Below the pieces are notes generated by a model, which was not told where the DNA came from, searched no databases, and saw only the letters and a program-made list of their open reading frames with translations. Below, one piece after another: positions 1 through 64,000 of a DNA stretch of 64,000 nucleotides. The stretch comes from Leucobacter sp. Psy1. Lineage in GTDB: Bacteria; Actinomycetota; Actinomycetes; Actinomycetales; Microbacteriaceae. A program made the translations under genes and the position numbers. The stretch's first letter is position 1. The number at the start of each line of letters is the position of its first letter. The stretch is taken from assembly GCF_020096995.1 (NCBI RefSeq), contig NZ_CP083692.1, forward strand, positions 558,001-622,000. Reading direction: 5' to 3'.

Positions 1-1130
1 GAGCCGACGTAGGCGTTGTAGTCCTGCACTCCGCGTGAGAGCGTGCGGCCGAGCTTGTCGAGGTGCGTGGCGGTGCGGCCGATGCGGCGGTGGAGTTCAC
101 GGCTCAAGTCGAAGAGGGTGCGTGCTTCTGTCGTCAGCGATTCCTGTCTCCAGCTGTGCGCGATCGACTTGAGGATCGCCCACAGGCTGACCGGTGAAGC
201 GAGGGCGACGCGGCGCTCGAAGGCGAACTCGAGAAGGAGGGGATCGGCGTCGAGCGCGCTGGAGAGCAGCGACTCGCTCGGCACGAACGCGACGACGAGT
301 TCAGGCGAATCCTCGAGCGCGCTCCAGTAGTCGCGGTTGCTGAGCGCGAGCACGTGGTCGCGGAGAGCTTTCGCGTGTTTCGCGAGGAGTTCGCGTCGGC
401 GTGCTCCCGTTTCGTCGTCGACGGGGTCGAGGTGCTGAGCCTGCAGGTGCGCGTCGAACGGCACCTTCGCGTCGATCGCAAGCGCTTTTCCACCCGGCAG
501 GTGGATGACCACGTCGGGGCGGGCACCCCCGTGCTCGGTGGTGAGCTGATGCTGCACCGTGAAATCGACGTGCTCGAGCATGCCTGCAGCCTCGATGATG
601 CGCCGCAACTGGGTCTCGCCCCAGATGCCGCGCGTGGTGTTCGATCGGAGCGCCGACGCGAGGGACTCTGCGGTGCCGCGCAGCTTCTCCTCCGCAGTCG
701 CCGCCTGGCGGAGCTGCTCGGTCAGTTCGCCGTGCTGGGCGGCGCGTTGCTGCTCGAGCGTCGTGACGGTCCGCTCGAGTTTACCGACGCTGTCGCGCAA
801 CGGCGCGAGGTGCTGGAGGACGCGCTGCTCCTCGCGATCCTGCTCGGCGCGCTGCTCGAGTGCGCTGTGGGCGTCGCGCAGCCGCTCTTCGAGGCCGCGC
901 GCCCGCGTCTGATGCGCCGCGAGTTCCTCGCGAACCCGGCGATGCTCGCCCTCGGCGTCGAGTCGTGCCTGCTGCACGGCCAGAGCCCGCTCCTGCTCGG
1001 CGCGGGAACGCACCTCGTCGACGCGGACCTCACCGGAAGCGACGCCCGAACGGCGCCCCGCGAACCAGCCGGCCAGGGCGGCGACCAGCGCGATCACGAC
1101 GGTGAGGAACGATGCGGCGAGGGGAGTCAT
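1..1130 (-). CDS. rmuC: DNA recombination protein RmuC, C-terminal end cut off by window edge
   Basis: The frame is open from an ATG at 1128-1130 to the left edge, so the C-terminus is missing and about 376 residues are visible. The product starts with a short hydrophobic segment (about residues 4-20, LAASFLTVVIALVAALAGW) followed by a long charged, coiled-coil-like stretch. The last visible residues include LGRTLSRGVQDYNAYVGS, which matches the conserved region of the RmuC family, where a Tyr-Asn pair precedes a Val-Gly-Ser. RmuC proteins have a nuclease-like fold and limit recombination at inverted repeats; the biochemical activity is poorly defined. The gene runs leftwards with an exonuclease gene upstream in the same orientation, a plausible DNA-repair pairing by inference only. 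Confidence 0.85.
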   Translation of the reverse strand, partial: MTPLAASFLTVVIALVAALAGWFAGRRSGVASGEVRVDEVRSRAEQERALAVQQARLDAEGEHRRVREELAAHQTRARGLEERLRDAHSALEQRAEQDREEQRVLQHLAPLRDSVGKLERTVTTLEQQRAAQHGELTEQLRQAATAEEKLRGTAESLASALRSNTTRGIWGETQLRRIIEAAGMLEHVDFTVQHQLTTEHGGARPDVVIHLPGGKALAIDAKVPFDAHLQAQHLDPVDDETGARRRELLAKHAKALRDHVLALSNRDYWSALEDSPELVVAFVPSESLLSSALDADPLLLEFAFERRVALASPVSLWAILKSIAHSWRQESLTTEARTLFDLSRELHRRIGRTATHLDKLGRTLSRGVQDYNAYVG

Positions 1131-1202
1131 GCCCTCATCGTCTCAGGTGCCACCGACATCGGCGAAGATAGCCCGTACCTCGCCGCACGCGCCGCTACGG
1201 CG

Positions 1203-1787
1203 CTACAGCTTCAGCGGGATCGCCTTCAGCGTCTGGATGCGGAGGCCAGTAGTCTTCGCGAGCGCGGTCACGCTCGAGGCGGCATGGCGTCGCGCGGCAT
1301 CGATGATGATGGCGGCGCAGGCTTCGGCGTCGGCGAGTGCGTTGTGGTGCGAGAACTCGCCGAACCCGGCGGCAGCGGCCGCGAGGGGCAAACGGTGCGA
1401 GGGGATGTCATAGGTTTTTCGGGACACCTGAACGCTGCAGAGGTAGCGCAGCTTCGGCACCGGGGTGATGGTCTCGGCGCAGGCGCCGCGGATCACGCCC
1501 ATGTCGAACCCGGCGTTGTGCGCGACGGCGACGTCGGCGCCGATGAAGTCGCGCAGCTGCTGCAGCTGGTCGCCCCACTCCGGTGCGTCGGTAACCATCG
1601 CGGGCGTGATGCCGTGGATCCGGATGTTCATCGACAGAAACTCGCCGTGGGTCGCCGGGGGCCGGATCAGCCACTCCGCCCGTTCGACGACGGCACCGCC
1701 CCGCACCCGGACGAGCCCGACGGCGCAGGCGGATGAGGAGTGGCTGTTCGCGGTCTCGAAATCGATCGCGGTGAAGTCGACGGGCAC
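1203..1787 (-). CDS. DEDDh-family 3'-5' exonuclease (DnaQ-like)
   Basis: This 194-aa protein is a stand-alone exonuclease domain. All five DEDDh residues can be placed: D9 and E11 in AIDFETAN, D95 in HNAGFDMG, H148 and D153 in HHNALADAEA. Such enzymes remove nucleotides from 3' ends using two metal ions; the type resembles the DNA polymerase III epsilon proofreading domain and RNase T-like proteins, but which substrate applies here is not visible. The start is GTG at 1785-1787, which places the first beta strand (FTAIDFET) directly at the N-terminus as in the family. The gene lies 72 bp upstream of rmuC on the same strand. I see no strong Shine-Dalgarno sequence; a leaderless start is possible. 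Confidence 0.85.
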   Translation of the reverse strand: MPVDFTAIDFETANSHSSSACAVGLVRVRGGAVVERAEWLIRPPATHGEFLSMNIRIHGITPAMVTDAPEWGDQLQQLRDFIGADVAVAHNAGFDMGVIRGACAETITPVPKLRYLCSVQVSRKTYDIPSHRLPLAAAAAGFGEFSHHNALADAEACAAIIIDAARRHAASSVTALAKTTGLRIQTLKAIPLKL

Positions 1788-1895
1788 TCGTCAAGACTGA
1801 CATACCCCACTGACACGTACCCGAAGAAGGGGGCCGAGACCGCCACGGCGATCCCGACCCCTTCGGTCAGCCGGCTGCTGAACCCTGTCAGCGCA

Positions 1896-3473
1896 TCAGT
1901 GCTCCACCGGTGGCTCTGCGCCGAATCCGGTGAGCTCGCGTACTTCCATCTCGGCGGCGAGGGCGCGGGACTCCTTGGCGCGGGACGTCACCGACCCGAG
2001 CCACCCGAGGAAGAAGCCGATCGGGATCGAGACGATACCGGGGTTCGACAGCGGGAAGAGCGCGAAGTCTGCGGTCGGGATCATCGAGGTCTCGCTGCCG
2101 GAGACGACCGGCGAGAACGCGATGAGCACGAGCGCGGAGATGAGCCCGCCCAGCATCGACCACACGGCGCCGCGGGTCGTGAACCTCGACCAGAACAGCG
2201 AGAAGAGGATCGTCGGCAGGTTCGCGCTCGCCGCAACCGCGAAGGCGAGTGCGACGAGGAACGCGACGTTCTGACCCTGTGCCCCGATGCCGCCGAGGAT
2301 CGCCGCCGCGCCGATCACGAGGGTCGTGATCTTCGCGACGCGGACCTCCTGCTTGGCGGAGGCGGTGCCCTTCTTGATGACGCTGTTGTAGATGTCGTGC
2401 GCGAAAGACGCCGACGCCGTGATCGTGAGCCCCGCGACAACCGCGAGGATCGTGGCGAACGCGACGGCGGAGATGAAGCCGAGCAGCAGCGGCCCGCCCA
2501 GTTCGAACGCGAGCATCGGGGCGGCCGAGTTCTGTCCGCCCGGCGCGTTCGCGATGGCGTCGGGGCCGACGAGGGCGCCAGCACCGAAGCCGAGGACGAG
2601 CGTGAACAGGTAGAAGATGCCGATGAGCCAGATCGCCCACACGACCGAGCGACGGGCTTCCTTCGCGGTCGGCACAGTGTAGAACCGCATGAGCACGTGG
2701 GGCAGGCCGGCGGTGCCGAGGACGAGCGCGAGCGCGAGCGACACGAAGTCGAGCGGGTTCGCTCCGTACTGGAGGCCGGGGGCGAGGACGTCGAGGCCGT
2801 TCTCGTTGAGCTCTGCCGCCCGACCGAGCAGTGCGGAGAAGTTGAACCCGAACATCGCGAGGGTCCACACCGTCATGACGGCGACGCCGCCGATGAGCAG
2901 CACGGCCTTGATGATCTGCACCCAGGTGGTTCCCTTCATGCCGCCGATCATCACGTAGATGATCATGACGACCCCCACGACGACGATCACGAGCGACTGG
3001 CCGAGAGCGTTGTCGAGCCCCAGGAGGAGCGAGACGAGCGCACCGGCGCCCGCCATCTGCGCGAGCAGATAGAAGAACGAGACGGCGAGTGTCGTCGTGG
3101 CGGCGGCCATGCGCACGGGCTTCTGCTTGAGTCGGAACGACAGCACGTCGGCCATGGTGAACTTGGCCGTGTTGCGCATGAGTTCGGCGACGAGCAGCAG
3201 CGCGACGAGCCACGCGACCAGAAAGCCGATCGAGTAGAGGAAGCCGTCGTACCCGTTCATCGCGATGGCGCCGCAGATGCCGAGGAACGATGCCGCCGAC
3301 AGGTAGTCACCGGCGATCGCGAGGCCGTTCTGCCTGCCGGTGAATGATCGACCGCCGGCGTAGTAGTCGGCTGCGGTCCGGTTGTTGCGGCTGGCGCGGA
3401 TCACGATCACCATCGTCACCGCGACGAACGCGAGGAAGATCGAGATGTTCAGGATCGGGTTGTTATCTTCCAT
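1896..3473 (-). CDS. actP: Cation/acetate symporter, SSS family
   Basis: This 525-aa integral membrane protein has about 13 hydrophobic segments and the sodium:solute symporter signature region AADYYAGGRSFTGRQNGLAIAGDYLSAAS split around residues 34-62, typical of ActP (YjcG). ActP takes up acetate and other short carboxylates with a cation. The upstream DUF485 gene overlaps its ATG by one base (TGATG), so the two are translationally coupled; this DUF485-actP pair is the standard arrangement (yjcH-actP). No acetyl-CoA synthetase gene is beside it in the window. The length matches the family. The exact substrate cannot be read from sequence; acetate is inferred from the family and the DUF485 partner. 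Confidence 0.9.
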   Translation of the reverse strand: MEDNNPILNISIFLAFVAVTMVIVIRASRNNRTAADYYAGGRSFTGRQNGLAIAGDYLSAASFLGICGAIAMNGYDGFLYSIGFLVAWLVALLLVAELMRNTAKFTMADVLSFRLKQKPVRMAAATTTLAVSFFYLLAQMAGAGALVSLLLGLDNALGQSLVIVVVGVVMIIYVMIGGMKGTTWVQIIKAVLLIGGVAVMTVWTLAMFGFNFSALLGRAAELNENGLDVLAPGLQYGANPLDFVSLALALVLGTAGLPHVLMRFYTVPTAKEARRSVVWAIWLIGIFYLFTLVLGFGAGALVGPDAIANAPGGQNSAAPMLAFELGGPLLLGFISAVAFATILAVVAGLTITASASFAHDIYNSVIKKGTASAKQEVRVAKITTLVIGAAAILGGIGAQGQNVAFLVALAFAVAASANLPTILFSLFWSRFTTRGAVWSMLGGLISALVLIAFSPVVSGSETSMIPTADFALFPLSNPGIVSIPIGFFLGWLGSVTSRAKESRALAAEMEVRELTGFGAEPPVEH

Positions 3474-3850
3474 CAGCGATCGCCCCCCTGCGCTGCGTTC
3501 CCGGCTCGTTCCTCCAGATCAGCGCGGATGTCGACGCTCAGCGGGTCGAGGCGCTTGTTCGCGAACCTCACGTAGATCATGGTGATCGCGAAGGTCGTGA
3601 CGAACTGGCCGAGGCCCAGGATGATGCCGAGGTTCACGTTGCCGAACACCGGTGTCGCCATGAAATCGTGGGCGTAGGCGGCGAGCAGCACGTAGGTGAT
3701 GAACCATACGAAGAATGCGACGGATACGGGGAACACGAAGCGGCGGAATCGACGCTTCAACTCGATGAACTCGGGGGACTCCTGCACGCTGATGTAATCG
3801 ATCGGCGGTGCGGCGTCGTTGTCTGGGCCCGGTGGGTGCTCGTCTGGCAT
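3473..3850 (-). CDS. DUF485 domain membrane protein (YjcH-like)
   Basis: A 125-aa protein with two hydrophobic segments (about residues 41-62 and 75-100) in the DUF485 arrangement, with a charged loop FIELKRRFRRFVFP before the first membrane segment. DUF485 proteins are small inner-membrane partners encoded immediately upstream of acetate symporters; their exact role is not settled. I chose the ATG at 3848-3850 rather than an upstream in-frame start because a strong GAGGAGG lies a few bases before it and the product then has the usual family length. The stop overlaps the actP start by one base. Confidence 0.85.
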   Translation of the reverse strand: MPDEHPPGPDNDAAPPIDYISVQESPEFIELKRRFRRFVFPVSVAFFVWFITYVLLAAYAHDFMATPVFGNVNLGIILGLGQFVTTFAITMIYVRFANKRLDPLSVDIRADLEERAGNAAQGGDR

Positions 3851-3863
3851 ACGACCTCCTCGT

Positions 3864-3898
3864 CGTGAATCACGGATCAGGCGCGTGCACCGCTGCAC
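3864..3898. promoter_or_regulatory. Palindromes upstream of the DUF485-actP operon
   Basis: The intergenic space between the divergent DUF485 and ychF genes carries a perfect 11-bp palindrome CGTGA-A-TCACG at 3864-3874 and a second inverted repeat GTGCA-CCGC-TGCAC at 3885-3898. Both sit just upstream of the DUF485 start. Carbon-source genes of this kind are often under CRP-type or RamB-type control in actinobacteria; the first palindrome has CRP-like half sites (GTGA/TCAC) but the spacing is too short for a standard site. Operator function is inference. Confidence 0.3.
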
Positions 3899-4019
3899 AC
3901 GCCTCAAGGAGGGCGATGGGCTCCAGTGCCTCGCGCCGGTATGGCTGTTTCACCGTATCGGCATTGTTGTTGCTGATGCAACGATCGGCGGCGCACGGGG
4001 TCCGGGACGCGCGCCGATG

Positions 4020-4025
4020 TAGAAT
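4020..4025 (+). promoter_or_regulatory. -10 element of a leaderless ychF promoter
   Basis: TAGAAT ends 8 bases before the GTG that gives the conserved YchF N-terminus, so transcription would begin at or next to the start codon. No Shine-Dalgarno sequence is present between them. No convincing -35 box is seen. Confidence 0.6.
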
Positions 4026-4033
4026 TGACGCCC

Positions 4034-5107
4034 GTGGCTCTTACTATCGGAATCGTCGGACTCCCGAACGTCGGCAAGTCGACCCTTTTCAACGCGCTGA
4101 CGCGCAATCAGGTGCTGGCGGCGAACTACCCGTTCGCGACCATCGAGCCGAACATCGGGGTCGTGAACCTTCCCGACTCGCGGCTCGACAAGCTGGCCGA
4201 GATCTTCGGGTCGGAGCGGATCCTGCCGGCGCCCGTGAGCTTCGTCGACATCGCGGGCATCGTCCGCGGCGCGAGCGAGGGTGAGGGGCTCGGCAACCAG
4301 TTCCTTGCGAACATCCGCGAGGCGGACGCGATCGCGCAGGTGGTCCGCGGGTTCGAGGATCCGGATGTCGTCCACGTCGACGGCGACGTCAACCCGGCGA
4401 GCGATATGGAGACGATCAACACCGAGCTGATCATCGCCGACCTGCAGACCATCGACAAGGCGCTGGTGCGCTACGAGAAAGAGCTCAAATCGAAGAAGAT
4501 CGATCCGTCGGTGGTCGCTACCGCGAAGGCGGCTCAGGAGGCGCTCAACGACGGGAAGCTGATCTCGCTCACGGACATCGATCTCGAGCCCATCAAGGAG
4601 CTCGGTCTACTCACGGCGAAGCCGTTCCTCTACGTGTTCAACGTCGACGAGGCGGTCCTGCAGGATCGGGCGAAGCTGGACGAGCTGGCCGCCCTCGTGG
4701 CGCCCGCCAAGGCGATCTTCCTCGACGCGAAGATCGAGAGCGAGCTCATCGAGCTCGACCCGGAGGATGCCGCTGAGATGCTCGCCTCGACCGGCCAGGA
4801 GGAGAGCGGCCTCGACCAGCTCGCCCGTATCGGCTTCGAGACGCTCGGACTGCAGACGTATCTGACGGCGGGACCGAAGGAGGCGCGCGCCTGGACGATC
4901 GCCCGCGGTGCGACGGCTCCGCAGGCCGCCGGCGCGATTCACACCGACTTCGAGAAGGGCTTCATCAAGGGCGAGATCATCTCCTTCGAGGATCTCGTCG
5001 AGGCCGGTTCGGTCGCCGAAGCGCGATCGAAGGGCAAGGCCCGCATGGAGGGCAAGGATTACATCATGCAGGACGGCGACGTCTGCGAGTGGCGGTTCAA
5101 CGTCTAG
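4034..5107 (+). CDS. ychF: YchF/Ola1-family P-loop ATPase
   Basis: This 357-aa protein is full length for YchF. It has the G1 loop GLPNVGKST at residues 9-17, the effector-like region YPFATIEPN, a G3-like DIAGIVRGAS, and the C-terminal TGS-type domain ending EWRFNV, the usual YchF terminus. YchF is a ribosome-associated, redox-regulated Obg-family protein that prefers ATP. I chose GTG at 4034 over a TTG nine bases upstream because it gives the family start MALTIGIVGLPNVGKS and fits a leaderless -10 box at 4020. The last 25 bases of the gene (5083-5107) are repeated exactly at 6930-6954, so the 3' end has served as an insertion site for the downstream element. Confidence 0.95.
   Translation: MALTIGIVGLPNVGKSTLFNALTRNQVLAANYPFATIEPNIGVVNLPDSRLDKLAEIFGSERILPAPVSFVDIAGIVRGASEGEGLGNQFLANIREADAIAQVVRGFEDPDVVHVDGDVNPASDMETINTELIIADLQTIDKALVRYEKELKSKKIDPSVVATAKAAQEALNDGKLISLTDIDLEPIKELGLLTAKPFLYVFNVDEAVLQDRAKLDELAALVAPAKAIFLDAKIESELIELDPEDAAEMLASTGQEESGLDQLARIGFETLGLQTYLTAGPKEARAWTIARGATAPQAAGAIHTDFEKGFIKGEIISFEDLVEAGSVAEARSKGKARMEGKDYIMQDGDVCEWRFNV
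5083..5107 (+). repeat. Left copy of 25-bp direct repeat (attL-like), ychF 3' end
   Basis: The 25 bases ending with the ychF stop codon (core TGCGAGTGGCGGTTCAACGT then CTAG) are identical to 6930-6954. The identity stops on both sides: the bases before and after the block differ between the copies. This is the pattern left by site-specific integration that restores the 3' end of the target gene. Confidence 0.85.
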
Positions 5108-5182
5108 TCGCGTTCCGCTTCAACTTGTGTTGGTAAGAGCAGTGGTGCTGGTCGGCTTGTAGTCGTACGTCACCCACCATGC

Positions 5183-5240
5183 TATGGTTATTGACATCAT
5201 GATCAGCCCGTTGCCGCAAGGCGCGGGCTGATTTTCTTTT
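5183..5240 (+). ncRNA. Candidate small structured RNA upstream of the Abi_2 gene
   Basis: A -10-like TATGGT at 5183-5188 would start transcription near 5195. The next bases form a near-perfect hairpin: ATCAGCCCG (5202-5210) pairs with CGGGCTGAT (5224-5232), and inside it GCC-GCAA-GGC (5213-5222) forms a second stem with a GNRA-type tetraloop. The 3' arm is followed by TTTTCTTTT to 5240, so the transcript would end there at about 46 nt. Structured RNAs (the AbiF motif) are described next to Abi_2 genes in other bacteria, which makes this a candidate of that kind. It could instead be only a terminator for ychF readthrough; the position inside the repeat-bounded element favours a link with the Abi gene. 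Confidence 0.5.
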
Positions 5241-5256
5241 GGCAGGAGATGTGAGC

Positions 5257-6240
5257 TTGGAGTACACGAAGGAGTGGCTACCGCTCGAAGGGCAAGTCGA
5301 TCGGCTCATCGCAAGAGGGCTTGAGGTCGAGGACCACGCGCGTGCCATCGCAACGCTTGAAGCGATCGGATACTACCGACTGACTGGCTATCTTTACTCC
5401 TTTTTGGAATCTGAGCAGTATTTCGATGAAGAGGGCCGCGAGTGCACTCGAGTGCTGGGCCGATACCGTCCTGGTACAGCACTGCATCACGCTGAGGCAA
5501 TCATTGATTTTGATCGGCAACTCAGGCTTTTGGTATTGGAGGGAGTCGAACGCATTGAGGTTGCTGTCCGCATGCGTACCGGCTATATTCTCGGGCGTAG
5601 CTCAGCATTTGCGCATGAGGAGATAGCTTGCTTCGACGATTCATTTACGCGTCCGGTCACCGATAGCCGCGAGCCTCGGCCGAGCAAGCATGTTCAATGG
5701 CTCGAGCGCGTCAAAATACGCAGGGATAGCTCAGACGAGCAGTTCGTCGCCCATTTTCGTGACAAGTATGACGACCGCATGCCTGTCTGGGCGCTTACTG
5801 AGCTCTTGGAGTTGGGGCACCTGTCGACCCTTTACCGCGGCATGCTGCAGAAAGACGCTGAAGAGCTCGCGGCGGAGTTCGGCGTGCCGAGGAAAAAGAT
5901 GATGACAAGCTGGCTTGCCAGCCTGAACTATGTTCGAAATGTCGCGGCCCATCATGCGCGGCTTTTCAACAGGAAACTCCAGCACGCACCGTCGCGCCCC
6001 ACGACGGGAACGATACAGGAACTGAACCATCTCAGCGCACCTGGAGCCCCTAAAGCGGATTTTGGTACGTACAACGCGCTCGCGATCATTGCGTACCTCC
6101 TCAAATCAATCGACCTGGAACCGAGCTGGGCCCGGAACCTCACGGACCTCTTTCGTGCCTTCCCGAAGTCGCACGCGCTGACACTTCAATCGATGGGCGT
6201 CCCCGAGGGCTGGGAGGTGCTTGAGCTTTGGCGAGACTGA
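5257..6240 (+). CDS. Abi_2 (AbiD/AbiF-like) abortive infection protein with HEPN motif
   Basis: This 327-aa protein is an Abi_2-family member. The N-terminal part has the family pattern LPLEGQVDRLIARGL followed by AIGYYRLTGYLYSF. The C-terminal part has ASLNYVRNVAAHHARLFN, in which R227-x4-H232 is the catalytic motif of HEPN ribonucleases. Abi_2 proteins act in phage defence; related AbiF proteins have been proposed as relatives of Cas13. AGGAG at 5244-5248 lies 8 bases from TTG 5257, 2 bases from GTG 5251 and overlaps TTG 5239, so I prefer TTG 5257, an unusual start that may keep expression low. The gene follows a hairpin RNA candidate, precedes a methyltransferase gene by 36 bp, and differs in base composition from its neighbours. 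The RNA target is unknown. Confidence 0.85.
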   Translation: MEYTKEWLPLEGQVDRLIARGLEVEDHARAIATLEAIGYYRLTGYLYSFLESEQYFDEEGRECTRVLGRYRPGTALHHAEAIIDFDRQLRLLVLEGVERIEVAVRMRTGYILGRSSAFAHEEIACFDDSFTRPVTDSREPRPSKHVQWLERVKIRRDSSDEQFVAHFRDKYDDRMPVWALTELLELGHLSTLYRGMLQKDAEELAAEFGVPRKKMMTSWLASLNYVRNVAAHHARLFNRKLQHAPSRPTTGTIQELNHLSAPGAPKADFGTYNALAIIAYLLKSIDLEPSWARNLTDLFRAFPKSHALTLQSMGVPEGWEVLELWRD

Positions 6241-6276
6241 TTCATGAACTCGTTGAATACCGCTGAAGGGCGCATT

Positions 6277-6891
6277 ATGAGCACTGAGTATGGACCCCAG
6301 GTGGTGCGCGAAGCTTACGAATCTCGCGCGATCGAGTACACGAAAGCCCTCGGAACTATCGAAACAATGTCTCCGGTGGATCTAGCAGCGATAGAAAGAT
6401 GGTCCCGTGGCATTGGCGGTCGCATTGTTGACGCTGGTTGCGGTCCAGGGCACTGGACTGCGCATCTGCGTAATCTCGGTGCCGACATCGAGGGTATCGA
6501 TATGGTGCCAGCTTTTATCGAGGGTGCTCGGAGGTGCTTTCCCGGAACCACGTTCCGTCTGGGGAAACTGGATGCTCTCCCAGTACAGGCAGCCAGCCTA
6601 GCCGGAATCCTCGCCTGGTATTCCGTGATTCATGTGTCTCCGGAGCTGCTACCCGCAACCATTCAAGAGTTTGTCCGATGTCTTGAGCCTGGAGGAAGTC
6701 TGCTCCTTGGATTCTTCGAAGGGCCACAGGTTGAGTCGTTCGATCATGCCATCACCACTGCCTATTTCTGGCCCGTGAATGAGCTGAGTCGATTTCTTGT
6801 GGGTGCTGGTTTCGAAGTCATAGACGTGCAGATGCGAACCGACCCTGGTGTTCGACCTCATGCCGTGATAGCTGCACAGCTTGCCGATTGA
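6277..6891 (+). CDS. Class I SAM-dependent methyltransferase, cargo of the ychF element
   Basis: This 204-aa protein has a complete Rossmann-type methyltransferase core: motif I IVDAGCGPGHWTAHL, motif II IEGIDMVPAFIEGAR and motif IV region ILAWYSVIHV. The C-terminal part contains SLLLGFFEG as post-motif strand. The substrate is unknown; the fold is that of small-molecule methyltransferases (Methyltransf_11/25 type) rather than DNA methylases, since no DPPY-like motif is seen. I chose ATG 6277 (after GAAGGG at 6265-6270) over ATG 6244; both give the same domain. It lies 36 bp after the Abi_2 stop inside the direct-repeat-bounded segment, so it may be part of the defence unit or simply a passenger. 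The distal repeat begins 38 bp after its stop. Confidence 0.8.
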   Translation: MSTEYGPQVVREAYESRAIEYTKALGTIETMSPVDLAAIERWSRGIGGRIVDAGCGPGHWTAHLRNLGADIEGIDMVPAFIEGARRCFPGTTFRLGKLDALPVQAASLAGILAWYSVIHVSPELLPATIQEFVRCLEPGGSLLLGFFEGPQVESFDHAITTAYFWPVNELSRFLVGAGFEVIDVQMRTDPGVRPHAVIAAQLAD

Positions 6892-6929
6892 TCTGAATTC
6901 TTCAACACGTTTGCTATCTGGGGGCACTC

Positions 6930-6954
6930 CTGCGAGTGGCGGTTCAACGTCTAG
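6930..6954 (+). repeat. Right copy of 25-bp direct repeat (attR-like)
   Basis: Exact duplicate of the last 25 bases of ychF, including its TAG. Here it is not part of any coding sequence, which supports the view that this copy was created by integration or carried on the incoming element. Confidence 0.85.
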
Positions 6955-7023
6955 AACGTTGATTTCACGCGCTTCGTGAGTCGTGCAATTGGCGCTCATC
7001 GCGCTGTGCCTCCGAACCGTTCG

Positions 7024-7039
7024 CATGATGGATATCATG
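7024..7039. promoter_or_regulatory. Operator-like inverted repeat before the antitoxin gene
   Basis: CATGAT-GGAT-ATCATG is a perfect 6-bp inverted repeat with a 4-bp spacer, ending 27 bp before the antitoxin start. FitA/VapB-type ribbon-helix-helix antitoxins repress their own promoters by binding short palindromes, so this is a good autoregulatory operator candidate. Confidence 0.5.
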
Positions 7040-7066
7040 AGTGCTCTCACTCAGGAGGTGATGTTC

Positions 7067-7357
7067 ATGTCGTCCATCATCGTGCGGGGCCTTGATGAAT
7101 CGGTCAAGAACCAATTAGTCGCGCGGGCGAAACGTCATGGCCAGTCGATGGAGGCCGAAGTACGCGACATCCTCACCCAAGCAGCGCAGCGTCCGAACAT
7201 CGGGGTTGCGCTGATGCGAGCGGCACAAGGTGCCGGTGGAATCGACGATCTTCCAGTTCCCGAGCGCAACGACTTCGCTCGTCGACCCGTGGACGCACTG
7301 AGCACACGAATCAGCAGCTTTCGCCGAGAGCTCCCGTCCTCGAATTCCTGGGGATAG
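7067..7357 (+). CDS. FitA/VapB-like ribbon-helix-helix antitoxin, orphan, aberrant C-terminus
   Basis: The product (96 aa) begins MSSIIVRGLDESVKNQLVAR, then HGQSMEAEVRDILTQA, the ribbon-helix-helix DNA-binding pattern of FitA-like antitoxins, and continues with IDDLPVPERNDFAR, the usual toxin-binding tail. The expected stop soon after this tail is missing; another 30 or so residues of unconserved sequence follow, ending PSSNSWG. I chose ATG 7067 because AGGAGG at 7053-7058 is 8 bases upstream. No PIN-domain toxin follows, although in fitAB/vapBC operons the toxin start overlaps the antitoxin stop. The gene is therefore probably a degraded toxin-antitoxin remnant or a solitary repressor. It lies 112 bp beyond the distal repeat of the Abi element. 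Confidence 0.65.
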   Translation: MSSIIVRGLDESVKNQLVARAKRHGQSMEAEVRDILTQAAQRPNIGVALMRAAQGAGGIDDLPVPERNDFARRPVDALSTRISSFRRELPSSNSWG

Positions 7358-7698
7358 CTCGCAACCGTGTGCAGGGACCGTGGCGCTCTCCAACAGCCCC
7401 TGGGCCCATCGTTGGAGCAGAAGGAGAATGCCCCTCGACGAGCTTGAGCTTCGCCTGTGTTTTTGATCGAGATCGACCAGGTCGCCGTGGCCCGCACTGA
7501 TCTGCGCCCGGTTTGCACGAAGGGCCCGGAGGCGACGTCTCGGAATACCATCGACCTCGAGTCATCACTCCGGGGAACACTCGTGTGGAGACGACCGCGG
7601 GAGGCCTCGCACAGGCCTTTTTCGCACCCATACTTGCCGGATTCTCGCGGGCGAGGCTTGCGGGCAGCTCGAAGCTCTGCGCGAGCAACGCTGGCGCC
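7358..7698. other. 341-bp region without a recognisable gene
   Basis: This stretch lies between the orphan antitoxin and the convergent MazG-like/GyrI-like gene. Open frames cross it on both strands but none gives a protein pattern I recognise, and none has both a convincing start and sensible composition. It contains one terminator-like hairpin (7602-7622). It may be the decayed remains of the toxin gene expected after the antitoxin, but I see no PIN-domain residues that would prove it. Confidence 0.5.
7602..7622 (+). terminator. Rho-independent terminator candidate
   Basis: AGGCCT (7602-7607) and AGGCCT (7613-7618) form a 6-bp stem with a 5-base loop, followed by a T run to 7622. The orientation suits transcription from the antitoxin side. 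The opposite strand has no T run after the stem. Confidence 0.5.
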
Positions 7699-8622
7699 TC
7701 ACCCCACCGGGTCGCGGAGGATCGTCCGGAGGTCGGCCTGGGGTGTCTCGGGTCCGAACGCATCGAGGTGGATTTCGTGGTGCGGGCCACGGCGACGGAG
7801 GCCGCGCGAGGCCGCGAACGCTCCGAGGCGTGCCAGTGTGGCGTGCTCGTCTGCGAATGGGCCGTGGTGCATGACCTGGACGACTTCTTGCTCCGGCTGG
7901 TGCAGGATGGTGATCTCGTCGGTGGGGCGCGCCGGATCCGCGATGCGTTCGACGGCCGCAGCGAGCTGGGCGTCGTCTGTCGCGTCGGGGGCGAGCGCCA
8001 GCACCCGATAGTGCAGCGACGGGATCGGGTTCGTGAGGTAGAAGTCGGCGATCTCGACCGGTGCCGCATCCTCGGGGTACCAGTACTGGAGCTCGACGAC
8101 CGGCGCGGTCGCACTGGGTGAGAGCTCAGTCGCCAGCTGCGTGATGAGCCTTTTCTTGCGGTAGAACTCCTCGGTGCCCGGCGCTCCCAAACCCGCTACG
8201 GCGACGTACGTGGCCGCGGGCACGCTGACCTGTTCCGGGGTGTCCGATGCGCTGAGGTGCGCGGACTCGCTCGGCGCCGTGCGCGCGATCGTGGATGCGA
8301 GGCCCGCCCGGATCCGGCCCATCGTCTCGGGGAACGCTTCGGTTATGTCGATCCCGAGCCGGTCGGCGATGACGAAGACCCACCACATCGATTCGGAGAG
8401 CTTGTGCTCGAGCTCTGCCCGCGGGTCGCCGTCGATCTGCCAGGTGCCTTCTTCTGCGAGCAGGAGTCGCCCGATCTGACCGACGTCGTTGGCGAATCCG
8501 ATCTGCAACTGGTGGGTCGACCAGGTCTTGCCGTTGAACCGCTGCTCGAGGGTCTCGTACATCGCGCGGACCGCGAGTGCTTCGTCTCTGGCGGTGGAGA
8601 GGGCGGCATCAACTGCGGGCAT
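7699..8622 (-). CDS. MazG-like / GyrI-like two-domain protein
   Basis: This 307-aa protein appears to be a fusion. Residues about 15-110 resemble the small all-alpha MazG-like pyrophosphohydrolase fold: LQIGFANDVGQIGRLLL, then ELEHKLSESMWWVFVIADRLGIDITEAF. The usual acidic EExxE-type positions are only partly kept (DVG; HKLSES rather than HELADC), so activity is uncertain. Residues about 145-307 are a GyrI-like small-molecule-binding domain: an aromatic QYWYPEDAAP stretch, HHGPF, and the family ending HHEIHLDAFGPETP then DLRTILRDPVG. It starts 40 bp after the TetR gene stop on the same strand, so the two form an operon. A sensor or stress-binding role is inferred; the ATG follows GGGAG. Confidence 0.75.
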   Translation of the reverse strand: MPAVDAALSTARDEALAVRAMYETLEQRFNGKTWSTHQLQIGFANDVGQIGRLLLAEEGTWQIDGDPRAELEHKLSESMWWVFVIADRLGIDITEAFPETMGRIRAGLASTIARTAPSESAHLSASDTPEQVSVPAATYVAVAGLGAPGTEEFYRKKRLITQLATELSPSATAPVVELQYWYPEDAAPVEIADFYLTNPIPSLHYRVLALAPDATDDAQLAAAVERIADPARPTDEITILHQPEQEVVQVMHHGPFADEHATLARLGAFAASRGLRRRGPHHEIHLDAFGPETPQADLRTILRDPVG

Positions 8623-8661
8623 GTGGGGTCTCCCAGGTGTGGTGGTGGCGTCTTGGGTGGG

Positions 8662-9249
8662 TCAGTGAGTGGGAATTGCGGTGGCGGCACGTCGGGCGAT
8701 GGCGACCAGAGCGTCGCGAGGCGTCCCGTCCGCGGCGCGGATCGCGAAGCCGCTCGAGAGCGCCAGGAGGAGCCCGGCGAGCTCGTCTGGGTCGGCGTCC
8801 TCAGGGACGTCGCCCTCGGCGATACCGCGGCGGAATCGTTCTGCGAAGCGCTCATGAATCTCGACACGGTTGCGGGCCAGCACCGCGAATTCGTCCGACC
8901 CCTCGGGAGTGGCCGCGGCCTGGACCGAGAGGCAGCCAGCGGGACGCCCCGGCATCGTGACCGCTCGGGCGTTCCCGACGAGAAACGCCTCGGCGAACGC
9001 TCGGGTGCTCGGCTGCGCGAGTGCTTCGGTGACGTACCCCATGTTGCGCTCGATGTACCGGCGCAGGGCGGCCTGGAAGAGCTGCGACTTATCGCCGAAG
9101 GCGGCGTAGATGCTTGGCTTGTTGATACCCATGGCCGCCGCGAGGTCGGTGAGGCTCGCGCTCTTGAATCCCTGCGCCCAGAAGACATCGACCGCCGCAT
9201 CGAGTGCGCGATCGGTGTCGAACGCTCGGGGTCTCCCCACTCCAGCCAT
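8662..9249 (-). CDS. TetR-family transcriptional regulator
   Basis: This 195-aa protein has an N-terminal helix-turn-helix of TetR type: GRPRAFDTDRALDAAVDVFW, then GFKSASLTDLAAAMGINKPSIYAAFGDKSQLF (residues about 28-59). The C-terminal half is the variable ligand domain, with RPAGCLSVQAA typical of the AcrR/YvdT-like subgroup. I chose ATG 9249, preceded by AGAGGA, over an upstream in-frame start that has no conserved sequence. An inverted repeat (9272-9295) lies just upstream, between this gene and the divergent CPBP protease gene, and is the probable operator. The regulated genes are probably itself, the downstream MazG/GyrI-like gene and perhaps the divergent gene. Confidence 0.9.
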   Translation of the reverse strand: MAGVGRPRAFDTDRALDAAVDVFWAQGFKSASLTDLAAAMGINKPSIYAAFGDKSQLFQAALRRYIERNMGYVTEALAQPSTRAFAEAFLVGNARAVTMPGRPAGCLSVQAAATPEGSDEFAVLARNRVEIHERFAERFRRGIAEGDVPEDADPDELAGLLLALSSGFAIRAADGTPRDALVAIARRAATAIPTH

Positions 9250-9271
9250 CGCGATCCTCTCGTGTTCGGTA

Positions 9272-9295
9272 TTTCTGTAATGCACAGTACAGAAA
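9272..9295. promoter_or_regulatory. Probable TetR operator
   Basis: TTTCTGTA (9272-9279) and TACAGAAA (9288-9295) are perfect 8-bp arms separated by 8 bp. The site ends 23 bp upstream of the tetR-family start, the normal place for autorepression. It also lies upstream of the divergent CPBP gene, about 70 bp from that gene's -10 box. Confidence 0.65.
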
Positions 9296-9364
9296 GAATG
9301 GGCCGATGTCCACCGAAGACCCCCGCCCGCCCGGAGGTCGCCGACCGTGAGCCGCACGAGTGCG

Positions 9365-9370
9365 TAGACT
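9365..9370 (+). promoter_or_regulatory. -10 element for the CPBP protease gene
   Basis: TAGACT lies 29 bp before the ATG at 9400 and would give a leader of about 23 nt that contains GGGAG at 9391-9395. Confidence 0.4.
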
Positions 9371-9399
9371 CCTCCGAGACGCGGAACCGAGGGAGTGGG

Positions 9400-10107
9400 A
9401 TGAAACAGGGATCATCGAGCGTGGACACTGCAGCGCAGGTGAGGGGTCCAGGCTGGCCAGAGATCCTCGCCGGGGGAGCCGCCTATGTCGCCTCCATCGG
9501 CCTGGTTGTGCTGCTGCTCCCGCTCATCTCGGAGCCGGTCGTGCAGGGGAACGTGGCACTCCTCGTCTCGGGGCTCATGGGGATCATCGCGCTCGCGGTA
9601 GCCGTGCTGATCAGGATCCGGGGCCTTGAGCCGTTCGGCTTCCGCCGGGCGCGACCCCTGCACCTGGGCGTCGGTGCCGGACTCGGTGTGCTCGCCTACG
9701 GTCTCGGTATCGTCGCCGCGCTGGTCTATACCGCGCTGACCGGGCAGGCGGAGAACGTGCAGGAGGGTTATCAGGCCGCGGCCGCCGGCGGCTGGCTCTC
9801 ACTCGCCCTCGCGATCGTCGCCGGTGCGCTGATCACGCCGCTAGGGGAGGAGGGCTTCTTCCGAGGCGTGCTCGCGAATGCGCTGCTGGCGCGCTACGGG
9901 GCGTGGGTCGGTGTGCTGGTAAGCGCCGCGGTCTTCGCCGTTGCGCACGGGATCAACCCGATCCTTCCGGTGGCGTTCGTCGTCGGCGTGATGACGGCGC
10001 TGCTCTTCCGATGGTCGGGGTCGATCTGGCCGGGGGTCGTACTCCACGGCGTCAACAACGCCGTCGCTCTGATCATCCCGCTGATGGTGGGCGTCGCCGA
10101 CGCGTAG
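9400..10107 (+). CDS. CPBP-family intramembrane glutamic/metallo protease
   Basis: This 235-aa protein has about seven hydrophobic segments. The CPBP/Abi (CAAX-like) signature is complete: GEEGFFRGVL (EExxxR), AVFAVAHG (FxxxH) and HGVNNAV (HxxxN), roughly residues 148-225. The family cleaves or binds membrane-embedded substrates and includes prenyl-protein and bacteriocin-immunity proteins; the substrate here is not predictable. The start ATG 9400 has GGGAG at 9391-9395. The gene is divergent from the TetR-family regulator and shares its intergenic inverted repeat. A second CPBP protease is encoded at 18463-19275. Confidence 0.85.
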   Translation: MKQGSSSVDTAAQVRGPGWPEILAGGAAYVASIGLVVLLLPLISEPVVQGNVALLVSGLMGIIALAVAVLIRIRGLEPFGFRRARPLHLGVGAGLGVLAYGLGIVAALVYTALTGQAENVQEGYQAAAAGGWLSLALAIVAGALITPLGEEGFFRGVLANALLARYGAWVGVLVSAAVFAVAHGINPILPVAFVVGVMTALLFRWSGSIWPGVVLHGVNNAVALIIPLMVGVADA

Positions 10108-10143
10108 CGTCGACGCATCCGGATTTCACGGCAGACTGAACCC

Positions 10144-11244
10144 ATGCCTTTCGCCGACGAACTCATCGGGCGCGATGTCGCCCTCCAGTTGAGACAGTCC
10201 CTCCGCGCGGTCGCTCCCGCAGCGGAGTTCGGTGCGCTCGCGCTCGCCGCCGATGGGCTGGCGGACCTGTCCCTCAGGGAGCGGGCGGACCTGCTGCGCG
10301 ACGCGATCCTCGCCGACGTGCCTGGCGACTTCGCGGTGCTCGCGCGAACGGTGCGCGCCGCTCAGGATCGCGATCCCGAGTTCACGGGGTGGATGATCTG
10401 GCCGGTGACGAGCGCGGTCGCCACGCGGGGCATCGGCGAGGGAACGGACGCTTTCGACGATGCCATGGAGCTGCTCTCGGAGTTGACCGGGCGCCTCACC
10501 GCAGAGTTCGCGATTCGCATCCTGCTGCGACACGATCTGGATCGTGCACTCGCGACGATGCTCGCGTGGACCGGGTCACCCGATGAGCACGTGCGTCGCC
10601 TCGCGAGCGAGGGGGCGCGTCCGTACTTGCCGTGGGCGGTCAGGGTGCCGGAGATCCTCGCACGACCGGGGGTGACGATACAGATCCTCGATGCGCTGTA
10701 CCTGGACGACAGCGAGTACGTGCGCCGATCCGTCGCGAATCATCTGAACGACCTCAGCCGGGACCATGCCGATCTCGTCGTCGAGACGGCCCGGCGATGG
10801 ATCGGTGACGGGGTCGCGAGCACCCCGGCGCTGGTGCGGCACGCACTCCGCACGCTCGTGAAGCGCCGGGATCCCGGCGCGCTCGCAGTGCTCGGCTTCG
10901 CTCCGGCGAACATCGCAGTCGATGGTCCGCATCTCGATCGCACCGCCGTGGAGTGGAGCGGTGAGGTGCGGTTCTCCGCGGTGCTCCGCAACGACGGCTC
11001 GGAGGCGGCGAGGATCGCGGTCGACTACGTGGTGCACCACCGTCGTGCCAACGGGAGGCTCGCCGCCAAGGTCTTCAAGCTGACGATCGCGGAACTCGCA
11101 CCTGGTGAGGAGATCCGGGTCGAGCGGACACACTCGTTCCGGCCCATCACGACCCGGAGGTACTATCCCGGGGAGCACGGGATCGCACTTCAGATCAATG
11201 GAACCGCGACCCCGCTCGTCGCCTTCGAGCTGCAGCCCGAGTGA
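10144..11244 (+). CDS. DNA alkylation repair protein, AlkC-like HEAT-repeat glycosylase
   Basis: This 366-aa protein is built of helical repeats: DEHVRRLASEGARPYLPWA, then YLDDSEYVRRSVANHLNDLS and ALVRHALRTLVKRRDPGAL, patterns shared by AlkC/AlkD-type 3-methyladenine glycosylases. The last 90 or so residues (ALAVLGF onwards) form a beta-rich Ig-like domain as in AlkC. These enzymes excise N3- and N7-alkylated bases. The ATG at 10144 follows CAGACT-GAACCC, a -10-like box six bases away, so the mRNA is probably leaderless. I rate the repair-family assignment high and the exact AlkC orthology moderate. Confidence 0.8.
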   Translation: MPFADELIGRDVALQLRQSLRAVAPAAEFGALALAADGLADLSLRERADLLRDAILADVPGDFAVLARTVRAAQDRDPEFTGWMIWPVTSAVATRGIGEGTDAFDDAMELLSELTGRLTAEFAIRILLRHDLDRALATMLAWTGSPDEHVRRLASEGARPYLPWAVRVPEILARPGVTIQILDALYLDDSEYVRRSVANHLNDLSRDHADLVVETARRWIGDGVASTPALVRHALRTLVKRRDPGALAVLGFAPANIAVDGPHLDRTAVEWSGEVRFSAVLRNDGSEAARIAVDYVVHHRRANGRLAAKVFKLTIAELAPGEEIRVERTHSFRPITTRRYYPGEHGIALQINGTATPLVAFELQPE

Positions 11245-11260
11245 TCTCCCGTGGTCGCGT

Positions 11261-11683
11261 TCAGGCGGACGAGGCCCGAGTCTCAGCCAGCGTCCGTTCG
11301 AGCAGCTCGCGCAGCACATCTCGATCGATTCCGCTGAGGCGGGTGAAGTAGAGGCAGGCCGTGCTGGCACGGTGCGTTCCGAGCCTCTCGAGCAGGTCGG
11401 GCCACTTCTCGGCGAAGTCGCTGACGAGGTAGACGGTGTGCTTCGACGCGCCAGGCGCGAAGGCGAGCAGGGGCATGCGCCCGCCGTGCCCGCTCTCGTA
11501 ACGGTACTCGACTTCTCCGAACCCGATGATGCGGCCCGCCCACACCACTGGGCGCTCTCCCGTGAGGTCGCCAAACAGTGCGAGCAGGTCGTCGACTTCG
11601 GGGCGTCGGGGCCCGCGGGCGCGATCCAGGACCTCCGAGACGGGAGTGCCGGTGGGAGACATGGCGGGTGCTGATGCTGACAC
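11261..11683 (-). CDS. DUF1801 domain protein
   Basis: This 140-aa protein matches the DUF1801 (YdhG-like) pattern: VSEVLDRARGPRRPEVDDLLALF, then VVWAGRIIGFGEVEYRYESG near the middle and FAPGASKHTVYLVSDF. The function of the family is not established; members include frataxin-like iron-binding folds. The start is GTG at 11681-11683 with GGAG 7 bases upstream. It begins 12 bp after the stop of the RibD-type reductase gene on the same strand, so the two are probably co-transcribed. Confidence 0.8.
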   Translation of the reverse strand: MSASAPAMSPTGTPVSEVLDRARGPRRPEVDDLLALFGDLTGERPVVWAGRIIGFGEVEYRYESGHGGRMPLLAFAPGASKHTVYLVSDFAEKWPDLLERLGTHRASTACLYFTRLSGIDRDVLRELLERTLAETRASSA

Positions 11684-11695
11684 GGGATGCTCCGT

Positions 11696-12340
11696 TCAGT
11701 CGCGCGTCGCGCGATTCCAGAGATGGTGGGTGAGGCCGCTCGCCGTGCTCACAGATTCGACGTCGAAGCGGGACTCGAGTCCGGCGAGGTGGTCCCAGAC
11801 CCTCACGCCCGTGCCGAGTACCACCGGAATGGTGATGAAGTGGAGAAAGTCGACCAGGTCGGCCTGCAGGAACTCGCTGATCGACGAAGGCCCGCCCCCG
11901 AGGCGGACGTCCTGGCCATCGGCGGCCTCTCGCGCTTGCCGCAGTGCCTCTTCCGGCGTCGCGTCGATGAAGTGGAAGCTCGTCCCGTTCTCGAACGAGA
12001 CCGAGGGGCGCGGGTAGTGGGTGAGCACGAACACGGGTGTCTCGAACGGCGGTGCGTCACCCCACCAGCCGTTCCAGCCGTCCTCCGGCCACTCGCCGGT
12101 TTGAGGGCCGAACTTCTTGCGCCCCATGATCTCGGCTCCGATGCCCTGCCCCCACATGCTGAACAGGGCCCGGTCCACCGTGACCGGTGCGGCGGCCCCG
12201 TGGACTCCGTGGATCACGCGTCCGTCGAATCGGGAGAAGAGGGCCGCTGCATCGCCGATCGGCTTCTCGAAGGTGACGTGATCTCCTGCGGCGTAGCCGT
12301 CGGTTGAGACGAAGAGGTTGTGAACGCGCGTCCGTGACAT
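11696..12340 (-). CDS. RibD C-terminal / dihydrofolate reductase-like protein
   Basis: This 214-aa protein has the dihydrofolate-reductase-like fold of the RibD C-terminal family: VHNLFVSTDGYAAG at the N-terminus, MGRKKFGP in the middle, PVFVLTHYPRPS, and LGGGPSSISEFLQADLVD in the nucleotide-binding loop. Such proteins reduce small substrates with NADPH but many have unknown substrates. I chose ATG 12340, preceded by CAGGAG, over an in-frame ATG 33 bases upstream. It is the first gene of a two-gene unit with the DUF1801 gene. Confidence 0.85.
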   Translation of the reverse strand: MSRTRVHNLFVSTDGYAAGDHVTFEKPIGDAAALFSRFDGRVIHGVHGAAAPVTVDRALFSMWGQGIGAEIMGRKKFGPQTGEWPEDGWNGWWGDAPPFETPVFVLTHYPRPSVSFENGTSFHFIDATPEEALRQAREAADGQDVRLGGGPSSISEFLQADLVDFLHFITIPVVLGTGVRVWDHLAGLESRFDVESVSTASGLTHHLWNRATRD

Positions 12341-12440
12341 CCGGGCTCCTGACTGCGAGGGGGTGAGGATCATTGTCTCTCGACTTCATCGGTTGCGCAC
12401 CTGCTGATCGGTCGTCGATGTGCTCTGGGAGAATGTACTG

Positions 12441-12926
12441 ATGATCCACCTGGAGACCCGTATTGCGGCTCCGCGAGAGGCATGTTTCGCATTGAATCTG
12501 TCGGTCGACGCCCACACCTCGTCGATGGGGAGCTCCCGAGAGCGCGCTATCGCGGGTGTCACGGCGGGACAGATGCGTCAGGGAGACACGGTCACCTGGC
12601 GCGCCACCCACTTCGGGGTGCCCTGGCGGTTGACTTCCCTGATCTCGGAGTGCGAGGCACCGCATCGATTCGTCGACGAGCAGGTTGAGGGGCCGTTCGC
12701 GCACTGGCGGCACGAGCATCACTTCGAGGAGCGCGGATCAGTGACCGTGATGCGGGACATCATCGACTTCGCCGCCCCGTGGGGCCCGCTCGGGCGCCTG
12801 GCAGACAGGCTCGTCCTGGACCGCTATATGCGGTCCCTCATCGTAGAGCGCAACGCCTGGCTCAAGACGGAGCTGGAGCAGACCACGCCTCCCGGTCCAC
12901 TGCGAAATCGAGGTGCGGCATCGTGA
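12441..12926 (+). CDS. SRPBCC (START-like) ligand-binding protein
   Basis: This 161-aa protein shows the SRPBCC/CalC pattern: IHLETRIAAPREACFAL at the start, TWRATHFGVPWRLTSLI, FVDEQVEGPFAHWRHEHHFE and VMRDIIDFAAPWGPLGRLAD. This fold encloses hydrophobic ligands; members are often annotated as cell-division inhibitor-like or polyketide cyclase-like, without evidence of that function. The ATG at 12441 is favoured over 12420 because it starts directly at the first beta strand. The 3' end overlaps the convergent GNAT gene by 65 bp, so the last 20 or so residues are unconserved. Confidence 0.8.
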   Translation: MIHLETRIAAPREACFALNLSVDAHTSSMGSSRERAIAGVTAGQMRQGDTVTWRATHFGVPWRLTSLISECEAPHRFVDEQVEGPFAHWRHEHHFEERGSVTVMRDIIDFAAPWGPLGRLADRLVLDRYMRSLIVERNAWLKTELEQTTPPGPLRNRGAAS

Positions 12927-13404
12927 CACCGCGGTAGTGCTTCTCGAAGCGCCCGCGCACCGTCATGCCGAGCCTGATCGCCACGTTCATCGACGCGATG
13001 TTGGTGTCGCGCACGTGCGCGTGCACCGCGTCCACTTCGAGGTGCGCGAACCCGTGCGCGACGCTGGCCCGTGCCGCTTCCGTGGCGAGACCGCGACCCC
13101 AGACGGCGCGGTTGAAGATGTAACCGACCTCGACGACCGTGCCCTCAGGGGTGGTCTGGCGCGTCAGCCCGCACTGGCCGACGAGGTCGCCGGACGCTCG
13201 GTCGATCGCAGCCCAGAGCCCGATCCCGTCGGTGCGGTACCGATCGAGCATGCGTGCGAGCCACTCGTCGACGGCGTGGTCGTCGAATGCGCCCTCGTAC
13301 GCGGTCATCGTCGTTTCGTCTTGCAGGATGCCGCACAGCGCCTGCCGGTCGACGAACGTCAGTTCGCGCAACTGCAGGCGCGGCGTCTCCAGGATGACGC
13401 TCAC
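12862..13404 (-). CDS. GNAT-family N-acetyltransferase (RimJ/RimL-like)
   Basis: This 180-aa protein has the RimJ/RimL-type acetyltransferase layout: ILETPRLQLRELTFVDRQAL, then LVGQCGLTRQ, VVEVGYIFNRAVWGRGLATEAARA (acetyl-CoA-binding region) and RDTNIASMNVAIRLGM. These enzymes acetylate amino groups of proteins or small molecules; the substrate is not evident. The GTG start overlaps the stop of the upstream HTH-membrane protein gene (GTGA), so its translation is coupled to that gene. It overlaps the convergent SRPBCC gene by 65 bp at the 3' end. Confidence 0.9.
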   Translation of the reverse strand: MSVILETPRLQLRELTFVDRQALCGILQDETTMTAYEGAFDDHAVDEWLARMLDRYRTDGIGLWAAIDRASGDLVGQCGLTRQTTPEGTVVEVGYIFNRAVWGRGLATEAARASVAHGFAHLEVDAVHAHVRDTNIASMNVAIRLGMTVRGRFEKHYRGVTMPHLDFAVDREAWSAPAPS

Positions 13405-14465
13405 GCGGTGCCGTCCGAGGAGGTCTGCGCTGCAGACCGATGACCGGCCGCCCGAGGCACTCGAGGCTGACCGAGCGCGGCGAGTTGTTCAACGACGGGC
13501 ATGTGCGCGGCGGGCACGGCGGCGACGCGGTGCAGGGTCACGAAGAGGGCGAGCATGATCAGACCGCTGAGCAGCTTGTCCAGCACCGACGAGATGATGT
13601 TCGAGGTGAACACGGCGGCGGCGAGGTGGACGCCGCTGTCCTCGAGCGACCCGGTGAAGAGATCGGACAGGTGACCGTGCTTGCCCTCCGAGAGGGCGAT
13701 GAGGATCGGCGTGACGAGCGTCGTGCACGCGAGCGCGACGAGGAGATTCAGTGCGAGGTAGCGCGACAGCGTCGCCCCCATGCGCCAGCTGCGGACGCCG
13801 TAGCCCCAGACGAGGGCACCGGTGGTGCTCACGAGCAGAAATGGGAGTTCGGCCGGATCGCCGAGGCTGCGAACGTCCGCCGCCTGAGCGGCCACCGCGA
13901 CGAGCACGCCGTACCAGGGGCCGAGGGCGATCGCGGCGAGTCCGGTGCCGACCATGTCGAGGTAGACCTGAAGCGCGAGGGCGCGTTGCGCTGCCAGGCC
14001 GAGCACGTTCAGCAGGACGCACCCGACGACGATCACGACCGTGAGGCCGGGCGAGATCCGTTGCGGAGCGAACCGCGCGGGCGCGAAGGATTCCGGCAGC
14101 GATGCGATCTGGGGTTCCGGGGCCGGTGGGGCCGAGGTGCGGGACGCCTTGCGGCTGCGGTCGACCCAGGTGTCGGCCACCTCACGGCTCTCCCCGAGTG
14201 CGAACACGACGTCGCGGAGCAGGTCGGCATCGATGCGGACGCGACCCTCGCGGAAGAGGTTGTACACGGTCGACCTGGCGGGGATCGCTGCGGCCGGTCT
14301 GACGCCGCGTGCGAGCCGGAGTTCACCGACTCGGCGCCCGAGCTCGGCGTACGACGGGGACCCCGCCGCCGCCCGGAGCTCTCTCAGGTCGGTGACGATG
14401 CGGTCCACACTTTCCGGTGCGGCGGCTTCCGGTGCGGCACGGTCGGCCGGGATCGAGTGCGGCAT
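13401..14465 (-). CDS. HTH-type protein with a multi-pass ECF-S-like membrane domain
   Basis: This 354-aa protein has two parts. Residues about 20-95 look like a small regulator domain: VTDLRELRAAAGSPSYAELG, then PARSTVYNLFREGRVRIDADLL, an XRE-like helix-turn-helix often found in actinobacteria. Residues about 145-315 hold roughly six hydrophobic segments, among them LDMVGTGLAAIALGPWYGV, which resembles the substrate-binding membrane components of ECF transporters (LDxxGTxLAAxxxGPxxG). A membrane-bound sensor-regulator is inferred. The ATG at 14465 follows GAAGGA. The stop overlaps the GNAT gene start by four bases. Confidence 0.65.
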   Translation of the reverse strand: MPHSIPADRAAPEAAAPESVDRIVTDLRELRAAAGSPSYAELGRRVGELRLARGVRPAAAIPARSTVYNLFREGRVRIDADLLRDVVFALGESREVADTWVDRSRKASRTSAPPAPEPQIASLPESFAPARFAPQRISPGLTVVIVVGCVLLNVLGLAAQRALALQVYLDMVGTGLAAIALGPWYGVLVAVAAQAADVRSLGDPAELPFLLVSTTGALVWGYGVRSWRMGATLSRYLALNLLVALACTTLVTPILIALSEGKHGHLSDLFTGSLEDSGVHLAAAVFTSNIISSVLDKLLSGLIMLALFVTLHRVAAVPAAHMPVVEQLAALGQPRVPRAAGHRSAAQTSSDGTA

Positions 14466-14594
14466 CAGTGATCCTTCATCGAGACGCAAGCTGCACGACG
14501 TGTGCATGATAGCGACCACGATACACAGGACTTCCGGCATCAGCGGATGGGGCGCATACTGATCCCGTACGCTGCACCGTCGAAGGAGACGCTC

Positions 14595-15020
14595 ATGACC
14601 ACGTCGCTCGCCACCTATATCGCCCTCCCCGGGACCACCGCCGAAGCGATGGAGCACTGGCATGAAATATTCGGGGGCGAACTCGAGATCCTGCGCTACG
14701 GCGACATGGATCTGCAGGGGATGCCGTTCACGCCCGATCCGCAGGGCGTCGCTCACTCGACCCTGATGCTGCCGAGTGGCGGCATCATCGCCGGCGGCGA
14801 CGCGATGGACAGCGAGAACGACTATCCCGTGCGCGGTACGGCGTACTCGCTCCTCTTCACGACGGAGACCCCCGAAGAGGCGAGAGGCTTCATCCGCAGG
14901 CTCCTCGATGGAGGGGGAACCGAGGGTATGCCGTTCGAGCGGGCGCCGTGGGGAGACTGGTACGGGCAGGTCTTCGACCGGTACGGGGTGATGTGGGCGT
15001 TCTCGTCGACAGGTGACTGA
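14595..15020 (+). CDS. VOC-family protein, PhnB-like
   Basis: This 141-aa protein belongs to the PhnB/3-demethylubiquinone-like branch of the vicinal oxygen chelate fold: YIALPGTTAEAMEHWHEIFG, then HSTLMLPSGGIIAGGD and GDWYGQVFDRYGVMWAF at the end. The enzymatic activity of this branch is usually unknown. GAAGGAG at 14582-14588 precedes ATG 14595, and TACGCT at 14568-14573 is a good -10 box giving a short leader. The gene is divergent from the HTH-membrane protein gene. Confidence 0.85.
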   Translation: MTTSLATYIALPGTTAEAMEHWHEIFGGELEILRYGDMDLQGMPFTPDPQGVAHSTLMLPSGGIIAGGDAMDSENDYPVRGTAYSLLFTTETPEEARGFIRRLLDGGGTEGMPFERAPWGDWYGQVFDRYGVMWAFSSTGD

Positions 15021-15074
15021 TGACACCGGGTGCGCCTCCACCGCTGAAGCGGCTCAGGCGGCTAGGTTGGAGAC

Positions 15075-15887
15075 GTGGCTGATCGTCTCTCGCACCCCAT
15101 CCACTCCGTCGCAGTCGGGCGCGGAGACGGTGACGCGCGCCGCATCGTCTTCCTGCACGGGCTCTTCGGCCGCGGCAAGAACTTCACGAGGATCGCCGCG
15201 GGTCTCGAACCCGACGCGCAGAGCCTCCTCGTCGACCTGCCGAATCACGGGCAATCGGGCTGGACCGAGCACATCGACTACCGGGAGATCGCCGACGACG
15301 TCGCGGCGCATCTGCGCGAGGATTTCGCGGCGAATGGCCCCGTAGACGTCGTCGGCCACTCCATGGGAGGCAAGGTGGCGATGGTTCTCGCTCTGCGCCA
15401 CCCCGACCTGGTGCGCCGGCTCGTGGTTATCGACATCTCGCCGGTCGAGGCGGTACGGGCACGCGGGGAGTTCCAGCACCTGCTCGACTCCCTGGCGACG
15501 GTCGACCTCGACGCCATCGAGCGGCGCACCGACGCCGGGAAGCAGCTGCGCGAGCCGATCCCCGACGACACCGTGCGCGGATTCCTGCTGCAGAACCTGA
15601 AACGCGAGGACGACGGCTTCCGCTGGGAGCCGAATCTGCACCTCCTTCGAGCCGAACTCGAGACCGTGATGGGGTTCCCCGACATGAGCGGTGCCTCATA
15701 CCGGGGGCCGGTGCTGTGGATCGCGGGAGAACGCTCCGGATACGTGACGCGAGACGACGAACCCGCGATGCGCGCGCTCTTCCCGCGCACCGTCCGAATG
15801 ACCGTGCACGGCGCCGGTCACTGGGTGCACGCCGAGAAGCCCGAGGAAGTGATCGCGGCCCTGCGCTCATTCCTGCTCGCCGGCTGA
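15075..15887 (+). CDS. Alpha/beta hydrolase (YbfF/ABHD11-like esterase)
   Basis: This 270-aa protein is a full-length alpha/beta hydrolase. The oxyanion region is VFLHGLFGRGKNF, the nucleophile elbow is VGHSMGGKVA (Ser about residue 96), the acid lies near LWIAGERSGYV, and the catalytic His is in GAGHWVHAEKP near the end. The NHGQS motif (DLPNHGQSGW) is typical of the YbfF/ABHD11 group of carboxyl-ester hydrolases. TAGGTT-GGAGAC-GTG puts a -10 box six bases before the GTG, so the mRNA is probably leaderless, although GGAG is also present in that spacer. The substrate is unknown. Confidence 0.88.
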   Translation: MADRLSHPIHSVAVGRGDGDARRIVFLHGLFGRGKNFTRIAAGLEPDAQSLLVDLPNHGQSGWTEHIDYREIADDVAAHLREDFAANGPVDVVGHSMGGKVAMVLALRHPDLVRRLVVIDISPVEAVRARGEFQHLLDSLATVDLDAIERRTDAGKQLREPIPDDTVRGFLLQNLKREDDGFRWEPNLHLLRAELETVMGFPDMSGASYRGPVLWIAGERSGYVTRDDEPAMRALFPRTVRMTVHGAGHWVHAEKPEEVIAALRSFLLAG

Positions 15888-15907
15888 CGGTCGAACGTTC
15901 AGTCGCC

Positions 15908-16309
15908 TCAGTCGCCGGTGTCGGCGAGGCACAGGCAGAACGGGTGCCCGGCCGGATCGAGATACACGACGAAGCCGCCGTTCTCGCTGGGCTGACGCGC
16001 GTGCCTGGTGCCTCCCGCCGCGATGACGCGAGGTTCGGCCTCGGCGATCGAGGCGACGTAAAAGTCGAGGTGCGCCTGCTGCGGGACGTCACCGTCGGGC
16101 CACTCGGGCGCCCGATACTCCTCCACCCGCTGGCAGGCGATGTGGTAGCCGAGGTCTCCCGACGCCGGGCGCACGTCGACCCACTCCGCATCGGCATCGG
16201 TGGCGTCCACCTCCCAGCCGAGCAGCGTGGCGTAGAACTCGGCAAGCGCCACGGCGTCGGGGCAGTCGAGGGCGAACACGGTGTGCTGGGTCTGAATGGA
16301 ACCGCTCAT
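15908..16309 (-). CDS. VOC-family protein (glyoxalase/bleomycin-resistance-like)
   Basis: This 133-aa protein has one vicinal-oxygen-chelate unit: FALDCPDAVALAEFYATLLG, then PQQAHLDFYVASIAEAE and VVYLDPAGHPFCLCL, with His and Glu/Asp positions typical of metal binding. The group with the SENGGFVVYLDPAGHPFCLC ending is common in actinobacteria without known substrate. The ATG is at 16307-16309. It converges with the alpha/beta hydrolase gene and is divergent from the methyltransferase-DinB fusion. Confidence 0.85.
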   Translation of the reverse strand: MSGSIQTQHTVFALDCPDAVALAEFYATLLGWEVDATDADAEWVDVRPASGDLGYHIACQRVEEYRAPEWPDGDVPQQAHLDFYVASIAEAEPRVIAAGGTRHARQPSENGGFVVYLDPAGHPFCLCLADTGD

Positions 16310-16396
16310 ACGCAAGCAGTGTAGGTGGCGTCCGGCCCCGGCGAAAGGGGTGCGCGGACTCAGCGGCGGCAGCGCGATCGGAGTTACAGTGGCGGC

Positions 16397-17842
16397 ATGA
16401 CTGACACCGACGGCATCATCCTCGCCGACGGCGGCATCGAGACCGCCCTCGCCGATCGGCTCGGCCAGGACCTCCCCGAGTTCGCGGCGTTCGTGCTGCT
16501 CGACTCGGAAGAGGGGCGGAGCGCCCTCCGTGAGTATTACCGGCCGTTCGTGGACATCGCCCGTGCGCAGGGCAGATCTCTCGTGCTGGACACCCCGACG
16601 TGGCGGGCCAGCGCCGACTGGGGCGACCGGCTCGGCTACGACGCCGCTGCGCTCGCCGCCGCGAACCGCGAGGCGGTTGCGCTCGTCAGGGGCCTCGTCG
16701 AACGCGAGGTCGACGACTTCACGGTGACGGTCAACGGGTGCGTCGGTCCGCGCACCGACGACGCGAACGGCGGCATGACGCGGGAGGAGGCCGAGGCCTA
16801 CCATCGGCCGCAGATCGCAGCGCTCGCCGCGGCCGGAGCGGATCGGATCACCGCGGTGACCGCCTCAGGCGCCGATGAAGCGATCGGGATCGTCCGCGCT
16901 GCCCGCTCGGAGGGCGCCCCGGTCGCGGTGTCCTTCGGTCTCGGTCCCGACGGGCGGCTCCTCGACGGCCGCACCCTTGCTGCAGGCATCGCGGCCGTGG
17001 ATGCCGCTACCGATGCCGCCGCCGAGATGTTCATGGTGAACTGCGCGCACCCCGCTGAAGTCGGCGCGAGTATCGCGGACGAGGCGGAGCTCGCCAGGGT
17101 CGTCGGCCTGCGTCTGAACGCCGCGCACCACGGCGACGACGGACCGGGTGATGCCCCTGAGCAGTTCGCGGCTGCCGTGTGGGCGCTGTGCGAACGATTG
17201 CCCGCAGTGCGGATCCTCGGCGGATGCTGCGGTACCGACGCTCCCCACATCGAGGCCATCGCCCGCCTCGCCGGTGAGATCGCCCCGGGGGCTCCGCTGC
17301 GCGACCTCCTCCTCGAGCAGTTCGACTGGCACTGGGGGTTCCAGATTTGCGACCGTCTCGCGGGACTCTCGGATGCGGAGTACTTCTGGGAACCGGTCGC
17401 GGACTGCTGGAGCGTGCGGCCGCGCGGCACGAGTGATGCAGCTGTGCAGGCAGGCTCGGGGGATATGATCATCGAGTTCGCGTTTCCTGAGCCGGAGCCG
17501 GTCCCCGTGACCACGATCGCGTGGCGGCTCGGCCACATCATCGTGGGCGTGCTGGCGATGCGCAGCGCCTCTCACTTCGACCGCGACCCCGTCGACTACG
17601 AGTCGTTCGCCTACGCGGGGACTGCTGAGGAGGCGCTCCGTCAGCTGGATGACGAACTCTCCCGCTGGCGCACGGGAATCCTCTCGCTCAGCGACGCGGA
17701 TCTCGCACGACCGTGCGGTCCGGCCGAGGGGCGCTACGCGGACAGGTCGTTCGCGACGCTGATCCTGCACATCAATCGTGAGCTCATCCATCACTTCTCG
17801 GAGATCAGCCTGCTCAGAGACCTGTACCTCCGGGAGGGCTGA
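16397..17842 (+). CDS. Homocysteine S-methyltransferase fused to a DinB-like domain
   Basis: This 481-aa protein combines two families. Residues 1 to about 300 are a homocysteine S-methyltransferase: ILADGGIETAL at the start, the zinc ligands C216 (MVNCAHPAEV) and C277-C278 (GGCCGT), and LDTPTWRAS near the amino end. This domain transfers a methyl group from S-methylmethionine or betaine-type donors to homocysteine. Residues about 310-481 are DinB/DUF664-like: LLLEQFDWHWGFQICDRLAGL, then WRLGHIIVGVLAM and LILHINRELIHHFSEISLLRDL, with His residues that could bind metal. TACAGT-GGCGGC-ATG indicates a leaderless start. The fusion is seen in one frame without a break; its purpose is unknown. Confidence 0.85.
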   Translation: MTDTDGIILADGGIETALADRLGQDLPEFAAFVLLDSEEGRSALREYYRPFVDIARAQGRSLVLDTPTWRASADWGDRLGYDAAALAAANREAVALVRGLVEREVDDFTVTVNGCVGPRTDDANGGMTREEAEAYHRPQIAALAAAGADRITAVTASGADEAIGIVRAARSEGAPVAVSFGLGPDGRLLDGRTLAAGIAAVDAATDAAAEMFMVNCAHPAEVGASIADEAELARVVGLRLNAAHHGDDGPGDAPEQFAAAVWALCERLPAVRILGGCCGTDAPHIEAIARLAGEIAPGAPLRDLLLEQFDWHWGFQICDRLAGLSDAEYFWEPVADCWSVRPRGTSDAAVQAGSGDMIIEFAFPEPEPVPVTTIAWRLGHIIVGVLAMRSASHFDRDPVDYESFAYAGTAEEALRQLDDELSRWRTGILSLSDADLARPCGPAEGRYADRSFATLILHINRELIHHFSEISLLRDLYLREG

Positions 17843-17886
17843 GGCGCCTGGCGGAAACACTCGGAATGGGTCGCTATGCTGACCCC

Positions 17887-18447
17887 GTGACCACGAAGCA
17901 ACTCCCCGAGGTCGATGGCTCAGCATCGCGCAAGCGTAACCCGCACCTGCTCCCCTGGATCGTGACGGGGCTCGTGGTGATCGTGGCGCTGGTGGCCTCC
18001 ATGGTGGTCGTGAACATCGCGCGTTCCAGCAGCTCCGGAACCGAAACCCCCGCCCCGACGCAGCCCACCCAGAGTGCATCTGCGACAGCGGACGCCGACG
18101 GCGACGAGGATCCTGCGGAAGAGACTGAGAACCCCGACGAGCCTCCCTCGGTGGAGGTCGGATCCACGTTCGACCTGCCGATCCAGAATTGGGGAGTGAC
18201 GGCGCAGGTCTCCTCGAAGTTCGGCAATCAGGTGCGCTACACCTTCGAGGGTGACAACCTCATTCTGAGCTCCGAGGTCATCGACTCGCTGCCCGACGCC
18301 TGCGCGGAGATGCGGCAGCAGTGGGGCATCCAGAAGAGCGGCGATTCCTACTCGGTGCTGAAACCGGCGGAGCGCTGCAGCGAGGCTCCCGAGCTGTACG
18401 ACGAGATCTGGGGGCTCACCGCCGCCGCGGTGGACTCGATCCAGTAG
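17887..18447 (+). CDS. Membrane-anchored secreted protein of unknown function
   Basis: This 186-aa protein has a short cytoplasmic N-terminus, one membrane segment (LLPWIVTGLVVIVALVASMV, about residues 21-40), an acidic Ser/Thr/Pro-rich linker (PAPTQPTQSASATADADGDE) and a small extracellular domain with two Cys residues (DACAEM and AERCSEA) likely to form a disulfide. I do not recognise the extracellular domain. TATGCT ends six bases before GTG 17887, fitting a leaderless mRNA; the in-frame ATG at 17866 would lie upstream of that transcript start, so I prefer the GTG. Confidence 0.7.
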   Translation: MTTKQLPEVDGSASRKRNPHLLPWIVTGLVVIVALVASMVVVNIARSSSSGTETPAPTQPTQSASATADADGDEDPAEETENPDEPPSVEVGSTFDLPIQNWGVTAQVSSKFGNQVRYTFEGDNLILSSEVIDSLPDACAEMRQQWGIQKSGDSYSVLKPAERCSEAPELYDEIWGLTAAAVDSIQ

Positions 18448-18462
18448 TCAGCCAGCTTCTGC

Positions 18463-19275
18463 TCACTCCGTCGCCGGTGCTCCGAACAGTTCGGGCCACC
18501 AGGCCACGGCGAAGGCGTAGCCGACGAAGCTGACGATGTCGAGGATCCAGTGCGCCACGACGAGGGGGAGCACACGCCCGAAGCGGTGGTAGCACCAGCC
18601 GAAGACGACCCCCATGATCACGTTGCCGATGAAGCCCCCGAAGCCCTGGTAGAGGTGGTAGCTGCCGCGAAGGACCGCGCTGATACCGATGACCGCCCAG
18701 GGACGGAACCCGAGCCGCCTGAGCCGGTCGAAGAGGTAGGCGACGACGATGAACTCCTCGCCGAGCGCGGCTCGGAGTGCCTGCAGTATGAGCACGGGGA
18801 CGGTCCACCAGTACGCGTCGATGGCGGCGGGCACCACGGTGGTGTTGATGCCGATGCCCTTGGCGAACAGGTAGAACGCGAGGCCGGGGATGCCGATCGC
18901 CGCCGCGAGCAGGAATCCGCCACCGATCTCTGGTGCCCACCACCGACGCCGTGCCCCGGGGAGGCGACCGAACCCGAGGCCGCCGAGGTGCGGCCTCGAC
19001 GTGCGCCAGAGGAGAAAGATCACCAGCGCGACGGGTGCGAGGCCGAATGCGAACCCCAGGAGCTGATAGATCAGATCGAAGAGCGGACGGTCGGCAAGCG
19101 TGCGATTGATCGTCGCGGCCTGGTCGGAGAGCGCCGTGTCGCGGGTCACGCGCTCGATGATCTGCACGATCGCGTAGATGCCAGACGCGCCGAACGACAG
19201 TGCGAGCACGATCGCGAGCTCCCAGCGGAGGCGCACGTTCGAGCCGTCGAACGAGCTGCGGTCACCGGTGTGCAC
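18463..19275 (-). CDS. CPBP-family intramembrane protease
   Basis: This 270-aa membrane protein has about eight hydrophobic segments and the CPBP signature in its second half: ALRAALGEEFIVVAYLFDRL (EExxx plus downstream Arg), SAVLRGSYHLYQG and VVAHWILDIVSF. The EExxxR motif is imperfect: the position five after the Glu pair is Ala-Tyr rather than Arg, so the catalytic status is less certain than for the other CPBP gene. On the minus strand TACGCT-GACCTC precedes GTG 19275, indicating a leaderless start. It is convergent with the small secreted-protein gene and divergent from the first peptide ABC operon. Confidence 0.8.
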   Translation of the reverse strand: MHTGDRSSFDGSNVRLRWELAIVLALSFGASGIYAIVQIIERVTRDTALSDQAATINRTLADRPLFDLIYQLLGFAFGLAPVALVIFLLWRTSRPHLGGLGFGRLPGARRRWWAPEIGGGFLLAAAIGIPGLAFYLFAKGIGINTTVVPAAIDAYWWTVPVLILQALRAALGEEFIVVAYLFDRLRRLGFRPWAVIGISAVLRGSYHLYQGFGGFIGNVIMGVVFGWCYHRFGRVLPLVVAHWILDIVSFVGYAFAVAWWPELFGAPATE

Positions 19276-19385
19276 GAGGTCAGCGTAGCGCGCGGAGACT
19301 TCGGCTCGCTGTGCCTTTCGTCACAGTATTCCTGCGCCGCACCCGCATATTTCTCTGATTCCCGCAATTCGGTAAAGAATTCTCT

Positions 19386-19408
19386 ACCTGACTTGCTGTC
19401 AGACAGGT
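19386..19408. promoter_or_regulatory. 23-bp dyad operator candidate, copy 1
   Basis: ACCTG-N13-CAGGT upstream of the first peptide-binding protein gene. The same arms with the same 13-bp spacing occur at 24929-24951 before the second such gene, and the symmetric extension ACCTGNC...GNCAGGT is shared. An A/T-rich stretch (GGTAAAGAATTCTCT) just before it could hold the -10 box, so a repressor bound here could block transcription. Confidence 0.55.
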
Positions 19409-19490
19409 TTCGTCGTTAACCTGGCGGAGCTTATTGCCTGTGATGGGGTTCGCCAGTGTCGGGAGCTTCGTCGTGTCTCTGGAGAAATCA

Positions 19491-21095
19491 ATGAAGAAAA
19501 CTCTGCTGGGAACTGCTGTACTCGGAGCCGGTGCGCTCCTCCTCACCGCCTGCTCTGGCGGTGGCGCGGGTGGTGACGGCGGATCCGGGGGCGCGATCAC
19601 CGTGGGCACCACCGAGGTTGTGACCTCGCTCGACCCGGCTGGCGCCTATGACAATGGTTCATTCGCCGTGATGACGAACGTCTACCCGTTCCTCATGAAC
19701 AACCCCGTCGACGACTCCGAGGTCGCCCCCGATATCGCCGAGTCGGCTGAGTTCACGGCGCCGACGGAGTACACCGTGACGCTGAAGGAGGGACTCACCT
19801 TCGCGAACGGCAACGACCTCACGAGCTCGGACGTGAAGTTCACCTTCGACCGCCTCGTCACGATCAGCGACCCGAACGGCCCGCAGGATCTCCTCGCGAA
19901 CCTCGACAGCATCGAGACTCCCGACGACACGACGGTGGTCTTCAAGCTGAAGTCGGAGGACGACCAGACGTTCCCGCAGGTCCTCTCGAGCCCCGCAGGC
20001 CCGATCGTCGATGAGGACGTCTTCCCCGCCGACGCGGTCGCCGATGACGCCGCGATCGTCGAGGGCAAGCCCTTCGCGGGCCCGTACTCGCTCGACAGCT
20101 TCGACAAGGGCAACCTCGCCGCGTTCACGGCGAACGAGAACTATCAGGGCCTCTGGGGCGCCCCTGAAACCGACACCGTCAACGTGAAGTACTTCGCGAA
20201 CGAGTCGAACCTCAGCCAGGCGATCGAGACGCAGGGTGTCGATGTCGCGTTCCGCAGCCTCTCGGCAACCGATGTCGAGAAGTTCGAGGGCACCGACGGT
20301 CTGAACGTCGTCAAGGGGCCGGGCGGCGAGATTCGCTACATCGTGTTCAACTTCGACACGATGCCGTACGGCGCGCAGACCGACGACGCCGATGCCGAGA
20401 AGGCGAAGGCCGTGCGACAGGCCGCTGCCGACCTCATCGATCGCGAGAAGCTCTCGGAGCAGGTCTTCAAGGGCACCTACTCGCCGCTCTACGGGCACGT
20501 GCCCGAGGGGCTGTCGGGCGCCGGCGATCCGCTGATGGGGCTGTACGGCGACGAGGCCGGCGGCCCCGACGCCGCGAAGGCGGCTCAGCGCCTCGAGGAC
20601 GCTGGCGTCGAAACCCCCGTCTCCCTGCAGCTCCAGTACGCCGGCGAGCGCTACGGCGCCGCCTCGGCAGAGGAGTACGCGCAGATCAAGGCGCAGCTCG
20701 AGACCGACGGGCTCTTCGCCGTCGACGTGCAGTCCACTGAGTGGACGCAGTACTCCAAGGATCGTGTCGAGGATCTCTACCCGGCGTACCAGCTCGGCTG
20801 GTTCCCCGACTATTCGGACGCCGACAACTACCTCACGCCGTTCTTCCTGGAGGGCGGGTTCCTGGAGAACCACTACAACAACGACGAGGTCAACGACCTG
20901 CTGCGCGAGCAGCTCGTCACGACCGACGCCGATGAGCGCGCCACGAAGATCGAGGAGGTGCAGGAGGTGCTCGCCGAGGATCTCTCGACCCTCCCGATGC
21001 TGCAGGGCGAGCAGGTCGCGGTCGCGGTCGACGGAGTCGACGGGGTCACGCTCGACGCGTCGTTCAAGTTCCGCTTCGGGACGCTGACGAAGTAA
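19491..21095 (+). CDS. Peptide ABC transporter substrate-binding lipoprotein, family 5 (operon 1)
   Basis: This 534-aa protein is a family-5 extracellular solute-binding protein. It has a lipoprotein signal: MKKTLLGTAVLGAGALLLTAC, shown here up to the lipobox LLTA-C21, then a Gly/Ser-rich linker. The mature part carries ITVGTTEVVTSLDPAGAYD, FTFDRLVT and QLGWFPDYSDADNYLTPFF, the family pattern for peptide-binding proteins. GGAG at 19481-19484 precedes ATG 19491. It is the first gene of a four-gene ABC operon and follows the dyad at 19386. Di- or oligopeptides are the likely ligands; this is family inference. Confidence 0.92.
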   Translation: MKKTLLGTAVLGAGALLLTACSGGGAGGDGGSGGAITVGTTEVVTSLDPAGAYDNGSFAVMTNVYPFLMNNPVDDSEVAPDIAESAEFTAPTEYTVTLKEGLTFANGNDLTSSDVKFTFDRLVTISDPNGPQDLLANLDSIETPDDTTVVFKLKSEDDQTFPQVLSSPAGPIVDEDVFPADAVADDAAIVEGKPFAGPYSLDSFDKGNLAAFTANENYQGLWGAPETDTVNVKYFANESNLSQAIETQGVDVAFRSLSATDVEKFEGTDGLNVVKGPGGEIRYIVFNFDTMPYGAQTDDADAEKAKAVRQAAADLIDREKLSEQVFKGTYSPLYGHVPEGLSGAGDPLMGLYGDEAGGPDAAKAAQRLEDAGVETPVSLQLQYAGERYGAASAEEYAQIKAQLETDGLFAVDVQSTEWTQYSKDRVEDLYPAYQLGWFPDYSDADNYLTPFFLEGGFLENHYNNDEVNDLLREQLVTTDADERATKIEEVQEVLAEDLSTLPMLQGEQVAVAVDGVDGVTLDASFKFRFGTLTK

Positions 21096-21113
21096 CGGGA
21101 GTCCCAGCACTCC

Positions 21114-22187
21114 ATGGTCATCACCGACACCTCACTCACCGCCCCGCGTGCTAAAACGCGGGGCGGTGGTGGGCTCGGGCGCTACATTCTGTGGCGCGCC
21201 CTGCTCATCATTCCCACGATCTTCATCCTCGTGACGATGGTCTTCGTCCTCATGCGCTCGATCGGCGACCCGATCACCGCTTCGGTGGGCGATCGGCTTC
21301 CGCCGGCACAGCTGGCGGAGCGGATCGCAGCCGCCGGATACGACCGGCCAGTTATCGTGCAGTACCTCGAGTATCTCGGCAACGTGTTCCGGGGCGACTT
21401 CGGCACCACGATCAGCGACAACCGCGCCGTCACCGAGGTGCTGCTCACCTTCGGCACCGCGACGTTCGAACTCGTGGTCTACACGCTCATCGTCGCGCTG
21501 CTGGTCGGCATTCCGCTCGGCATGCTCGCGGCCTATTACCGTGACCGCGGCCCCGACGCCGTGCTGCGAGTCTTCGCGATCTTCACCTACGCCACTCCGG
21601 TCTTCTTCTCCGGCCTCATCATGAAGCTCATCTTCGGCATCTGGCTGGGGTGGCTGCCGGTGTCGGGGCGCGCGTCCGTCGCGACCGAACTTCAGCTGCA
21701 GCTCGTGCAGAACCCGAGCGGCATCTACCTCATCGACGCGATCCGCACGGGGAACTCGACGAACGTCATCGACGTCCTCTCCCACGCCGTGCTGCCCGCG
21801 CTCACTCTCGGCCTCATGACCGCGGGCGTCTTCCTGCGGCTCGTGCGCACGAACATGATCGGCACCATCGGCCGGGAGTACGTGGACTCGGGCCGCTCGC
21901 GCGGCGTGCGCGAGTTCCGCCTCGTCACGAAGCACGCCTATCGGCCGGCGCTGATCCCGATCATCACGGTCATCGGCATGCAGATCGCGCTGCTCCTCGC
22001 GGGCGCCGTGCTCACCGAGACTACGTTCGAGTGGAAGGGGCTCGGGTTCCAGCTCGCGCAGTACCTCAGCGCGCGCGACTTCGTCGCGGTGCAGGGCATC
22101 GTGGCGCTCCTCGCGGTGATCGTCGCCGTCAGCAACTTCGTCGTCGACGTGCTCGCCGCCGTCATCGACCCGAGAGTGAGGTACTGA
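21114..22187 (+). CDS. Peptide ABC transporter permease, DppB/OppB type (operon 1)
   Basis: This 357-aa protein has six membrane segments and the large periplasmic loop after the first one. It starts RYILWRALLIIPTIFILVTMV and carries the EAA-type coupling loop region REYVDSGRSRGVREFRLVTKHAYRPALIP shown in two parts: YVDSGRSRGV and KHAYRPALIPIIT. The C-terminus VLAAVIDPRVRY is typical of this permease type. It begins 18 bp after the SBP stop and is followed after one base by the second permease gene. The extra N-terminal 25 residues (Thr/Arg/Gly rich) are cytoplasmic. Confidence 0.92.
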   Translation: MVITDTSLTAPRAKTRGGGGLGRYILWRALLIIPTIFILVTMVFVLMRSIGDPITASVGDRLPPAQLAERIAAAGYDRPVIVQYLEYLGNVFRGDFGTTISDNRAVTEVLLTFGTATFELVVYTLIVALLVGIPLGMLAAYYRDRGPDAVLRVFAIFTYATPVFFSGLIMKLIFGIWLGWLPVSGRASVATELQLQLVQNPSGIYLIDAIRTGNSTNVIDVLSHAVLPALTLGLMTAGVFLRLVRTNMIGTIGREYVDSGRSRGVREFRLVTKHAYRPALIPIITVIGMQIALLLAGAVLTETTFEWKGLGFQLAQYLSARDFVAVQGIVALLAVIVAVSNFVVDVLAAVIDPRVRY

Positions 22188-22188
22188 C

Positions 22189-23202
22189 ATGAGTGCGACT
22201 CACGTGGAGCGCCCCTGGCACTCCTGGCCGCTCGTCAAGCAGGTGCGGCAGAGCGTCGGCCTGCAGCGCGGCATGCTCATCGCGGGTCTCAGTCTCCTCG
22301 GGCTGTTCCTGATCATCGCGATCTTCGCACCGCTGCTCGCTCCGTACGGGTACTCGACCCTGAACGACCCGGATGGCGACTTCGGTTCGCTCAGCGCACC
22401 GTCCGCAGCGCACCCGTTCGGCACGACGATCGCCGGCTACGACGTGCTCTCGCGGGTGATCTGGGGGTCGCGCACGGCATTCTTCGTGATCGTGATCGCG
22501 GTGGTGTGCTCGATCTTCGCCGGCACACTGCTCGGCCTCGTCTCGGGCTTCCTCGGCGGCTGGCTCGATCGGGTGCTCGTCATGCTGGCGGACGCGATCT
22601 ACGCGTTCCCGTCGCTGCTGCTCGCGATCGTGATGTCGATCGTGATCTCGGGCGGGCAGTCGAGCCTGTGGGGCGGCATCTTGGCCGCGTCGATCTCGAT
22701 CACGGTCGTCTTCATCCCGCAGTACTTCCGGGTGGTCCGCTCCGAGGTCATCCGGGTGAAGGCCGAAGCGTTCGTCGAGTCCGCGCGGGTGATCGGCGCG
22801 AGTCGGGGCCGCATCATGTTCCGCCACATCCTGCGGAACTCGACCCGTTCGCTGCCCCTCGTGTTCACGCTGAACGCGTCCGAGGCGATCCTCACCCTCG
22901 CGGGTCTCGGCTTCCTCGGATTCGGCATCGAGCCGAACTCGGCCGCCGAGTGGGGGTACGACCTCAACAAGGCGATCGCCGACGTCTCGAACGGCGTGTG
23001 GTGGACGAGCCTTTGGCCCGGCCTCGCGATCGTGCTGGTCGTGATGGGGCTCACGCTCACGGGCGAGAGCCTCAACGACCTCGCCGACCCCCGGTTGCGC
23101 AGCCGTCGGCGCGCGAAGCGGGGGAGCGGGAGCGTCACCCAGACGTCGATGGTGCCGGTGCAGGTGAGCGGCACTGCGTCGCAGGAGGAGGATCCCCGAT
23201 GA
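22189..23202 (+). CDS. Peptide ABC transporter permease, DppC/OppC type (operon 1)
   Basis: This 337-aa protein has the DppC layout: a first membrane segment GMLIAGLSLLGLFLIIAIFAPLLAPYG, shown here in part (LIIAIFAPLLAPYG), a loop ending HPFGTTIAGYDVLSRVIWGSRTA in part (GYDVLSRVIWGSRTA), five further segments, and the coupling loop ESARVIGASRGRIMFRHIL. It ends with a hydrophilic tail of about 35 residues. The stop overlaps the ATPase start by four bases (ATGA), so translation is coupled. Confidence 0.92.
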   Translation: MSATHVERPWHSWPLVKQVRQSVGLQRGMLIAGLSLLGLFLIIAIFAPLLAPYGYSTLNDPDGDFGSLSAPSAAHPFGTTIAGYDVLSRVIWGSRTAFFVIVIAVVCSIFAGTLLGLVSGFLGGWLDRVLVMLADAIYAFPSLLLAIVMSIVISGGQSSLWGGILAASISITVVFIPQYFRVVRSEVIRVKAEAFVESARVIGASRGRIMFRHILRNSTRSLPLVFTLNASEAILTLAGLGFLGFGIEPNSAAEWGYDLNKAIADVSNGVWWTSLWPGLAIVLVVMGLTLTGESLNDLADPRLRSRRRAKRGSGSVTQTSMVPVQVSGTASQEEDPR

Positions 23203-24866
23203 ACCACGTGCTCGACATTCGAGATCTCGAGGTCACGTTCTCGACGGACCACGGCCCGATCACCGCCGTCGACGGAGTTTCCCTGACAGTGGAGCCCGGG
23301 CGGGTACTTGCGGTCGTGGGCGAGTCTGGCTCAGGCAAGTCGGTGACGGCTCGTGCCGTGCTCGGCCTCCTCGCCGAGACCGCGACGGCTTCGGGCGCCG
23401 TGGTGCTCGCGGCGCGGGACGGGTCGGGTGCGAGCGACGTCACGGCGCTCTCGCCCGAACGCCTGCGCGCTGTGCGCGGGCGCGATGTCGCGATGGTCTT
23501 CCAGGAGCCGTCGACGGCGCTGAACCCGGTCTTCACCATCGGGTGGCAGATCGCCGAGGGCCTCCGCGCGCACGAGAAGCTCTCGCGCAAGCAAGCGAGA
23601 ACTCGTGCGATCGACATTCTGCGCAAGGTCGGGATCCCCGACCCGGAGTCGCGCGTCGACTCGTATCCGCATCAGCTCTCCGGCGGACAGAAGCAGCGCG
23701 TTGTCATCGCCATGGCGCTCGCGCTCGGCCCAGGCCTCATCGTGGCCGACGAGCCGACGACGGCGCTGGATGTCACGGTGCAGGCGGAGATCCTCGACCT
23801 CCTCCGCGATCTGCGTGACGAGTTCGGCACCGCGATCCTGCTCATCACGCACAACATGGGCGTCGTCGCTGATCTCGCCGATGATGTCGCGGTGATGTAC
23901 CAGGGGAAGGTCGTCGAACAGGCGCCGGTCGCCGAACTCTTCGCGCACCCCAAGGAGGCGTACACCCGGAACCTGCTCGCCGCCGTCCCGAAACTGGGGG
24001 AGCGACGCGTCCAGGCGGTGGACCGCGCCGAGAAACGCGCGAGTGAGGTGCAGCGCGCCCCGCTCGTGGTCGCCCGCGGACTCGAGATCCAGTACCCGGG
24101 GCGCTTCGGCAAGCCCGGGTTCCGGGCGGTCAACGGGGTGGACTTCGAGATCGGCGCCGGCGAGGTCTTCGGCCTCGTCGGCGAATCGGGATCGGGCAAG
24201 TCCACCATCGGGCGAGCCATCGCCGGCCTGACGCCCGTGACCGGGGGATCGCTCGAGGTGCTCGGGCACGAGATGCTCGGCTACCGCGAGCGCGACTTCC
24301 GTGCGACGCGGCGCGACATCGGCTTCGTCTTCCAGGATCCGGCGTCGAGCTTCAACCCGCTGCTCACCATCGCCGAGTGCGTCGCCGAACCGCTCGTCGT
24401 GCAGGGTCTGGCGAAGGACCCCAGCGCCGCGCGGCAGCGCGTGGACGAGCTCCTCGAAGCGGTGCAGCTGCCCCGGAGCTACGGGGACCGCTACCCGCAC
24501 GAGCTTTCGGGAGGGCAGCGCCAGCGCGCGAGCCTCGCGCGCGGCCTGATCCTCGACCCGAAGCTGCTCATCGCCGACGAGCCGACGAGCGCGCTCGACG
24601 TCTCGGTGCAGGCGCGGGTCCTCGACCTGTTCGTCGAGCTGCAGGCCGAGCTCGGGTTCTCGTCGCTGTTCATCACCCACGACCTCGCGGTCGTAGACGC
24701 GTTGGCTGACCGTCTCGGGGTGCTCTACCGTGGCGAGCTCGTCGAGACGGGCACGTGCGCAGAGGTGCTCGGCAATCCCCGCGAGGCCTATACTCAGAGG
24801 CTGCTGGCATCGCTGCCGGTGCCCGATCCGCGGGAGCAGGCGGAGCGGCGGAGGCTGAGAGCCTGA
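23199..24866 (+). CDS. Fused double ATP-binding protein, DppD-DppF type (operon 1)
   Basis: This 555-aa protein carries two complete ABC ATPase domains in one chain. Domain 1: Walker A GESGSGKS near residue 44, signature YPHQLSGGQKQR, Walker B LIVADEPTTALD. Domain 2: Walker A GESGSGKST, signature YPHELSGGQRQRA, Walker B LLIADEPTSALD. Each domain is followed by the peptide-transporter-type extension (HPKEAYTRNLLAAVPK and NPREAYTQRLLASLP). The fusion of DppD and DppF is common in actinobacteria. It energises the two permeases encoded just upstream. The ATG overlaps the upstream stop. Confidence 0.95.
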   Translation: MNHVLDIRDLEVTFSTDHGPITAVDGVSLTVEPGRVLAVVGESGSGKSVTARAVLGLLAETATASGAVVLAARDGSGASDVTALSPERLRAVRGRDVAMVFQEPSTALNPVFTIGWQIAEGLRAHEKLSRKQARTRAIDILRKVGIPDPESRVDSYPHQLSGGQKQRVVIAMALALGPGLIVADEPTTALDVTVQAEILDLLRDLRDEFGTAILLITHNMGVVADLADDVAVMYQGKVVEQAPVAELFAHPKEAYTRNLLAAVPKLGERRVQAVDRAEKRASEVQRAPLVVARGLEIQYPGRFGKPGFRAVNGVDFEIGAGEVFGLVGESGSGKSTIGRAIAGLTPVTGGSLEVLGHEMLGYRERDFRATRRDIGFVFQDPASSFNPLLTIAECVAEPLVVQGLAKDPSAARQRVDELLEAVQLPRSYGDRYPHELSGGQRQRASLARGLILDPKLLIADEPTSALDVSVQARVLDLFVELQAELGFSSLFITHDLAVVDALADRLGVLYRGELVETGTCAEVLGNPREAYTQRLLASLPVPDPREQAERRRLRA

Positions 24867-24928
24867 CAGTCGAGAGATGATAACACGCCAGTGTTTCGTC
24901 GCCACATGCCCTATATGGTCCGCACAAA

Positions 24929-24951
24929 ACCTGTCCGACAACCGGGCAGGT
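24929..24951. promoter_or_regulatory. 23-bp dyad operator candidate, copy 2
   Basis: ACCTG-N13-CAGGT with extended symmetry (AACCTG...CAGGTT), in the 257-bp gap between the two peptide ABC operons. TATATG and TATGGT at 24912-24919 could serve as a -10 box just upstream, so the dyad would cover the transcription start. The rest of the gap up to the start of the second SBP holds no gene that I can support. Confidence 0.55.
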
Positions 24952-25123
24952 TAATGGAGGAAGTCACGGAAATGGAGGATGGTTGAAATCGATGCCTTTT
25001 CGCGACCGAATCCGGGCAAACTCGCGATTAGGGTAGTGGGCGGTACACCCGAGTACCGCGGCCGGCTGGCACTGTAGCTTCGCGGAATGGTCGCGGTGCG
25101 CAACAATACAAAGGAGTTCTGAC

Positions 25124-26740
25124 GTGGCGCGTTCACGCATGGCAATGGGAATGCTGTCTCTGGCAGCGGCTGGCGCACTGGTGCTGACCAGCTGCTCCGG
25201 CGGCGGAGGAGGGGAGTCCGACGCGGGCTCCACCCCCGAGGGTCGCATCTCGGTCAACAACACCGAACCGCAGAAGGGACTCATCCCCGCGGACACGACC
25301 GAGGTCGGCGGCGGCAAGGTGGTCGACGCGCTCTGGGAGGGCCTCGTCTACTACGACGCCGAGGGAGCGACGCAGATGGGCGTCGCCGAGTCGATCGAAG
25401 CCGGCGACGACGGCGTCTGGACCGTGAAGCTCCGCGAAGACGCGGTGTTCTCGGACGGCACCCCCGTGCAGGCGCACAACTTCGTCGACGCGTGGAACTA
25501 CGCGGCGAACGTCGACAACGCACTCGGCAACCAGTACTTCTTCTCCCCGATCAAGGGCTTCAGCGAGACTGAGCCCGTCGAGGAGATGGAGGGTCTCAAG
25601 GTTGTCGACGACTACACCTTCACCGTCGACGCGACCCCCGACTTCCCCGACCGTCTCGGCTACTCGGCGTACTACCCGCTGCCCGACGTCGCGTTCGACG
25701 ACATGGAGGCGTTCGGCCAGAACCCGATCGGCAACGGCCTCTACGCGTTCGACGGCGACGACGCCTGGAAGCACGACGTCGAGATCAACCTCGTCGCGAA
25801 CGACAGCTACGTCGGTCCGCGCGAGGTCGCGAACGAGGGCGTCCACTTCAAGATCTACGCCTCGCTCGACGCGGCGTACGTCGATCTGCAGGCCGGCAAC
25901 CTCGACGTGCTCGACCAGATTCCGGACACCTCCTTCTCGGTCTTCGAAGAGGAACTCGGCGATCGCGCCATCAACCAGGCCGGCGCGCTGAACACGACGC
26001 TCACGATCTCCAGCAACCTCCCGCACTTCGGCGAGGACGAGGAGGGCAAGCTCCGCCGCGCCGCCCTCTCGATGGCGACCGACCGCGAGGAGATCATCGA
26101 CACGATCTTCGAGGGCACCAACATTGCGGCGACCGAGTTCTCCTCGCCCGTCGTCGACGGCTACAAGGATGACCTCGAGGGCAGCGAGAAGCTCCAGTTC
26201 AACCCTGAGGAGGCGAAGAAGCTCTGGGCCGAGGCCGACGAGATCTCGCCGTTCGAGGGCACCATCGAGGTCGCGACGAACACGGACGGCCCCCACCTCG
26301 TGTGGGTCGAGGCCGTGGCGAACCAGTGGATCAACACGCTCGGCGTCGAGGCGGCTCCGAAGCCGTACCCCACCTTCCAGGCGTTCCTGGACGACCGTGA
26401 GGCCGACACCGTCGGCGGTCCGTTCCGCGCCGGATGGCAGGCCGACTACCCGGGCATGTACAACTTCATGCAGCCGCTGTACTACACGGACGCCAGCTCG
26501 AACCACGGGTTCTACTCGAACGAGGAGTTCGACAACCTGCTGAACGAGGCAGTGAACTCCGAGGATCACGACCAGATGATCACGAAGCTGCACGAGGCCC
26601 AGGAGATCCTCCTCGAGGATCTCCCGTCGATCCCGCTCTGGTACCAGGGCACCACGGGCGGCTTCAGCGAGCGCGTCGACAACGTCGCGTTCGGCTGGAA
26701 CTCCGTGCCGATCTTCAACGAGATCAGCGTCACCGAATAA
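25124..26740 (+). CDS. Peptide ABC transporter substrate-binding lipoprotein, family 5 (operon 2)
   Basis: This 538-aa protein is a second family-5 solute-binding protein. Its signal peptide ends in the lipobox LVLTSC (C24), followed by SGGGGGES. Mature-part patterns include NNTEPQKGLIPADTTEVGG, VFSDGTPVQAHNFVDAWNYA and GWQADYPGMYNFMQPLYYT, close to OppA/DppA-like proteins of actinobacteria. The start is GTG 25124 with AAGGAG at 25111-25116. It has the same order of downstream genes as operon 1 but a clearly different sequence, so it is a paralogue, not a recent duplicate. Confidence 0.93.
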   Translation: MARSRMAMGMLSLAAAGALVLTSCSGGGGGESDAGSTPEGRISVNNTEPQKGLIPADTTEVGGGKVVDALWEGLVYYDAEGATQMGVAESIEAGDDGVWTVKLREDAVFSDGTPVQAHNFVDAWNYAANVDNALGNQYFFSPIKGFSETEPVEEMEGLKVVDDYTFTVDATPDFPDRLGYSAYYPLPDVAFDDMEAFGQNPIGNGLYAFDGDDAWKHDVEINLVANDSYVGPREVANEGVHFKIYASLDAAYVDLQAGNLDVLDQIPDTSFSVFEEELGDRAINQAGALNTTLTISSNLPHFGEDEEGKLRRAALSMATDREEIIDTIFEGTNIAATEFSSPVVDGYKDDLEGSEKLQFNPEEAKKLWAEADEISPFEGTIEVATNTDGPHLVWVEAVANQWINTLGVEAAPKPYPTFQAFLDDREADTVGGPFRAGWQADYPGMYNFMQPLYYTDASSNHGFYSNEEFDNLLNEAVNSEDHDQMITKLHEAQEILLEDLPSIPLWYQGTTGGFSERVDNVAFGWNSVPIFNEISVTE

Positions 26741-26746
26741 CCAGAC

Positions 26747-26789
26747 CGCGTGCAGCTCCGGCGTCTTCTCGTCGCTGGGGCTGCACGCG
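26747..26789 (+). promoter_or_regulatory. Intergenic hairpin between SBP and permease genes
   Basis: CGCGTGCAGC (26747-26756) pairs perfectly with GCTGCACGCG (26780-26789), leaving a 23-base loop, with no T run after it. Such hairpins after a binding-protein gene protect the upstream mRNA or reduce readthrough, so that the binding protein is made in excess over the permeases. Confidence 0.55.
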
Positions 26790-26853
26790 TGTTGATCCTC
26801 AGGAATACACACCCCATGCACACACGAGCCGACCGCCGGGGAGTCACCGTCTC

Positions 26854-27780
26854 ATGCTGAGATACATCATCCTCCGCGTCCTCCAGGTGGTGCCCGTTCT
26901 CCTCGGCACCACGTTCCTCATCTACTTCATGGTCTTCGCCATGCCGGGCGACCCCGTCGCCGCGATGTTCGGCGACAAGGTGCCGAGCGAGGCCGTGCTC
27001 GAGCGGCTGCGCGAGCAGTACAACCTCGACAAGCCGTTCTTCGTGCAGTATCTGCTGTATCTCAAGGGCATCTTCGTCGGCGACTTCGGCATCAGCTTCT
27101 CCGGTGAGCCGGTCTCGCAGATCCTGGCGCGCACCTTCCCCATCACGATTCGGCTCGCCCTCATGGCGATCGCCATCGAGCTCGTGATCGCGATCATCGT
27201 CGGCCTGTTCTCGGGTCTGCGCAAGGGTTCGTTCTTCGACAACATCAACCTCATCATCGCGCTCATCCTGCTGAGCCTCCCGATCTTCGTCGCCGCGTTC
27301 GTCGGCCAGTACGTGTTCGGGTTGCAGCTCGGCTGGTTCAGTCCGACGGTCGGCGGCTCGGCTCCGACGAAGGACCTGATACTGCCGGCGTTGGTGCTGG
27401 GCGTGAGCCTCTACGCGACGAGCATGCGTCTGACCCGCTCGTCCGTCATCGACACGCTCAACCAGGACTTCGTGCGCACCGCGTACGCCAAGGGCCTGTC
27501 GCGCGGCCGCGTGATCCCGGTCCACGTGCTGCGCAACTCCCTGATCCCGACCATCACCAATACGGCCACCGACTTCGGCACGCTCATGGTCGGCGCGACC
27601 GTGACCGAGGGCATCTTCAACGTGCCGGGCGTCGGCAACGTGCTCTTCAACGCCATCCTGCGCGGCGAGAACGCGACCGTCGTCTCATTCGTCACCGTGA
27701 TGGTGCTCATCTACCTCGGCGTGAACCTGCTCATCGACTTGCTCTACGCCGTGCTCGACCCGAGGATCCGTTATGCCTGA
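26854..27780 (+). CDS. Peptide ABC transporter permease, DppB/OppB type (operon 2)
   Basis: This 308-aa protein starts MLRYIILRVLQVVPVLLGTT and has six membrane segments. It keeps the DppB hallmarks: the loop PGDPVAAMFGDKVPSEAV, the coupling loop FVRTAYAKGLSRGRVIPVH and the C-terminal LLYAVLDPRIRYA. ATG 26854 is preceded by GGGGAG. The stop lies inside the next gene, an 8-bp overlap, so the two permeases are made together. Confidence 0.93.
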   Translation: MLRYIILRVLQVVPVLLGTTFLIYFMVFAMPGDPVAAMFGDKVPSEAVLERLREQYNLDKPFFVQYLLYLKGIFVGDFGISFSGEPVSQILARTFPITIRLALMAIAIELVIAIIVGLFSGLRKGSFFDNINLIIALILLSLPIFVAAFVGQYVFGLQLGWFSPTVGGSAPTKDLILPALVLGVSLYATSMRLTRSSVIDTLNQDFVRTAYAKGLSRGRVIPVHVLRNSLIPTITNTATDFGTLMVGATVTEGIFNVPGVGNVLFNAILRGENATVVSFVTVMVLIYLGVNLLIDLLYAVLDPRIRYA

Positions 27781-28738
27781 ATCCCAGAACCGCTCCTCGC
27801 GCCCGCCCATGGAGCACTTCGTCGCCCCGGTCGACGAGACGCCGGTCGCCGCAGTCGACGCCGTGCGGATCGACGAGAAGAAGTCGAATCTCTGGCTCGA
27901 CGCCTGGCGCGACATGCGCCGGCGTCCCATGTTCTGGATCGCGTCGCTGATCATCCTCGTGGTGCTCGCGGTCTCGCTGCTCCCGAACCTGTTCACCCAG
28001 ATCGACCCGCGCTCCTGCTCGCTCGCGTTCTCGAACGCCGGGCCCGCGACGGGTCACCCGCTCGGGTTCAACCAGCAGGGGTGCGACGTGTACTCCCGCA
28101 TCATCCACGGCACCTCGACCTCGGTCTCGGTCGGCTTCCTGGTGATCGTGCTCACGTTCCTGGTCGGCGGCATCATGGGATCGCTGGCCGGCTACTTCGG
28201 AGGGTTCGTCGACACGGTCCTGTCGCGGCTCGGCGACATCTTCTTCTCGGTGCCGTACATTCTCGCCGGCATCATCGTGATGAGCGTGCTGGCCGACTAC
28301 CGCAACCCGCTCGTCATCGCGCTCGCGATCGGCGGATTCTCCTGGCCGATCTCGGCGCGCATCCTGCGCAGCGAGGTGCTGCGGGTCAAGAACGCCGACT
28401 TCGTGACGGCGGCTGAGGCGCTCGGCGTCTCGCGGTTCAAGACGCTCATGCGGCACGTGGTCCCGAACGCGATCGCGCCGCTCATCGTGGTGACGACGCT
28501 CTCCCTCGCCTCCGCGATCGTCGCCGAGGCGGTGCTCTCGTTCCTCGGCGTCGGCCTGCCCCCCGGCGAGTTCATCAGCTGGGGAAACGACATCAGCAAT
28601 GCGCAGCTCTCGCTTCGCACGCATCCCGCGCCCCTCATCTACCCGTCGATGGCGCTCACCATCACCGTCCTCGGGTTCATCCTGATGGGCGAGGTCATCC
28701 GTGACGCGCTCGACCCGAGGGCGAGGGCGCAGCGATGA
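27773..28738 (+). CDS. Peptide ABC transporter permease, DppC/OppC type (operon 2)
   Basis: This 321-aa protein has a 55-residue hydrophilic start, then WRDMRRRPMFWIASLIILVV at the first membrane segment, GHPLGFNQQGCDVYSRIIHG before the second, and the coupling loop TAAEALGVSRFKTLMRHVVP. It ends EVIRDALDPRARAQR. Its start overlaps the upstream gene by 8 bp and its stop overlaps the ATPase gene by four bases. Confidence 0.93.
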   Translation: MPESQNRSSRPPMEHFVAPVDETPVAAVDAVRIDEKKSNLWLDAWRDMRRRPMFWIASLIILVVLAVSLLPNLFTQIDPRSCSLAFSNAGPATGHPLGFNQQGCDVYSRIIHGTSTSVSVGFLVIVLTFLVGGIMGSLAGYFGGFVDTVLSRLGDIFFSVPYILAGIIVMSVLADYRNPLVIALAIGGFSWPISARILRSEVLRVKNADFVTAAEALGVSRFKTLMRHVVPNAIAPLIVVTTLSLASAIVAEAVLSFLGVGLPPGEFISWGNDISNAQLSLRTHPAPLIYPSMALTITVLGFILMGEVIRDALDPRARAQR

Positions 28739-30456
28739 TGAACGAATCACGACAGACGGAAGCATCCGATATGGAACCGATCCTCAGCGTGCGCGATCTC
28801 AAGGTCGCGTTCTCCCGCCACAAGCAGGTCAACGAGGTGCTCCACGGCGTGAACTTCGACGTCTACCCCGGTGAGACGGTCGCGATCGTCGGCGAGTCGG
28901 GGTCGGGCAAGTCGACGACCATGCACGCCGTCATCGACCTGCTCCCTGGCACAGGTCGCGTCACCGAGGGATCGGTGATGTGGCGGGGCCGCGAGCTCGT
29001 GGGGTCGACCCGTCGCGACATGGAGACGCTGCGGGGGCGCGAGATCGGCCTGGTCCCGCAGGATCCGATGTCGAACCTCAACCCGGTGTGGTCGATCGGC
29101 TTCCAGGTCGAGGAGGCGATCCGCGCGAACGGTCTCGCGAAGAGTCGCAAGGACGTCAAGGCGCGCGCTATCGAGGTGCTGCAGCAGGCGGGCCTGCAGG
29201 ACGCCGAGAAGCGGATGCGGCAGTACCCGCACCAGTTCTCGGGCGGCATGAAGCAGCGCGCGCTCATCGGCATCGGTCTCGCCGCGAACCCGCAGCTGCT
29301 CATCGCCGATGAGCCGACGTCGGCACTCGACGTGACGGTGCAGCGCGTGGTGCTCGATCACCTGCAGTCGCTGGCCTCGGAGCGCGGAACCGCTGTGGTC
29401 TTCATCACCCACGATCTCGGCCTCGCTGCCGAGCGCGCGGAGAAGCTCATCGTGATGTACCGCGGCAACGTCGTCGAGTCGGGTCCGAGCCGCGAGATCC
29501 TGCAGGATCCGCAGCACCCCTACACCAAGCGCCTCGTGTCGGCCGTGCCGAGCCTCGCGTCCCGTCGCCTGGGGTCTGATCCTGACATGGCCCCCGCCCC
29601 GACAGAGTCGTTCAACGTGGCCGCGCTCGCCGAGTCCGAGCTCAAGGACCGCAAGATCGGTGCGCCACTCATCGAGGTCCGCGACCTCACGAAGGTGTAC
29701 AAGCTGCGGAAGGGGAACTTCGGTCACGAAGACCTGACGGCGGTGAACCGCGCCTCCTTCACCATCAACCGTGGCGAGACCATGGCGCTGGTGGGCGAGA
29801 GCGGCTCGGGCAAGTCGACGATCGCGAAGATGGTGCTGCAGCTCGAGCAGCCGACCTCGGGGTCGATCACGATCGACGGCGCCGACACGACCCGGTTGGG
29901 CGCGAAGCAGCTGTTCGACCTGCGGCGCAAGCTGCAGCCCGTCTTCCAGGATCCGTACGGTTCGCTCGACCCGCTGCGCAACATCGGCAACACCATCATG
30001 GAGCCGCTGAACGTGCACAAGGTCGGGGACAGCGCGTCGCGTCGCGCCCGCGTGCTCGAACTGCTCGATCAGGTCTCGCTGCCTCGCGAACTCGCGTCCC
30101 GCTACCCGAACGAGCTCTCTGGCGGTCAGCGGCAGCGCGTCGCCGTCGCCCGCGGTCTCGCGCTGAAGCCCGAGATCCTCGTCCTCGACGAGGCCGTCTC
30201 GGCCCTCGACGTGCTCGTGCAGGCGCAGGTGCTCGAGCTCCTCGCCGAACTGCAGCGCGATCTCGGGCTCACCTACCTGTTCATCACTCACGACCTCGCC
30301 GTCGTGCGGCTCATCGCCGACCGGGTCTGCGTGATGCGGAGCGGTGAGATCATCGAGCAGGCCACCACCGACGAGGTGTTCGAGAACCCTCGCGAGGAGT
30401 ACACCCAGAATCTGCTCGCCGCGATCCCGGGCGCAAGCCTCCACATCGGGGCGTAA
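28735..30456 (+). CDS. Fused double ATP-binding protein, DppD-DppF type (operon 2)
   Basis: This 573-aa chain has two ABC ATPase domains. Domain 1: Walker A GESGSGKSTT, signature YPHQFSGGMKQRA, Walker B LLIADEPTSALD. Domain 2: Walker A GESGSGKSTI, signature YPNELSGGQRQRV, Walker B ILVLDEAVSALD. The second Walker B has DEA in place of the usual DEP, as in many OppF-like domains. The linker between the domains (about residues 270-305) is long and acidic. This protein would drive the operon 2 transporter. A terminator with an embedded promoter follows before typA. Confidence 0.95.
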   Translation: MMNESRQTEASDMEPILSVRDLKVAFSRHKQVNEVLHGVNFDVYPGETVAIVGESGSGKSTTMHAVIDLLPGTGRVTEGSVMWRGRELVGSTRRDMETLRGREIGLVPQDPMSNLNPVWSIGFQVEEAIRANGLAKSRKDVKARAIEVLQQAGLQDAEKRMRQYPHQFSGGMKQRALIGIGLAANPQLLIADEPTSALDVTVQRVVLDHLQSLASERGTAVVFITHDLGLAAERAEKLIVMYRGNVVESGPSREILQDPQHPYTKRLVSAVPSLASRRLGSDPDMAPAPTESFNVAALAESELKDRKIGAPLIEVRDLTKVYKLRKGNFGHEDLTAVNRASFTINRGETMALVGESGSGKSTIAKMVLQLEQPTSGSITIDGADTTRLGAKQLFDLRRKLQPVFQDPYGSLDPLRNIGNTIMEPLNVHKVGDSASRRARVLELLDQVSLPRELASRYPNELSGGQRQRVAVARGLALKPEILVLDEAVSALDVLVQAQVLELLAELQRDLGLTYLFITHDLAVVRLIADRVCVMRSGEIIEQATTDEVFENPREEYTQNLLAAIPGASLHIGA

Positions 30457-30473
30457 ATGCGCCGATCTTGAAG

Positions 30474-30516
30474 GGCCGACGTGCGCATCCGTTAGAATTG
30501 CACGTCGGCCTTTCTT
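30474..30516 (+). terminator. Terminator of peptide operon 2
   Basis: GGCCGACGTGC (30474-30484) pairs perfectly with GCACGTCGGCC (30500-30510), followed by TTTCTT. The 15-base loop contains TAGAAT (30493-30498), a good -10 box, and TTGAAG (30468-30473) lies 19 bp before it; this may be the typA promoter sitting inside the terminator. Confidence 0.75.
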
Positions 30517-30590
30517 GTGCGATGCCCAGCCTCGCACCTTCGGCACTCCACGCCGCCGACACCACGCTGATTTCGTTAGGAACCACCTTT

Positions 30591-32495
30591 ATGGCTCTCG
30601 CCACTCGCGAAGACCTCCGCAATGTCGCCATCGTCGCCCACGTCGACCACGGGAAGACGACCCTCGTCGACGCCATGCTCAAGCAGACGAACTCGTTCGA
30701 CGCGCACACCGAGGTCGATGACCGCGTGATGGACTCCAACGATCTCGAGCGCGAGAAGGGCATCACCATTCTCGCGAAGAACACCGCGATCACGTACGAG
30801 GGTGCCCACGCGCAGAACGGCCCCATCGTCATCAACGTGATCGACACCCCCGGCCACGCCGACTTCGGCGGTGAGGTCGAGCGCGGCCTCTCGATGGTCG
30901 ACGGCGTGGTGCTGCTCGTCGATGCGTCGGAGGGCCCGCTCCCGCAGACCCGCTTCGTGCTGCGCAAGGCGCTCGAGGCGAAGCTTCCCGTGATTCTCGC
31001 GGTCAACAAGACCGACCGCCCCGATGCCCGCATCGAAGAGGTCGAGGGCGAAGCGCAGGATCTGCTGCTCGGTCTCGCCTCCGACCTCAGCGAGGAGCAC
31101 CCCGACATCGACGTCGACGCCGTGCTCGACGTGCCGACGGTCTACCTCTCCGGCCGTGCCGGTGCTGCGTCGCACACCCGCCCGGGTGACGGCGAACTGC
31201 CGGACAACGACAATCTCGAGCCCCTCTTCGAGACGATCCTGCAGCAGGTGCCCGCACCCACCTACGATGACGAGCACCCGCTGCAGGCGCACGTGACGAA
31301 CCTGGACTCGTCGCCGTTCCTCGGCCGTATCGCGCTGCTCCGCGTGCACAACGGCTGGATCAAGAAGGGCGAGACCGTCGCCTGGGTGAAGCAGGACCAG
31401 AGCGTGCAGAACGTCCGCATCACCGAGCTCATGCTCACCAAGGCGCTGACCCGCTACCCCGCCGAGAAGGCGGGCCCCGGCGATATCGTCGCGATCGCCG
31501 GTATCGAAGACATCACCATCGGTGAGACGATCGCGGACGCCGAGGATGTGCGGGCGATGCCGACGATCACGGTCGACGAGCCCGCCATCTCGATGACGAT
31601 CGGCGCGAACACCTCGCCGCTCGTCGGCAAGGTCAAGGGGCACAAGCTCACCGCCCGCATGATCAAGGATCGTCTCGACCGCGAGCTCATCGGTAACGTG
31701 TCGCTCCGCGTGCTCGACACCGGGCGCCCCGACGCGTGGGAGGTGCAGGGCCGCGGCGAGCTCGCGCTCGCGATCCTCGTCGAGAACATGCGCCGCGAGG
31801 GCTTCGAGCTGACGGTCGGTAAGCCGCAGGTGGTGACGCGGGAGGTCAACGGCAAGGTGCACGAGCCGTACGAGCACCTCACCGTCGACACCCCCGAGGA
31901 GCACCTCGGCGCGATCACGCAGCTGCTCGCCGCCCGCAAGGGCCGCATGGAGAACATGACGAACAACGGCACCGGCTGGGTGCGCATGGAGTTCATCGTG
32001 CCGTCGCGCGGTCTGATCGGGTTCCGCTCGGAGTTCATGACCATCACCCGCGGCACCGGCATCGCGAACGCCATCTCGCACGGCTACGCCGAGTGGGCCG
32101 GAACGATCACCACCCGCAACAACGGCTCCATCGTGGCCGACCGCGCCGGTGTGGTGACCCCGTTCTCGCTCATCAACCTGCAGGAGCGCATGTCGTTCTT
32201 CGTGCAGCCCACGCAGGAGGTGTACGAGGGCATGGTCATCGGCGAGAACTCGCGCTCCGAGGACATGGATGTGAACATCACCAAGGAGAAGAAGCTCACG
32301 AACATGCGCTCGGCCAACGCCGACACGTTCGAGTCGATGACTCCGCCGCGGCAGCTCACGCTCGAGGAGTGCCTCGAGTTCGCCCGCGAGGATGAGTGCG
32401 TCGAGGTCACCCCCGAGCACGTGCGGATCCGCAAGGTCGAGCTCGCCGCCACCGCTCGCGCGCGCAGCGCCTCCCGCCTCAAGAACCAGAAGTAG
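30591..32495 (+). CDS. typA: Translational GTPase TypA/BipA
   Basis: This 634-aa protein is a full-length TypA. The GTPase motifs are AHVDHGKTT (residues 16-24), DTPGH (85-89) and NKTD (139-142), followed by the elongation-factor-type beta domain, domains III and V and the TypA-specific C-terminal domain (GLIGFRSEF, TRGTGIANA). TypA binds the ribosome and aids assembly and stress adaptation. ATG 30591 is preceded by TTAGGA. It is transcribed alone or from a promoter in the upstream terminator loop, and argF follows 41 bp after its stop under a separate promoter. Confidence 0.97.
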   Translation: MALATREDLRNVAIVAHVDHGKTTLVDAMLKQTNSFDAHTEVDDRVMDSNDLEREKGITILAKNTAITYEGAHAQNGPIVINVIDTPGHADFGGEVERGLSMVDGVVLLVDASEGPLPQTRFVLRKALEAKLPVILAVNKTDRPDARIEEVEGEAQDLLLGLASDLSEEHPDIDVDAVLDVPTVYLSGRAGAASHTRPGDGELPDNDNLEPLFETILQQVPAPTYDDEHPLQAHVTNLDSSPFLGRIALLRVHNGWIKKGETVAWVKQDQSVQNVRITELMLTKALTRYPAEKAGPGDIVAIAGIEDITIGETIADAEDVRAMPTITVDEPAISMTIGANTSPLVGKVKGHKLTARMIKDRLDRELIGNVSLRVLDTGRPDAWEVQGRGELALAILVENMRREGFELTVGKPQVVTREVNGKVHEPYEHLTVDTPEEHLGAITQLLAARKGRMENMTNNGTGWVRMEFIVPSRGLIGFRSEFMTITRGTGIANAISHGYAEWAGTITTRNNGSIVADRAGVVTPFSLINLQERMSFFVQPTQEVYEGMVIGENSRSEDMDVNITKEKKLTNMRSANADTFESMTPPRQLTLEECLEFAREDECVEVTPEHVRIRKVELAATARARSASRLKNQK

Positions 32496-32527
32496 GCCGA
32501 ACGAGTGCATCACCCGGTCGCCGCTAG

Positions 32528-33460
<933 letters not shown>

Positions 33461-33516
33461 AACGTTCCTTCGCCCATCGACAGTTTCAGAATTTCAGATC
33501 CTCAGATTTCAGTTAG

Positions 33517-34965
<1,449 letters not shown>

Positions 34966-34977
34966 GACCGTCTCCCG

Positions 34978-35409
34978 GTGGTGGCGCAGCGGCCGAAGGG
35001 GGCCTGGAAGCTCGTTCTCGCGTTCGGGTTCTTCGGAGTCATCTTCGCGGGCCTTCTGGCCGGTGTGCTGGTGGGAGCCATCCCGCTCGCATCCGGGGGT
35101 GGCGTGATCATGCTGCTCGCCGGAGGGTTCGTGGTCGCGAGCGGCGGGCTGCTGCCGGTCGTCCGTCGGGGCAGAGCCGGTGCCTCCGGGCCGAACCCAG
35201 GCATGTGGGTGTTCTTCTTCGCCGGTATCGCGCTGTGGTGCGCGGCACCGATCGCGGGAGCGATGAGTGATGCCGGGTGGGTCGGCGCGGTCGGCGGAGC
35301 TGGGCGGCGTCTGCCGATGTGGATGCTCGCCACGCTGACGTGGGGTACTGCTGCGCTCATGCTCTGGGGGTTCGTGCGTCAGCGCCGCTGTCGATCACGC
35401 GACAGGTGA
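34978..35409 (+). CDS. Small integral membrane protein of unknown function
   Basis: This 143-aa protein has four hydrophobic segments (about residues 11-32, 38-58, 76-97 and 113-131) with basic residues at both ends. I recognise no family. The GTG start at 34978 lies 12 bp after the argH stop, so it is probably co-transcribed. A second GTG at 34981 gives almost the same protein. Codon use is like the neighbours. Confidence 0.6.
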   Translation: MVAQRPKGAWKLVLAFGFFGVIFAGLLAGVLVGAIPLASGGGVIMLLAGGFVVASGGLLPVVRRGRAGASGPNPGMWVFFFAGIALWCAAPIAGAMSDAGWVGAVGGAGRRLPMWMLATLTWGTAALMLWGFVRQRRCRSRDR

Positions 35410-35422
35410 GCGCCGGCGCACC

Positions 35423-36856
35423 TCAGAAGGGGTGGTCGTCGTCGTCGGGAGCGGTAAACCTGACGCGATGAGGTCTGCGTCGAGCTCCGCCCGGCGGTTT
35501 CTCTGCCCCTGGTCGGGGAGGGCTGTACGCGGTGCGTGAGGTGGGATAGTCCCGGATGATGCTGCCGAGCGGTGTGGTCCACTCGACCTCCCCGTTGGAC
35601 ATGAGGCGCATGCACATGCCCGCGTGGTGCTTGTTGACGTGGTGCCGTCTGCAGAGCACCGTCAGGTTGGCGGTCGAGGTCTCCCCGCCGCTTGCCGCAT
35701 CGACGGTGTGATCGAGGTCGGCCCGATGCGCGGGGATGGTGCAGCCGGGTGCGCGGCAGTGCTGGTCGCGGGCGATGACGTGACGGATGATCGCCCGGGA
35801 CGGCCGGTATCGGTCGACGGCGAGCACCTGCCCGGTCTCGGGGTGGCAGCTGATGCGGTCCCAGCCGGCCTGCAACCCGGCGAGGAGGCGCGCAGTCTCG
35901 GGGTGGATGGGTCCGTACCCGGCGAGCGTCGCGGCTCCGTGCAACCCCGCTACTCGCAGGTCCGGGTGAGCATCGGCCCGAGTGCCGCCTGCCTGGTCGG
36001 AAAGGAGGGTGAGCACCGGAACGGTGACCTGGACGCGTGCTCGGATGCTTGTGAGATCGATGTCGCCGGTGTCGTTCGTGGGTGCACCGTTCAGGAGGAG
36101 ATCGGTGGCGAGGTCGGCGCGGATCTGCGCGAGTGCCCGCACCGTGGGCAGGCTGTCGGGGTCCGCATCGGTATCGGCGGCGGCCCGATGCCGCGCCGCG
36201 CGTTCGGCGTCCTGAACGACGAGGGCCTGCTGCGAGAGGCGGTCGTCGATCGCGTAGGCGCAGGAGGCATCCATGAGCACCCGGTACTCGGCGACGCCGT
36301 CGTCGAGAGCCGTGACCGAAGTGCTGCGGTGCGCGAGGGCGTCGGTGTGCCGTGCGGTCTGGTCGATACAGGCGTACTTGTGAGCAAGGATCCTCGCGAG
36401 GTGCCAGGTGCGGCCGACCGTCTCGCGAGCGGCGATTTCGAGGATCTCCTCGGTGTAGGCGACGCGTGCGGCCGTGTCAGCGATGATCGTGCCGTGGTGG
36501 CAGATCGCCCGCGCGTGTCCGCCGCAGACGCGGGCATCGGCGAGCGCAGCGTGAACGGCGGGGTAGTCGGTGGTGAGTTCGGTCGCATGGCCGAGGAGCG
36601 CCGCCGCGGAGCGGTCGGAGGTGGCGAGGGCTCGCCCCGCCTCGATCGCGGCGGCCCGGTGGGGCATGGCGGTGCTGCGACTGTCGGCGGTGAATCGCTC
36701 GGATTCCGCTGTCGCGATCTCGGTGATCTCGGCGAGCACCGCCTGCCGCTGGGCTTCGACTTCTCGAGCCTTGCGTTCAATGGCTGCGAGATGCGCCACC
36801 GCGTCGCGCAGCCGAGCCCGGTGGGGGCTTGCGGTGTCGAAGGGGGTGGCTTCCAT
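35423..36856 (-). CDS. DUF222 / HNH endonuclease signature protein (13E12-like)
   Basis: This 477-aa protein has the actinobacterial DUF222 domain (about residues 20-330, with REVEAQRQAVLAEI and LLGHATELTTDYPAVHAAL) followed by an HNH module: CRAPGCTIPAHRADLDHTV, then NLTVLCRRHHVNKHH, which supplies the two Cys pairs and the His residues. These proteins resemble the mycobacterial 13E12 repeat family and are common, often in multiple copies; nuclease activity is presumed and their role unknown. I chose ATG 36856 although longer in-frame starts exist, because conserved sequence begins there. It is convergent with the arg cluster and divergent from tyrS. Confidence 0.85.
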   Translation of the reverse strand: MEATPFDTASPHRARLRDAVAHLAAIERKAREVEAQRQAVLAEITEIATAESERFTADSRSTAMPHRAAAIEAGRALATSDRSAAALLGHATELTTDYPAVHAALADARVCGGHARAICHHGTIIADTAARVAYTEEILEIAARETVGRTWHLARILAHKYACIDQTARHTDALAHRSTSVTALDDGVAEYRVLMDASCAYAIDDRLSQQALVVQDAERAARHRAAADTDADPDSLPTVRALAQIRADLATDLLLNGAPTNDTGDIDLTSIRARVQVTVPVLTLLSDQAGGTRADAHPDLRVAGLHGAATLAGYGPIHPETARLLAGLQAGWDRISCHPETGQVLAVDRYRPSRAIIRHVIARDQHCRAPGCTIPAHRADLDHTVDAASGGETSTANLTVLCRRHHVNKHHAGMCMRLMSNGEVEWTTPLGSIIRDYPTSRTAYSPPRPGAEKPPGGARRRPHRVRFTAPDDDDHPF

Positions 36857-36966
36857 GACCTCATTCTGCCGTGGACCACTGACATTCCGACGCATGTTGT
36901 TTCGCGAGTATCGAGGGTACATCCGCGCAGAAGAACGCGGGGGTGAGAACGCGATACACTCACTGC

Positions 36967-38286
36967 GTGTCTGTAACGAGTGAACGCGCAGAGATCCTGG
37001 CATCCCAGCGGAACGACGAGAGCTTCGCAACGCTGTGGGACGAGCTCGAGTGGCGTGGACTGATCCACGTGTCCACCGATCAGGGGGCGCTCGCCGAAGC
37101 GCTCGAGGGCGAGCCGTTCGCGTATTACTGCGGCTTCGATCCGACGGCGGCGAGTCTACATCTCGGTCACCTCGTGCAGCTCCTCCTCATGCGCCGTCTC
37201 CAGCTGAAGGGCCACCACCCGATCGGCCTGGTCGGCGGGTCGACCGGGCTCATCGGGGATCCGCGGCCGACAGCCGAGCGGACCCTGAACTCGCCCGAGG
37301 TGGTGGGGGAGTGGGTGCAGGCGCTCGGCGAGCAGGTCTCGCGCTACCTCGACTTCGACGGGGAGAACGGCGCGAAGCTGGTCAACAACCTCGACTGGAC
37401 CGCGCCGATGAGTGCCATCGACTTCCTCCGCGAGATCGGCAAGCACTTCCGCGTGGGCACGATGATCAAGAAGGAGATCGTCGCGACGCGGCTGAACTCG
37501 GACGAGGGGATCAGCTACACCGAGTTCAGCTACCAGATCCTCCAGGGCCTCGACTACCTCGAGCTCTTCCGCCAGCACGGCTGCCGGCTGCAGTCGGGGG
37601 GCAGCGACCAGTGGGGCAACCTGACAAGCGGCACCGAGCTCATCCGGAAGGTCGAGGGCGAGCACGTCCACGCCATCGGCACGCCGCTCATCACCAACGC
37701 CGATGGCACGAAGTTCGGCAAGAGCGAGGGCAACGCCATCTGGTTGAACCCAGACATGTGCTCGCCGTACGCGTTCTACCAGTTCTGGCTCAATCAGGCG
37801 GACGCCGACGTGATCGATCGTCTGAAGGTCTTCACCTTCCTCTCCCGCGACGAGATCGCGGAGTACGCCGACCAGGTCGCACGCGAGCCGTTCAAGCGCG
37901 CCGCGCAGAAGCGGCTCGCGGTCGAGGTGACGACGCTCGTGCACGGCGCGGCAGCGGCGCAGGGGGCGATCGATGCATCCGGCGCGCTGTTCGGTCGTGG
38001 CGAGCTCGCGTCTCTCGACGAGGCATCGCTCGCGGGTGCTGTGGAGGAGCTGCCGAGGGCCGTGGGCGCGGTCGGCGCGCCGATCACGCAGCTGCTCGTC
38101 GATGCCGAACTCGTGTCGAGCCTCGGCGAAGCGCGTCGTGCGCTGGTGCAGGGCGGGGTGTACCTGAACAACGTCCAGATCGACGATCAGGATCGCGCCC
38201 TCGCCGCGGATGACCTGCTGCACGGCCGATTCGCCGTGCTCCGCCGGGGCAAGAAGACCCTCGCCGGCGTCGTCGCCGAGGCATAG
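36967..38286 (+). CDS. tyrS: Tyrosyl-tRNA synthetase
   Basis: This 439-aa class I synthetase has the HIGH-type motif HLGH at residues 65-68, the KMSKS-type motif KFGKS at 249-253, tyrosine-binding residues in QSGGSDQWGN and an S4 RNA-binding domain at the C-terminus (EARRALVQGGVYLNN). GTG 36967 is preceded by TACACT six bases upstream, so translation from a leaderless mRNA is likely; the ATG at 36943 would lie before the transcript start. No T-box-like leader is present. Confidence 0.96.
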   Translation: MSVTSERAEILASQRNDESFATLWDELEWRGLIHVSTDQGALAEALEGEPFAYYCGFDPTAASLHLGHLVQLLLMRRLQLKGHHPIGLVGGSTGLIGDPRPTAERTLNSPEVVGEWVQALGEQVSRYLDFDGENGAKLVNNLDWTAPMSAIDFLREIGKHFRVGTMIKKEIVATRLNSDEGISYTEFSYQILQGLDYLELFRQHGCRLQSGGSDQWGNLTSGTELIRKVEGEHVHAIGTPLITNADGTKFGKSEGNAIWLNPDMCSPYAFYQFWLNQADADVIDRLKVFTFLSRDEIAEYADQVAREPFKRAAQKRLAVEVTTLVHGAAAAQGAIDASGALFGRGELASLDEASLAGAVEELPRAVGAVGAPITQLLVDAELVSSLGEARRALVQGGVYLNNVQIDDQDRALAADDLLHGRFAVLRRGKKTLAGVVAEA

Positions 38287-38313
38287 TCGCACGGTACGGG
38301 TCGTACGTCGGAC

Positions 38314-39087
38314 GTGAACCAGCGAGACGCGCACCCGCGCGAACTGCAGCGGCGGACGACGGAGTACTGGTCGACGTGGGCTCCCGAGTACGAAGCCCAC
38401 CAGGCCGCACGGTCGAGCATGGCGGGTGAGCGAGAGGCGTGGGAGCGCGTGTGGGCCCCGTGCCTTCCGCCCGCCCCCGCTCGGGTGCTCGATGCCGGCA
38501 CCGGCAGCGGGCACGTGGCTCGCCTGCTCGCCGACCTCGGGTATGACGTCGTGGGGATCGACCTCGCACCCGGAATGCTCGCCGAAGCGCGTCGCGCATC
38601 GCACGGTGCCGAGCGCGCTCCCGTCTTCGAGCTGGCCGACGCATCGGATCCGCCGTTCGCGGAGGGGAGCTTCGATGCGATCACGGCGCGCTACGTCCTC
38701 TGGACGCTGCCGCATCCCGAGCTGGTGCTCGGGCGGTGGCGCAGGCTCCTGCGGCCGGGAGGGACGCTCACTGTGGTCGATGGCACCTGGTTTCCGGGCG
38801 GGAACGTGTCGGAAGATGGCGATGACACCGTGACCGAACGTTCGGCGCACTTCGCGCGGGCATACGACGCATCGGACTCCGCGTTGCCGTTGCTCGGGGC
38901 GACGCACATCGACGAGTTCGCAGCGGCGATCAGTGCTGCGGGGTTCAGCGAGGTGCGGACGGAAGAGCTACCGGAAGTCGTCGAGCTCGACCGACGCCAC
39001 GGTGTTCCGCCCGGCCACGAAGTGCAGATGAAGTACCGGATTTCGGCGCGGAAGCCCGGCGGGGTGGCTCACTCGGAAGCGCGCTGA
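38314..39087 (+). CDS. Class I SAM-dependent methyltransferase
   Basis: This 257-aa protein has the complete methyltransferase core: motif I VLDAGTGSGHVARLL, then YDVVGIDLAPGMLAEAR, FELADASDPPFAEGSFDAI and RPGGTLTVVDGTW. The substrate is unknown. The GTG start at 38314 is 27 bp after tyrS, so co-transcription is possible. Its last 19 bases overlap the convergent iron-ABC ATPase gene. Confidence 0.85.
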   Translation: MNQRDAHPRELQRRTTEYWSTWAPEYEAHQAARSSMAGEREAWERVWAPCLPPAPARVLDAGTGSGHVARLLADLGYDVVGIDLAPGMLAEARRASHGAERAPVFELADASDPPFAEGSFDAITARYVLWTLPHPELVLGRWRRLLRPGGTLTVVDGTWFPGGNVSEDGDDTVTERSAHFARAYDASDSALPLLGATHIDEFAAAISAAGFSEVRTEELPEVVELDRRHGVPPGHEVQMKYRISARKPGGVAHSEAR

Positions 39088-39899
39088 GCCTCCGACGTCG
39101 CGGACAGCGGGGCGAACGCGAGCTGCATCCGCCCATCGAAGTCGAGGCGGCGCGTGCCGATGCCGTATACCCGCTCGATCAGATCGGGTCGGAGAACGAC
39201 GTCGGGCGTGCCCGCTTCGACGACTCGTCCCCGGTCGAGCAGCACGAGTTCGTCGCAGTAGGCGGCAGCGAGGTTCAGGTCGTGCAGCACGACCACCGTC
39301 GTCTGCTCCAGTGACTTGACCAGTGCGAGCACCTCGTGCTGGTACTTGATATCGAGGTGGTTCGTGGGTTCATCGAGCAGGAGGTGATCGGTCTGCTGCG
39401 CGAGGGCGCGCGCGATGAGCACGCGCTGCCGCTCACCTCCGGAGAGTTCCCCCAGGGATCGGCGGGCGAGCTCGACGGCGCCGACGCGCTCGAGCGCGGC
39501 GAGTGCCACGGCGTGGTCCTCGGAGTTCGAGCGCGCGAAGGCGGCGAGTCGCGCCGTGCGGCCGAGGAGGACGGTTTCGGCGACGGTGGCGGCGGGGTGG
39601 GTCTCTGATTCCTGGACCACCACCGCGACCTGCTCGGCAATGCGTCGAGGCGACATCCTGGTGAGCGGGGTGCCCCCTTTCGACCCGCGTTCCGATGCTG
39701 GTTCGGGCGCGTCGGGGAGCAGACGCACCTCGCCCGAGCTTGGGCTGAGCGAGCCGTGCAGCATCCGCAGGAGCGTCGTCTTTCCGCTGCCGTTCGGTCC
39801 GATGATGCCGAGTACGCGTCCCGAGAGAGTGCTCAGGGTCACCTCGTCGACGACCGCCCGTGTGCCGTAACGGTAGCTGACCGTCGTTGCGGAGATCAC
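39069..39899 (-). CDS. Iron-siderophore-type ABC transporter ATPase (FecE/FepC-like)
   Basis: This 276-aa ATPase has Walker A GPNGSGKTT, the signature LGELSGGERQRVLIARAL, Walker B HLLLDEPTNHLD and the H-loop VVLHDLNLAAAYCDELVLLD, which is the FecE/FepC/BtuD pattern. It powers uptake of an iron chelate or a related compound. The start GTG 39899 overlaps the stop of the binding-protein gene by four bases. It is the last gene of the permease, SBP, ATPase operon on the minus strand. Confidence 0.93.
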   Translation of the reverse strand: MISATTVSYRYGTRAVVDEVTLSTLSGRVLGIIGPNGSGKTTLLRMLHGSLSPSSGEVRLLPDAPEPASERGSKGGTPLTRMSPRRIAEQVAVVVQESETHPAATVAETVLLGRTARLAAFARSNSEDHAVALAALERVGAVELARRSLGELSGGERQRVLIARALAQQTDHLLLDEPTNHLDIKYQHEVLALVKSLEQTTVVVLHDLNLAAAYCDELVLLDRGRVVEAGTPDVVLRPDLIERVYGIGTRRLDFDGRMQLAFAPLSATSEAQRASE

Positions 39900-40903
39900 G
39901 GCGCGAACCGTTCGATGATCCGTTCCAGACCATCGACCGCCAGAGGTGTGGCCGGCTCGGTGAAGTGCAGCAGCTGGACCATGACGTCGTCGTTCCGGAC
40001 GGCGGTCAGGTCTCCGGCGCCCGGCAGTCGCCTGAGAGCTTCGGCAACCGGCTCGGGCTCGCCGCTCGAGTGCAGGAGGATGAGGACGTCGGGGTCGCGC
40101 TCGAGCAATTCCTCCGCGCCGACCTCGAACACGCGTGCCGAGACGTCGTCGAAGACGTTGGAGAACCCTGCGGTCTCGAGTTGCGCGTGGGCCATTGAAC
40201 CGGTGCCGTAGGCGTACGTCGTGCCGCCTCCGACGGTGGGGTAGAGCACGGCGGCGGTGCGGGGCGACGCGTCCCCCGCGTCGGCGGCGCGCTCGGTGGC
40301 GGCTTTCACCCGCTCGCGCAGCTCGGAGTTCGCGCGCTCGGCGGCGTCCTCCCGATCGAATATCGCACCGTAGGTGTCCAGTTGCGCGTACACGCTCGAG
40401 AAGTCGGGAGAGGGCTCGGCCCCGCTGGCGCACAGGGCGGGTTCCTCGATCAGGGGAACGCCCGACCGGTCGAGCGCTGCGCGCGGAGCGCTCTCCACCT
40501 CGCCGGTGACGAGATCGGGTTGCTGGGCCAGAATCGCCTCCTGCGAGATCTGCAGGTGCCCGGTCCCGTCGAGTTCGCCGCCGATCCGTTCGATGCGATC
40601 GAGTTCGGTGATGGTCGCATCATCGAAGTAGGCGTCGGGGAAGTCGCCCGCTCGAGCGACCGCCCGATCCAGCACGTCGATGTCATGGAGCGCGGGCACC
40701 GAAGCGGGTTTGAGAATGACGATTCGCTCCGGAGCCTGCTCGAACGTCACCTCGGTGCCGCAGTTCTCGACGGTCACTGGGAAGTCCGACCCGGCCTCGC
40801 TGCTTCCCGAATCAGCGGAGGGCGGGGCTGCGCTGCATCCGGCGGTCGCCGCGAGTCCCGCGAGCAGTGCGCAGGCGGTCAGTGCGAGTCGGGCGGTGGT
40901 CAT
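39896..40903 (-). CDS. Iron-siderophore-type substrate-binding lipoprotein
   Basis: This 335-aa protein has a lipoprotein signal with the lipobox ATAGC (C23), a Ser-rich linker and a class III binding-protein body: VTFEQAPERIVILKPASV at the start, VFEVGAEELLERDPDVLILL, and DDVMVQLLHF near the end, typical of PeriplasmicBP_2 proteins. It binds an iron chelate in this transporter class. ATG 40903 has GAAAGG 9 bases upstream. Confidence 0.9.
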   Translation of the reverse strand: MTTARLALTACALLAGLAATAGCSAAPPSADSGSSEAGSDFPVTVENCGTEVTFEQAPERIVILKPASVPALHDIDVLDRAVARAGDFPDAYFDDATITELDRIERIGGELDGTGHLQISQEAILAQQPDLVTGEVESAPRAALDRSGVPLIEEPALCASGAEPSPDFSSVYAQLDTYGAIFDREDAAERANSELRERVKAATERAADAGDASPRTAAVLYPTVGGGTTYAYGTGSMAHAQLETAGFSNVFDDVSARVFEVGAEELLERDPDVLILLHSSGEPEPVAEALRRLPGAGDLTAVRNDDVMVQLLHFTEPATPLAVDGLERIIERFAP

Positions 40904-40914
40904 TCGAGGGCCTT

Positions 40915-41982
40915 TCAGGCGGAGGCTGCGTGCAGCCGACGGATGAGGAGGAGGAGGAGGGGCGTGCCCACGACGGCGGTGAGGATGCCGATAGGGATCT
41001 CCTGCGGGGCCAGTAGCGTGCGCGACGCGATATCGGCCCACACCAGCAGGATCGCCCCCATGAGGGCCGCGACGGGGATCGCGCGGACGTGCACGGCACC
41101 GACGGCGCGCCGAGCGAGATGCGGCACGACGAGACCGACGAAACCGATGGAGCCGGCGGCGGCGACAGCGCAGCCGATGCAGAGCGAGACGAGCACGAGG
41201 AGCGCGCTCCGCACGCGCTCGGGGTGCACCCCGAGCGAGCGAGCCGTCTCGTCGCCGGTGACGAGTGCGTCCAGCCGATGGCCGGAGATCGTGAGCACCG
41301 CGACGGTGATCAGCACGACGACGGCGACCACGGCCAAGGGCGTGCCCCAGCCCGCGAGGGCGAGCGAACCGAGCAGCCAGAACATGACGGATCGCGACCC
41401 CTCGGGCGATCCGGATGCGAAGATCAGGAAACTCGTGACGGCGGTGAGACCGTACCCGACCGCGACCCCTGCGAGCAGGAGCCGCACACCGGTCACGCGA
41501 CCCCCGGATCGCGCTACGCCGTACACCAGCAGCGACGCCAGCAGCGCACCGATGAACGCACTCGCCTGCAGCGCGTGCTCGCCGAAGTCGAGAGCAACCC
41601 CCGTGCCGACCCCGAGCAGGATCGCGGCTGCCGCGCCGGTCGACGCTCCCGAGTTGATGCCGAGCAGATAGGGATCGGCGAGCACGTTTCGCACCATGCC
41701 CTGCAGCGCCATGCCGCAGACCGCGAGACCGGCGCCGACGCAGGCGCCCAAGACGACCCGGGGTCCGCGGACATCCCAGACGATGGCTGCAGTCGATGGG
41801 TCCGCAGTGTCGGCGCCGCTGATCCGCGTCCTCAGCGCCTCGAAGGTGTCAGCGGGGGCGATCGGCACCGATCCGATCATGATGCCAGCGGCCAGCGACA
41901 GCGCGAGCACCGCGACGAGCGCGAGGATCCAGACGAATGCCCGGCGCCGGATGGCGGTGAGGCCCAGCACCTCCGCGCTCAT
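40915..41982 (-). CDS. Iron-siderophore-type ABC permease (FecCD family)
   Basis: This 355-aa protein has about nine hydrophobic segments and FecCD-family landmarks: VRGPRVVLGACVGAGLAVCG, then LADPYLLGINSGASTGA and IGFVGLVVPHLARR. A single permease gene means it works as a homodimer. It is the first gene of the operon, starting at ATG 41982 rather than an upstream in-frame codon. No DtxR-like box was recognised in the short gap before the XRE gene. Confidence 0.93.
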   Translation of the reverse strand: MSAEVLGLTAIRRRAFVWILALVAVLALSLAAGIMIGSVPIAPADTFEALRTRISGADTADPSTAAIVWDVRGPRVVLGACVGAGLAVCGMALQGMVRNVLADPYLLGINSGASTGAAAAILLGVGTGVALDFGEHALQASAFIGALLASLLVYGVARSGGRVTGVRLLLAGVAVGYGLTAVTSFLIFASGSPEGSRSVMFWLLGSLALAGWGTPLAVVAVVVLITVAVLTISGHRLDALVTGDETARSLGVHPERVRSALLVLVSLCIGCAVAAAGSIGFVGLVVPHLARRAVGAVHVRAIPVAALMGAILLVWADIASRTLLAPQEIPIGILTAVVGTPLLLLLIRRLHAASA

Positions 41983-42013
41983 GATCGTCTCTTCCCTCCG
42001 GTGGAAGCCGGAC

Positions 42014-42595
42014 TCAACTCGCACCGCTCCACGCGGCCGGGACGAGAACCCACGTTACCGTTGCACCGCCCGATCCCGCCCGCCAATTGTGGGGAGTATT
42101 GCCCGGGAACGTCAGCGTGTCCCCCGCGCCGAGCTCCTCGATGCGATCGTTGAATACGACGGTCAGCTCACCCGAGATGAGGTGCAGCACCTCGACGCTG
42201 CAGTTGACGGTGTAGAGCTCATCGCCTCCGTCCGCGTCCGGCGCGAGCGTCGAGTGGATGACCTGCAGACGCTCCTCGCTCCGCGGGGTGACGAGGCGTT
42301 CGTCCGCTCCGCGGCCACCCATGTTGATGCGCGGCGCCCCCTCGAGGGGGATCCGCTGTACATCCGAGGCTTCGAAGAGGCTGCCGACGGGAAGCGAGAG
42401 GGCCTGGCAGATCTGCACGAGCGAGGAGAGGCTCGGCTGAGTGTCGTCCCGTTCGACTCGGCTCAGAAACCCCTTGGTGACCTGGGTGGCCTGAGCGAGC
42501 TGTTCGAGGGTGAGTCCCTGGGCCAAGCGGGAAGCGCGCAGACGCGCGCCGATCCTGATCGGCTGATGTTCGGCAGCGGGGTGGACTGGACGCAT
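42014..42595 (-). CDS. XRE-family regulator with C-terminal cupin
   Basis: This 193-aa protein has an N-terminal helix-turn-helix (LRASRLAQGLTLEQLAQATQ, then VTKGFLSRVERDDTQPSLSSL) and a C-terminal cupin (VLHLISGELTVVFNDRIEEL, then GDTLTFPGNTPHNWRAG). Such proteins control catabolic operons, often of amines or nitrogen compounds (PuuR-like). It is divergent from the ureohydrolase-NCS1-cyclase operon, so it is the likely regulator. The ATG at 42595 is preceded by AGGGA; ATGs at 42622 and 42610 are possible. Confidence 0.85.
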   Translation of the reverse strand: MRPVHPAAEHQPIRIGARLRASRLAQGLTLEQLAQATQVTKGFLSRVERDDTQPSLSSLVQICQALSLPVGSLFEASDVQRIPLEGAPRINMGGRGADERLVTPRSEERLQVIHSTLAPDADGGDELYTVNCSVEVLHLISGELTVVFNDRIEELGAGDTLTFPGNTPHNWRAGSGGATVTWVLVPAAWSGAS

Positions 42596-42624
42596 CGAGA
42601 TCCCTATCATGAGACTGTTCACCT

Positions 42625-42639
42625 ACAGAGTTCTTCTGT
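42625..42639. promoter_or_regulatory. Inverted repeat in the divergent promoter region
   Basis: ACAGA-GTTCT-TCTGT lies between the XRE-cupin regulator and the ureohydrolase gene, next to an A/T-rich stretch TTTACTATATGACA (42639-42652) that probably contains the -10 box of the plus-strand operon. It is the best candidate operator for the regulator. Confidence 0.4.
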
Positions 42640-42671
42640 TTACTATATGACAACTTGAAGGGAAGGGACAC

Positions 42672-43619
42672 GTGTCCGCTCACACCCCCCAGGGTCCCGT
42701 CGACGCCAGCCAGACACCCCGGTACGCCGGCCTCGCGACCTTTGCAAAGCTGCCCCGCATCGAGGACGTGCCGGAAGCCGACATCGCCATCGTCGGTGTG
42801 CCATTCGACACGGGAGTGAGCTACCGCCCAGGTGCGCGGTTCGGCCCCAACCACGTACGCGACGCCTCGCGACTCCTTCGCCCGTACAACCCGGCGCAAG
42901 ACGTCTCGCCGTTCGCGAGCAAGCAGGTCGTCGACGCGGGTGACATCGTCGCCAACCCCTTCAATCTCGACGAAGCGGTGCAGCAGGTCGACACCGCCGC
43001 GACCGAGCTCGGCGAACGGGTCGACAAGATCGTCACCATCGGTGGCGACCACACGATCGCGCTGCCGCTGCTCCGCGCCATCAACAAGAAGCACGGCCCG
43101 GTCGCCGTCCTCCACTTCGACGCCCACCTCGACACCTGGGACACCTACTTCGGTGCGCCGACCACGCACGGCACACCGTTCCGCCGGGCCTCGGAAGAGG
43201 GGCTCATCGATCTCACCGCCAGCATGCACGGCGGGACCCGCGGTCCGCTCTACGGCAAGAGCGACCTCGAGGACGATGTGCGACTCGGCTTCCAGATCGT
43301 GACGAGCGAGTTCATCGAGGAGGAAGGGGTTCCCGCTGCGCTGCAGCGGATCCGCGACCGAGTGGGCGATAAGCCGCTGTACATCTCGATCGACATCGAT
43401 GTGCTCGACCCCGCGCATGCCCCTGGCACCGGCACCCCCGAGGCCGGCGGGCTCACCAGTCGCGAGATGCTCCGCCTCATCCGAGGGCTGGCCGACCTCA
43501 ACATCGTCGGCGCGGATGTCGTCGAAGTCGCCCCGGCCTACGACCACGCCCAGATCACGGCCGTCGCCGCGAGCCACGTCGTCTACGAGCTCGTGAGCGC
43601 CATGGCGGCGCGGGCCTGA
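42672..43619 (+). CDS. Ureohydrolase (agmatinase-like)
   Basis: This 315-aa enzyme is a complete arginase/agmatinase-family hydrolase with the metal ligands GGDHT (H127), DAHLD (D150, H152, D154) and [16 protein letters not shown] (D241, D243). The family cleaves guanidino compounds to urea and an amine. The sequence resembles agmatinase and guanidinobutyrase/guanidinopropionase; I cannot tell which from sequence. The GTG start follows GGAAGGG. It is the first gene of a three-gene operon with a cytosine/purine-type permease and a cyclase-family amidohydrolase, and the XRE-cupin gene is divergent. Confidence 0.9.
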
Positions 43620-43645
43620 TCGATCCGGAACGGAGGACACCGAGT

Positions 43646-45070
43646 ATGACGAGTCCGGAGACGATGGCGGTCAACCTCGACGGCGCAGAAGGGTCGGCCG
43701 GCCCGGTCCGCGGCACCCAGGGTCCGTTTCGGATCGGCATGATCTGGCTGGCCGCGAACCTCGTCGTGACGACGCTCCTCACCGGAACGCTGTTCGTTCC
43801 GGGTGTGAGCTTCGGGATCGCCACCTCCATGATCGTGGTGGGCACCCTCATCGGAGTCGTCGTGCTCGTCCTCGTCGGCACCATGGGGACCAGAACGGGT
43901 CTGCCCACCATGGCGCTCACTCGGGGATCGTTCGGCATCAGGGGAAGCGTGCTCCCCGCGGCCGCGAACCTCGTGGTGCTGATGGGGTGGAGCTGGGTGC
44001 AGGCCATGCTCGCCGGAGTGACGGTCAACGCCCTCGTCTCCTCGGTCACCGGATTCTCGAACCCGATTCTCTTCTCGGCGCTGTGCCAGGGCATCGTCGT
44101 GGTGCTGGCAATCTTCGGGCACACCGGCATTTCGAGAGTCGAACCGTGGCTCGCCGTGCTGATCCTGGTGGTGATGGGTTTCGTCTTCGCATCGGCGTTC
44201 GGGGCTTTCAGCCTGGGAGAGTTCGCGTCGATCCCGGTGGACCCGGCCCTCGACGGATCCGCGTTCGTCACCCTCGACATGGTGATCGCGACCGCGATCT
44301 CGTGGACGGTGCTCTCAGCCGACATGAACCGTCACGCCCGGAGCAGCTTCGCCGGCGCGGTCGGAGCCGGCGTCGGGTACACGCTCTCCACTTCGATCGC
44401 GATGTTCCTCGGCCTCGTCGCCTTCAGCACCGTGCTCTTGCGCGGCGACGACGCTGTGGCGTTCGATCCGTCAGTCATCGTCGGCGAGTTCGGATGGGCG
44501 TTGGGCGTCGCCATCTTCCTCTCGGTCATGGCGACGAACACGATGGTGGTCTTCGGCATGGTGACCTCGGTCGTGAACGCGCAGTCCCGCTGGCATCTGA
44601 GGTTCCTGCCCACCGCGATCGTGCTCGGCGTCATCTCGATCATCGGATCGACGTTCCTCGGGCTGCTCGACCAGTTCACCGACTTCCTCTTCATCATCAG
44701 CGCGTTCTTCGTGCCCGTGTTCGCGATCATGATCGCCGACTACTACGTGCTGAAGCGCCGCGGATACTCGCGCCAGATTCTCCACGAGCGGCGTGAAAGC
44801 CGCTACTGGTACCTGGGAGGTATCAACTGGGTCGCCGTCGTCGTCTGGATCGTGGGTGCGGCGCTCTCGTACGTGCTCGCCTACGTAGCACCCAGCCCGA
44901 TCGGCGCGAACATCCCGGCCTTCGCCGTGAGCTTCGGTCTCTACCTGGTGCTGATGATCGGGTTCGCACGTGTACGGAGGCTCGGCTTGCGGGATCCGCG
45001 AGACGGGGCGCCGACCGGCCACCTGCTCGACGGAGCCGACGAGACCGCGGCACTGAGACTCGAGGAGTAG
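43646..45070 (+). CDS. NCS1-family permease (cytosine/purine/hydantoin type)
   Basis: This 474-aa protein has about twelve membrane segments and NCS1 family landmarks: IWLAANLVVTTLLTGTLFVP in the first segment, MALTRGSFGIRGSVLPA, WSWVQAMLAGVTVNA and SADMNRHARSSF. NCS1 proteins move nucleobases, hydantoins, allantoin or thiamine by cation symport. It follows the ureohydrolase gene by 26 bp and precedes the cyclase gene by 5 bp, so the substrate probably feeds these enzymes. Confidence 0.9.
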   Translation: MTSPETMAVNLDGAEGSAGPVRGTQGPFRIGMIWLAANLVVTTLLTGTLFVPGVSFGIATSMIVVGTLIGVVVLVLVGTMGTRTGLPTMALTRGSFGIRGSVLPAAANLVVLMGWSWVQAMLAGVTVNALVSSVTGFSNPILFSALCQGIVVVLAIFGHTGISRVEPWLAVLILVVMGFVFASAFGAFSLGEFASIPVDPALDGSAFVTLDMVIATAISWTVLSADMNRHARSSFAGAVGAGVGYTLSTSIAMFLGLVAFSTVLLRGDDAVAFDPSVIVGEFGWALGVAIFLSVMATNTMVVFGMVTSVVNAQSRWHLRFLPTAIVLGVISIIGSTFLGLLDQFTDFLFIISAFFVPVFAIMIADYYVLKRRGYSRQILHERRESRYWYLGGINWVAVVVWIVGAALSYVLAYVAPSPIGANIPAFAVSFGLYLVLMIGFARVRRLGLRDPRDGAPTGHLLDGADETAALRLEE

Positions 45071-45075
45071 CGAAC

Positions 45076-45732
45076 ATGCGCACCGTCGATCTCAGCCTGC
45101 CCATCGCCGCCGGGATGCCGGTCTACCCGGGTGACCCGGAGGTCGGCATCGATACCGCGCTGACGATCGACCGAGATGGCGTAGCCGTCGCGCGGCTCGA
45201 CATGGGATCGCACACCGGCACGCACCTCGACGCACCTGCGCACTCGATCCCGGGTGGGCGAACCGTCGATGAGATTCCTCTCGACATGCTGTGGGGCGAG
45301 GCGGCAATCCTGCAAGCCTCCGTGGCGGCAGGGGTCTCGATCAGCTGCGACGACATCGCGGGGGGAGTACCCGCACAGCTCCCGACGATCGTCTGCATCG
45401 CGACGGGGTGGGACCGCCACTTCGGATCGTCACTCGTGGAAGCGCATCCGTCGCTCTCGATGGAACTCGTTCACAAGCTCTGGGACCGGGGCGCCCGAGT
45501 CCTCGGCGTCGACATGTTGAGCCCTGATCGGACCGCTGGGACGAACTCACTCTCCATGGACGTGCATCAGCACTGGCTCGGGGGCGACGGCGTCATCGTC
45601 GAGAACCTCACCGGGCTTACGACACTCCCGGGATCTGTCGAGATCTCGTTGCTTCCACTCAAAATCCGGGCAATCGACGGGTCTCCGGTGCGCGCAGTGG
45701 CTCGTTTCGCCGAGGGGTCCGAGGCGGCCTGA
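45076..45732 (+). CDS. Cyclase-family amidohydrolase (kynurenine formamidase-like)
   Basis: This 218-aa protein has the cyclase-family metal motif HTGTHLDAPAH (H46, H50, D52, H56) and starts TVDLSLPIAAGMPVYPGDP, as in kynurenine formamidase, isatin hydrolase and related enzymes. These hydrolyse amide or lactam bonds. It is the last gene of the operon and starts 5 bp after the permease stop. The real substrate may be the compound taken up by the permease. Kynurenine as substrate is not supported by the context, since no other tryptophan-catabolism gene is present. Confidence 0.85.
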   Translation: MRTVDLSLPIAAGMPVYPGDPEVGIDTALTIDRDGVAVARLDMGSHTGTHLDAPAHSIPGGRTVDEIPLDMLWGEAAILQASVAAGVSISCDDIAGGVPAQLPTIVCIATGWDRHFGSSLVEAHPSLSMELVHKLWDRGARVLGVDMLSPDRTAGTNSLSMDVHQHWLGGDGVIVENLTGLTTLPGSVEISLLPLKIRAIDGSPVRAVARFAEGSEAA

Positions 45733-45785
45733 TTCGGCCACTTCCGCGGAATGATGCGGAGACACGCCCGGCATACGGGGTGTGT

Positions 45786-46068
45786 TTGCTGGTGGGGGCC
45801 GGGCCCGCGTAATGTATTCCCTTGTCAGCGAGACGGAGTGAGACACGGAAGTGAGTCACTCGGAATCGCGGGAGGAGCCTTCGGGTACTGCTCGGATCAT
45901 GACTTGTGTGTTGTGGTGCGGTGGGGTATCGTGGAGATCCGCTTCTGCTCTCTGGGTCGAGAGCTTCACCGCTTCGGGGGTGAGGGAATATCGGCCTGCC
46001 GGTCTTCGGATTGGTGTTGTATGAGCTGCGAATCACGGTTTGCGGTGAGTGAGAGAGTCTGGTAAGCT
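45786..46068 (+). promoter_or_regulatory. Tandem rRNA promoters
   Basis: Three -35/-10 pairs can be read: TTGCTG (45786-45791) with TAATGT (45810-45815), 18-bp spacing; TTGTGT (45904-45909) with TATCGT (45927-45932), 17 bp; and TTGCGG (46040-46045) with TAAGCT (46063-46068), 17 bp. The whole 45733-46313 stretch holds no gene; after the last promoter it is rRNA leader. Confidence 0.55.
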
Positions 46069-46121
46069 TGACAAGTTGCCTATCGGAGGCCCTGGTGAGG
46101 GGTTACGGTGGGTGTCTGGTC

Positions 46122-46141
46122 CTTGAGAACTCAATAGTGTG
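46122..46141 (+). promoter_or_regulatory. rRNA leader antitermination/processing element
   Basis: CTTGAGAACTCAATAGTGTG precedes the 16S gene; a near copy, TTGAGAACTACACAGTG, lies at 48171-48187 in the 16S-23S spacer. Such conserved leader/spacer elements in actinobacteria are linked with NusB/boxA antitermination and RNase III processing. Confidence 0.45.
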
Positions 46142-46313
46142 CACTTGATTGTCAAATGCCAATTTATTATCCCCGGCATCGATCATTTTTGGTTGGTGTT
46201 GGTGATTCCTTTTTTGGACAAATTATTGAAATCGTCAGTTTTGATTGGTTTCTGTTTGTCAGGTCAAACTCGCAGTTCTTCTGGCTTATTCCGCTGGAGG
46301 GGTTGCATCAGTT

Positions 46314-51427
<5,114 letters not shown>

Positions 51428-51578
51428 ACACTTTGTTCCCTGGATCAAGAGCTGGGGAAGAGTGATCAGCGTAATGATGAAGCCTTGATGGTGTTCGCGT
51501 CTACTTTGTGGTTCTCGATGTATGACCACATGCCCGCATATCCCGGTTAGGGGTGTGGGTGTGGGTTGTGTCGATAGT

Positions 51579-51696
51579 GTTACGGTGGTTATAGCGTCAG
51601 GGAAACGCCCGGTTACATTCCGAACCCGGAAGCTAAGGCTGACAGCGCCGATGGTACTGCACTCGGGAGGGTGTGGGAGAGTAGGACACCGCCGGA
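51579..51696 (+). rRNA. rrf: 5S ribosomal RNA
   Basis: About 118 nt from GTTACGGTGGTTATAGCG to GGACACCGCCGGA, with the conserved central sequence CCGAACCCGGAAGCTAAG. The ends pair (GTTACGGTGG with CACCGCCGGA region). The 151-bp gap from the 23S end holds only spacer. Confidence 0.95.
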
Positions 51697-51706
51697 CCTC
51701 TTCACC

Positions 51707-51772
51707 GAAGGGTCGTGCAGGATACTGGTACCAGAGACGGTCCAGGATCCCGCACGGCCCTTCTTTTATTTT
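51707..51772 (+). terminator. rRNA operon terminator
   Basis: GAAGGGTCGTGC (51707-51718) pairs with GCACGGCCCTTC (51752-51763) with one G-U pair, and inner complementary segments extend the stem; TTTTATTTT follows. This is a strong rho-independent terminator directly after 5S. Confidence 0.9.
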
Positions 51773-51829
51773 CAGCAACTTTCATAGAGCTCCGCGCAGT
51801 ACGCGCCGCAATCGCCGAGGAGGCACCCC

Positions 51830-53428
51830 ATGGACGACCGTTCAGCAGACGACGGGCGCACCGACCGTCCTCGACGCGGAGATCGTGATGATCGCGGCCG
51901 CAACGATCGGGGCCGTGGCGGGGAGCGGAGCGGCGGTCACCGTCGGAATGGGGATCGTCCGCAGCGCGATGGTGGGTACCGTCGGAATGACGATCGTCCG
52001 CAGCGCGATGGTGGGTACCGTCGGAATGATGATCGTCCGCAGCGGGATGGTGGTTACCGTCGGAATGGGGATCGTCCTCAGCGTGATGGTGGTTACCGTC
52101 GCAATGACGATCGTCCGCAGCGTGATGGTGGTTACCGTCGCAATGATGATCGTCCGCGTCGTGATGGGGATCGTCCGCAGCGCGATGGTGGCTACCGCCG
52201 GAACGATGATCGTCCTCAGCGTGATGGCGGGTACCGCGGGAATGGTGATCGCCCGCAGCGTGATGGCGGTTACCGTCGCAATGATGATCGTCCTCAGCGT
52301 GAGGGTGGCTACCGCCGGAACGATGATCGTCCTCAGCGTGATGGCGGGTACCGCGGGAATGGGGATCGTCCGCAGCGAGACGGTGGCTACCGCCGCAACG
52401 ATGATCGTCCTCAGCGTGATGGCGGGTACCGCCGGAATGATGACCGTCCGCAGCGCCGGGACGACCGTGCGAATGACCGTGGCCGGGGCGGCACCCGTGG
52501 CGGGGGTCGCAGCGATCGCGGCGGACGCGGCCGGACCTTCACAGAGGCGGAACGGCTTCAGCACGAGCTCCGCCCGGTGCGGAGCGAGCACAAGGACCCG
52601 GCGATCCCGAACTCTGTTCAGCCGAACGACCTTCACCCCGCAGCTCGCAACGAGCTCAAGACGTTGCAGGCCGACGTCCAGGAAATCGTCTCGCGGCACC
52701 TCGCGATGGTCGCGGCGCTGATCGACGACGATCCTGAACTGGCACACCAGCACGCGATCTCGGCGAGCCGGCGTGCGGGCCGCATCCCGGTCGCACGCGA
52801 GACGCTCGCGGTGACGGCATACCGGACCGGTGACTACGCACTCGCACTCCGAGAGCTTCGCACCTACCGCCGTCTCACCGGGTCGAACGCGCACGTGGCG
52901 CTCATGATCGATTGCGAACGGGGCCTGGGGCGACCGCAGAAGGCGATCGAAACCGGTGCTGAGGCCGACCCCCGGCAGCTGGATCGTGAAGAACGCGTAC
53001 AGGTCGCGATCGCGATGTCAGGTGCGCGACTCGATCTGGGGCAGACGCAGCAGGCGCTCTTCGAACTCGAGATCGATGAGCTCAATCCGGACCGGGCGTA
53101 CTCGTGGAGCCCCGACCTGTTCGCCGCCTATGCGACGGTGTTGGAGGACCTTGGTCGCGATGCCGAGTCGAAGACTTGGTTCCAGCGAGCAGAGCGAGCC
53201 GCTGACGCGCTTCAAGAACACTACGGTGCCCACGACCTGTTCGAGGTGCTCGAGATCGAAGAGATCGATCCGCCACGAGTCGAGGCAACGGGACCGGAAT
53301 CCGAGTCAGAAGCCGAGTCGGGCTCAGACCCGATGGCCGAGTCGTCCGATGAGCCGCCCGCTGTTGAGGGGCCGCACGCCGTGGAGTCGACCGCCGCTGA
53401 GGAGCGCGAAGATGGCACTGTTCGGTAA
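51830..53428 (+). CDS. TPR-like protein with Arg/Gly/Asp/Tyr-rich N-terminal repeat tail
   Basis: This 532-aa protein has an N-terminal low-complexity region (residues 1 to about 240) made mainly of 13-residue repeats with the unit DRPQRDGGYRRND, then an Arg/Gly-rich stretch, then a helical-repeat domain (about 250-470: ERLQHELRPVR, TAYRTGDYALALRELRTYRR, QQALFELEIDEL, ATVLEDLGRDAESKTWFQRA) that looks like tetratricopeptide repeats, and an acidic tail. By position it corresponds to Rv1691 of M. tuberculosis, a TPR-type protein; the repeat tail is a variable addition. GAGGAGG at 51817-51823 precedes the ATG. RNA binding by the tail is an inference from its RGG-like composition. Confidence 0.85.
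   Translation: MDDRSADDGRTDRPRRGDRDDRGRNDRGRGGERSGGHRRNGDRPQRDGGYRRNDDRPQRDGGYRRNDDRPQRDGGYRRNGDRPQRDGGYRRNDDRPQRDGGYRRNDDRPRRDGDRPQRDGGYRRNDDRPQRDGGYRGNGDRPQRDGGYRRNDDRPQREGGYRRNDDRPQRDGGYRGNGDRPQRDGGYRRNDDRPQRDGGYRRNDDRPQRRDDRANDRGRGGTRGGGRSDRGGRGRTFTEAERLQHELRPVRSEHKDPAIPNSVQPNDLHPAARNELKTLQADVQEIVSRHLAMVAALIDDDPELAHQHAISASRRAGRIPVARETLAVTAYRTGDYALALRELRTYRRLTGSNAHVALMIDCERGLGRPQKAIETGAEADPRQLDREERVQVAIAMSGARLDLGQTQQALFELEIDELNPDRAYSWSPDLFAAYATVLEDLGRDAESKTWFQRAERAADALQEHYGAHDLFEVLEIEEIDPPRVEATGPESESEAESGSDPMAESSDEPPAVEGPHAVESTAAEEREDGTVR
51953..52441 (+). repeat. 39-bp tandem repeat array inside the coding sequence
   Basis: Twelve complete 39-bp units and one truncated unit (encoding DRPRRDG) encode DRPQR(D/E)GGYR(R/G)N(D/G). 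Synonymous changes between units show that the array is old enough to have diverged but kept in frame. The alternate plus frame is open across the array, which is a by-product of its composition. Confidence 0.9.
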
Positions 53429-54452
53429 GCGCGCTTCGCCTGTCGGCCCGGCACCCCTCGCGGATCGCGAGCTGCTTCTCGCGGACCTCGACGGCGTCGT
53501 GTACCGCGGGCCGGGAGCGATCCCCGGCGCTGTGGACGAACTCAACCGGGCGACCGGATCCGTGCGGCTCGGGTACATCACCAACAACGCCTCGCGAACC
53601 GACATCGCCGTCGCAGAGCATCTGCGCGATCTCGGGCTCGATACGAGCGCTGACGATGTCGTGACGTCGCCTCAGGCCGCGGTGGAATTGCTCAGGGAGA
53701 CCGTGGAACCGGGTGCCCGGATCCTCGTCGTGGGCGGCGATGGGATCGTCGACGAACTCGCGAAGAGCGGATTCGAGACCACCCGGAGCGCTGACGATGC
53801 GCCCGATGCGGTGCTGCAGGGCTTCGCCCCGCACGTCGGGTGGGAACACCTCGCGGAGGCATCGTTCGCGCTCGCCGAGCAGCCGGGCCGCCCACCACTG
53901 CCGTGGATCGCGACGAACACCGACTGGACGATTCCGGTTGCCCGCGGCCTCGCCCCTGGCAACGGTACCCTCGTGTCGGCGGTGCACACGGCGGTGCAGC
54001 GCTTGCCCGTCTTCGCGGGGAAGCCGGAACCCGCTATCTTCGAGACGGCGTTCAGGCGGTTCGGCACCCGGAACGCGCTCATGGTCGGCGACCGGCTCGA
54101 CACCGACATCAAGGGCGCGGTGGCGGCTGGGATCCCGTCGCTCCACGTGCTCACGGGCGTCGACCGCCCGAAGCAGCTCATCGCGGCGTCGAAGGACATG
54201 CGGCCAGACTTCATCGTGCCGACGCTCGCCGGACTGCATGAGCCGTACCCGGAGACGACGATCCTGAAGGATGGCACCGCGCAGGTCGGCACGGCGCGCG
54301 TGCGGATGGACGGACACGTCGCACGGGTCGTGGAGGAAGGCGACTCCGCGATCAATCTGCTGCGTGCCGGCTGCGCCGCGATCTGGAACTCGGGTCTCGC
54401 GATCTACGGTCTCCAGGTTCCCGAGATCCTCTACGAGGATCACTGGGCCTGA
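53412..54452 (+). CDS. HAD-IIA family phosphatase (Rv1692-like)
   Basis: This 346-aa protein has the HAD motifs LLADLDGVVYRGPGAIPGA (nucleophile Asp in DLDGV), YITNNASRT, FAGKPEPAIFETAF (Lys) and MVGDRLDTDIKGA. The C2A cap places it with NagD-like phosphatases; its positional counterpart Rv1692 is described as a glycerol-3-phosphate phosphatase. The substrate is inferred only. It overlaps the previous gene by 17 bp and precedes the small-protein gene by 29 bp. Confidence 0.88.
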   Translation: MALFGKRASPVGPAPLADRELLLADLDGVVYRGPGAIPGAVDELNRATGSVRLGYITNNASRTDIAVAEHLRDLGLDTSADDVVTSPQAAVELLRETVEPGARILVVGGDGIVDELAKSGFETTRSADDAPDAVLQGFAPHVGWEHLAEASFALAEQPGRPPLPWIATNTDWTIPVARGLAPGNGTLVSAVHTAVQRLPVFAGKPEPAIFETAFRRFGTRNALMVGDRLDTDIKGAVAAGIPSLHVLTGVDRPKQLIAASKDMRPDFIVPTLAGLHEPYPETTILKDGTAQVGTARVRMDGHVARVVEEGDSAINLLRAGCAAIWNSGLAIYGLQVPEILYEDHWA

Positions 54453-54481
54453 TCGTCGGTGGACGCGAGTACGCTGGAGGC

Positions 54482-54652
54482 ATGAGTGAGCACGAGGCGG
54501 AAGGCGTCGCGGACGGACTGCTCGACCGCGTCGAGCTGATCGAGTCCCAGCCGCTCGAGGAGCGCGCAGCGCGGTACCAACAGGTCCACGACGAACTGCT
54601 CGCCGATCTGGAGCGGAGCGACCGCGAAGGTGGCCAGACTGAACGCGGCTGA
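54482..54652 (+). CDS. 56-aa acidic conserved small protein (Rv1693-like)
   Basis: The frame from ATG 54482 to TGA 54650-54652 gives 56 residues, beginning MSEHEAEGVADGLLDRVELI and including ERAARYQQVHDELLADLERS. It is predicted to be one or two amphipathic helices. Its position between the HAD gene and tlyA is that of Rv1693 in mycobacteria, a similar-sized protein. TACGCT ends six bases before the ATG and GGAGG lies in the same spacer. It overlaps tlyA by 23 bp. Confidence 0.75.
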   Translation: MSEHEAEGVADGLLDRVELIESQPLEERAARYQQVHDELLADLERSDREGGQTERG

Positions 54653-55514
54653 GGTCGAGGTCCGCTCGGGAGAGTGGTCCGGCGACGCCGTGAGGCTCGA
54701 CCGTGCCCTGGCCCAGCTCGGACTGGCGCGCTCCCGGAGCCAGGCGGCCGAGCTGATCGCAGCGGGAGCGGTCGCCGTGGGCGGATCGGTCGTGTGGAAG
54801 GCGGGCCTTCGGCTCGCGACGGGCTCCCGGATCACGGTTGCGGGGGACCGGTTCGTCAGCCGCGCCGCGCACAAGCTCGTCGCCGCTATCGAGCGTTTCA
54901 ACGTTGCGACGGCCGGCCGCGTCGCCCTCGATCTCGGTGCGTCGACCGGCGGATTCACCCAGGTGCTGCTCGAAGGCGGAGCGGAACCGGTGCTCGCCAT
55001 CGACGTCGGTCACGACCAGATGGTTCCTTCCCTGCGCGCCGACCCGCGCGTGCGGCTCGTCGAGGGGTGCAACGCCAGGACCCTGACCGCAGCTGCACTC
55101 GCCGAGGCGACGGGAGAGCTGCGGCCACCGGCGCTCGTCGTCGCCGACCTGTCCTTCATCTCGCTCACACTCGTCCTGCCGGCGATCGCCGATGTCGCCG
55201 GCCCAGACGCCGACTTGGTGCTGCTCGTGAAACCCCAGTTCGAGGTGGGCCGCACCGGCATCAGGGACGGGATCGTCGTCGACCCGTCGCGGCGAGCCGA
55301 GGCGCTCCGCACCGTGCTGGCCGCAGCGGCCGACCACGGCTTCGGGCTCGCGCACCTGGATGTGTCCCCGATCACCGGCGGACAGGGGAACATCGAATAC
55401 CTCGCGCATTTCGTGCGCGATCCCGAGGGCGATCCGACACAATGGGAGGGGCGCGTGACAGCACTCGCCGCAGGCTTGACGGACGCGAGCACAGGGGGGA
55501 CGGATCAGCGATGA
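54630..55514 (+). CDS. tlyA: TlyA-family rRNA 2'-O-methyltransferase
   Basis: This 294-aa protein has an S4-type RNA-binding start (RLDRALAQLGLARSRSQAAE) and an FtsJ-like methyltransferase domain: RAAHKLVAAIERF (first Lys of the K-D-K-E set), ALDLGASTGGFTQVLL, VADLSFISLTLVLP and LLVKPQFEVGR. TlyA methylates 16S and 23S rRNA nucleotides and sets capreomycin sensitivity in mycobacteria. The start GTG 54630 gives 20 residues before the S4 domain; GTG 54690 is a shorter alternative. The stop overlaps the nadK start (ATGA). Confidence 0.93.
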   Translation: MARLNAAEVEVRSGEWSGDAVRLDRALAQLGLARSRSQAAELIAAGAVAVGGSVVWKAGLRLATGSRITVAGDRFVSRAAHKLVAAIERFNVATAGRVALDLGASTGGFTQVLLEGGAEPVLAIDVGHDQMVPSLRADPRVRLVEGCNARTLTAAALAEATGELRPPALVVADLSFISLTLVLPAIADVAGPDADLVLLVKPQFEVGRTGIRDGIVVDPSRRAEALRTVLAAAADHGFGLAHLDVSPITGGQGNIEYLAHFVRDPEGDPTQWEGRVTALAAGLTDASTGGTDQR

Positions 55515-56443
55515 ACGGCACAGATGTCGAGCGCGCCGGCGAGCGCCGGATCCTGGTCGTCTCGCACACGGCGAGGCCCGAAGCGATCGCGGCCACCGTC
55601 GAAGCGGTGACGGCGCTCCGCGATGCGGGCGTGACACCCGTGTTCACCGAGCCGGACCGCAGTGAATACGCCCCCCACCTGGACATCGCGCTCACGGAGG
55701 AGCTCGGCGTCGACTGCGCGGTATCCGACCTCGAGATCGCGATCGTGCTCGGCGGCGACGGGACGATCCTGCGGGCCGCGGAAGTGCTCCGCGGTTCCGA
55801 GTGCCCGATCGTCGGGGTGAACCTGGGCCATGTCGGGTTCCTCGCCGAAGCGGAGCGCACCGACCTGCAGACGACGATCGAGTTGGTCCTCGCGCGCACC
55901 TACACCGTCGAGGAGCGCGTCACGCTCGACGTGCGGGCGACACTCGGCGACGAGGTCATCGCCGACACCTGGGCACTGAACGAAGCGAGCGTCGAGAAGC
56001 GTCGCCGCATGCTCGAGGTCGTGATCGGCGTCGACGGCCGAGCTCTTTCTTCGTTCGCCTGCGACGGCGTCGTCATCGCGACGCCGACCGGGTCGACCGC
56101 GTACGCCTTCTCGGCAGGCGGGCCAGTCGTCTGGCCAGGCGTGCAGGCGATGGTGCTCGTTCCGATCGCTGCGCACACGCTCTTCGACCGGCCCATCGTC
56201 GTGGGCACCGATTCGACGCTCCGCGTGCGCATCCTTCCCGAGAACATCGGGCCAGGGGTGCTGTGGTGCGACGGACGCCGCCGCACCGAGCTCCCGGCAG
56301 GCAGCACGATCGAGGTGCGTCGGTCGCCGCGCTCTGTGCGGTTGGCGCGCTTGAACGAGGCGGTCTTCACCGACAGGCTCGTGCGCAAGTTCCACCTTCC
56401 CGTGTCCGGATGGCGGAGGCAGCCGGGGGTGCCGCATGCTTGA
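55511..56443 (+). CDS. nadK: NAD kinase
   Basis: This 310-aa enzyme phosphorylates NAD to NADP. It has the GGDGT motif in IVLGGDGTILRAAE, the NE motif ALNEASVEK, and CDGVVIATPTGSTAYAFSAG. Length and motif order match actinobacterial PpnK. It overlaps tlyA by four bases and recN by eight. Confidence 0.96.
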   Translation: MNGTDVERAGERRILVVSHTARPEAIAATVEAVTALRDAGVTPVFTEPDRSEYAPHLDIALTEELGVDCAVSDLEIAIVLGGDGTILRAAEVLRGSECPIVGVNLGHVGFLAEAERTDLQTTIELVLARTYTVEERVTLDVRATLGDEVIADTWALNEASVEKRRRMLEVVIGVDGRALSSFACDGVVIATPTGSTAYAFSAGGPVVWPGVQAMVLVPIAAHTLFDRPIVVGTDSTLRVRILPENIGPGVLWCDGRRRTELPAGSTIEVRRSPRSVRLARLNEAVFTDRLVRKFHLPVSGWRRQPGVPHA

Positions 56444-58124
56444 GGAGATCAGGATCCGCGACCTCGGCGTCATCGCCGACACGACGCTCTCGCTGGGCCC
56501 GGGATTCACCGCGATCACGGGTGAGACCGGCGCGGGCAAGACGATGGTCGTCACCGCTCTGGGCCTGCTCATGGGCGAGCGGAGCGATGCGGGAGCCGTG
56601 CGGTCGGGTGCCGCTCAGGCGCGGGTCAGCGGGGTCGTGCACACGGCGGACCCCGAAGTGACGGACCTGGTGGAGGATCTCGGCGGCGACGTCGAGGAGG
56701 GCGCGCTCGTACTCGCCCGCACCGTCAGCGCCGAGGGGCGGAGTCGCGCGAACGTCGGCGGCACCAACGCACCGGTCGGCAGCCTGGCGAAACTCGCCGA
56801 GCGCTTGTTCGCGGTGCACGGCCAGTCCGAGCAGTTGCGACTCAGGAGCACGGCTGCCCAGCGCGACACCCTCGACCGCTTCGGGGGAGCCGAGCTCGCC
56901 GAGGTCCTCGCCGCATACCGCACGGCTCATCGCGAACGGCGGGAGCTCAGCGCCGAGGCCGAGGCCATCACGACCGCGCGCGACGAGCGCGCCGCGGAGG
57001 CGGCGCGTCTGCGCGCCGAGGTCGAGGAGATCTCGGCCGTCGACCCGCAGGCGGGGGAAGAGGATGAACTCACCCGTCGTATCGAGTTGCTGACGAACGT
57101 CGAGGAGCTGCGCGCCGCCACGGCGACGGCTCACGAAGCCATCGCGAGCGACTCGGACGACCCGTTCAGCCAGGACGCCGCGACGCTCGTCGGAACGGCC
57201 GAACGCGAACTCGAGCGGGTTTCGGCGCATGACCCGAGGCTCGCAGCGGTGCTCGAAACGCTCCGCCAGGCGACCATGCAACTGGGCGACGCCGCACGCG
57301 AGCTGGCCGCATACGCGAGCGACCTCGATGAGGAGGGGCCGGGAGAACTCGCGAGCGCGAACGAGCGACTCGCGGCGCTCACAGGGCTCTTCCGCCTGTA
57401 CGGCGCGGACTCCGAGGCGGTCATCGCTTATGCCGCGGAGGGCGCGCAGCGCCTCGCCGAACTCGAGGGGGACGATGAGCGCGTCGAGCAGTTGACGGCG
57501 CAGGTCGCCGCAGCCGCCGAGCGCGAACACGACCTGGCGGAGCGGTTGACGGCGCTCCGCACCGCGGCAGCGGCGTCGCTGTCGGAACTCGTCACCAATG
57601 AACTCCGCGAGCTCGCGCTTCCGGACGCCCGATTCTCCGTCGGTGTGGAGTCGACGGACCTCGGCGCCTCGGGCGCAGACGAAGTGCGGTTTCTGCTGCA
57701 GCCCCACCCAGGCTCCGATCCGCGCCCCGTGGCGAAGACGGCGTCGGGCGGTGAACTGTCGCGGGTGATGCTCGCCCTCGAGGTCGTCGTCGCCCAGGTG
57801 GACCCGGTGCCCACGTTCGTCTTCGACGAGGTCGACGCCGGCGTCGGCGGTGCCGCCGCCATCGAGATCGGTCGCCGTCTGCAGCGGCTCGCGCGGAGCT
57901 CGCAGGTGATCGTCGTGACCCACCTGGCGCAGGTCGCCGCGTTCGCGAACAACCACCTGAGGGTCGTGAAGGACTCGGCGGGAGGCTTCACGGAGTCGAG
58001 TTGCACGGCGCTCGCTGGAGAGAATCGCCTCGCCGAGATGGCGCGGCTCCTGTCCGGGCTCAGCACGTCGGAGAGCGCACTCGACCACGCCGCCGAGCTG
58101 CTGGAGCTGGGCGCGTCGGAATAG
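56436..58124 (+). CDS. recN: DNA repair protein RecN
   Basis: This 562-aa SMC-like ATPase has Walker A GETGAGKTM near the N-terminus, the RecN feature FAVHGQSEQLRLRS (Q-loop region), a central coiled coil rich in Ala/Glu/Arg, and a C-terminal ABC head with KTASGGELSRVMLAL and FVFDEVDAGVGGAAAIEIG, then VVTHLAQVAAFAN. RecN acts early in double-strand break repair. The order tlyA-nadK-recN is conserved in many Gram-positive bacteria. Confidence 0.96.
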   Translation: MLEEIRIRDLGVIADTTLSLGPGFTAITGETGAGKTMVVTALGLLMGERSDAGAVRSGAAQARVSGVVHTADPEVTDLVEDLGGDVEEGALVLARTVSAEGRSRANVGGTNAPVGSLAKLAERLFAVHGQSEQLRLRSTAAQRDTLDRFGGAELAEVLAAYRTAHRERRELSAEAEAITTARDERAAEAARLRAEVEEISAVDPQAGEEDELTRRIELLTNVEELRAATATAHEAIASDSDDPFSQDAATLVGTAERELERVSAHDPRLAAVLETLRQATMQLGDAARELAAYASDLDEEGPGELASANERLAALTGLFRLYGADSEAVIAYAAEGAQRLAELEGDDERVEQLTAQVAAAAEREHDLAERLTALRTAAAASLSELVTNELRELALPDARFSVGVESTDLGASGADEVRFLLQPHPGSDPRPVAKTASGGELSRVMLALEVVVAQVDPVPTFVFDEVDAGVGGAAAIEIGRRLQRLARSSQVIVVTHLAQVAAFANNHLRVVKDSAGGFTESSCTALAGENRLAEMARLLSGLSTSESALDHAAELLELGASE

Positions 58125-58149
58125 CCGATGTCGGTGCTACGCTCGCACC

Positions 58150-61130
<2,981 letters not shown>

Positions 61131-61139
61131 GAGCACCCC

Positions 61140-61805
61140 GTGACCGACGCCGCAGCCGAGCCCCTCATCTCCGACGCACCCGCTCCCGAGATCGAGGTGC
61201 TGCAGTCCGAGGTCATCGCCCGTGGCGCCGTCTGGGATGTGCGGAGGGACCGGTTCGCGTTCGGCGATGCCGAGCTCGTGCGCGACTACGTGGATCACAC
61301 CGGAGTCGCCGCAGTGCTCGGGATCGACGAGCAGGATCGGATCCTGCTGCTTCGCCAGTACCGTCACCCCATCGGCACCCGTGATTGGGAGATCGTCGCC
61401 GGGCTGATGGATGTCGACGGCGAGTCCGCGCTGACCGGTGCGCGACGCGAACTGGCCGAGGAGGCCGACCTTGCGGCGGATCGCTGGGACATCCTCGCCG
61501 ATGTGTGCTCGAGCCCTGGCGGCAGCACCGAAGCCGTGAGGATCTTCCTGGCCCGTCACCTCCGTCCCATCGAGCACGACTACGTGCGCGAGGGAGAGGA
61601 AGCGGAGATCGAGGTGCGCTGGATCCCGCTCGACGACGCCGTTGAAGCCGTGCTCGCAGGACGGGTGCAGAACTCGACGACGATGATCGCGGTGCTCGCG
61701 GCATCCGCTGCGCGTGCGGCGGGCTGGTCCACGCTGCGGCCCGCCGACGCCCCGTGGGAGCGTCGTGACGCCGTGCGGGGTGAGCGATCCCGCAGCCGGG
61801 CGTGA
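61140..61805 (+). CDS. Nudix hydrolase (ADP-ribose pyrophosphatase type)
   Basis: This 221-aa protein has a Nudix box GESALTGARRELAEEADL: the REL-x-EE core is intact, but the final Gly is Asp and there is one extra residue before the first Glu, compared with the GX5EX7REUXEEXGU pattern. The flanking SEVIARGAVWDVRRDRF and RQYRHPIGTRDWEIVAGL match ADP-ribose pyrophosphatases. Rv1700 lies at the same place in mycobacteria. The stop overlaps xerD by four bases. Confidence 0.9.
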   Translation: MTDAAAEPLISDAPAPEIEVLQSEVIARGAVWDVRRDRFAFGDAELVRDYVDHTGVAAVLGIDEQDRILLLRQYRHPIGTRDWEIVAGLMDVDGESALTGARRELAEEADLAADRWDILADVCSSPGGSTEAVRIFLARHLRPIEHDYVREGEEAEIEVRWIPLDDAVEAVLAGRVQNSTTMIAVLAASAARAAGWSTLRPADAPWERRDAVRGERSRSRA

Positions 61806-62758
61806 CACTCCCGCCTCGAGACGGCGCGGCGCGCTTCCTGCGTCACGTCAGCATCGAACGGGGCCTGTCGTCCCACAGCATCGCCGCGTACCGCAGAGAC
61901 CTCGACGCGTACAGCGTCTGGCTCGAGCGCGCCGGAGTGACCGACCTCGCGACGGTCGTACCGGAAACGCTGTCGGCGTACGTGCGCGAGCTCGGAGAAT
62001 CCGGAGATCTCGCGGCCGCATCCATCACGCGCCGGCTGTCCACTGTGCGGGGCATGCACCGGTTCCTCTTCGACGAGGGCCTGCTGCCCCAGTACGCGGG
62101 GAGCGGGGTGCGCTCGCCCAAGAAGGCCAGGTCACTTCCGAAGGCGCTGCCGATCGCCGACGTCGAGGCGATGCTGCAGGCCGTCTCGGGTGACGACGCG
62201 ACCGCGATTCGGGATCGGGCGCTGCTCGAACTCCTCTACGCCAGCGGGGCCCGCGTCAGCGAGGTGACCGCGCTCGACGTCGACGACCTCCTCGCGGGCC
62301 CCGGCGGGGGAGAGGTGTGGGCTGATCCCGAACGCGCCCTCGGCGACGGCGGCTTCCTACTCGTCCGGGGTAAAGGTTCCAAGCAGCGCCTCGTGCCGTA
62401 TGGGCGGTATGCGGGGAGCGCGCTCGCCGCATACCTCGTTCGGGTCAGACCGGACTTCGCATCGCGCGGGTCCGGTACCCCTGCGCTCTTCGTCGGGCCG
62501 CGCGGCGGGCGCGTGTCACGGCAGACGGTCTGGCTCGTGATCCGGGCGGCAGCAGAGCGCGCCGGCGTCACGGCCGAGGTGTCGCCGCACACCCTGCGTC
62601 ACTCGTTCGCGACCCACCTGCTCTCCGGTGGTGCGGACGTGCGCACGGTGCAGGAGTTGCTCGGCCACTCATCGGTGACGACGACGCAGATCTACACGCA
62701 GGTCACTGCGGACACGCTGCGAGAGCGGTACCTCGACGCCCACCCGCGGGCGCGGTAG
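61802..62758 (+). CDS. xerD: Site-specific tyrosine recombinase XerD
   Basis: This 318-aa recombinase has the N-terminal SAM-like domain (FLRHVSIERGLSSHSIAAYR) and the catalytic residues R151, K191, H263, R266, H289 and Y298 (SPHTLRHSFATHLL; ELLGHSSVTTTQIYTQV). It resolves chromosome dimers with XerC at dif. The pyrG-Nudix-xerD order is conserved in actinobacteria, so this is the chromosomal enzyme and not a phage integrase. The chain has a small insertion (about residues 160-185) compared with E. coli. Confidence 0.95.
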   Translation: MTLPPRDGAARFLRHVSIERGLSSHSIAAYRRDLDAYSVWLERAGVTDLATVVPETLSAYVRELGESGDLAAASITRRLSTVRGMHRFLFDEGLLPQYAGSGVRSPKKARSLPKALPIADVEAMLQAVSGDDATAIRDRALLELLYASGARVSEVTALDVDDLLAGPGGGEVWADPERALGDGGFLLVRGKGSKQRLVPYGRYAGSALAAYLVRVRPDFASRGSGTPALFVGPRGGRVSRQTVWLVIRAAAERAGVTAEVSPHTLRHSFATHLLSGGADVRTVQELLGHSSVTTTQIYTQVTADTLRERYLDAHPRAR

Positions 62759-62794
62759 CCGCCTCACCCAGCGACGCCCACTCAGGCCACGCAG

Positions 62795-62810
62795 CCCAAC
62801 CGGTGTTGGG
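62795..62810 (+). terminator. Hairpin after xerD
   Basis: CCCAAC-CGGT-GTTGGG forms a perfect 6-bp stem 36 bp after the xerD stop, and a further GTGTTGGG follows at 62813-62820. There is no T run, so it may be a weak or Rho-assisted terminator. The rest of 62759-63036 holds no gene I can support. Confidence 0.35.
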
Positions 62811-63036
62811 AAGTGTTGGGGGCGCCGATCCAACGCATTCACCCCGCGTCCCCCACGCCGCGGCCCCGCGAAACCCCACACGCACCCCGTTCAAACGGTG
62901 AGTTTGCTGCGCTCCCGCGATCTCTAACGTGATTCATGTGAGGTCCTCGAGAGTCGAGCGGCCACGGCAGCCGCCCAGGGGAAACACTCGAATCTCGGGA
63001 AAACGGGCGGTGCGCCAGCACCGAAAGGGGATTCGT

Positions 63037-64000
63037 GTGACGCGCTTCAACATGCCTGTCCGCCGCCCGCCGCACCGCGGAGCCGGTCGGCCCGCGGGCC
63101 GTCTGGTGGCACTGCTGCTGGCGACGGTGCTCATCGGCACGGCCGGTCAGGCCGGCGCGTTCGCGGTCGGCGATGACGCAGCGCTCAACGCCCCTGCCGT
63201 TGAGAAGACGGACCCCGGCGCGACTCCAGCGCCCGAGGAAGCGGCACCGGTGCCGGCCCCCGAGGAGACTCAGTCGACGCCCGCCCCCGAGCAGGCGGAG
63301 GAGGCACCCGAGGAGGCTCCTGCGAAGGCTCCGGCGCCGAAAGCGGCGCGATCCCAGGTCGCGCCCCTGTCCGTACCCGCTCCTGGCGCGAACGAAGCGG
63401 TCATCACCGTGAAGGTCGGCGGAGACCGGACCGGGAGCGCTGCCGCGAGCAACCTCGCCGGGGTGAAGCTGCGTCTGCACGATGGCGACGCGAACAACCT
63501 CGGTGCTGCAAGAACTGAAGCTTGGGCAACCTGTACTTCTGACGCGCAGGGCGACTGCTCGTTCCGCGTGCCCGATACGCAGAATCGTGGGGCGAACCGC
63601 GACCGTCGGTTCTGGGTTGTGGCCTCGTCCGCTCCCGAGGGGTGGTACCTCAATTCGCCGCTCGTGACCAGTGGAGTGAACGAGTATCGCTTCCGTACCG
63701 GCGCGAACTTGCGTTCTGGGAACACCTACAGCTCACGAGTCGACTTCATGAACGATGCTTCATACTCGATTGGTTCGTGGCTGTTGAATGCAAGCGCCAG
63801 CGACTCGAGTGGGACGTGGCAGACCTCGCGTATGAATCCCCAGCTTCCACTGACCTGTGAGACCGGGCTGAAAGTCGCGCTGATCCTAGATCTTTCTGGC
63901 TCAGTCTCGTCGGATCTCGGCAACCTCAAGAAAGCGGCCAACGGAATGGTCGATTCGCTCGCGGGAACAGGATCCTCGATTGCGCTTTTCACCTTCGCGG
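63037..64000 (+). CDS. Secreted von Willebrand A-domain surface protein, 5' part
   Basis: The frame is open from GTG 63037 to the right edge (321 codons), so the C-terminus is missing. It begins with a basic region and a signal peptide core (RLVALLLATVLIGTAGQAGAFA, here given as its part LVALLLATVLIGTAGQ), then a Pro/Ala/Glu-rich spacer (PAPEEAAPVPAPEETQS and similar), a beta-rich region, and at D285 the MIDAS motif DLSGSVS of a von Willebrand A domain. Such proteins are pilus tip adhesins or surface-attached proteins; an LPXTG sorting signal, if present, lies beyond the window. Base composition becomes less G+C-rich from about 63500 onward. Confidence 0.85.
   Translation, partial: MTRFNMPVRRPPHRGAGRPAGRLVALLLATVLIGTAGQAGAFAVGDDAALNAPAVEKTDPGATPAPEEAAPVPAPEETQSTPAPEQAEEAPEEAPAKAPAPKAARSQVAPLSVPAPGANEAVITVKVGGDRTGSAAASNLAGVKLRLHDGDANNLGAARTEAWATCTSDAQGDCSFRVPDTQNRGANRDRRFWVVASSAPEGWYLNSPLVTSGVNEYRFRTGANLRSGNTYSSRVDFMNDASYSIGSWLLNASASDSSGTWQTSRMNPQLPLTCETGLKVALILDLSGSVSSDLGNLKKAANGMVDSLAGTGSSIALFTFA

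Follow-up and report, generated by a model that had tools for sequence, protein, structure and literature searches.

In mobile and chromosomal integrons, small cassettes are lined up in arrays in which toxin-antitoxin and defence genes abound; the repeat described here differs in being the end of a protein-coding gene, ychF. CIMEs and the tandem accretion of ICEs and IMEs, as presented in PMC5704250, resemble our locus in that att-flanked elements lacking integration and transfer genes lie in tandem at one gene end, but CIMEs are treated there as decay products, whereas the small cassettes considered here recur in unrelated genomes and have a common half-site, with no intact helper found. The ssrA islands of Dehalococcoides, for which PMC3146451 describes the CcrB-like serine recombinase DsiB, likewise show more than 12 gene-end repeats downstream of one gene with a conserved motif by each repeat, and 15 islands without an integration module are reported; their target is a tmRNA and their lengths fall in the range of phage genomes, whereas here a protein gene of Actinobacteria is used by mostly small toxin-antitoxin, defence or metabolic cassettes. 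SCC and ECC elements also use the 3' end of a conserved protein gene, rlmH, with att sites of about 50 bp and serine recombinases (CcrAB; PMC6222049). They differ in carrying ccrAB and, for the ECCs of that report, in spanning 21-78 kb. The cassettes considered here contained no recognisable ccr-like gene, the site used is ychF instead of rlmH, and our genome had no match to a large serine recombinase.

The neighbourhood of ychF is known as a phage site from a pneumococcal prophage between dnaN and ychF, although the 14-bp attB described for it (PMC6375853) is located at the promoter side and not at the 3' end of ychF. The Streptomyces satellite phage MulchRoom (helper MulchMansion) carries an intergenic ychF 3' end beside its own tyrosine integrase gene but is a 14.8-kb capsid-coding satellite; a lysogeny module is reported for it, while the words attP, attB and ychF are absent from the main text of that paper (PMC10690885). 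As for cargo, AbiF/AbiD systems with the abiF RNA (RF03085) and RCd22 of C. difficile pair an Abi_2 HEPN protein gene with a hairpin RNA immediately before it, the RNA being reported as the antitoxin in RCd22; two RNA motifs are described there (PMC12373285), compared to one short hairpin here. We found no description of the shared insertion route to which the similar cassettes stacked at the ychF end in related bacteria point.

Results

A repeat-bounded unit at the 3' end of ychF

The window, a stretch of 64,000 nucleotides (64 kb) from Leucobacter sp. Psy1, contains an intact ychF on the forward strand (4034..5107; redox-regulated ATPase YchF; TIGR00092 434 bits, cut-off 279.2; 99% to the orthologue in the closest relative, G048). 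The last 25 bp of the gene, including its stop codon (5083..5107, forward strand, attL-like), recur as an exact direct repeat at 6930..6954 (forward strand, attR-like), and we confirmed the observation of the preliminary description that identity breaks off at both borders. No third copy with up to three mismatches was present in the window or in 100 shuffles, the next best 25-mer in the window having eight mismatches, and a 24-mer search allowing up to three mismatches returned just these two places in the 3,246,778-base genome. The DNA between the repeats is A/T-richer, as had been noted, with a G+C content of 0.559 compared to 0.650 for ychF and 0.661 for the window, and its open reading frames encode an Abi_2 protein and a methyltransferase but no integrase. 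The unit thus resembles a CIME in having attL and attR of one site (25-bp repeats, with an empty site in G048) and in holding no integration or transfer genes, and it resembles a ychF cassette array, as defined here, in having a ychF 3' end at both borders.

Cargo of the unit

The Abi_2 (AbiD/AbiF-type) HEPN protein is encoded at 5257..6240 on the forward strand (PF07751, E 7.8e-45; PADLOC AbiD, E 2.8e-54) and has the RNxxxH motif at residue 227, so that Abi_2 domain and HEPN motif occur together as in AbiF-type systems. Alignment A2 of Abi proteins retrieved the solved relative 8vz6, whereas it gave no match among viral contigs. Directly upstream, as expected for the AbiF type, lies an abiF-type hairpin with a T-run (5196..5240, forward strand), a predicted antitoxin RNA that the preliminary description had listed as a candidate and that folding (z -3.2 against shuffles), conservation (64 of 67 Abi loci) and covariation (both sides changed in 6 of 13 pairs; 0/500 shuffles) all support. 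An extended -10 promoter-like box (TGnTAnnnT; 5180..5188, forward strand) stands 5' of the RNA and may act as its promoter; boxes of this kind are also seen ahead of the hairpin in most loci inspected. The window had no match to Rfam abiF (RF03085) at E ≤ 1 and none was found at the gathering score in eight sources; the RNA may therefore work like RF03085 but is not filed as a member. Abi_2 and hairpin RNA together form a portable unit of about 1.1 kb, found at the 3' ends of ychF, mutM, pdxS and an RlmB-type gene. At ychF 3' ends, Abi_2 occurs in other genera as well (L115, L118, L127), once with a 20-bp exact repeat. One further locus, L158, was dropped as att evidence, as we read its repeats as two pdxK-like paralogues. 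By analogy with AbiF, the Abi_2 protein would be toxic and the module would serve in defence.

The second gene encodes a class I SAM methyltransferase (6244..6891, forward strand; PF13649, E 3.1e-15). Since it is adjacent to the Abi_2 gene, on the same strand, three bases away and likewise between the repeats, the two could form one defence system that moves together. We regard this as highly improbable, because no homologue of this methyltransferase turned up at 1e-8 around 61 named Abi loci, for which as much as 6 kb on each side was covered, and 6 of 49 other ychF loci of the genus have a homologue nearby but no Abi. The methyltransferase may rather be a passenger that is not specific to the unit, and it need not be defence cargo; the proposal of a mobile defence unit is to that extent narrowed, while comparison supports ychF as its attachment site and suggests mobility.

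Empty and occupied sites in the genus

In a comparison of one genome per species, the segment was absent from G048, where the homologue of position 10124 onwards begins at most five bases past the ychF stop codon. This empty site agrees with the earlier proposal, except that the DNA missing there reaches to about 10123: the variable stretch spans 5.0 kb, of which the unit between the repeats makes up only the initial 1.8 kb. The DNA beyond it (6955..10123) holds GyrI-like, TetR and Rce1/CPBP-like genes by family matches and a VapB/FitA-like antitoxin gene (7080..7357, forward strand; PF22513), homologues of which lie close to ychF in G044 and, in G553, within a ychF cassette. Neither a toxin gene beside this antitoxin gene nor a recognisable bounding repeat was found, and it is perhaps a relic of an older cassette.

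Other cargo, for which the preliminary description had proposed a search, occurs between ychF-end repeats in the genus: HigBA elements of 0.87 kb (G011) and 1.44 kb (G047), both without an integrase. Two further genomes carry full-size elements at ychF with a recombinase gene beside the distal copy, a large serine recombinase (PF00239, PF07508) in the 6.8-kb element of G016 and a 578-aa tyrosine integrase in the 12-kb element of G022. These two elements support ychF as an attachment site. In the genome of Psy1 itself, six tyrosine recombinase matches, two of them beside tRNA genes, all lie away from ychF, and no large serine recombinase was matched. A second ychF-end copy 1.0 kb downstream in G034 (21/27 bases) was judged too weak.

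An alternative explanation is that the second ychF end arose by slippage or is a relic, and that the intervening genes are native. That methyltransferase genes are common near ychF in the genus would fit local duplication or chance, but the segment is absent from G048, Abi was not found downstream of ychF in 49 other genus loci, the pattern recurs at ychF in 69 of 396 genomes (see below), and none of 405 other predicted gene ends from 50 ychF loci was duplicated within 12 kb downstream (up to two mismatches). We consider it barely credible.

Repeated ychF ends across the order

In a sample of the order, 69 of 396 genomes had two to six ychF-end copies on the same strand by our count, compared to one match for a reversed-pattern control; a family-level pattern for the W-type ychF end (14/398 genomes) was set aside as uninformative. 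We fetched 25 ychF-end loci, which held 46 small cassettes with a median of 2.3 kb (37 of at most 4.5 kb); 14 loci had a single cassette, and six had no ychF within the fetched stretch. The cargo consists of toxin-antitoxin genes, which are frequent, and defence and metabolic genes, the defence cargo including PDC-M34A+B in a 1.6-kb cassette, AbiD/Abi_2 and PDC-S58/ApeA-like genes. Some cassettes are common to different genomes (L186 and L205, 96.2%; L194 and L188, 78% over 94%, in two families), and the neighbours of recurring cassettes were without similarity in 7 of 9 comparisons. Overall, the 3' end of ychF has repeatedly served as an attachment site, as had been proposed for this gene and as the empty site in G048, the same-site elements in the genus, Abi_2 at ychF elsewhere, MulchRoom and the order-wide repeats all support. 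The unit of the window had been presented as a stand-alone element; its repeat-bounded nature is real, but it seems to be a single member of a far larger family of cassettes.

Similar to the arrays of Dehalococcoides, the distal copies share a neighbouring motif: a half-site of about 30 bp is common to 35 of 51 distal copies (PWM above a 1-in-1000 null) and was found in none of 18 ychF genes. The third copy of L190 was excluded from this model, as it is a long ychF fragment. In the window, the inner left end of the unit (5108..5127, forward strand) is a putative element half-site, identical to cassette starts at 18/20 bases in L183 and 17/20 in L193, both of other families; 1 of 3000 random window 20-mers reached 18/20. 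The stretch ahead of the distal repeat (6900..6929, forward strand) is P-arm-like, with 16/24 bases identical to an array half-site. By PWM alone it is weak (p=0.049), and its best-arm identity was equalled by 7 of 1500 random places. The elements of G011, G047, G016 and G022 did not match the array half-site (PWM p 0.089 to 1), so the genus elements may use other recombinases.

Homologous recombination of the Campbell type, in which RecA would recombine a circle bearing a foreign 3' gene end into the gene with no site-specific recombinase, would account for long divergent gene-end duplications (RlmB-type, 417 bp, 73%, L122; mutM, 154 bp, 90%, L117) and for the 95-residue ychF fragment in L190. 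However, most ychF copies are short, comprise the same few last codons and are preceded by a half-site that ychF lacks, and exact cores of 15-38 bp occur at several targets. We therefore hold this route to be unlikely.

Recombinases, phages and plasmids

Neither a small home-made profile nor Pfam lists of up to 25 families revealed an intact recombinase in the arrays that we fetched. Beside a junction of L205 lies a decayed serine-like recombinase remnant (phmmer 1.1e-4; no Pfam match at 1e-3). A 56-base junction gave five weak phage matches, one of which is the ychF end in MulchRoom, where the last 13 ychF codons and the stop codon lie 84 bp from the tyrosine integrase gene; no relatives of this integrase were found in the arrays. 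Another of the five is L208, a contig labelled phage, with a whole ychF followed by HigBA. Five viral contigs matching the W-type ychF end had no ychF by tblastn and were taken as chance, and the half-site pattern was not found in viral contigs. Of two plasmid matches to the junction, one is a Nocardia farcinica record of 2.66 Mb that has three copies and showed no ychF in the 14 kb read.

Discussion

We conclude that the unit probably belongs to a family of ychF cassettes and is itself CIME-like, flanked by att sites, lacking an integrase and mobilised in trans. Since such a cassette would bring a copy of the gene end with it, ychF would remain whole and the target would be restored. Across the order, this seems to allow additional cassettes to insert at the same position, and the tandem arrays that result have junctions composed of an element half-site and a ychF 3' end. 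The recombinase would act from elsewhere; none for the unit was found in this genome. Tyrosine integrases are our first guess, because the attP-like stretch of MulchRoom and the G022 element resemble the cassettes in restoring the gene end, whereas the serine-recombinase element of G016 does not restore it. The cargo that matters would be promoter, hairpin RNA and Abi_2 HEPN protein, with the RNA predicted to restrain a toxic HEPN ribonuclease until phage infection, in an AbiF-like manner.

The unit could also be what is left of a larger integrative element (prophage, satellite, ICE or IME) that once had its own integrase. Deletion would then have spared only the attachment sites and the addictive module of RNA and toxin, leaving a CIME by decay that no longer moves. 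This is a real possibility, though one we lean mildly against. In two genomes, G016 and G022, full-size recombinase-bearing elements occupy the ychF site, the ychF end is present in a satellite phage, a recombinase-like decayed frame lies beside the L205 junction, and frequent toxin-antitoxin genes in small cassettes are expected if addiction modules resist loss. Decay in place, however, leaves unexplained the closely similar cassettes in different genomes with dissimilar neighbours (7/9), and no parent element with the ends of the window unit was found among G011, G047, G016 and G022, which lack the common half-site.

Extending the preferred reading of a cassette moved in trans, we tentatively propose that an integron-like cassette system in Actinobacteria might use the ychF 3' end as its point of entry. 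Trans-acting recombinases, partly from phages or satellites such as MulchRoom, would capture naked cassettes of 0.7-6 kb bearing a ychF-end site; each insertion would rebuild ychF and the target, ordered arrays of toxin-antitoxin, defence and metabolic cassettes would grow beside a housekeeping gene, and Abi_2-like minimal RNA-toxin units would be their smallest defence cargo. If true, Actinobacteria would have a common chromosomal site that gathers small defence and addiction cassettes and is visible from the gene-end repeat alone, and cassette boundaries and cargo could be read from thousands of genomes. The travel of integrase-less minimal defence units would then become testable, with a defined site, a defined target and few candidate recombinases, one of which sits in a cultured satellite phage.

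A repeat-bounded putative defence unit at the 3' end of ychF

We confirmed that the final 25 bases of ychF, including the stop codon (5083-5107), recur exactly at 6930-6954, as the preliminary description had claimed from the window and as a search of window and genome bore out. No third copy was found in the window at up to three mismatches (0 in 100 shuffles), the runner-up 25-mer having eight mismatches, and a 24-mer of the ychF end occurred in two places only in the genome of 3,246,778 bases. Duplicated ychF ends (up to three mismatches) were present in three of 50 ychF loci of the genus, with no mismatch in the window's own locus and three in each of the genomes G011 and G047, and none of 405 other predicted gene ends from these loci, used as controls, was duplicated (up to two mismatches, within 12 kb downstream).

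The DNA between the repeats encodes an Abi_2 protein and a class I methyltransferase, preceded by a hairpin and, ahead of it, a promoter-like box, so that the three features described there earlier were all recognised, and its G+C content (0.559 vs 0.661 in the window) agrees with the reported A/T-richness. The Abi_2 protein matched PF07751, was typed as AbiD by PADLOC and carries the RNxxxH HEPN motif; its nearest relative (92%) is found in a Leucobacter MAG, which points to Leucobacter or a close genus as the probable source of the window. Homologues of the methyltransferase (54-67% at the amino acid level) lie within 15 kb of ychF in six of 49 other genus loci, once directly behind it, and no Abi was found downstream of ychF in these 49 loci, which argues that the methyltransferase is probably not specific to the unit. 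A VapB-like antitoxin gene with no recognised toxin (7080-7357) directly follows the distal repeat, with other genes after it.

The preliminary description had proposed a search for an empty site. In the closest relative, G048, whose YchF is 99% identical to that of the window, the homologue of the DNA from 10124 onwards begins at most five bases after the ychF stop, and therefore both the unit and the 3.2 kb beyond it are missing. Looking for other cargo between ychF-end repeats, as also proposed, recovered integrase-less HigBA segments of 0.87 kb in G011, where the higB frame is broken, and of 1.44 kb in G047. Two longer elements occupy the same place. The 6.8-kb element of G016 (locus L063) has a large serine recombinase (PF00239, PF07508) adjoining the distal copy; here the C-terminus of YchF was exchanged for a different tail and not restored. 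The 12.0-kb element of G022 has a tyrosine integrase beside the distal copy (Phage_integrase 26.1 bits, slightly below the 27.1 cut-off); a search of the 53 other genomes of the genus at 1e-10 found no relative of it. Small home-made profiles detected no further recombinase downstream of ychF in these genus loci apart from one Xer-like gene of the window at a distance of 56 kb.

Cassette arrays at the ychF end across the order

Of 396 genomes of the order, 293 matched a pattern for the commoner form of the ychF end (EFRFNV), compared to a single match for the reversed control. At least two same-strand copies, and at most six, were counted from the table in 69 of the 396 genomes; copies of one genome can fall on different contigs (e.g. 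G758). Loci from 25 of these 69 genomes (L182-L206) were analysed; they contain 71 ychF-end copies, with three to six copies in 11 loci and two in 14, and ychF itself was absent from the fetched stretch in six. The 46 cassettes between adjacent copies measure 679-11070 bases (median 2.3 kb; 37 are 4.5 kb or shorter).

We scanned 154 of the 181 ORFs predicted between copies, in two sets. In the smaller cassettes (92 ORFs), the best 25 of 74 families included HTH_3 (5), HigB (3), PIN (3) and Phd/YefM (3) as well as acetyltransferases, hydrolases and Cass2/GyrI-like proteins. Directly after 14 of the 71 copies comes a shared TAGCGTTATTGACG-like start, which is that of HigB in several loci. The cargo of the 25 loci includes HigBA, PIN/VapB, Phd/YefM, acetyltransferase and defence genes. 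A 1.6-kb cassette of G677 has only two genes called entirely within it, PDC-M34A (DUF5343) and PDC-M34B (Swt1-like HEPN), which form a candidate defence pair (L195:1412-2679); other defence matches were AbiD/Abi_2 in G800, PDC-S58/ApeA-like in G646 and kinase-like in G535.

Two further records carry ychF ends. A record of 2.66 Mb from Nocardia farcinica, filed as a plasmid (L207, NZ_LN868939.1), has three copies and no ychF in the 14 kb read, and the sequence after one of them is the same as that after a copy in L188. A record labelled phage (L208, MT836021.1) resembles a bacterial chromosome, with a whole ychF followed by HigBA.

About 30 bp ahead of the repeat are common to distal copies. 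A model of this half-site exceeded a 1-in-1000 null in 35 of 51 distal copies (leave-one-out) vs none of 18 ychF genes. The p values were 0.049 for the window distal copy, which is borderline, 0.012 for L127 and 0.005 for L118 (both Abi_2 loci, see below), and G011, G047, G016, G022 and L115 did not match the model. Compared directly, the inner left end of the window unit is identical to L183 at 18 of 20 positions (reached by 1 of 3000 random 20-mers) and to L193 at 17 of 20, and its distal arm is identical to L187 at 16 of 24 (equalled by 7 of 1500 random places). We take these end comparisons as a sign of kinship between the window unit and the array cassettes that falls short of proof.

Abi_2 units and their hairpin RNA elsewhere

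A scan of named genomes yielded 61 Abi_2 loci, three of them at the ychF 3' end: Mycobacterium montefiorense (L127), where 20 bp of the ychF end are repeated exactly beyond Abi, Prauserella flavalba (L115), with a 16-bp core, and Actinokineospora spheciospongiae (L118). In several genera, 3' ends or fragments of other genes adjoin the unit, namely pdxS (L113, L114, L116, L119, L154, L164), mutM (L117, L126, L129, L130, L163, L176) and an RlmB-type gene (L122, L153); when one intact copy per target was scanned, mutM and PdxS scored above their NCBIfam cut-offs and the RlmB-type gene below its own. Two copies of the pdxS end are present in L164. The unit of L176 (MT835574.1), a record labelled phage that resembles a bacterial chromosome, lies between mutM ends.

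Tight direct repeats scoring at least 20 surrounded Abi in eight of 60 testable loci vs three of 113 shifted controls, the eight including the window itself and L158, whose repeat was rejected as att evidence because it is a pair of paralogues. In most closest pairs, nucleotide similarity between genera starts at about -80 to -180 and ends just past the Abi stop (e.g. 96.8% over -158..998 for L137/L139), suggesting a portable unit of some 1.1 kb made up of promoter, RNA and abi; the similarity reaches further in some pairs, such as L129/L176 and L114/L119. Related Abi genes are carried by Rhodococcus plasmids typed as conjugative. Resolvase-type serine recombinases adjoin some units (L137:7173-7823, PF00239 confirmed; also L139, L124 and L122) and may mark transposon carriers.

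The hairpin was found at much the same place in 64 of 67 Abi loci, the other three being masked (one) or without a gene start (two). Across the window and 28 of 30 distinct sequences (29 in all), six of 13 pairs changed on both sides, a count reached by none of 500 shuffles; the count of further pair types was less extreme (18 of 500), and every covariation measure fell when the partners were slid. Rfam abiF gave no match in the window at E ≤ 1 and none in eight sources at the gathering score. An RNA of this kind has been described in C. difficile as the antitoxin of AbiF (PMC12373285), and by analogy the hairpin may be the antitoxin of the window Abi_2.

Probable movement of cassettes and a proposed mechanism

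Similar cassettes occur in different arrays. A 6.3-6.6 kb cassette is 96.2% identical between L186 and L205 and also lies within L204 (94%), all in one genus, and L190 and L196, again of one genus, have a common cassette (88.9%). Between families, a 1.0-kb single-gene cassette lies beside ychF in both L194 and L188 (78% over 94%), and relatives of the L190 cassette were found in L198 and L189 at 75-79%. The neighbours of similar cassettes lacked similarity in seven of nine comparisons, the exceptions being 78 bp behind the junction in L186/L205 and 612 bp of HigBA-like sequence (69%) in L190/L196. A decayed serine-recombinase-like frame with no Pfam match abuts the L205 junction.

In the Streptomyces satellite phage MulchRoom (L209:1960-2030, OQ784832.1), an intergenic region contains the final 13 codons of ychF with the stop, at a distance of 84 bp from an annotated tyrosine integrase. 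This segment is a likely attP that would match the end of ychF. The main text of its paper (PMC10690885) reports the integrase and holds no attP, attB or ychF. Relatives of this integrase were found neither in other phage records at 1e-15 nor in the arrays at 0.01. Among the matches listed in a literature search by ychF, papers holding the gene concerned only pneumococci and no ychF-end arrays were reported, which is no proof of absence. The nearest published kinds include CIMEs (PMC5704250), Dehalococcoides ssrA islands (PMC3146451) and ECC at rlmH (PMC6222049).

The repeats, the restored ychF ends, their recurrence and the common half-sites are direct observations; the enzyme, its action in trans and a polarity of cassette insertion are inferred. 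Because of MulchRoom, tyrosine integrases, ahead of serine recombinases, are our first guess for this enzyme. Most likely, a recombinase would insert a circular cassette at the 3' end of ychF, and the cassette would bring its own copy of the gene end, by which ychF would be restored and a new target created.
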